Part shown: one piece after another, positions 1-35,740 of the stretch | How the letters are laid out: every line of letters begins with the position of its first letter | How positions within the stretch are numbered: the first letter of the stretch is position 1 | Assembly (NCBI GenBank): GCA_007376405.1 | Contig: VMGD01000012.1 | Location: forward strand, 1-35,740 | Reading direction: 5' to 3' | DNA from: Microgenomates group bacterium Gr01-1014_7 | GTDB lineage: Bacteria > Patescibacteriota > Microgenomatia > Daviesbacterales > UBA10151 | Length of the DNA stretch: 35,740 nt | The notes under the pieces: generated by a model | What the model was told of the DNA's origin: nothing | The model's input: the letters and a program-made list of their open reading frames with translations, nothing else | Databases searched by the model: none | Position numbers and translations under genes: made by a program

Positions 1-2484
1 CACTCCCACATTACCTCCGGCAAATATTCCAAATACAGATGAACCACTGGTTATGGATGGAGTAGTACCGGTAAAAGACAGGGCTGCATTATTGGCAGAA
101 AGTGTTTCTACTCCTGAAATACTGGTGGTACCGATAACTGTTAAGTTAGAAGAAGCTGTAGTTGTCCCAATTCCCACATTACCCTGTACCCCCAGTCCAT
201 TGGAAATAGTGGCCGCTCCTCCTGTAAAGGCAGCACCTATATTTAACCCTGAATTTATATATGTATTATGGGCAACAATGCCGTTGGCAACAAAGTTATG
301 AGTTCCTTCTATGGCTAAATCCCAGACCTGTTCTTCTCCGGTATATTCTATAGATACAATGGGGTCCCATTGATAAGAATAATTTTCTGTGCCACTACTG
401 CTGTTGACATTCAACTTACCTGCTGCTATACTGGGGTTAATTCTTGCATTTGTATTAAAAAGAAAGGCAAAATCATTATGATTCTCACTCCTACTGAACA
501 AACTATCGCTATTTATGCTATTTACTATACGCTGTTTATAATTGCTGTCATTTTGGCCGTTCGCTTCTGGGAAACCAAAGTCACCCGCAGCCGATAAATC
601 TTCAGCTACTGCTATTTTATCACCAACCTTTAAATCAGAGACTTTAACCCAACCGGCATTTTGAATTGGAGACACTTCAACTATTCTACTCGGGCCACCA
701 TCCGGGGTGTTTACCAGATATGGATGATTGCCTGTAGTTCTAATTTGTTTCCCTGATCCGGTAGTAAGTTTAAACACCGGCTTTACCCCCATATTAAGTA
801 AAGCATTAACCTGGGCAGGGACAAATTTCTGAGTTTGCTGATCCAGAGTATAGATTTTCTGACCTTCTTTGATCTGGTCAACTCTGACTTTTTCCCCATT
901 CTCTGTGATTAAAATTGAATCCCCTGTCACACACTGGCCCACAACATGCAGGGCCTGTAAGGGGGAAGTAGTACCAACTCCCACATTACCTGATACTGCC
1001 AAACCTGATGATGGAGTAGTTACTCCTGAATATCCAATTAACCCTGATCCTAATGTACCGGTAGAATCTATAGTTAATGTGCCTGTAATCCTGCTATTTC
1101 CCCAGACATCCAATATATTACTGGAGGTGGTGGCCCCAATACCCACATTCCCATCCACAAACAGTCCATTAGCAGGAGCAGCTATTCCCTGCCTGATTCC
1201 TCCTATATGTGCTCCTCCTGCTACTGAAAGTAATGAGTTTGCTGTAGTTATACCTATACCTACATTACCTGCAACAGCCAAACCTAAATTAGGTACAGAT
1301 ACTCCACTGCTGGATGTATATCCCACACCTGCATTACCTGATACATAAAGAGTAGCGCTGGGAGCTATAATACCCACTCCTACATTACCATTTGTATCTA
1401 TGGTTATACCTGATGTGGCACTACCTCCTGTTATTAAACCTATGGTATTACTTGATAATCTATATAATCCTGTATCTAAATCATTAGTAAAGGTTAAAGA
1501 TGGAGCAGAGGCTGATCCATCAGCCAAACTAACTATCCCTGATGTAGTAATACTGGTTATGGACGGAGAATCCTTAAGAGAGAGTGTAACAGATGAGCCT
1601 AAATTAGCATCCCCTCCGCCTGATAAATTAGTTCCTGCTGTTACTGTTATCTTAGAATTAGATAAAGCTGAATTGGGAATACTTTTTAAGGTATTATCCG
1701 ATCCTGATATGGTTTTACTTACTAAGGTCTGAGTAGTATTAGTTCCAACTAGGGTTGTTGTAGCTCCGGGAAGAGTAAATGTATTAGATCCGGAAGTTAT
1801 CTGGGAAGCAGTTCCGCTTAAAGTTATACCGGCAAATGCAGGAGAAGAACTACTGGATACATCCTGATCCAGTTTGGCAGATTTTGTTATATTCAAAATA
1901 GTTCCTCCTGCACCCAGTGTAATAGTTCCTGCTGAAGGAGTAGCTTCCAGGGTTAAGCCATTAATGGTATCTCTGACCGAGAGCGCGCCGTTAATTTGAG
2001 TATCTGAATTTATCTCTAAAAAAGCAGGAGCTGAAGCTACGGCCAGTACATTGGAGGAGGGTATGGAGTATAGAGTATAGGGTATAGAGGGTTTAATAAA
2101 AGATAAACCTGCAATAGTTGCAGATGCAATTACCACTGTGCTCAGGATAGATAATGCAGGAGTTAAGAATTTAAATGCTTTTTTAGGCAGTTCAGTGGGT
2201 TCTTCTATTTCCTTACCCTTTATACTTAATACTGCATACTCTATACTATTTTCTTCTGCCTTTTTTAATAGTTCTTCTGTGGACAGGGGGTTGTACTCAA
2301 ATTGTTCAACAGAGGAAGGATTCAGTTTTCTTAAGGAGTCTAAAGGATATAATCTTGTTCCACCCGGGGTCCTGATGGTTTTTAGTTTGCCTGCTTTTTC
2401 CCATCTGCGCAGAGTATCTATGGAAACACCGAGAAGTTTGGAGGCCTGGCCTATTTTAAGTAAAATTACAGACGGGTTAGACAT
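1..2484 (-). CDS. Partial (runs off window start) MerR-like HTH - TM - fibre/tail-fibre-like repeat protein containing an intein
   Basis: Manual reverse-strand translation is open from ATG at 2484 to base 1: MSNPSVILLKIGQASKLLGVSIDTLRRWEKAGKLKTIRTPGGTRLYPLDSLRKL (MerR-type HTH), then FKFLTPALSILSTVVIASATIAGLSFI (TM), then repeated SGNVGVGTTSP / GNVGIGTTTASSNLTV units. Not in the supplied ORF track because it lacks an in-window stop. Confidence 0.9.
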   Translation of the reverse strand, partial: MSNPSVILLKIGQASKLLGVSIDTLRRWEKAGKLKTIRTPGGTRLYPLDSLRKLNPSSVEQFEYNPLSTEELLKKAEENSIEYAVLSIKGKEIEEPTELPKKAFKFLTPALSILSTVVIASATIAGLSFIKPSIPYTLYSIPSSNVLAVASAPAFLEINSDTQINGALSVRDTINGLTLEATPSAGTITLGAGGTILNITKSAKLDQDVSSSSSPAFAGITLSGTASQITSGSNTFTLPGATTTLVGTNTTQTLVSKTISGSDNTLKSIPNSALSNSKITVTAGTNLSGGGDANLGSSVTLSLKDSPSITSITTSGIVSLADGSASAPSLTFTNDLDTGLYRLSSNTIGLITGGSATSGITIDTNGNVGVGIIAPSATLYVSGNAGVGYTSSSGVSVPNLGLAVAGNVGIGITTANSLLSVAGGAHIGGIRQGIAAPANGLFVDGNVGIGATTSSNILDVWGNSRITGTLTIDSTGTLGSGLIGYSGVTTPSSGLAVSGNVGVGTTSPLQALHVVGQCVTGDSILITENGEKVRVDQIKEGQKIYTLDQQTQKFVPAQVNALLNMGVKPVFKLTTGSGKQIRTTGNHPYLVNTPDGGPSRIVEVSPIQNAGWVKVSDLKVGDKIAVAEDLSAAGDFGFPEANGQNDSNYKQRIVNSINSDSLFSRSENHNDFAFLFNTNARINPSIAAGKLNVNSSSGTENYSYQWDPIVSIEYTGEEQVWDLAIEGTHNFVANGIVAHNTYINSGLNIGAAFTGGAATISNGLGVQGNVGIGTTTASSNLTVIGTTSISGVETLSANNAALSFTGTTPSITSGSSVFGIFAGGNVGV
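265..933 (-). other. Mini-intein / Hint domain (223 aa) inside the fibre protein
   Basis: HVVGQ|CVTGDSILITENGEKVRVDQIKEGQKIYTLD...IRTTGNHPYLVNT...VWDLAIEGTHNFVANGIVAHN|TYINSG. Block A Cys1, block B TxxH, block F and block G His-Asn followed by Thr are all present. Confidence 0.9.
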
Positions 2485-2507
2485 AGTCTATTTGTTCCGT
2501 CTGCTAA

Positions 2508-2577
2508 AATCTAGGCAAATCTGGTGCTTTGCATAGATTCTATAACCATCGTACATAGGTTTGCATAGATTTGTCAA
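2508..2577 (-). promoter_or_regulatory. Promoter and candidate operator of the HTH-fibre gene
   Basis: Minus strand TTGACA-N18-TACGAT. Motif TTTGCATAGATT at 2528-2539 and 2560-2571, plus an inverted near-copy AATCTAGGCAAA at 2508-2519. Confidence 0.5.
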
Positions 2578-2600
2578 GAGGGAATTTAGAACAAAATGGA

Positions 2601-2858
2601 TCAGGAAGTAGAATATGTATAAATACTGACCTTATTTTCAGTAGTCAAAATTATAGCTAATGGAAATTTGAAACTCAGGGGTTTTTGTTTTGGAGGTCTT
2701 ACCACAATTGGTTGATTCTCAATGATGGTTATAAAATTGGCATGAAGGGGCAGGATATCAAAATTTCCCTGCAGATTTTTAGAGGAAACAGAAGAAGCCT
2801 GAGTATCCAGGATAACTTGTTGAGGAGAGATTATTCGGACATGTAGTGTTTGATTCAT
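2601..2858 (-). CDS. atpC: F1 ATPase epsilon subunit, short, apparently lacking the C-terminal helical domain
   Basis: MNQTLHVRIISPQQVILDTQASSVSSKNLQGNFDILPLHANFITII matches the epsilon N-terminal beta-sandwich; last gene of the operon. Start placed at the internal Met (2858) rather than 2876. Confidence 0.8.
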   Translation of the reverse strand: MNQTLHVRIISPQQVILDTQASSVSSKNLQGNFDILPLHANFITIIENQPIVVRPPKQKPLSFKFPLAIILTTENKVSIYTYSTS

Positions 2859-2862
2859 AATT

Positions 2863-3005
2863 TTGATGCTGGACAATAGATACTAGATGCTAGAATTTGA
2901 TGTTAGATAAATGAGCAAAGCTCCTGCTTTGCAGTAGAAGATAGATAATTTCAATCTTCTAACTTCCAGTTTCAAAATCCAGCTTCCAGCATCCAGCGTC
3001 TATCC
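2863..3005. repeat. Two 7-bp-period degenerate arrays flanking a hairpin in the atpD-atpC gap
   Basis: TTGATGC TGGACAA TAGATAC TAGATGC TAGAATT ... and CTTCTAA CTTCCAG TTTCAAA ATCCAGC TTCCAGC ATCCAGC; between them GCAAAG-CTCCTG-CTTTGC. Confidence 0.75.
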
Positions 3006-5265
<2,260 letters not shown>

Positions 5266-5275
<10 letters not shown>

Positions 5276-6717
5276 AGTTTGGCCAAAAAAGGCCCTGCTC
5301 CTTCCAGAATTTTAATCAGCTCTTCGTCGCTTTGAAACTTAGCTGTTGATTTAGCAATAGGCATCAGCCGGGGATCCCTCAGAAAGGCCTGAATTATTGT
5401 GGCCTTATATTTTTCCACAAAGGCCTGGTTTTTAGTTTGCAAAAATGTGGTAAAGACTAGAGCTAAAAGTATCAGCTGGATCGGTTTTGGGACTTGAGTC
5501 AAAGGATCCTGTTTAAGAAGTTCCATAATCAGATCTCTTCTTCGCAAAGTTAACTGTGTTTCCGGAGGAAGTTCCGAAGAAAATCTGGAGATTGTTTCTA
5601 AATCCGCCGCGGCGGACAAAACCTGTCTTATCTTGGCAGAAAGTAAATTACTGACCGGATCTTGCGTTTGTCTTCCCACCCGCGAAACTGACAGCGAAAT
5701 ATCAATAGCCGGAGTTTGGCCCTGGGAGCGCAAACTTGCTTTAAAAAGTAGATGTCCGTCAGTCATTGACATGACATTGGTGGGGATGAGAGTGGTAAAA
5801 TCATTTAAATTGAGTTCGATGACCGGTAAAGCCGTTATCGAACCTCCTCCATATTGAGGCAAAAAATTTCCTGCCCGCTCCAAAAGATGGGCATGCTGGT
5901 AAAAAATATCCCCCGGATATGATTCACGCCCCGGTGATTTATTGCCCAAAAGAGCAATCTCCCGGTAAATCTTGGCATGAGTACCAAGATCATCAAGAAT
6001 TAACAGCACATCTTTGCCCTTTTTTTGAAAATATTCGGCAATAGTAAAAGCGGTTTTTGGAGTCAGAAAGATCAGGGGAGCAGGTTCGGAAGAGGAAGTA
6101 GCAACAATGACCGTAAATATAAGCGCTTTATTATTTTTTAATGTATCAATTAAGTTTCTAACAACTACAGCCGGTTTGCCGATTGAGGCGTAAATACAGA
6201 TTATTCCGGTATTTTTCTGGTTAATAATGGTATCAATTAAAAATCCGGTTTTGCCTGAGTGAGCGTCTCCCAAAATCAGTTCCCTTTGTCCCTTACCCAG
6301 AGGTATCAAGCTGTCAATTAAAGTTATTCCGGTTAAAAATTGCTCGGTAATAAACTCCCGGCTTTCAATGCCCAAAGCTGCTTGTTCAAGTCCAAGCTCC
6401 GGATTTGTCTTGGTTTTGGAAAGAAGGCCTTTGCCGTCAATTGGCACACCCAAAGGGTTAATGGCCCGGCCGAGTAAAAAATCTCCAACAGATACTCCCA
6501 AACGGGAGCTCAAGCGAATAAATTGCTGTTTGGGAACTATTTTACCTTCATCCAGCATTAAAACTTCAATTTTATCCTCTTCGAGGGAGTTAACCCAACC
6601 CCTTATTCCTTCATCAGACTGCACCATGTCATTTATCTTGATGGTAGGGAAACCATCAAGATAAACCAGAAAATCCCGACTGGAGGTTACATAACCCACT
6701 TCTTGTGTTTGGTCCAT
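5266..6717 (-). CDS. atpA: F1 ATPase alpha subunit
   Basis: Walker A GDAHSGKTG; DISLSVSRVGRQTQDP (Arg-finger region); LGVPIDGKG; operon position. Confidence 0.95.
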
Positions 6718-6718
6718 A

Positions 6719-7192
6719 TTACCTTAAGAACTTCTTGAAGTTTTCTAAGACCTCTCCTTTCTTTTCATCAAGCCTTGATTTTAATGAATAATCTTTCTTC
6801 CTTCCCTTCCAGACCAGGGAGCATCCTGCTATTAAACCCATATCAATTTTTGTATCCAGCAGAATATTTGGCTGGTATAATTTCCTGGCAAATGAGCCTA
6901 TTTTAAAAATAGTGGGTTCATCAGGCTCAAAGGTAAGATAAATAGTTAAAGTGGGTAATAATTTAATAGCTTTTTCAATTTCTTCAAAGATTTTATACAC
7001 ATTGTCTTTATTGAATTTACTTTTTGCATCCGGCGGCAAGCTGGAAAGCCAGCTCATTTCCCCTGCTGTCAACTGTGTTTGCGATCCTCCGAAAAATTCA
7101 TTTAAAAGAGTGGATTTTAAAACCCTGACCCTTGAATTGAGCTGGGCCAGGGTGAAAGTATCTTTTAAGATAATGGCCAGTAGGTTGTTCAT
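6719..7192 (-). CDS. atpH: F1 ATPase delta subunit (divergent)
   Basis: Position between b and alpha, about 157 aa, C-terminal IDMGLIAGCSLVWKGRKKDYSLKSRL resembles the delta C-terminus. Confidence 0.75.
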   Translation of the reverse strand: MNNLLAIILKDTFTLAQLNSRVRVLKSTLLNEFFGGSQTQLTAGEMSWLSSLPPDAKSKFNKDNVYKIFEEIEKAIKLLPTLTIYLTFEPDEPTIFKIGSFARKLYQPNILLDTKIDMGLIAGCSLVWKGRKKDYSLKSRLDEKKGEVLENFKKFLR

Positions 7193-7839
7193 ACAATGAA
7201 TTTTTCCACTTTGGCTTTTTCCAGAGCCTCATAAATTAAATCAAGCTGATCTTTAAGTGAAAGCTTTTTGGATAAAACTATGCTTAGGGTTTGTTCCATC
7301 ATGGCAATGATGTTTTCATCAATGAGTTTAAGCTGAGCATTTTTATAAGTTTCAATTAATGACCTGGTGCTTTTTAGCTCAAGCTCTATTGAGGCAGCTG
7401 TTTTTTGCTCTGTCTGTATTAAAAAATCGGATAGTTTTTGCTCCAGTCGCTCAAAAGTTTGGCTGATTCTTTTTTCTGTTGAAACCTTACTGGCTTGCTC
7501 AAAATCCAAACTCCGCTTTTGCAAATCCCGCATAAAGTTTATCAGCTGATCCTGGGCGGAGATTATGGAATCTCTGGAGCCGTCAATCAGATTTTGCAGC
7601 CGGTTTGAATATTCCGAGATCAGCTTTTTTGCGGCCCAGTTGCCACCCGAAACTATTTCGGATTCGGCCTCAAACGCCGCTGCAAGAAGCTCGGCGCTTT
7701 TTTGTTTGGTTTCCAGGTAGACTTCTTTTTGACTTTCAATGATTTTTTTTCTTAAAAAATACTCACGAAGATATAAAATACTAGCCAAAATAGCAACTGT
7801 GCCGGTTATTAAAATGACAGAGTTTTCGGGCAGTTGCAT
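7189..7839 (-). CDS. atpF: ATPase b-like stalk subunit (N-terminal TM plus long coiled coil)
   Basis: Single N-terminal TM (VILITGTVAILASILYL) followed by a charged helical region; between the c-like gene and delta. Confidence 0.75.
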   Translation of the reverse strand: MQLPENSVILITGTVAILASILYLREYFLRKKIIESQKEVYLETKQKSAELLAAAFEAESEIVSGGNWAAKKLISEYSNRLQNLIDGSRDSIISAQDQLINFMRDLQKRSLDFEQASKVSTEKRISQTFERLEQKLSDFLIQTEQKTAASIELELKSTRSLIETYKNAQLKLIDENIIAMMEQTLSIVLSKKLSLKDQLDLIYEALEKAKVEKFIV

Positions 7840-7852
7840 AATTATGATAATA

Positions 7853-8668
<816 letters not shown>

Positions 8669-8692
8669 TTACATAATAAAAAGGGAGTACGC

Positions 8693-8740
8693 AAAATCAG
8701 ATAGAGGCATCCGTCTGCATTGCCCCTATCTGATTTCTTT
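8693..8740. other. Inverted repeat between the ATPase operon and leuS
   Basis: AAATCAGATAGaGGC ... GCCcCTATCTGATTT. Confidence 0.6.
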
Positions 8741-8829
8741 GAGGTTACAGAATACCAAATGAATAATAACTTGTCAATATCTAAATTTATATCAAAAGCC
8801 ATCAAGATAATTAACGCATAGCCTTAAAT

Positions 8830-8864
8830 ACAATTTACAATTTACAATTTACAATTTTCAATTA
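8830..8864. repeat. 7-bp-period array
   Basis: ACAATTT x4 then TCAATTA. Confidence 0.9.
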
Positions 8865-8937
8865 ATCAAAATATATACTAACTATATCAAATAAACAATA
8901 GAAATCTTGCTTTGTGCTTGTGAAAAGGAGTGTGAAA

Positions 8938-8967
8938 CGAATTACTAATTACTAATTTCTAATTGAC
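8938..8967. repeat. 7-bp-period array
   Basis: AATTACT AATTACT AATTTCT AATTGAC. Confidence 0.85.
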
Positions 8968-9037
8968 CTAAATAATTTCCAATGTCAATTCTAGTTTAGG
9001 ATTGAAGAAGACTTTAGGTTGTGATAACATAAATTTT

Positions 9038-11491
9038 ATGAACAAATACATTCCAAGTTCCATTGAATCCAAATGGCAAAAGAAGTGGAAAGAGGATAAA
9101 CTGTTTAGTCCGGATATGGAGGTTGCTAAAAATCCATATTACAGCCTGATGATGTTCCCTTATCCTTCTGCTGAAGGCTTGCATGTAGGCAACATGTATG
9201 CTTTTTGCGGTTCAGACATACACTCCCGCTTTAAAATGATGCAGGATCTGGATGTATTTGAACCAATTGGGCTAGATGGATTTGGTATTCATAGTGAAAA
9301 CTATGCTCTAAAGGTTAATCAACACCCTGTGGAGCTTTCGAAAATCACAGAGAAGCGATTTTATGAACAATTAATGATGATCGGTAATGCGTATGACTGG
9401 ACTAGAACAGTTGAAACCTTCAAACCCAATTATTATAAGTGGACTCAATGGTTATTTTTGCAAATGTATAATAAGGGCTTAGCTTATCGTAAAAAAGCCA
9501 GTGTAAACTGGTGCCCAAAGGATTTAACAGTACTGGCTGATGAACAGGTGATTAACGGCGCATGCGAAAGGTGCGGCAGTATCGTAGAGAAAAAATTGCT
9601 GGAACAATGGTTTTTTAAGATTACCGATTATACTGAAAGACTTTTGGGTAATTTAGACAAGCTAGATTGGTCAGAAAAGGTAAAGATTGCCCAAAGGATG
9701 TGGATAGGAAAATCTGAAGGTGTGATGCTTAAATTTAATAGCGAGGATAAAGCAGCTGAGGTAGAAGTGTTTACTACGGCATTAGATACGGTGTTTGGAG
9801 TTACCTTTCTAGTCGTCAGTCCTGAAAACCCATTGCTTCAAAAATTTATTAAAGAAGACAAAAGAGAACGTGTAGATCAGTATGTAAAAGCTGTAAAAAA
9901 GAAAACAGAATCGCAGAGAATGGAGAATAGAGAAAAAACAGGTGTTTTTACGGGTGGTTATGTTATTAATCCCCTTAACCGCGAAAAAGTTCCAGTATGG
10001 GTGGCAGACTATGTTCTAGTTGGTTATGGAACAGGAGCTGTAATGGGTGTGCCAGGACATGATGCAAGAGATCACGAGTTTGCCCAAAAATTCAGTTTGA
10101 AGGTAAAACCAGTTATTAAGCCAAAGGATGGGTTTAAAGGAGCGGATGTAGGGCAAGACGGTTTTTGGGATTATCCAGAAATCAAAAATCAATTCGCAGA
10201 AACTTCTGTACTGTTTGATTCGGCACAATACAGCGGACTAACTTCCAAAGAAGCTAAACAAAAAATGTCAGACTATATTGAAGATAACAACCTTGGTAAA
10301 AGACAAATTCAATACCATCTTAGAGATTGGTTGATTTCAAGACAAAGATATTGGGGACCTCCTATACCAATAATTTATTGCGATAAATGCGGGGTAGTTG
10401 CTGTGCCGGAAAAAGACTTACCGGTTGAATTACCCTATGTTAGTGAGTTTAGGCCCAGCGGAAAAGGGCAATCTCCGCTTGCCACAAGCGCAGATTTTTA
10501 TAATGTTAAATGCCCAAACTGCGGCGGAAAAGCTAGACGGGAAACAGACGTTTCAGATACATTTTTAGATTCTTCATGGTATTTTTTAAGGTATCCTTCG
10601 GTGGAATTTGATGATAAACCCTTTGATAAGCAAAGGGTCAAGAAATGGCTGCCGGTAGATATGTACATTGGCGGAGCAGAGCATTCTGTTTTGCATCTGC
10701 TGTATTCCAGATTCATTACCATGGTACTTCACGATTTGGGTTTACTCCAGTTTGAAGAGCCTTTTTCCAAATTTAGAGCTCATGGACTACTGATTGCCGA
10801 AGGAGCCAAGATGAGTAAATCCAAAGGAAATATTGTAAATCCTGATGATTATATCAAAGAATATGGAGCAGATACTTTAAGGACTTATTTAATGTTTTTA
10901 GGTCCTTTTTCAGAGGGAGGGGATTTTCAGGATAAGGCTATTGGCGGTAGTTATCGTTTTTTGCAAAGAGTTTGGGCACTACAGGAAAAAGTGACCGATT
11001 CGGTCATCCTGAGCGAAGCGAAGGATCTGCAAATGATGCATAAGACCATAAAGAAAGTAACAGAAGACATTGAACAGTTAAAATACAACACTGCTATTGC
11101 TGCGATGATGGAATGGCTGAATTATTTATCCAGGAAGGAAAAAGTGAGGGCTGAAGAATATAAAATATATATACTGCTGCTGGCCCCATTTGCTCCGCAT
11201 ATTACGGAAGAATTATGGTATATTATTGGTGAGTCCGGGTCAATACATAAAGAATCTTGGCCGAAGTTTGATAATAAATACTTGGAAGAAGAAGAAATTT
11301 CAATACCGGTCCAGGTAGATGGAAAGGTCCGTGATATCCTTCTGATACAAAAAGATATAATAGATAATAGAGAAGTTGTAGAAAAAATCGCAATGGAGAG
11401 TCAAAAAGTTCAAAAATTTTTACAGGGAAAATCCGTGAAAAAAACTGTGTATATACCTGGTAAAATCATTAGCTTTGTAGTTAGCAATTAG
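9038..11491 (+). CDS. leuS: Leucyl-tRNA synthetase
   Basis: MNKYIPSSIESKWQKKWKEDKLF, MMFPYPSAEGLHVGN, GLLIAEGAKMSKSKGNIVNPD. Start moved to ATG 9038; promoter TTGAAG-N17-TAACAT lies immediately upstream. Confidence 0.97.
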   Translation: MNKYIPSSIESKWQKKWKEDKLFSPDMEVAKNPYYSLMMFPYPSAEGLHVGNMYAFCGSDIHSRFKMMQDLDVFEPIGLDGFGIHSENYALKVNQHPVELSKITEKRFYEQLMMIGNAYDWTRTVETFKPNYYKWTQWLFLQMYNKGLAYRKKASVNWCPKDLTVLADEQVINGACERCGSIVEKKLLEQWFFKITDYTERLLGNLDKLDWSEKVKIAQRMWIGKSEGVMLKFNSEDKAAEVEVFTTALDTVFGVTFLVVSPENPLLQKFIKEDKRERVDQYVKAVKKKTESQRMENREKTGVFTGGYVINPLNREKVPVWVADYVLVGYGTGAVMGVPGHDARDHEFAQKFSLKVKPVIKPKDGFKGADVGQDGFWDYPEIKNQFAETSVLFDSAQYSGLTSKEAKQKMSDYIEDNNLGKRQIQYHLRDWLISRQRYWGPPIPIIYCDKCGVVAVPEKDLPVELPYVSEFRPSGKGQSPLATSADFYNVKCPNCGGKARRETDVSDTFLDSSWYFLRYPSVEFDDKPFDKQRVKKWLPVDMYIGGAEHSVLHLLYSRFITMVLHDLGLLQFEEPFSKFRAHGLLIAEGAKMSKSKGNIVNPDDYIKEYGADTLRTYLMFLGPFSEGGDFQDKAIGGSYRFLQRVWALQEKVTDSVILSEAKDLQMMHKTIKKVTEDIEQLKYNTAIAAMMEWLNYLSRKEKVRAEEYKIYILLLAPFAPHITEELWYIIGESGSIHKESWPKFDNKYLEEEEISIPVQVDGKVRDILLIQKDIIDNREVVEKIAMESQKVQKFLQGKSVKKTVYIPGKIISFVVSN
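10990..11028. repeat. Palindromic repeat inserted in frame in leuS (peptide TDSVILSEAKDL)
   Basis: TGACCGAttCGGTCA and ATCCTgagcgaagcgaAGGAT. Confidence 0.75.
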
Positions 11492-11507
11492 TAATAAAAA
11501 TTGCTAA
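11481..11507 (+). terminator. Hairpin at the leuS stop codon
   Basis: TTAGCAATT-agtaataaa-AATTGCTAA, perfect 9-bp stem overlapping the stop; no U-tract. Confidence 0.4.
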
Positions 11508-11535
11508 TAAGATTTGATAGTTAGTTTAGACTGCC

Positions 11536-11967
11536 ATGACAATTAAAACAAAATATTCATACCAAAGAGATGATCAGTGGCTTTTATCCCGACTTGATTT
11601 TCTCTGGTCAAAATACTTTGTTGATATTCCCCAAAAAAACAGGTTATTTATAAGGTTTGGTAGATTCGCCAAATTTAGACTCGGTTCAATCAGGCTAAGC
11701 AAAAAAAATAGAGCTACTCATATAACCATTACTGGAATGTTCAAAGATTTGACAATTCCGCAGGAAGTGATTGATCAGACAATTGGTCATGAGCTGGTTC
11801 ATTATGCTCATGGTTTTTCATCGGTACACCCCAGACTGCACCGCTATCCCCACGCCGGCGGTGTGGTCAGAAAAGAAATGAAGGAGCGAGGGATGGAGCA
11901 TCTTTATCAGGCATACAGGAACTGGATGAAAAGCTACCGTAAACTGTTAATGAAAAGATATGCTTAA
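11536..11967 (+). CDS. SprT-like zinc metallopeptidase
   Basis: TIGHELVHYAHG (HExxH) in a small SprT-like protein. Confidence 0.75.
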   Translation: MTIKTKYSYQRDDQWLLSRLDFLWSKYFVDIPQKNRLFIRFGRFAKFRLGSIRLSKKNRATHITITGMFKDLTIPQEVIDQTIGHELVHYAHGFSSVHPRLHRYPHAGGVVRKEMKERGMEHLYQAYRNWMKSYRKLLMKRYA

Positions 11968-12553
11968 AGAGCGGCTGGAAAAATTCAAAATCCCTATAGC
12001 CTTATCTCTTCTGGGAATAGTTTTAATCATAGGAGGTACATTTGCTTCTGGTTTAAACAAACACCCAACGACCTCCTCAGGGCAAGGGTTCCCCAAAGAA
12101 AGTCTGGTTAATTCTCAAAAAATGATTTCTGTTGATGTTTCCGGAGCTGTTAATAGGCCAGGTGTGTATAAATTAAATGAAGGCTCAATTGTGGAAGATG
12201 CTATTAGAGTAGGCGGCGGGTTTTCGGATTCGGCTAATAAAGAATACATATCAAAATATCTAAATATGGCACAAAAGCTATCAGATGGTAGTAAAGTATA
12301 TGTGCCTCTGACAGGAGAAACTGGACCGGGGGTCCACACCGGATCCTCAGTTTCCGCAACCAACCCCCAATCTAAGGTGAATATCAATACTTCAACTCAA
12401 GCAGAACTGGAAGCACTACCGGGAATAGGCCCGGTTACTGCCTCTAAAATAATTTCCGGAAGGCCTTACCAAACGTCAGATGAGCTAGTAAGTAAAAAAG
12501 TTGTCAGCAAGATTATATTTGAAAAGATTAAAGATTCTTTAGTAGTGTATTAA
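11960..12553 (+). CDS. comEA: ComEA-like DNA-binding competence protein
   Basis: N-terminal TM, SLBB-like VDVSGAVNRPGVYKLNEGSIVEDAI, HhH VNINTSTQAELEALPGIGPVTASKII. Confidence 0.9.
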   Translation: MLKERLEKFKIPIALSLLGIVLIIGGTFASGLNKHPTTSSGQGFPKESLVNSQKMISVDVSGAVNRPGVYKLNEGSIVEDAIRVGGGFSDSANKEYISKYLNMAQKLSDGSKVYVPLTGETGPGVHTGSSVSATNPQSKVNINTSTQAELEALPGIGPVTASKIISGRPYQTSDELVSKKVVSKIIFEKIKDSLVVY

Positions 12554-12575
12554 GTATTATGTATTATGTATTAAG
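12551..12575. repeat. 7-bp-period array
   Basis: TAAGTAT TATGTAT TATGTAT TAAGC. Confidence 0.8.
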
Positions 12576-12653
12576 CAAAAAAAAAACATAATACTGACTG
12601 TTATTTTATATCTGCTTATTTATTTCATAAGGTTTCAGCAGGGAGGTTGGGAG

Positions 12654-13556
12654 TTGAAGATTGATCTTTTTAAGGTACAAAGAGATGCGCTGGACCAAAA
12701 AATTAGCCAATTTTTACCTTCACCGCAAGCTGAACTTCTGTCAGGAATTCTATTGGGACGCAGCAGAGATTTGCCGGGCCAGTTGAAACTATCCTTAAGA
12801 GACACTTCAACTTTGCATATTGTGGTGGCTTCGGGACAGAATTTGAGCATGGTGGCCGGATTTTTCCTGGGGCTATCGGGTTTAATCAGGCGGAAAAACG
12901 CTGTGATGCTTAGTTTGGCAGCGGCAATTTTCTATACGCTACTTTCAGGTTTGCAGGTGCCGATTTTACGGGCAGCGATCATGTTTTCTTTTGTATCGCT
13001 GGCACAGCTTTACGGCAGGGAAAGAGAAGGAACTTGGGTTTTAATAGTTACCGTGGGCTTAATGTTACTTGTTAATCCCCGCTGGATCACGGAAATATCC
13101 TTTCAGCTCTCTGTATTGGCCACATTTGGGGTAATAGTGGTAGCGCCAATTTTTCTCCACTGGCTGGATAAGATCCCTATTATTGGCCAGGATTTGGCTG
13201 TAAGTTTAGCTGCGCAGGTTATGATTACGCCTGTAATTGCCCAAAATTTTCATCAGTTTTCTCTGGTGGGACTCCTAACCAATGTGCTGATACTTTGGAC
13301 AGTGTCCTTTATTATGATTTTAGGCGGGGCAATGCTGGTGGCCGGCTTTTTATGGAGTAGCTTGGCATGGCTAATATCTTTAGCGGTTTCAGCGCTCTTA
13401 ACTTACTTTATTTATATAGTGCAATTTTTTGCCTCCCTCCCTTTTGCCTGGGAATATGTGGGAGAACAATGGGTAGTTATATGGATTGGATACTACATGG
13501 TGATGGGAGGAGTTTTATTAGCGCTGAATAAATCTGGAAAAATTTCTAATTTCTAA
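12654..13556 (+). CDS. comEC: ComEC/Rec2-like competence membrane protein (short form)
   Basis: LLSGILLGRSRDLPGQLKLSLRDTSTLHIVVASGQNLSMVAG; multiple TM; follows comEA. Start uncertain (TTG 12654). Confidence 0.85.
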   Translation: MKIDLFKVQRDALDQKISQFLPSPQAELLSGILLGRSRDLPGQLKLSLRDTSTLHIVVASGQNLSMVAGFFLGLSGLIRRKNAVMLSLAAAIFYTLLSGLQVPILRAAIMFSFVSLAQLYGREREGTWVLIVTVGLMLLVNPRWITEISFQLSVLATFGVIVVAPIFLHWLDKIPIIGQDLAVSLAAQVMITPVIAQNFHQFSLVGLLTNVLILWTVSFIMILGGAMLVAGFLWSSLAWLISLAVSALLTYFIYIVQFFASLPFAWEYVGEQWVVIWIGYYMVMGGVLLALNKSGKISNF

Positions 13557-13565
13557 TTTCTAATG
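13543..13565. repeat. 7-bp-period array
   Basis: AATTTCT x3 then AATG; covers the comEC stop. Confidence 0.8.
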
Positions 13566-13612
13566 AATTTTTAATGTCTTAATGTTTAAAAATTGTGTTA
13601 TGATTAAGTTGT

Positions 13613-15232
13613 ATGTTAAAACAAAAGATTTTAGAGGATCTTAAAAGAGTAGTTAGTGATTTGGGATATCCATCAGGTGATATAGTTTTATCCATTTCAA
13701 AAAATCCAACCTTCGGAGACTATAGTACAAATTTGGCTCTGCAACTTGCTAAGCTAACACAGGGCTCTAACAAGCAGACCCCGAAAGAGATTGCTAAGAA
13801 AATTGTAAATAAGTTAGGTGGCTTAAGTTACTTAGAAAAAGCAGAAGTTGCCGGCGGGGGATTTATAAATTTTTTTGTAAAGCCGGAGGATTTAGCAAAT
13901 GATTTACATGAAGTTTTGAAGGAGGGAGAAGATTTTGGAAAATCAGATATTAATAAAGGTAAAAAAGCCAGAGTAGAATTTATTTCTGCCAATCCCACCG
14001 GGCCTCTGCATATCGGGAATGCCAGAAGCGGGCCACTGGGAGATGTAATCGCCAATATTTTAACCTCCCAGGGCTATGAGGTTTTAAGGGAGTTTATAGA
14101 TAATAATGTAGGAGAACAGGTTAAAGCTTTGGGGGCAACAATCAAAGCAAAGCTGCATGGGAATTTAGCTGAAGAGAATCAGTATCAGGGAGAATATATT
14201 GACGAGCTGGTTAAGCACTTAGAGGCTGATATAGAGAATTTATCCGATGAAGAGACAGGCAGCCTGGCGGTAGAGATGATGCATGAGGAAATTATGGCCG
14301 ACTCTCATGCCATGGGAATTAAATTTGATTTGGTAGTGCACGAGTCCGAACTACGTAAGGAAGCTGCAGAGATAATAGATGAGCTTAAAAAAGCAGGAGT
14401 GGTTAAAGAAAAAGACGGAGCATTGTGGCTGGCGCCAAATGATGAGTTTTTAAAAGATCGGGAAACTGTTATTCAAAAATCTGATGGAGGATATACTTAT
14501 TTCACAGCCGATATTGTTTACCACAAGCAAAAATTCCAGTCCGGTGCAGACCCAATTATAGATATTTTTGGCAGCAATCATCATGGTCATGTTCCCAGGC
14601 TTCAGGCTGCAGTTTCTGCTTTAGGTTTTGATCCAGGTAAGCTGAAAGTTGTGCTTTATCAGTATGTCAGGGTTAAAAGAGGAAATATTGTGGTTAAGAT
14701 GAGTAAAAGAGCGGGAAATTTTATAACTGCCCGGGAAGTTTTGGATGAGGTAGGGAAGGATGCTTTCAGGTTTTATCTTCTAAGATTTGCTCCGCAAACT
14801 CATATGGATTTTGATTTGGAGCTTTTAAAGGAGGAGTCAAGCAAGAATCCGGTTTTTTATGTTCAATATGCGCATGCCAGGATGGCAAATATTTTGAATA
14901 AGGTTCAAGTGAATAAGATTCAAGAATCAAGCGTCAAGAGTCAAGAAGTGGATTTTGCTCAGTTAAACAATACGAGCGAAATAAATTTAATCAAACATCT
15001 ACTAGCCTTTCCCGATTTGGTAACAGAGCTGGCTTTAAATTTAGCGGTTCATCAGTTGACAGAATATGCCATTAATTTAGCTGATCTTTTTCATAAATTT
15101 TATGAGAACTGTCCTGTTTTACAGGCTCAAAACGATTTAAGGGAAGCAAGATTGTCACTAGTGGAGGCCTCGAGAATTACTCTGGCAAATACTTTAAAAT
15201 TTTTAGGAGTTTCAGCTCCGGAAAGGATGTAG
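13613..15232 (+). CDS. argS: Arginyl-tRNA synthetase
   Basis: FISANPTGPLHIGNARSGPLGDVIANIL; VVKMSKRAGNFITAREVLDEVG. Confidence 0.97.
   Translation: MLKQKILEDLKRVVSDLGYPSGDIVLSISKNPTFGDYSTNLALQLAKLTQGSNKQTPKEIAKKIVNKLGGLSYLEKAEVAGGGFINFFVKPEDLANDLHEVLKEGEDFGKSDINKGKKARVEFISANPTGPLHIGNARSGPLGDVIANILTSQGYEVLREFIDNNVGEQVKALGATIKAKLHGNLAEENQYQGEYIDELVKHLEADIENLSDEETGSLAVEMMHEEIMADSHAMGIKFDLVVHESELRKEAAEIIDELKKAGVVKEKDGALWLAPNDEFLKDRETVIQKSDGGYTYFTADIVYHKQKFQSGADPIIDIFGSNHHGHVPRLQAAVSALGFDPGKLKVVLYQYVRVKRGNIVVKMSKRAGNFITAREVLDEVGKDAFRFYLLRFAPQTHMDFDLELLKEESSKNPVFYVQYAHARMANILNKVQVNKIQESSVKSQEVDFAQLNNTSEINLIKHLLAFPDLVTELALNLAVHQLTEYAINLADLFHKFYENCPVLQAQNDLREARLSLVEASRITLANTLKFLGVSAPERM
14902..14948. 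repeat. 7-bp-period array in frame in argS
   Basis: GTTCAAG TGAATAA GATTCAA GAATCAA GCGTCAA GAGTCAA GAAG. Confidence 0.8.
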
Positions 15233-15235
15233 TTA

Positions 15236-16219
15236 ATGTTTGGAAGACGCCATTCTGGCAGACGACACACTAATGTAATATTTGTTATCTTTAGGCTGTT
15301 TTTAAGCCTGATAATGTTTGCTCTGCTTTTAGGAGGAGTTTATTCAGCATATAAGCATTTTTCCGGTGTTGACCCTCTTAAAGCCGACCCGATGGCGATA
15401 GTTTCCCAAATCACCGCATTAATTCCTTCAGTAAAATCCATACCCATAAAAATCCCTCAAAATATTTTAGGCCAGACACAACAGGCAGCCGGCATCGGCA
15501 AGATGTTGTTTAAATTTATGATAGTGGCAGATTCCCATAATGATAATGAAAGTTTAAGCAAAGCTATCTTTCAGGCCAAGAAGTCTCATCCGGATTTAGC
15601 ATTTATTATTGGTTTAGGTGACTATACGGATGTTGGCACGAAAGATGAACTAAAGAAAGCCAAACAAGTTTTTGATAGCAGCGGTTTACGTTACTTTTTG
15701 ATTCCCGGTGACCATGATTTTTGGGAAGCAAGAGAAAATGGTGAAGCTGACAGCAATTTCAGGGAAATTTTTGGGCCAACTTACCAAGCCTTTGATTTTG
15801 AAGGTTTTAAATTTTTGACTTTAAATAACAGTGACAATTATTTAGGAGTGGATGAGCAGCAAATGGTTTGGATAGGCAGTGAGCTGGAAAAGGCAAAAAC
15901 AGATAGTGTTAAAGGGATTTATGTTTTTTTACATGAGCCGCTTTTTCACCCGTCATCTGACAGGGTAATGGGAAAAGTGGATAGTAAATTAAAGCAACAA
16001 GCCCAAAGTTTGATTCTGCAATTTAAAACTGCGGGAGTAAAAAAGATTTTTTCAGGGGATATTCATTATTTCAGTGAATACCCGGAGCCTGCAACCGCTC
16101 TTCCAATGGTAACTGTTGGGGCTATAACAAAAGAAAGAAATCCTCAAGCTCCCAGGTTTGCAGTAGGGTATATGTTTGGAGATGGTACTGTCAGGGTAGA
16201 GGATGTGGAAATTAAGTAG
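15236..16219 (+). CDS. Membrane-anchored metallophosphoesterase
   Basis: N-terminal TM; VADSHNDN, GLGDYTD, IPGDHDFW, FSGDIHYFS motifs. Confidence 0.85.
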   Translation: MFGRRHSGRRHTNVIFVIFRLFLSLIMFALLLGGVYSAYKHFSGVDPLKADPMAIVSQITALIPSVKSIPIKIPQNILGQTQQAAGIGKMLFKFMIVADSHNDNESLSKAIFQAKKSHPDLAFIIGLGDYTDVGTKDELKKAKQVFDSSGLRYFLIPGDHDFWEARENGEADSNFREIFGPTYQAFDFEGFKFLTLNNSDNYLGVDEQQMVWIGSELEKAKTDSVKGIYVFLHEPLFHPSSDRVMGKVDSKLKQQAQSLILQFKTAGVKKIFSGDIHYFSEYPEPATALPMVTVGAITKERNPQAPRFAVGYMFGDGTVRVEDVEIK

Positions 16220-16224
16220 GCCTT

Positions 16225-16740
16225 ATGTTACAGAAAACACTAATAATTATTAAACCTGACGGGGTTCAAAAAGGCCTGACAGATGAGATTATCAGAAGAT
16301 ACGGCGCTGTAGGGCTTAAGGTTATAAAGAGAAAAGATACGATGGCTCCTCTGGAGATAGTGGAAAAGCACTATCCGATGGACCCAGGATATCTTCGTTC
16401 AATTGGGAAAAAAACCATAGCTGCCGGACAAAAAGTAAAATCGCCGGAAGATCAGGGCAGGAATGTGGTTAATTGGCTGCGAAAGTTTATTACTTCCGGC
16501 CCGGTTGTGGTGATTCTTTTGGAAGGGGATGATGCTGTGGCAGTTGCCCGAGCCGTAACCGGTTTTACTGATCCATCAACAGCCGAAAAGGGAACCATCA
16601 GAGGGGATTTGGGAACAGATTCAATTCTTGTAGCCAATAAAGAACAGCGCCCGGTTTATAACCTAATTCATGCCTCTGGTTCTCCGGAGGAAGCTGAAAA
16701 AGAAATTAAGCTTTGGTTTGGTCGGGGTGCTGGGAATTGA
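16225..16740 (+). CDS. ndk: Nucleoside diphosphate kinase
   Basis: KTLIIIKPDGVQKGLTDEII; TGFTDPSTAEKGTIRGDLG; NLIHASGSPEEAEKEI (catalytic His). Confidence 0.95.
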   Translation: MLQKTLIIIKPDGVQKGLTDEIIRRYGAVGLKVIKRKDTMAPLEIVEKHYPMDPGYLRSIGKKTIAAGQKVKSPEDQGRNVVNWLRKFITSGPVVVILLEGDDAVAVARAVTGFTDPSTAEKGTIRGDLGTDSILVANKEQRPVYNLIHASGSPEEAEKEIKLWFGRGAGN

Positions 16741-16793
16741 ACCCAGTGTCTCTGCGACCCGAACGCAGCGTGATACCGATTCACTACACCCCG
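16719..16793 (-). tRNA. tRNA-Pro (anticodon CGG), CCA encoded
   Basis: CGGGGTG acceptor / CACCCCG-A-CCA; anticodon arm CTGCG-TTCGGGT-CGCAG; T arm CTGGG-TTCAATT-CCCAG. Confidence 0.93.
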
Positions 16794-16837
16794 CAGCTTA
16801 AATTATACCCCCTGAAGTGTTAGAATTATATATGTTT

Positions 16838-16911
16838 GGCCCTGTAGCTCAACGGATTAGAGCGGCCGCGTCCTAAGCGGTAGGTTGTGAGTTCGATTCT
16901 CGCCAGGGCCG
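16838..16911 (+). tRNA. tRNA-Arg (anticodon CCT), CCA not encoded
   Basis: GGCCCTG / CAGGGCC acceptor; anticodon arm GCCGC-GTCCTAA-GCGGT; T arm GTGAG-TTCGATT-CTCGC. Confidence 0.93.
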
Positions 16912-16920
16912 CATCCGAAT

Positions 16921-17610
16921 ATGTCAAAACGTTATAAATTAGTATTTTTGATCAGGTTTTTTGGATATTTAATCTTTTTTACCGGGCTTTTGAGCTTTAT
17001 TTTTGTATTGGGGCCTGTGGTTTCCGCAGAAGTTAACTACAGAATAGACAGGGTTTTTGGGGTAAAACACCAGATAGCTGCATCCACCTCGAAGGAGTCA
17101 AAGTCCACCTTCGAGGTGTCGCCGGGTCCGGGTTTTGGTTCTGTTCAGGCGCAGGAAAATACAATTATTCCCGTATCAACAGAGTATGGAATAGTGATTG
17201 AAAAAATAAATGCCAACTCAAAAGTAATTGCCGGCGTTAACCCTGCTAATGAGCGGGAATATACCGGAGCTCTTTCACAGGGTGTGGCAGAAGCTTTGGG
17301 CTCAACTCTTCCCGGACAGCCCGGGAATTTATATTTATTTTCCCATTCAACAGATGCTCCCTGGAATATTATCCGCTATAATGCCACATTTTATTTATTA
17401 AGGGAGCTGGAACCCGGGGATCGGGTGATTATTTTTTATCGCAATATTAGATATGATTATGTGGTTTTTGATAAAACCATTGCTGCACCAACTGATATTT
17501 CATTTTTAACCAACAGATATGAGACACCGGTTTTAACTTTGCAAACCTGTGATCCGCCGGGAACTTTGCTTAACAGGCTAGTTGTGAGAGCAAAGCTGGT
17601 CAGTAGTTAG
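16921..17610 (+). CDS. Sortase family transpeptidase
   Basis: N-terminal TM; LFSHSTD (His); VLTLQTCDPPGTLLNRLVVRAKL (TLxTC...R). Confidence 0.9.
   Translation: MSKRYKLVFLIRFFGYLIFFTGLLSFIFVLGPVVSAEVNYRIDRVFGVKHQIAASTSKESKSTFEVSPGPGFGSVQAQENTIIPVSTEYGIVIEKINANSKVIAGVNPANEREYTGALSQGVAEALGSTLPGQPGNLYLFSHSTDAPWNIIRYNATFYLLRELEPGDRVIIFYRNIRYDYVVFDKTIAAPTDISFLTNRYETPVLTLQTCDPPGTLLNRLVVRAKLVSS
17085..17128. repeat. Palindromic element inside the sortase gene
   Basis: CACCTCGAAGG-AGTCAAAGTCCA-CCTTCGAGGTG, 11-bp stem; in-frame peptide TSKESKSTFEV. Confidence 0.85.
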
Positions 17611-17690
17611 TATTACGTAGTATGTATTAAGTATTATGGGAAGAAAGATTTTGAAAACCCTTAATACATAATACTTGATACTTAATACTT
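17608..17690. repeat. Two inverted 7-bp-period arrays forming a long hairpin
   Basis: TTACGTA GTATGTA TTAAGTA TTATGGG ... CCC TTAATAC ATAATAC TTGATAC TTAATAC. Confidence 0.8.
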
Positions 17691-17716
17691 TTTAATAAAT
17701 AAGCTAGAATATATCT

Positions 17717-18805
17717 ATGTCAAAAAGATTTATCATAACAATTATCACTCTAGTCGTCATTGCCGTGGCTGCGGCCATTGCCATTTTTTTGGCCAAAGGC
17801 TATACGGTTTCCACTAAGGAAAAAAGAATTGTCGGCACCGGCATTATCAATATTACCTCAGAACCTGATGCTGCCTCGGTTTTTATAGATGGCCATTTAA
17901 CAACTGCCACCAATGCCACCGTTTCTTCCCTGGCTCCCAAAATTTATTCCGTAAAGGTTATCAAAGAAGGTTTTATTCCCTGGGAGCGGGAAGTTGAAGT
18001 TAAAGAAGGACTGGTTACTCCTTTGAAAATTACCCTTTTTCCTGCTATCCCCACAATGTATCCGCTTACCTTTACCGGTGTGGCCAATCCGGTTTTGAGT
18101 GCTGATGGATCAAAGCTGGTCTTCATTGTCGCCTCCGGCAAAAAAGCAGGAGTTTCGGTTTGGACCATGAGTCGCAATCAGCCGATTGCTTTTGCCCGTT
18201 CATCCGAGCCCCACCAAATTACTACAAACTCAGAGGTGGATTATTCAAAAGCAAGCCTTCGCTGGTCTCCTGATTCCAAACAGGTTTTGGCAACAGTAGG
18301 CAAAAATAATTATCTTTTAAATGATGATACCCTAAACACAGAGCCCAGAGATATTACAGCTATTTTGGACTCAACCTTAAAAAGCTGGGATGATGATACT
18401 AAAGCCAAAGATTTAGCCCGGATAGAGGCTATTAAAGATTTGGGTACGCAAAAACTGGCCTCTTCATCAAGTATTTTGCGTTTTTCACCGGATGAAACAA
18501 AGTTCATGTTTGCAGAAGAAAATATAAAATTCAAAGTTTATGATATAGAAAGTAAAAAGCAATATGATTTGCCCTCTGCCAAATCCCATGTTTGGCTGCC
18601 GGATTCAAGGCATGTGATTTTGGTTGACGATAATACGGTTTCCGTTATTGATTTTGACGGAACTAATAAAGCAGTGATTTATGCCGGGAAATTTGAAGAT
18701 TCATTTGTTTTTCCCTGGCCGGATTCATCAAGGCTGGTGATTATTAGTTCGTTCCCCACGCCCACAGCTTCGGAACCGAATCTTTACGGTATTAACCTGC
18801 GTTAG
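17717..18805 (+). CDS. PEGA-domain, WD40/TolB-like membrane-anchored protein
   Basis: GTGIINITSEPDAASVFIDGHLTTATNATVSSLAPKIYSVKVIKEGFIPWEREVEV; later beta-propeller-like SPDSKQVL, FSPDETKFMF, LPDSRHVI. Confidence 0.85.
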   Translation: MSKRFIITIITLVVIAVAAAIAIFLAKGYTVSTKEKRIVGTGIINITSEPDAASVFIDGHLTTATNATVSSLAPKIYSVKVIKEGFIPWEREVEVKEGLVTPLKITLFPAIPTMYPLTFTGVANPVLSADGSKLVFIVASGKKAGVSVWTMSRNQPIAFARSSEPHQITTNSEVDYSKASLRWSPDSKQVLATVGKNNYLLNDDTLNTEPRDITAILDSTLKSWDDDTKAKDLARIEAIKDLGTQKLASSSSILRFSPDETKFMFAEENIKFKVYDIESKKQYDLPSAKSHVWLPDSRHVILVDDNTVSVIDFDGTNKAVIYAGKFEDSFVFPWPDSSRLVIISSFPTPTASEPNLYGINLR

Positions 18806-18860
18806 TTTGATCCACTTTGCCCGTCTTGTGACATGGTTTTTGGATTGGTAAAATGTCCCC

Positions 18861-19883
18861 ATGTTTAATTTATCCAAAAGGATTGGCATTGATCTTGGCA
18901 CTGCCAATTCTCTGGTTTATCTGGCCGGTTCCGGCATTGTTTTAAATGAACCGACAGTGGTGGCTGTGACTACTGATGACAATAGGGTTTTGGCGGTTGG
19001 CAATGAGGCCAAGGAAATGCTCGGCAGAACTCCCGGTAATATCCTGGCCTCCCGTCCAATGAGAGATGGGGTGATTGCGGATTATGTTATTACCGAAGCC
19101 ATGATCCGCTATTTTCTGGATAAAGTCTGCGGTCCATCAAGGCTTTTTAAGCCTGAAGTAATGGTTTGTGCGCCGGCCGGGGTAACATCCGTAGAAAAAC
19201 GGGCTATTTTGGATGCCACTTTATCTGCCGGTGCAAAGGTGGCCTTTTTAATTGATGAGCCGCTGGCTGCAGCAATTGGAGCTAAAATCCCCATAGCCAA
19301 CCCCTCGGGCAATATGATTGTGGATATTGGAGGAGGGACAACCGAGGCGGCAGTAATTTGTCTGGGTGGGGTGGTAGTGCACAACTCAGTTAGGGTGGGA
19401 GGGAATAAGATCGATGAGGCGATCCAAAACTATGTCAGGAAAAAGCATAATTTAATAATAGGTGAGAGAATGGCAGAAGAGGTCAAAATAAAAATTGGAT
19501 CTGCTACCCCCCTTCGCCAAGACTCCGGGGGGCAAGGGAAAATGGAGGTTAGGGGAAGAGACTCATTTTCAGGTTTACCCAGGACTGTTGAGATAAACTC
19601 GGATGAGGTGACAGAGGCTATTTCGGATGTGACTCAAAAAATAGTGGGAGCTGCAAAAGGGGTCCTAGAACAAATTCCACCGGAGCTGGCCTCGGACATT
19701 ATTGACAAGGGGATTGTGATGAGTGGGGGGACATCGCTTCTTCGCAACCTGGACAAGCTATTAACAGATTCCCTGGGGGTGCCGGCAGCTTTGGCTGAAA
19801 ATCCGCTTTTTTGTGTGGCTTTGGGAACAGGCATGGCATTGGAGAATTTGGATATTTATAAAAGATCGGTTAGCAAGCGATAA
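18861..19883 (+). CDS. mreB: Rod shape-determining protein MreB
   Basis: IGIDLGTANSLVYLAGSGIVLNEPTVVAV; MIVDIGGGTTEAAVICLGG; EVRGRD; GIVMSGGTSLLRNLDKLL. Confidence 0.97.
   Translation: MFNLSKRIGIDLGTANSLVYLAGSGIVLNEPTVVAVTTDDNRVLAVGNEAKEMLGRTPGNILASRPMRDGVIADYVITEAMIRYFLDKVCGPSRLFKPEVMVCAPAGVTSVEKRAILDATLSAGAKVAFLIDEPLAAAIGAKIPIANPSGNMIVDIGGGTTEAAVICLGGVVVHNSVRVGGNKIDEAIQNYVRKKHNLIIGERMAEEVKIKIGSATPLRQDSGGQGKMEVRGRDSFSGLPRTVEINSDEVTEAISDVTQKIVGAAKGVLEQIPPELASDIIDKGIVMSGGTSLLRNLDKLLTDSLGVPAALAENPLFCVALGTGMALENLDIYKRSVSKR
19507..19541. repeat. GC-rich inverted element in mreB
   Basis: CCCCCCTTCGCCAAGACTCCGGGGGGCAAGGG, in-frame peptide TPLRQDSGGQGK. Confidence 0.5.
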
Positions 19884-19920
19884 GTCACTTAGGTTAATTA
19901 AGATTCTTAAGTCTCTTATG
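19881..19920. repeat. 9-bp-period array starting at the mreB stop codon
   Basis: TAAGTCACT TAGGTTAAT TAAGATTCT TAAGTCTCT. Confidence 0.85.
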
Positions 19921-20466
19921 AAAGAGGTTTTCAGTAAAACCACCCTCTTTGATAAATCTTTCTTCCAGGGCTTTAATTTGTTTATCAAGTAAAAAAGTTA
20001 CCTGGTGGCAAAGAGTTAAAAGAAAATTAGCATCATCTTCAGGATTATTGAAAAGCTTGGGGTATTCTATGAGCTGACCTAAGTCACTTAGGTTTCTTAA
20101 GTCACTTAATTTAAATGCAAGCTGGCGGAATTTAGTAACTCTAGGATCGGTTTTGGGGTAAATTTCAAACCCGTTTTGCCTCAAGAAGTCTTCATAATCC
20201 ATTAAAAGCTCTTCAAAAGAAGCCTTGGCTACACCCAGGAGTTTAATTTCGCCTTTTTTAGAAGTTTGAGATTGCCCAACCCCTTCAACTATATTTTGTT
20301 TTCCAGATCTAGCAGCTTGGTTCATCTGGTCAGCCTGGCGGTAGTCTGGTTTTAAGTTACCTAAGTTACTTAAGTCACTTAAGATATAGCGTTTGGTGAA
20401 AGCAATTGTTAAATCATGAATTATTTCTGCATAGCGATAGGTTAAAAGATATTTGACTTTGTTCAT
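19894..20466 (-). CDS. Four-helix-bundle protein (23S rRNA intervening-sequence type) with repeat-encoded insertions
   Basis: DQMNQAARSGKQNIVEGVGQSQTSKKGEIKLLGVAKASFEELLMDYEDFLR; insertions LSDLSNLGNLK and LSDLRNLSDLGQL come from 9-bp arrays. Confidence 0.85.
   Translation of the reverse strand: MNKVKYLLTYRYAEIIHDLTIAFTKRYILSDLSNLGNLKPDYRQADQMNQAARSGKQNIVEGVGQSQTSKKGEIKLLGVAKASFEELLMDYEDFLRQNGFEIYPKTDPRVTKFRQLAFKLSDLRNLSDLGQLIEYPKLFNNPEDDANFLLTLCHQVTFLLDKQIKALEERFIKEGGFTENLFHKRLKNLN
20073..20110. repeat. 9-bp-period array in frame
   Basis: TAAGTCACT TAGGTTTCT TAAGTCACT TAATTT. Confidence 0.85.
20351..20386. repeat. 9-bp-period array in frame
   Basis: TAAGTTACC TAAGTTACT TAAGTCACT TAAGATATA. 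Confidence 0.85.
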
Positions 20467-20483
20467 GATATTATCATAACATG
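20464..20483. promoter_or_regulatory. Divergent leaderless promoter pair
   Basis: CATGATATTATCATAACATG: plus TATTAT-6-ATG(20481); minus TATGAT-6-ATG(20466). Confidence 0.6.
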
Positions 20484-21518
20484 CTTATTGGTTTTGATGG
20501 ATCAAGAGCTTTTTCAAAGACAAGAACCGGCACTGAAAATTATTCATATCAGTTGTTAAAGGCTCTGTCTGGGATTGATAAAAAGAATAAGTATTTGGTT
20601 TATTTAAGACTTGGGAATGAGGTTAAAGTTTCGCAGTGGCCAAAGAATTTTCAATTTTCAATTCTCAATTTTAAATTTTTATGGACACAGGTAGGGCTTT
20701 CTCTACAAACATTTAAAGACAAAATGGATGTATTGTTTGTTCCGGCCCATACCTTGCCACTTATAAGAAAGCCTGGATTAAAGACGGTAGTCACTGTACA
20801 TGATCTCGGGTCAGAGTATCTACCACAAATGCACCAATTTAAGCAAAGGCTCTACTTAAGTTTCATGCAAAGATATCAGTTAAAGGGAGCCACTAAAATT
20901 ATAGCCGTATCAAATGCTACCAAAGAAGATTTGATTAAGAAGATTGGAATAAATCCCGGGAAAGTAGAAGTAGTATATGAAGGTCACGATAAAGATAAAT
21001 TTAAAAGTGATATATTAGTTGAGAGTTTGAAACAGTATTATCTATTTGTGGGAACCATACAGCCAAGAAAAAATATCGAAAGGATAATTGAAGCTGCATA
21101 TAGAATAAAACAGAAATTAGTTATAGCAGGATCAAAGGGGTGGGGTAGAAAGCTTAAGGTAGTAGGTAATGTAGAGTTTTTAGGTTATGTGCCGGATAAA
21201 AAATTAGCTAAACTGTACAAAGGGGCAATTGCTTTGCTTTTTCCCTCTCTTTTTGAAGGATTTGGACTGCCCATTTTGGAAGCACAAGCTTGTGGCTGTC
21301 CTGTAATTACTTCCAATATCTCCTCTATGCCTGAGGTTGCAGGAAAAGGGGCTATATATGTGAATCCGTATAATCTAGATGATATAGTTAGGGGAATGAT
21401 TAAAATAAATAACCAAGATACAAGAAACAAGTTAATTAAACTTGGATTTGAGAATATAAAAAGATTTAGTTGGGAGAAGTGCGCCAGGGAAACATTAAAA
21501 GTGCTGGAGGATTTATGA
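20481..21518 (+). CDS. Glycosyltransferase family 4
   Basis: TVHDLGSEYLPQMHQ; KIIAVSNATKEDLI; YLFVGTIQPRKNIERIIEA; PSLFEGFGLPILEAQACGCPVITSN. Confidence 0.95.
   Translation: MLIGFDGSRAFSKTRTGTENYSYQLLKALSGIDKKNKYLVYLRLGNEVKVSQWPKNFQFSILNFKFLWTQVGLSLQTFKDKMDVLFVPAHTLPLIRKPGLKTVVTVHDLGSEYLPQMHQFKQRLYLSFMQRYQLKGATKIIAVSNATKEDLIKKIGINPGKVEVVYEGHDKDKFKSDILVESLKQYYLFVGTIQPRKNIERIIEAAYRIKQKLVIAGSKGWGRKLKVVGNVEFLGYVPDKKLAKLYKGAIALLFPSLFEGFGLPILEAQACGCPVITSNISSMPEVAGKGAIYVNPYNLDDIVRGMIKINNQDTRNKLIKLGFENIKRFSWEKCARETLKVLEDL
20646..20680. repeat. 7-bp-period array in frame in the glycosyltransferase
   Basis: AATTTTC AATTTTC AATTCTC AATTTTA AATTTTT (FQFSILNFKFL). Confidence 0.75.
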
Positions 21519-22204
21519 AAAAAAATGTTCTTGGTGTCAAAATAGATGATGTCAGTATTCCAGAAATAGTGAATATAGTGGAAGGCTGGCTGAAAAAGCC
21601 CGGCAAATATTACATTGTTACCCCTAATCCGGAGATAGTAATGATGGCGCAAAAAGATGCTGAGTTAAAAAGGATAATCAATCAGGCTGATTTGGCAATA
21701 CCGGATGGAAGGGGATTAAAACTGACAGGTGATATAGTAAATAATAGTCCCGGAATAGATGTAATGGAAAGGTTAATAAAAGAGCTCAGCGAAAAGGGCG
21801 CTGCAGCAGGCTTTTTAGGAGGCAAAGGGGATGTAGCAGAGAAAACAGCTGAGTGCTTAAAGAGGAAATACCCAAAACTTCAGGTATCGTTTGCGACCTC
21901 TGGTGGGGAAGTCAATGAAGATGGTAAGTTGCTTAGGTCACTTAAGTTACTTAAGGCAGATTTGCTTTTTGTGGCTTTTGGTCCTCCAAAGCAGGAGAAG
22001 TGGATTGCCAAAAATTTACCTGAGCTTCCTATAAAAGTTGCGATGGGAGTGGGAGGAGCCTTTGATTATATATCCGGCAAAGTACCCAGAGCTCCTCAAT
22101 GGATTCGTGATCTTGGCATGGAATGGTTATTCAGGTTGATTATTCAACCATGGAGAATAAGAAGACAACTATCTTTAATTAAATATCTGCTTATGTTACG
22201 CTAA
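21515..22204 (+). CDS. WecG/TagA/CpsF family glycosyltransferase
   Basis: YYIVTPNPEIVMMAQKD; IPDGRGL; FVAFGPPKQEKWIAKN; MGVGGAFDYISGKVPRAPQWIRDLGMEWLFRLI. Confidence 0.95.
   Translation: MKKNVLGVKIDDVSIPEIVNIVEGWLKKPGKYYIVTPNPEIVMMAQKDAELKRIINQADLAIPDGRGLKLTGDIVNNSPGIDVMERLIKELSEKGAAAGFLGGKGDVAEKTAECLKRKYPKLQVSFATSGGEVNEDGKLLRSLKLLKADLLFVAFGPPKQEKWIAKNLPELPIKVAMGVGGAFDYISGKVPRAPQWIRDLGMEWLFRLIIQPWRIRRQLSLIKYLLMLR
21925..21955. repeat. 9-bp-period array in frame in the WecG-like gene
   Basis: TAAGTTGCT TAGGTCACT TAAGTTACT TAAGG. Confidence 0.8.
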
Positions 22205-22208
22205 GGTC

Positions 22209-22715
22209 ATGTTGACTTTAAAAACAAAAAAGGACCTAAAACCTGTACTCATGCAGGGCGCAAAAGGAAGTATAAAAACTCCCTACTATTTAATTCGAGA
22301 GGAGGAACAATTAATTTTTGTAGTTACCCCCGGCAAAAACGGTTCCGAATATAATAAAACAGTAGGCTATTTTAGTAATTTTGCCGGCATGCAATCTTAT
22401 CAGTGTTTATATGGTCAGGGAATAATGGTGATGCAGAGAAATGACGAGAGCGGGGAAGCAAAGGAATTTAAAATAGTTAGTTTAAATCCGGGAAGAGGGG
22501 TTGTGGTTCCGGCTGGTTGGGGAATGTGTATGGTTAATACCGGAACGAATTTTTTAGTAGTTATAAGAAACAGTTTATTGGATGAGAATTTTGAAGATTC
22601 AAACCCTATTTTGGAAAAAAGAGGCTTTGCCTATTATATAGTTGAGAAAAAAGGAGAAATCAGCTTTGAGCAAAATCCTAATTATTCTGTACATCCGCAA
22701 ATTTCTACGGAGTAG
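22209..22715 (+). CDS. Cupin-domain protein, possibly glucose-6-phosphate isomerase type
   Basis: YQCLYGQGIMVMQR...NPGRGVVVPAGWGMCMVNTGTNFLVVI. Confidence 0.6.
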   Translation: MLTLKTKKDLKPVLMQGAKGSIKTPYYLIREEEQLIFVVTPGKNGSEYNKTVGYFSNFAGMQSYQCLYGQGIMVMQRNDESGEAKEFKIVSLNPGRGVVVPAGWGMCMVNTGTNFLVVIRNSLLDENFEDSNPILEKRGFAYYIVEKKGEISFEQNPNYSVHPQISTE

Positions 22716-22959
22716 ACCCGATTATACTTTCGGAATTTTTCTGCGTAATGCCCAATAACCATAATACGGCTTCTTTTTTGTATCTTCTATCTCCACGGGA
22801 GTTAATTCTAATTGCCGGAAGTTTTCCCCGTTTGCCCCATCTTTTAATGGTTAATGCGGAAACTCGCAAAACTTGCGCCACTTCTCTTACAGTTAAAAGA
22901 TCAGGTAAATTTTCCAGTGATAACTTATCTGCCATATTTATATGGTCAGAGAAGATCAT
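22705..22959 (-). CDS. Excisionase/MerR-type helix-turn-helix protein
   Basis: LLTVREVAQVLRVSALTIKRWGKRGKLPAIRINSRGDRRYKKEAVLWLL. Start may be internal Met at 22935. Confidence 0.85.
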   Translation of the reverse strand: MIFSDHINMADKLSLENLPDLLTVREVAQVLRVSALTIKRWGKRGKLPAIRINSRGDRRYKKEAVLWLLGITQKNSESIIGSTP

Positions 22960-23040
22960 TTATGATCTTCATCTGCCATTCTGTTTCAATGTATATCATA
23001 AGAAAACAGATGGTGTCAAGAGTCGGTTTATTTATTAGGA

Positions 23041-24081
23041 TTATTTATCTGAAAGTACCTTGACTAAATAATCTTCACCCATTTTTCTAGCATCAGTTTG
23101 TTTAGTTGCGCCTAACTTGATTCCCACTAGTTCAAATAATTCCTTTGGTTTACTTTGTTGATGTAATCTCAAAAGTGGTTTATTGTCTCCATTAAATAGG
23201 GGGTTAAGTATTGAGCGTCTATAATTAGAAACCCAGCGAGAATAATCTTCAATTGGAGACCTTCCGATACCAATTTTACTAACCATTCGATCAGTAGATT
23301 CTTCTACAATAGCTTCCTCCAAGGATTTTCTAACTGCCTCATAACAGACTAAATCAGTCTTGCTATTTCCTGGTACAGGTCTTAACCTACCCACCCCTCT
23401 TATTTTAACACCTGGCTCGTTTATTTCGGGATCATCTAGAAGAGGGGCTTTTAAATGATGAAGTTCATGTATGAGTGTAGAAAAAAGTGTAATTGCGGCA
23501 GTACCTCTTGGTTTACCTTCATGAGGAAAACCATACAAAATCGTAGTCAAATTCACACCTAACCAATCTTTATCAAGCATAATCCCTCCATATTGATCAT
23601 CCGGGGTATTTTGAATAATGCAACTAGATTCTTCTAGCCTTATTCTCTTGTGGTCATCAGACCATAAGTATTTAATTCTGCCTTCAAATTCCTTAGGATC
23701 ATATCCCATTTCACTACAGAAATAAGCAACTGCTAAATTGCCAATTCTTGGAGCAATTTCTTTAAAAGATTGAGGATTCCTAAAAACTTCTTGATTTAAG
23801 TTCTGTAACTCTCTTTGATAATACTGGATAGTTTCTCTCGGAAGTAATTCTTGTGTAGAAGTTGGTACAGGAGGGGAAGTGGGTGGTCTAGGTGGTGTTT
23901 CTGATTTTGGTTGAGAAAGCGCTTTCCAAGCTAATCCCACTCCACCCAGAGCTGCTGCGGCTCCACCAATTCCTAATACTTTTAATAAAGTTCTCTTATT
24001 TGGTTGCTCAACCTGTTGTTGATACCTTTGAGTTCTTTTAGAAGAGGGTGGTGGTGATACTTCTTTTCCACGATCTGACAT
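23041..24081 (-). CDS. Membrane-anchored putative zinc metallopeptidase, family unknown
   Basis: TM KRTLLKVLGIGGAAAALGGVGLAWKAL; TLIHELHHLKAP (HExxH). Confidence 0.55.
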   Translation of the reverse strand: MSDRGKEVSPPPSSKRTQRYQQQVEQPNKRTLLKVLGIGGAAAALGGVGLAWKALSQPKSETPPRPPTSPPVPTSTQELLPRETIQYYQRELQNLNQEVFRNPQSFKEIAPRIGNLAVAYFCSEMGYDPKEFEGRIKYLWSDDHKRIRLEESSCIIQNTPDDQYGGIMLDKDWLGVNLTTILYGFPHEGKPRGTAAITLFSTLIHELHHLKAPLLDDPEINEPGVKIRGVGRLRPVPGNSKTDLVCYEAVRKSLEEAIVEESTDRMVSKIGIGRSPIEDYSRWVSNYRRSILNPLFNGDNKPLLRLHQQSKPKELFELVGIKLGATKQTDARKMGEDYLVKVLSDK

Positions 24082-24115
24082 AACTCTATTATATCAGATT
24101 ATAACCCTCTTCTAA

Positions 24116-24655
24116 TTATTGAAGCTCAATAGTTGCTCCGGCGGCTGTTAATTTGGTCTTAGCCTCTTCTGCGGTTTGTTTGTTTACACTCTCAAGTACC
24201 AGTTTTGGAGCTGCTTCTACCAGATCTTTAGCTTCTTTCAAACCTAAAGTTGGAACAAGTTCTCTAACAGCTTTAATTACTGCAATTTTATTGGCTCCAC
24301 TGGCTGAAAGAATGACATTAAAGGTAGTTTTTTCCTCCATCGGCTGTCCGACGTCCGTCGGACCGGCTTGCCCTGCACTGACTGATGCGGTGGCTACCGG
24401 TGATGTGGCTGAAACTCCAAATCGCTCTTCCAAAGCATGCACCAAATCTGCCAATTCTAAAACTGAAAGTTTTTCTATCTGTTCTATGATCTTTTCAAGA
24501 TTGGGTCCGATTGAATCGGACTTGGCTGAAACAGGTTTGGGCGCAGGTTTTGCTGCTGCTTTTGGCTCTTCTGCTGGAGCAGCTTCTTCCTGTTTGGTTT
24601 CTTCCACTGCTTCCTCAGATTTTTCAACCCTTTGTTCTACTTTTTGATCATCCAT
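24116..24655 (-). CDS. rplL: 50S ribosomal protein L7/L12 with N-terminal extension and in-frame insertion
   Basis: [44 protein letters not shown]; about 50-aa charged N-terminal extension. Confidence 0.95.
24340..24375. repeat. Palindromic insertion in rplL
   Basis: Core GTCCGACGTCCGTCGGAC; in-frame peptide AGPTDVGQP. Confidence 0.7.
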
Positions 24656-24661
24656 ATTAAT

Positions 24662-24745
24662 TTGTCATTCTGATCCGGCTTTACCGGAGAAGAATCTCTC
24701 ACGAATGTGAGATCCTTCGCTAATCGCTCAGGATGACGCTTGTGC
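24662..24745. repeat. Composite palindromic element between rplL and rplJ
   Basis: GTCATtCTGA...TCAGgATGAC outer stem; CCGGctttaCCGG; AGAATCTCTCACgaatGTGAGATcCT; GACGCttgtGCGTC. Confidence 0.7.
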
Positions 24746-25249
24746 GTCACCTCCCTTCGTTTTTTGTATCTCACTCAATGCATATACCAGATTTCTTAGA
24801 TTACCTTGCAAAACCGAAACTATTCCCTGAAGAGGAGCAACCAACACCCCGACAGTTTTACCTCTGAGCTCATCTTTAGTGGGTAAGGTAGAAAGCTGTA
24901 GAATTCTTGCCTCATCCAGAAAATCCGTACCTAAAAACCCCATCTTTATTTTACCGATTCCGGCATCTTTGAGAGCTTTAACTAGAATTTTTAAAGGGGA
25001 GATTTCATCATCATAGGAAAAAAGAGTGGCTGTAGGACCATTAAAGCTGGAAGCTGGAAGAGCACGAATGAGTAAAGTATTCTTGGTGATTGTAAATTCT
25101 GCCTGATGCTGGCGCAGCTTGTCCCGGAGGCCTGACAGTTGGTTCATACTCAGACCTTTATAATCGGTAAAAACAACCGACTTGGCCCGGCCCAGTTTAT
25201 CCTGCAAAGAGATTACCTGTTCTTCTTTTTGTTGTCTTGTTTTAGCCAT
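24728..25249 (-). CDS. rplJ: 50S ribosomal protein L10
   Basis: AKTRQQKEEQVISLQDKLGRAKSVVFTDYKGLSMNQLSGLRDKLRQHQAEFTITKNTLL. Confidence 0.95.
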   Translation of the reverse strand: MAKTRQQKEEQVISLQDKLGRAKSVVFTDYKGLSMNQLSGLRDKLRQHQAEFTITKNTLLIRALPASSFNGPTATLFSYDDEISPLKILVKALKDAGIGKIKMGFLGTDFLDEARILQLSTLPTKDELRGKTVGVLVAPLQGIVSVLQGNLRNLVYALSEIQKTKGGDAQASS

Positions 25250-25255
25250 TTTTGC

Positions 25256-25320
25256 CTCGGTGGGAAATTACGGAGATACTTCGACTACGCTCAGTATGTC
25301 GCTTCGCTCCACCCACTGTC
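25256..25320. repeat. Palindromic element / possible leader upstream of rplJ
   Basis: CGGTGGG...ATACTTCGACTACGCTCAGTAT...CCCACTG. Confidence 0.5.
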
Positions 25321-25348
25321 TTAAGCTTTGTTATTTTAGCCTATCATG

Positions 25349-26188
25349 CTACAGTTTGTCAATGCCAGGTATCCAAAGCCAGTAACCGCCTTGGGGATTA
25401 TCCGAAGGGTTGATAGCTCCGGATGGAGTTGCTGCTTTGGGAATAGGAGAAGTCCAAAGTCCGGAAGCGCCGGTTTTACCCAAATTTTTGGCCACAATGG
25501 AAAGATCAAAAGCATTGATCACTCCGTCTTTATTAAAATCCGCCGTTCCGTTCCAGTTTGAGGATTTGGAAGTTGAGCCGAAAGCCTTCTGTATAATAGA
25601 ATAATCGGCAGAGTTGATAATATTATCCTCATTTAAATCCCCGGTTATTAGATTAACTGCTTCTCCGTCATTTAAATTGGTCACAGCCGGGGCCATATAA
25701 AACTCAGATGGGGTGGCAATTTGAGCAGGGCCTTTAAGAAGAGCAGTATATTTTGTGCCACTGATGAGTCCTGCTAAAGATAAATTTGTGTAGGTTCCGC
25801 TAATCGGAAGATTAATACTGAAACTTAATATAAATTTAGGATTTGCTGAAAGAGTTCCTTCTATAATTCCTACAAATAGCTTGGTGGCTTGGTTGTCTAC
25901 AGGCCTTCCTTCCAGAGCTGCTTTTAAAGAAAGAGTGGGGCCGAATGAGGTGGCAATGGTGGAAGAAGAAGGCTCGGGTGTGGCTTCATCCGGGATGGAA
26001 AGAAGGCTTAGTTTGGCAGAAGAAGTTGCTACTTTAGGAGTGGGTTTGACAGTGGGCTTGGGTGCTATCTCTGAGGCTCTGCTTTTGACAGTTTGCTGCT
26101 GGGAAACAAGATAAGCTCCAACAGGAATGGATAGAATCAAAAAAACATATACTCCCAGCAGTAATCTTAGTTTTAAACTAGAGAACAT
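25349..26188 (-). CDS. Membrane-anchored surface protein with dockerin type I-like repeats
   Basis: N-terminal TM; GDLNEDNIINSADYSIIQKAFG and ADFNKDGVINAFDLSIVAKNLG. Confidence 0.85.
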   Translation of the reverse strand: MFSSLKLRLLLGVYVFLILSIPVGAYLVSQQQTVKSRASEIAPKPTVKPTPKVATSSAKLSLLSIPDEATPEPSSSTIATSFGPTLSLKAALEGRPVDNQATKLFVGIIEGTLSANPKFILSFSINLPISGTYTNLSLAGLISGTKYTALLKGPAQIATPSEFYMAPAVTNLNDGEAVNLITGDLNEDNIINSADYSIIQKAFGSTSKSSNWNGTADFNKDGVINAFDLSIVAKNLGKTGASGLWTSPIPKAATPSGAINPSDNPQGGYWLWIPGIDKL

Positions 26189-26216
26189 AGAATAATTGTA
26201 CTACAATATATAAATG
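26186..26216. promoter_or_regulatory. Back-to-back divergent leaderless promoters
   Basis: CAT-AGAATA-ATTGTA-C-TACAAT-ATATAA-ATG; the two -10 hexamers form the perfect palindrome ATTGTAcTACAAT. Confidence 0.65.
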
Positions 26217-27200
26217 ATAAAAATCCTCTTTAATACTTTACTGGGGCTGGTTTTAATTTTTATCTGGTCAAGATTTGTGGATTTAAATCAAATTTTTACC
26301 ACTATTTCTAAAGTAAATATCCCAAGCTTGGTAATCGTATTTTTCTTCATGCTTTTATCTCCTGTAATCCGGGCCATTAGGTTTAAGATTTTTTTAGCGG
26401 AAGTTAAAAAGGTTCCGCTTTTGGATTTGATTTATCTAAATGGAGTGGCCATGTGTCTTAATTTTTTTATTCCAATCCGGGCAGGGGAGATAGCCAAAGG
26501 AGTTTATCTTAATACTCATTACAACCTGCATTTGGGAAAATCTGTGGTCTGGACCTTTATAGATAGGTTTGTTGATTTCCTGGTAGTTTTGCTTCTGGCA
26601 GGTGTATTATTTTTTGTAATTCCGACCTCTTTAAATATAAGTTTTATTATTATTATAACGGTTATATTAACGATAGCCCTCCTATTAACCTATTTGGCAA
26701 TTTTTCAGTTAGGTTTTACTAAAAAATTAGTCAGTTTTTTGAGGCATCTATTAATAGTTGATAGCATTAAGATATATTTTGATAAATTTAGCAGCTTCAT
26801 TTTACAAGCTTTTTCTATTTTAAACAGGCACCCTAAAGATTTGGTGTTAATAACCTTTATTACTGTTTTGGCTTATGGGGCAGATGCGGCAATCTGGTAT
26901 TTTACTTTTTTATCACTTGGAGCAAATCAGGATTATTTTAAAATGTATTTGGGTCAGCTTTTATCTGCCCTGACTTATCTTATTCCAGCAGCGCCGGGGT
27001 ATGTTGGTTCGGCTGAAGCCTCGGGTCTTTTAATTCTTTCCGGGGTATTCGGAATAAACCCAAACCTGGCCTCAGCCATGATAGTTTTATTCCATATAGC
27101 TTCGGCAGTGTTTGTATTGGTATTTGGCCTAATTTCCGTATTCAGCCTTAAAATTGATCTGGGTTTGATTTTAAGGAAAGCTTTAGGAAAAGAAGCTTAA
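26214..27200 (+). CDS. Lysylphosphatidylglycerol synthase TM region / UPF0104 flippase-like membrane protein
   Basis: Multiple TM; NFFIPIRAGEIAKGVYL; LIPAAPGYVGSAEASGLLIL. Confidence 0.85.
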   Translation: MIKILFNTLLGLVLIFIWSRFVDLNQIFTTISKVNIPSLVIVFFFMLLSPVIRAIRFKIFLAEVKKVPLLDLIYLNGVAMCLNFFIPIRAGEIAKGVYLNTHYNLHLGKSVVWTFIDRFVDFLVVLLLAGVLFFVIPTSLNISFIIIITVILTIALLLTYLAIFQLGFTKKLVSFLRHLLIVDSIKIYFDKFSSFILQAFSILNRHPKDLVLITFITVLAYGADAAIWYFTFLSLGANQDYFKMYLGQLLSALTYLIPAAPGYVGSAEASGLLILSGVFGINPNLASAMIVLFHIASAVFVLVFGLISVFSLKIDLGLILRKALGKEA

Positions 27201-28006
27201 ATGCTTGTTAAATCCAGTTTAACTCCCGGGCCCATGGTGGGGGATAAGGTGACTTTTTTAATTTTGGTTTTACCCAGGGTAGAGAGAAGAATCTTAATAT
27301 TAGCCTCAAGCTCCTCATTTGGCTGGCTTAGTTTCCCCAAAGCCATATGTATAACAGGAGCTTTTGGCTCGGTTTTGTATTCTGTTTTTCCTGCCTGAAA
27401 GGATTCTACGGCTTTTTTTAGATCATCGGTAATAGTCCCTGCTTTGGGATTGGGCAGCAGTCCCTTTGGACCTAAAACTTTGGCTACTTTGGTTAGTTTG
27501 TGCATCCACTCTGGAGTGGTGATTACCAAATCAAAATCCACTTTTCCTTTGGAAATTGCATCAATTGTCTCATCAGAACCAACAAAATTTGCGCCCGATT
27601 GATCAGCGCCTTTTCCGAAGGCTAAAATGCGCAATTTTTTACCAACTGCATAGGGCAGGGAGACTAACCCGCGAAGGCCCGTTTGCAGGGTGTTTATGTG
27701 TGCTTCTAAGGTGGCATCAAATTTAGCATAAGATAACCTTTTAACCATGTCAAGTGCCTCGGGTAAGGGGTAGGTTTTGGAGCGGTCCAGGTCTTTGGAG
27801 GCCTCAAGGTATTTTTTGGATCTAGGCTTAGCTTTGCCGGGTTTCTGGGGTTCGCTAACTTGCTGTTTTTCTGGTTTGATTCCTAATTCTTCTTTTAGCT
27901 TTTCCACCAAAGCATCCTCACCCTTTTTGGGAGGTTTTGGCTTAGAAGTTTTGGATTCTTCTTGCGGCGCCGAATCATCTATTGTCTTTATCTTTGTCTT
28001 TCCCAT
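27197..28006 (-). CDS. rplA: 50S ribosomal protein L1 with N-terminal extension
   Basis: SKKYLEASKDLDRSKTYPLPEALDMVKRLSYAKFDATLEAHINT; GPKGLLPNPKAGTITDDL; SPTMGPGVKLD. Confidence 0.95.
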   Translation of the reverse strand: MGKTKIKTIDDSAPQEESKTSKPKPPKKGEDALVEKLKEELGIKPEKQQVSEPQKPGKAKPRSKKYLEASKDLDRSKTYPLPEALDMVKRLSYAKFDATLEAHINTLQTGLRGLVSLPYAVGKKLRILAFGKGADQSGANFVGSDETIDAISKGKVDFDLVITTPEWMHKLTKVAKVLGPKGLLPNPKAGTITDDLKKAVESFQAGKTEYKTEPKAPVIHMALGKLSQPNEELEANIKILLSTLGKTKIKKVTLSPTMGPGVKLDLTSI

Positions 28007-28040
28007 AATACTTAATACGTAATACTAACTACTAATTTTA
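28005..28040. repeat. 7-bp-period array between rplK and rplA
   Basis: ATAATAC TTAATAC GTAATAC TAACTAC TAATTTT. Confidence 0.8.
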
Positions 28041-28453
28041 ACCCCCATAGATCTTGCTGTGCCTTCTACAATTTTTATGGCTGCTTCTACATTTTTAGTA
28101 TTTAAATCCGGCAGTTTGGCTTCGGCTATGGATTTTATTTGAGCAGCAGAGAGAGTTCCAACAGGTTCTTTCAAAGCATTACCTGAGCCTTTTTCCAGGC
28201 TTAGAGTTTTTTTAATCATTTCTGCAACAGGGGGCTCTTTGGTTATAAAGGAAAAGGTTCTGTCTTCATAAACCGTAATCACCACAGGCAGGATATTGCC
28301 CTGCTTCTGCGCAGTTCTTTCATTAAAAGCTTTAACAAACTCCATGATGGGCAGACCATGCTGACCTAAAGCAGGCCCCACAGGGGGAGCGGCAGTGGCA
28401 GAGCCTGCAGGGATATTCAGTTTAATGTAAGTTTTTATCTTTTTAGCTGCCAT
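28025..28453 (-). CDS. rplK: 50S ribosomal protein L11
   Basis: [46 protein letters not shown] upstream. Confidence 0.97.
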
Positions 28454-28462
28454 GATTTCTCC

Positions 28463-28996
28463 TTATAACTTTTGAACTTGTAAAAAGTCCAGTTCTACCG
28501 GTGTTTCGCGGCCAAAAATAGACACCAGCACCTTAATTTTTCCTCTTTCCTGATCAACATTATCCACTTTACCAATAAAGTCCGCAAACGGCCCATCCAC
28601 AATTTTAACAGTGTCCGAAACTTCGAATACCTGTTTATAAATGGGAGCCTCTGTTTGAGTGAATTTAACAATAGTTGCCACTTCGGCCTCGGAAATTGGA
28701 GTTGGTTTATTGCCTATACCTACAAAAGCTGTCACCCCCTGGGTAGTTCTGACAGCCAGCCAAGACTTTTCATCCAAAACCATTTTAACCAGAATATATC
28801 CGGGGAAGATTTTTTCCTTAACTGACACCTTTTTGCCTGACCTGATTTCTATCTTATCCTGCATCGGGACTAGAACTTCCAAAATTTTCTCTTCCAGATG
28901 CTCTGATTCAATTCTCTGTTTCAGGGCTACAGCCACCTTATTTTCATGGCCGGAATAGGTATGGACCACGTACCATTTAACGCTGTTATCTTCCAT
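28463..28996 (-). CDS. nusG: Transcription termination/antitermination protein NusG
   Basis: KWYVVHTYSGHENKVAVALKQRIE; FPGYILVKM; VKIVDGPFADFIGKVDNVD. Confidence 0.97.
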   Translation of the reverse strand: MEDNSVKWYVVHTYSGHENKVAVALKQRIESEHLEEKILEVLVPMQDKIEIRSGKKVSVKEKIFPGYILVKMVLDEKSWLAVRTTQGVTAFVGIGNKPTPISEAEVATIVKFTQTEAPIYKQVFEVSDTVKIVDGPFADFIGKVDNVDQERGKIKVLVSIFGRETPVELDFLQVQKL

Positions 28997-29180
28997 AGTG
29001 TTCTAGTATAAAAGCAGTTACCAGAGTCAAAATATAGTCAAGCCCTCCTAAAAGCAAACCTACAGCTACTGCCACAATTACCACCAAAACAGTATACCTG
29101 ATGGTTTGCTCACGGCTAGGCCAAGCTACTTTCCCCAGCTCCTCTCTAACCTCCTTTAAAAAACTTATGATACTTTGCAT
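28986..29180 (-). CDS. secE: Preprotein translocase SecE
   Basis: SFLKEVREELGKVAWPSREQTIRYTVLVVIVAVAVGLLLGGLDYILT. Confidence 0.95.
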   Translation of the reverse strand: MQSIISFLKEVREELGKVAWPSREQTIRYTVLVVIVAVAVGLLLGGLDYILTLVTAFILEHYGR

Positions 29181-29188
29181 TTCTACTT

Positions 29189-29215
29189 AAAAAGGGTCCT
29201 ATATTGGACCCCTTT
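29189..29215 (-). terminator. Intrinsic terminator or leader attenuator upstream of secE
   Basis: Minus strand GGGTCC-aatata-GGACCC-TTTTT ending about 9 nt before the secE ATG. Confidence 0.55.
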
Positions 29216-29252
29216 TGTCAAGTGTAACAAACAGAATGTTATAATGCAAGAG

Positions 29253-29645
29253 ATGAAACGGCACTTGGCTATTTTTAAGGGTAGTGGGGGAGAGTTGATT
29301 TTAACCGGAGCAAAAACCATTGAAAGCAGATTTTCAAAGGCAAAAATAGCCCCATTCGGGCGAATTAATAGAGGAGATTTGGTTTATATAAAACCAGCAG
29401 GAAAAGATATAATTGGTCAATTTAGAGTAAACAAAGTGATCTTTTTTGACGGGCTTGACTTAAGTGACCTAAGTAACTTAAGAAACTTATATGAAAGCGA
29501 GATAGCAATGGGTGAAGAGTACTGGAAAGAGAAAGATGACTCAAGAGTGGGTACTTTAATTTTTATAGGAGAGAGCTCCCGCTTCCTAACAGCCCCCTTA
29601 AAAATCCCCAAAAAAGACTTGCGGGGCTGGGTGGTTTTGGATTAG
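29253..29645 (+). CDS. ASCH-domain-like protein with repeat-encoded insertion
   Basis: MKRHLAIFKGSGGELILTGAKTIESRFSKAKIAPFGRINRGDLVYIKPAGKDIIGQF. Start placed at 29253 because TATAAT overlaps the upstream ATG (29244). Confidence 0.65.
   Translation: MKRHLAIFKGSGGELILTGAKTIESRFSKAKIAPFGRINRGDLVYIKPAGKDIIGQFRVNKVIFFDGLDLSDLSNLRNLYESEIAMGEEYWKEKDDSRVGTLIFIGESSRFLTAPLKIPKKDLRGWVVLD
29454..29492. repeat. 9-bp-period array in frame
   Basis: TAAGTGACC TAAGTAACT TAAGAAACT TATATG (LSDLSNLRNL). Confidence 0.85.
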
Positions 29646-31867
29646 TTAGCAGGCTCGTTTTTGGCTGAGGTGATGGCAGAGGGAGTGGCAAAGGTGGAAA
29701 AGGCATCGGAAAAGATAGTTTTTTCAGCCTCTTTTCGGATTCGAACCAGTCCTTTGGGTATAATCCCGGCCACTGCCAAATCTCTCCTTCCGTCAATTGT
29801 GGCCTCAATTATTCCTTCTGGCCGCTCAAAAGCAACATCTTGTCTTCCTTCCAAAACCCCTTTCATAATTTTATTCCAAATTGGAGCAGCTCCTGTTATG
29901 CCTGATGTCAGGGCGGGGTTCATGGGGGAGTTATCATTATTTCCCACCCAAACTCCCACCACAAACTCCGGGCTATAGCCAAAAGTCCAGTTATCCCTTT
30001 TATTATCCGAAGTGCCAGTTTTAACTGCCACACTGTGACCCGAAATTTTAAGCAGCGAATTTGATCCAAATGCAGGGGTTCGGGCGCTGTTGTCAGTTAA
30101 AATACTGGTTACTAAATAGGCAATCGGGGCCTCAAGCGCCTGAGTACCGTCCTGCTGATACTCTTCCAATACATTCCCGTCTGAATCCGTCACTTTCAGA
30201 ATTGGGGTGGCCTCACGTTTTTGTCCCATTTGGGCCAATGTTCCATAAACAGTCATCATGTCAATCATTTTAACCTCCCCCCCTCCTAAAGTTAAGGATA
30301 AACCATACCTTTTTGGATCATTAAAAGTGGTAATGCCTAAATCTCTGGCAGTTTTGATCATATTGTCAATCCCGATTGTGGCCAGCATTTTAACTGCCGG
30401 GATATTATATGATGAGCCCAAGGCTGTGCGAATGGACACCGGTCCGTGGAAGCGGCCGTCATAATTTACCGGAGAATAAACATTGACCCCGTCTTTAAAG
30501 CTAACAGGTATATCCAAAATAGTTGTTCCGGGGGTGAACCCCTGTTTGAAAGCGGTGGCATAGGTTGCAACTTTAATAGCAGAACCGGGCTGGCGAAGAG
30601 CCAGTGCCACATTAAATGAGCCAAACTGCCTCTCATGATAATCTTTACTGCCTACCATAGCCAAGATCTGGCCGGAGCGGGCATCCGTTACCATGGCCGC
30701 TCCGTTTTTGACATTCAAACCGGCCAGTTTTTCCACTTCCTCCGAGACAGCTTTTTCAACAGTCTCCTGAAGGGTTAAATCAAGGGTGGTGGTGATCTTT
30801 AATCCTCCCTGGGACAAAACTCTTTGGCCGTATTTTGCGGACAGCAAATCTTTTATATACATCACAAAATGCGGAGCGTATATATTAGTTATCTGGGGTT
30901 TTAAATGTAAATCTTCCGCTAAAGCCTGATTTGCCTGAGCCTCCGTTAAAAATTTATTTTCTTTCATGCTTTGCAGAACTTCCCTTTGGCGATCCTTGCC
31001 CAGCTCCGGGTTGGTGCCGTAAGGGCTAAACTGGGTGGGTGAAGCAGGCAGTCCGGCAAGGTATGCAGCTTGCGCCAGAGTCAACTGCCTGGAGTTGATG
31101 CCAAAATAAGTTTGAGAAGCAGCCTCAATGCCCCAGGCAGGACCTCCATAAGGAGCTTCATTCAAATACATTTGTAAAATCTCATCTTTGCTATAAAGAC
31201 GTTCAGCCCAAAGAGCCAGGATTAGTTCTTTGATCTTGCGGGTGTAGGTTTTTTCCGGGGTCAGTAAAGTGTTTTTAATCAGCTGCTGGGTAATGGTTGA
31301 GGCTCCTTCAAGCTGGTTGTTTTGAGGATTATTCTTCAAGTTGCTAACGCCGGCTCTGATTATTGCCAGAGGATCAATCCCCAAGTGATGATAAAAGTTT
31401 TTATCCTCGGTTGAGATAGTGGCCTGGGCCACGTAGGATGGCAGTTCATTCAAACCAACCAGAGTGCGGTTTCTGCCTTCATAAAGGCGGTACAGCAGTT
31501 TGCCTTTTCTGTCAAAAAACTCGGTGGTTAGCGCCTTGTCTGTTGAAACAAGTTTTTTGGGAGAGGGAAGTTGATAAGCAGTAGTAACGATAAAAGAGGT
31601 ATACACATACAAAAGCAGGAGGCCCAGACTTAATGCGACAGCTATTTTTGTTTTTCTGGACATTCGTCTCCAGAACTTACGCGGCCGGCCTCTGCCCCGC
31701 CTAAGGCGGGAAAGGGTATAGGGTATAGGGTATAGGGTATAGTGCGGAAAAGAAATTTTTGGTAATCTAAATTTAAATAAATATCCCACGATCCAAAGGG
31801 GGACTTGCCCGATTTTAATCAGGCTATATTGAATAAGCAAAATCACTATCCTCAAAAGATAAAGCAT
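29642..31867 (-). CDS. Penicillin-binding protein 1A (transglycosylase/transpeptidase)
   Basis: ATISTEDKNFYHHLGIDPLAIIRA; GASTITQQLIKN; RQPGSAIKVATYATAF; VAVKTGTSDNKRDNWTFGYSPEFVVGVWVGNND. Confidence 0.97.
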   Translation of the reverse strand: MLYLLRIVILLIQYSLIKIGQVPLWIVGYLFKFRLPKISFPHYTLYPIPYTLSRLRRGRGRPRKFWRRMSRKTKIAVALSLGLLLLYVYTSFIVTTAYQLPSPKKLVSTDKALTTEFFDRKGKLLYRLYEGRNRTLVGLNELPSYVAQATISTEDKNFYHHLGIDPLAIIRAGVSNLKNNPQNNQLEGASTITQQLIKNTLLTPEKTYTRKIKELILALWAERLYSKDEILQMYLNEAPYGGPAWGIEAASQTYFGINSRQLTLAQAAYLAGLPASPTQFSPYGTNPELGKDRQREVLQSMKENKFLTEAQANQALAEDLHLKPQITNIYAPHFVMYIKDLLSAKYGQRVLSQGGLKITTTLDLTLQETVEKAVSEEVEKLAGLNVKNGAAMVTDARSGQILAMVGSKDYHERQFGSFNVALALRQPGSAIKVATYATAFKQGFTPGTTILDIPVSFKDGVNVYSPVNYDGRFHGPVSIRTALGSSYNIPAVKMLATIGIDNMIKTARDLGITTFNDPKRYGLSLTLGGGEVKMIDMMTVYGTLAQMGQKREATPILKVTDSDGNVLEEYQQDGTQALEAPIAYLVTSILTDNSARTPAFGSNSLLKISGHSVAVKTGTSDNKRDNWTFGYSPEFVVGVWVGNNDNSPMNPALTSGITGAAPIWNKIMKGVLEGRQDVAFERPEGIIEATIDGRRDLAVAGIIPKGLVRIRKEAEKTIFSDAFSTFATPSAITSAKNEPAN
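31695..31742. repeat. 7-bp array (GGGTATA x4) plus CCCGCCTTAGGCGGG palindrome in frame in PBP1A
   Basis: In-frame peptide YTLYPIPYTLSRLRRG. Confidence 0.85.
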
Positions 31868-31950
31868 AATTTTAAAACTGCGGACAGGATGAGCTTTGAG
31901 GCCATTCTAAAATATTTATCTTACAATCCACAAGAGGGAAGTTTAGTCGC

Positions 31951-31995
31951 TTGACTTTTAAAATCCCATAGTGTACAATGTATACATAAATTATG
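31951..31995 (+). promoter_or_regulatory. Sigma70-like promoter
   Basis: TTGACT-N17-TACAAT, ATG 13 nt downstream. Confidence 0.55.
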
Positions 31996-32691
31996 AGAAC
32001 TAATAATCCAGAAATTTTAGATCAGTCTCCGGCAGCTTTACGCTCAGAATCACCAAAATTTGTGAGTGAAACTTCCAGACTTTCTAAATTAACCAGAAGT
32101 ATTACTGGTGGAATACGAAATCACCCAGCAGAGTATGCTTTTGTGACGTTTGTAACTTTGTATCTTGGTTTTCAAGTAATCCGAGGCATTCCTAATTTCA
32201 GTGCTCGTTTATTGGAAGAATCAACTACAGGAGATGGAAACAAAAATTCTTTAACTTTTTATCCTTCTTCTGAACCTGCTGACTGGATAAGACAGCAATT
32301 GGGAATCTTTGGTGATGTTATATCTACAGGATCTGTTGGAGTTAAGATTATAGAGCCAGAGGGTGTTAATGTAAGGTATTTACCAGATAAAAAATTAGGG
32401 ATAAGGGTTGAAACCGGCCAGCTTGAACCTTATTACAGGGTACTTCAGTATCATAAGTATGATCCTAAACTGATTAACGTTTCACATTTTATTGAAACAA
32501 AAGATGGTAATATTTGGGCTGTTTCTTGGGGTGATCCTGATAAAAACAATGAAGGGTTAAGATACCTTAATTTGTTTGCTGTTAGGGAGGATGGAAAGTG
32601 GCTGGCAGATTTTGTAAATGAATACAATCAGGATATACCTGGCGAGGTACTTTTTAGCCAATACCCTCAACCTGTTGAAGCCAGTAAATAA
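31993..32691 (+). CDS. Hypothetical single-TM protein
   Basis: TM YAFVTFVTLYLGFQVI; good upstream promoter; no family recognised. Confidence 0.65.
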   Translation: MRTNNPEILDQSPAALRSESPKFVSETSRLSKLTRSITGGIRNHPAEYAFVTFVTLYLGFQVIRGIPNFSARLLEESTTGDGNKNSLTFYPSSEPADWIRQQLGIFGDVISTGSVGVKIIEPEGVNVRYLPDKKLGIRVETGQLEPYYRVLQYHKYDPKLINVSHFIETKDGNIWAVSWGDPDKNNEGLRYLNLFAVREDGKWLADFVNEYNQDIPGEVLFSQYPQPVEASK

Positions 32692-33551
32692 AGGCCAATA
32701 GTAATAAATCCTATCCCTATAATTTGAGTAAGTAAAAAATAACCTGAAAATTTAAGTTTAAAAACCTCCGGGAATTTAGTCCCCAGAATTAAACTGAACA
32801 CGATTAAGAAAATATATTTTATTCCCTGAAGGGAGTTGACTATGGCAGGATTTGCCAAAGAAATTGAAAACAAAAGAAGTAATTCTGAAGCTATTGCAGA
32901 TACTTGTCCAAAAATAAAAAGGGGCACACTTTTGACTACAGCTTTTGTTTTCAAAAAAGAAGCAATAATCCTTCTTAAATATGGAACCACTAAGAAGCTG
33001 AGGAGTAAAGGCAAAAGAATGGGCCTTGACCAAATTAGAACTGTTAAAAAACTTGTCTTTAAAAAACTTAAAGACAAAAAATAATATGATAAAGCAAAAA
33101 AGACAGAAGAGAAAATCTCCAAAAAAAGCTCTTTCATATTAATTTTGCCTTTTAAATTCTCCAAAGTTAAAAATATCAGTCCTGCCACAAGTATTGCAAT
33201 GGCTTTAATCTGGGTTTGGGTTAAACCCTGAAAGCCAAGTATAAGTAAAAATATTGGAGTTAGCGCTCCTATGACAGGAATTACTCTTTGAACCTGGCCG
33301 GATTTTAAAGCTCTAAGCATCAGGTATGCGCCGATTATCCAAGAAGCTGTTGAAACTGAAGCCAGCATTATAACTTCTGTGGAGGGAAGTTTTACAAATG
33401 GAATACCTAAAAGTAAACTCATATTCATCAAACTAAAGTAAAAAATATAAATCAGGGGATCGGGAATGGTTTTGGTCAGTAAAATTTTATCAACCGTTAC
33501 AGCAATACTATTTAAAAACTGGGCCAAAATGGCAAAAGGGAGGTACGACAT
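32667..33551 (-). CDS. EamA/DMT-family transporter
   Basis: About 10 TM segments in two repeats; AYLMLRALKSGQVQRVIPVIGALTPIFLLILG. Confidence 0.8.
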   Translation of the reverse strand: MSYLPFAILAQFLNSIAVTVDKILLTKTIPDPLIYIFYFSLMNMSLLLGIPFVKLPSTEVIMLASVSTASWIIGAYLMLRALKSGQVQRVIPVIGALTPIFLLILGFQGLTQTQIKAIAILVAGLIFLTLENLKGKINMKELFLEIFSSVFFALSYYFLSLSFLKTSFLTVLIWSRPILLPLLLSFLVVPYLRRIIASFLKTKAVVKSVPLFIFGQVSAIASELLLLFSISLANPAIVNSLQGIKYIFLIVFSLILGTKFPEVFKLKFSGYFLLTQIIGIGFITIGLYLLASTG

Positions 33552-34858
33552 TATTTATTTTCTTTGATTATTTCTCTATAGCGCTTTTCCAAAACCTCTT
33601 CTGCATCAACAGTATGACCAATAAAGCGAAGCAGGGAATGGGGAATCCCGCTGTGTTGAATAATATCTGTATACACAAGGGCTGAAGGCCGGATTTTTCT
33701 TTCAAAAGTTAAATAATCTACCTCAACCAAGCCAAACCTGGGGTCAAAGCCCCGATGCCATTCAAAATTATCAATCAAAGACCAGTAGAAAAAGCCCTTA
33801 ACTTGAATGCCTGCTTTGATTGCTCTATAGACCTCGGAAAGATAAGTAATTAAGAATCTATTCTTGCGGTCATCATTGGTGGAGGCAATTCCACACTCTG
33901 TTATATAAATAGGCAGGTCATCGGATAAATCTGCCAGTACATCAAATAAACCTTCGGGATAAACCTCCCAGCCCAGATCGGAAATATCTCTTGACTGTAA
34001 GGTTTCATCGGCAATTTCAGGCCAAAACCCTTTTCCATCTTTAAACCGGGTATGGAAATAGTAATTTATTCCCAGGAAGTCATGGGTCTTTCTTGTCAGA
34101 AAGTAAAACAGATGATTGGCAGTTAAATCCGTGAAAACTACAGCTACCTGCTCAATTAAAGAGTGTTTATGATAAGGCTCAAAAGATTGGACATTTTGGG
34201 CAATGCCAACGGGTTTTTTGGGGAAAGCAGAGTGCAAATATTTATAGACCTTTTTGTGAGCAGATGCCAGATTCAGGGTAGTTTTTATTTGTCCCCAAAA
34301 ACTTTTTTTGGCCGGAGGCCAGACTCTTTCAAAGTAGGCTTCATAAACATATACCCCCGGTTCGTTTAAAGTGATCCAAAAGTCAACATATTCTGCAATC
34401 TCAGGAGCCACCCTTTTAACAAATCTTTCAAAATAGCTTGCTGTTTTGCTATTTTCCCAGCCACCAAGTCCTGCCACCCACTGAGGCAGGGTAAAATGCC
34501 AAAGAGTCAGCATGACTTTAATGTTAAGTGACTTAAGATACTTAAGCACACTGACGTAATGCTCAATTTCATGATGATCAAACTCTCCGTCTTTAGGTTC
34601 AATTCTTGACCATTCAATAGAGAGTCTATGGGCATTATGATTTAGCTCTTTGATAAGAGCAAAGTCTTTTTCATAAAGCTCATATTGGTTGCAAGTCTTC
34701 CCTGAGCGGAATTTAGGGGGGAGTTTTTGTTCCCATGCCCACCAATCGGCATTGACGTTATTGCCCTCCACCTGATAAGCAGAAGTGGCAGCTCCCCATA
34801 AGAAATCCTTTGGGAATTTTAGTATTCCATGTTCATGTTTTGGTTTGGGAGTGGGCAT
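33551..34858 (-). CDS. Glycoside hydrolase family 1 (beta-glucosidase-like)
   Basis: FPKDFLWGAATSAYQVEGN; FWITLNEPGVYVYEAY (acid/base); IYITECGIAS (nucleophile); GFFYWSLIDNFEWHRGFDPRFGLVEVD. Confidence 0.95.
   Translation of the reverse strand: MPTPKPKHEHGILKFPKDFLWGAATSAYQVEGNNVNADWWAWEQKLPPKFRSGKTCNQYELYEKDFALIKELNHNAHRLSIEWSRIEPKDGEFDHHEIEHYVSVLKYLKSLNIKVMLTLWHFTLPQWVAGLGGWENSKTASYFERFVKRVAPEIAEYVDFWITLNEPGVYVYEAYFERVWPPAKKSFWGQIKTTLNLASAHKKVYKYLHSAFPKKPVGIAQNVQSFEPYHKHSLIEQVAVVFTDLTANHLFYFLTRKTHDFLGINYYFHTRFKDGKGFWPEIADETLQSRDISDLGWEVYPEGLFDVLADLSDDLPIYITECGIASTNDDRKNRFLITYLSEVYRAIKAGIQVKGFFYWSLIDNFEWHRGFDPRFGLVEVDYLTFERKIRPSALVYTDIIQHSGIPHSLLRFIGHTVDAEEVLEKRYREIIKENK
34518..34546. repeat. 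9-bp-period array in frame in the GH1 gene
   Basis: TAAGTGACT TAAGATACT TAAGCAC. Confidence 0.6.
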
Positions 34859-34875
34859 GTTATAATCATAACATG
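34856..34875. promoter_or_regulatory. Palindromic divergent leaderless promoter
   Basis: CATGTTAT-AATC-ATAACATG: plus TATAAT-6-ATG(34873); minus TATGAT-6-ATG(34858). Confidence 0.65.
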
Positions 34876-35607
34876 TTTCGTTTTCTGCCCTTTATTTTAA
34901 TAGCTCTTTTGGTTCTAGGTGGATTGGGGTATTGGCGGTTTGTGGCTGTAAAGCAAAATCTGGAAAGTCCAAAGGCCGGGCAAGCCCAGGATCAGACCCC
35001 GATTGAGGTATCAAAGACGCTGCCTCAGGCAACTTTGGATGATAGAGTCAAGGCTTTGGAGGATTTAATTTCCAAAGTAGTGGTTGCGCTTAATTCGTTA
35101 AAATCATCCGCAAAGGGGGATACAGGCTCTTCAACGGACGCAAAACTAAACTCTCTGGATGCAGCTGTCACAGAATTAAAGGTAAGAGTTTCAGCTTTGG
35201 AAAAGTCTTCACCTGCAGCTCCCGCAACCACTACCTCAAGCTCGGGTAAATCCACAGTTTATATTCCTTTAGGGTCCGGCGGACAAATGAGTGATACCAA
35301 CTGGGCTACTCTTTCAACCTTTCAGATAAGTTTGGACCCCGCGCAATACCCGGGTTACACCAGTATGCAACTTGAAGTGACCATGAGACTTAATCAGCCG
35401 GGAGGCACGCTTTATGCCCGTTTGTATAATAGTAGCGGCGGTTCTGCCACTTCTTCCGAAGTTACCACCACCTCTACAACTTCCAAACTGGTAAACTCTT
35501 CAAATTTTACGCTGGCAACGGGTACTAAAACTTATGTTCTTCAGGCCAAAACTTCAGATGGCACCCCGGCCTTTTTGGATTATGCCAGGATAAAGGTTAA
35601 TTTCTAA
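34873..35607 (+). CDS. Membrane-anchored surface protein: TM + coiled coil + beta-rich C-terminal domain
   Basis: MFRFLPFILIALLVLGGLGYW; DDRVKALEDLISKVVVALNSLKS...LDAAVTELKVRVSALEK; Ser/Thr/Pro linker; jelly-roll-like end. Confidence 0.7.
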   Translation: MFRFLPFILIALLVLGGLGYWRFVAVKQNLESPKAGQAQDQTPIEVSKTLPQATLDDRVKALEDLISKVVVALNSLKSSAKGDTGSSTDAKLNSLDAAVTELKVRVSALEKSSPAAPATTTSSSGKSTVYIPLGSGGQMSDTNWATLSTFQISLDPAQYPGYTSMQLEVTMRLNQPGGTLYARLYNSSGGSATSSEVTTTSTTSKLVNSSNFTLATGTKTYVLQAKTSDGTPAFLDYARIKVNF

Positions 35608-35740
35608 AATTAAGAAGGTGAATTTTTAGGTCTATGTGAGAAGTCATACCTAATTGAATAATGGTACTGAAATTAAGGTACTATTTACGCTGCGAACCGT
35701 CCTGTCTGTCAGCTTCTCTGATTTTCTGGAAGAGTTTTCT

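Follow-up and report, generated by a model that had tools for sequence, protein, structure and literature searches.

Bidirectional promoters with symmetric -10 elements were reportedly described by Warman et al. in 2021. In the extended -10 promoters of sigma-70 (TGnTATAAT) a TG stands one base before the hexamer and the -35 element is dispensable. In the accessible portions of two articles (PMC10268837, PMC12825309), bidirectional promoters are defined by experimentally mapped divergent start sites 7-25 bp apart; the commonest start-site spacing in Escherichia coli is given there as 18 bp, with 10 and 23 bp also found, and positions -7 and -11 are reciprocally paired in the commonest 18-bp arrangement. 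At five such E. coli promoters the basal activity is described, in the available part of PMC12825309, as too low for polymerases to compete, exclusion being seen only upon activation of one direction. In leaderless bacterial genes a hexamer TANNNT begins about 12 bp before the start codon (Zheng et al. 2011, PMC3160421).

The window, i.e. the whole stretch of DNA analysed, comprises 35,740 nucleotides of contig VMGD01000012.1 from Microgenomates group bacterium Gr01-1014_7. At positions 34856-34875 the sequence CATGTTATAATCATAACATG extends from the ATG of a glycoside hydrolase family 1 (GH1) gene on the minus strand to that of a gene for a membrane-anchored protein on the plus strand. Both genes carry TANNNT at exactly -12, the distance typical of leaderless genes, and a TG at -15/-14, as in extended -10 promoters, is found on both strands. 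The two -10 hexamers have 2 bp in common, in agreement with the overlap that marks bidirectional promoters. Positions -7 and -11 do not coincide, unlike in the commonest 18-bp arrangement; other spacings are known in E. coli (accessible portions of PMC10268837 and PMC12825309), so that the implied start-site spacing of 15 bp does not bar the element from this group. With a probability of about 0.86, the 20 bp would constitute two head-to-head extended -10 promoters, devoid of -35 elements, which give rise to two leaderless mRNAs.

The element and its flanking genes

Table 1. Coordinates of the elements and of the genes that start inside them
Feature	Position	Strand	Evidence
Double leaderless promoter / double start-codon element CATGTTATAATCATAACATG, predicted	34856..34875	.	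Sequence, palindromic 9/10 pairs
-10 hexamer TATAAT, plus-strand gene, -12 to -7 of ATG	34861..34866	+	Sequence; hexamer peak of the genome at exactly -12
-10 hexamer TATGAT, GH1 gene, -12 to -7 of ATG	34865..34870	-	Sequence; GH1 relatives
Extended -10 TG (-15/-14), plus-strand promoter, opposite A(+1) and C(-1) of GH1	34858..34859	+	Sequence
Extended -10 TG (-15/-14), GH1 promoter, opposite C(-1) and A(+1) of plus-strand gene	34872..34873	-	Sequence
GH1 gene, 435 aa, start inside element	33551..34858	-	Pfam PF00232, E 5.9e-77
244-aa protein gene (surface protein of the original prediction), start inside element	34873..35607	+	ORF
Second element CATGATATTATCATAACATG, same geometry (A to A 15 bp; -10s TATTAT, TATGAT)	20464..20483	.	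Sequence
190-aa protein gene, start inside second element	19894..20466	-	Weak match to 23S rRNA-intervening-sequence protein, PF05635, below cut-off
Family-4 type glycosyltransferase gene, 345 aa, start inside second element	20481..21518	+	PF00534, E 3.7e-30

The start codons, CAT at 34856-34858 for the minus strand and ATG at 34873-34875 for the plus strand, are separated by 14 bp and lie 15 bp apart from A to A. The original prediction had described a 20-bp palindrome acting as a divergent promoter with overlapping -10 elements and holding both start codons. Its sequence and coordinates proved exact, the presence of both ATGs, 14 bp apart, was confirmed from the open reading frames and the sequence, and the claim that both start codons lie within an element of overlapping, divergent -10 hexamers is supported well beyond a single site by the recurrence reported below. 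The palindrome is near-symmetric but imperfect, and as such it was rejected as a signal of its own, symmetry of this degree being at chance level: the window contains three such 20-mers, and 1.9 would be expected. What lies above chance is the combination of the palindrome, two start codons and two -10 elements in register. On the shared-promoter reading, the near palindrome arises because each end, CATG, combines the start codon of one gene with the extended -10 of the other promoter.

A -35-like hexamer was not found for 34856-34875 at spacers of 15-19 bp, and a single-site promoter scan did not return the element because that scan demands a -35. The -35 region would fall inside the coding sequence of the neighbour, which may explain the use of an extended -10. 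Each promoter, of the form TGnTAnnnT and placed 12 bp ahead of the ATG it serves, would be recognised by the main sigma factor. RNA polymerase would bind in either orientation and initiate at the A of the corresponding ATG, yielding a leaderless mRNA. The spacing is economical: with 15 bp between the two A's, the bases C(-1)A(+1) at either start are paired with T(-15)G(-14) of the opposing promoter. With both -10 elements at leaderless distance, neither mRNA should have any nucleotides ahead of its ATG, a consequence that the original prediction had left unstated. From the sequence we infer the start at the A, the usage by polymerase and the leaderless translation. The shared-promoter reading draws on the geometry, the recurrence, the match to the leaderless profile of these genomes and the lack of operator-type covariation.

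Of 43 genomes examined in the family, 40 have a relative of the GH1 gene, and TANNNT at -12 is kept in 13 of 20 such relatives whatever the spacing to the neighbour, an approximate count with starts picked by alignment. The 244-aa protein has a hydrophobic helix at its N-terminus and a coiled-coil-like stretch, matched no Pfam family, and has relatives that adjoin GH1 in the family.

A genome-wide search for the element, proposed together with the original prediction, yielded further copies at 20464-20483 and elsewhere in the genome. The copy at 20464-20483, which the original prediction had missed, has the ATGs of a further divergent gene pair at its two ends, and a third is located at a dihydroorotase gene (locus L004). 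The generic pattern CATNNTANNATNNTANNATG matched four sites in the genome against none for the reversed control, with double gene starts at three of the four.

Further features of the window were noted. A third close divergent pair at 26188-26214 consists of a dockerin-containing protein (minus) and a lysylphosphatidylglycerol-synthase-type membrane protein (plus), with start codons 26 bp apart from A to A and TACAAT at -12 of both. The c-subunit position of the ATP synthase gene cluster (2601-8650) is occupied by a 265-aa protein (7853-8650, minus strand) in which a signal peptide and a large N-terminal domain precede a C-terminal hairpin of two helices with an ALGRNPLA loop; the second of these helices contains neither Glu nor Asp, and no Pfam family scored above cut-off. 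A gene at 1-2484 (minus strand), which runs off the window, encodes a protein whose N-terminal helix-turn-helix is of MerR type and which also contains repeats and an intein insertion (PF14890, residues 525-740).

Recurrence and the leaderless-promoter profile

TATAAT-like hexamers peak at exactly -12 of called ATGs. They occupy this position in 22 of 195 genes of the genome (typically 1-6 at positions further upstream), in 108 of 1132 genes of other genomes of the class (about 15 further upstream) and in 44 of 332 genes of an unselected 0.4-Mb sample of Saccharibacteria. Among genes with TANNNT at -12, TG at -15/-14 is present in 50% (genome), 36% (other class genomes) and 69% (Saccharibacteria sample), as opposed to 6-7% of the remaining genes in the first two of these samples and 4-7% over all three. 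C at -1 is found in 37-39% of the TANNNT-at--12 genes of the genome and other class genomes against 14-15% of their other genes, and in 35-39% of leaderless-like starts against 14-19% of all starts over the samples as a whole. Shine-Dalgarno-like words around called ATGs gave no peak comparable to that of the -12 hexamer.

In the 45 genomes of the family the generic pattern was found at 15 sites (control, 1), and CATG stands at both ends of all seven double-start sites; the pairs ROK kinase/6-phosphogluconate dehydrogenase (6PGD) and 269-aa protein/membrane protein occur in two genomes each. In the 281 genomes of the class a tight spacing-15 pattern matched 42 sites in 33 genomes, against two for the reversed control, and long open reading frames extend from both ATGs at 27 of the 36 sites inspected; the pattern itself imposes no reading frames. 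A prokaryote-wide scan was made with the perfect palindrome over 84,980 species, and its site totals are lower bounds. Among the matches listed, the element holds the starts of both reading frames at 41 of the 44 Saccharibacteria sites, at 12 of the 18 from other Patescibacteria, at all 10 from Gastranaerophilales, UBA947 and Saganbacteria, and at 10 of the 45 from the remaining prokaryotes. In all, at least 104 double-start sites (about 101 after removal of three duplicate loci) fall into at least 61 gene-pair clusters by BLASTP linkage, a few of which are possibly over-split; among the matches listed, most belong to Patescibacteria, Saccharibacteria foremost. The pairs, annotated from N-terminal sequences with profile tests for part of them, include tdk/ung, glyS/membrane protein, tsaE/murC, smpB/glycosyltransferase and gltX/membrane protein. 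Some Saccharibacteria genomes of 0.7 Mb hold five pattern matches each (reading frames checked for part). Many of the starts are pinned by protein N-termini, such as GltX MIRTRFAPSPTG, 6PGD MKIGFIGLGRMG and Tdk MAKLYFRYGAMGCGKT.

Most sites come from patterns that fix the -10 elements and the ATGs, so that invariance at these positions is by construction. No -35 signal was detected at the 104 double-start sites. No spacing-15 case was present in 1.49 Mb from the class and 0.4 Mb from Saccharibacteria sampled without selection, and the arrangement is rare. A dispersed repeat was considered and rejected, as genes and free positions differ at every site. Pattern matches outside genes that belong to a CATGTTAAC-type repeat were set aside. 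A CATGTTAACATG-type sequence underlies most of the non-gene matches in the class; it was observed at the gene-less loci L069, L072, L073 and L081, with an overlap in L069.

Spacing and alternative readings

The 6PGD/ROK-kinase (glk) pair, sampled in the family independently of the pattern, shows A-to-A distances of 15, 15, 17, 17, 17, 18, 40, 44, 44, 45 and 49 bp. This variable spacing, together with the TANNNT kept in GH1 relatives, argues that the leaderless promoter predates the shared element: it appears to be the older and more stable part, and the fusion into a shared 20-bp element a lineage-specific step. At three glk/6PGD loci (L265, L276, L285) one end reads CATATG, with the ATG 2 nt past the expected start site (A to A 17 bp); leaders of 2 nt are possible at these loci.

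A broader reading, held tentatively and at somewhat less than even odds, is that these elements form a promoter class that was selected and arose repeatedly in Patescibacteria and in some deep-branching relatives of Cyanobacteria. In it the start codon and the preceding C would serve as the opposing extended -10, and the single polymerase site would couple two leaderless genes held at a fixed distance of 15 bp. This reading is set against compaction, by which leaderless genes in small genomes happen to lie next to each other at a variety of distances, 15 bp being merely one. Further close spacings of 17, 18, 23 and 26 bp were indeed seen, and a tight spacing-18 pattern, with two fewer fixed bases, found 10 sites in the class (control, 2) with double starts at 2-3 of 10, its demand for C(-1) penalising that spacing. 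The 42 sites at spacing 15, obtained despite two more specified bases, nevertheless exceed these 10. C at -1 occurs in 38 of 40 starts of double-start sites found with a looser pattern that left -1 free, compared with 35-39% of leaderless-like starts, and near-universality is what would be expected if C(-1) is kept as the complement of the neighbour's G(-14). Compaction is rather unlikely, and a preference for spacing 15 over other close spacings is likely, although the unselected samples hold few divergent leaderless pairs. A one-sided variable-gap pattern gave spacing 15 in 12 of 39 matches, a figure confounded by the extended -10 itself and therefore given no weight in the case for a preferred spacing.

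The original prediction had further claimed that expression is mutually exclusive. Binding of polymerase at the overlapping -10 elements would be so by geometric necessity, and this part of the claim stands, but it tells little about expression, for which the E. coli data oppose exclusion at basal activity. That the overlap was selected as a switch, the firing of one direction suppressing the other gene, is considered improbable: simultaneous occupancy is impossible, and in E. coli one direction is repressed when the other is strongly activated, yet competition is negligible in the basal state at the five promoters described (available part of PMC12825309 for both), the gene pairs share no obvious logic, and the glk/6PGD pair of the family also occurs with 40-49 bp spacing.

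Conventional promoters with leaders inside the opposing coding regions, the -10-like hexamers being noise of an AT-rich genome in which isolated matches are common, are very improbable in view of the genome-wide register at exactly -12, the TG enrichment and the recurrence at about 60 gene pairs. Least probable of all is a palindromic operator, at which a dimeric regulator would bind the 20 bp and control both genes, as near-perfect dyad symmetry and two copies within one window might suggest: such an operator would covary, but the free positions of 31 double-start sites of the class lack reciprocal complementarity at three position pairs (complementary in 8 against 7.9, 8 against 7.7 and 16 against 15.8 expected), start codons and -10 elements account for every fixed position, and the gene pairs are unrelated and spread across phyla.

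Comparison with known systems

The shared-promoter reading joins bidirectional promoters and leaderless genes in a divergent control region of possibly minimal size, with 14 bp between the start codons, no leaders and no -35. From the sequence rule, start sites and start codons can be predicted without experiments where few members of a lineage are in culture. The reading also favours leaderless expression as a substantial mode in Patescibacteria, and it makes testable whether two genes sharing one polymerase site influence each other. No report joining bacterial leaderless starts with bidirectional promoters was found in the literature covered, most subscription papers lying outside its scope. 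Symmetric -10 bidirectional promoters and TANNNT leaderless genes are known; apparently new, as no report was found, is the sharing of bases between a start codon and an extended -10.

As far as the accessible portions of PMC10268837 and PMC12825309 extend, the element resembles the bidirectional promoters of E. coli in its short pseudo-symmetric sequence, its overlapping divergent -10 elements and the room for one polymerase at a time, but differs in the implied 15-bp spacing and in the start codons at both start sites; leaderless starts are not mentioned in those portions. Reciprocity in E. coli concerns -7 and -11, whereas at 34856-34875 it links C(-1)A(+1) with the TG of the extended -10. 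The element shares hexamer and distance with the leaderless genes of Zheng et al. 2011 (PMC3160421), which are single genes of Actinobacteria, Deinococcus-Thermus and others, in a text where the term "divergent" does not occur, whereas here two starts are fused back to back. As in the extended -10 promoters of sigma-70, the TG precedes the hexamer, but at 34856-34875 it doubles as the complement of the neighbour's start context.
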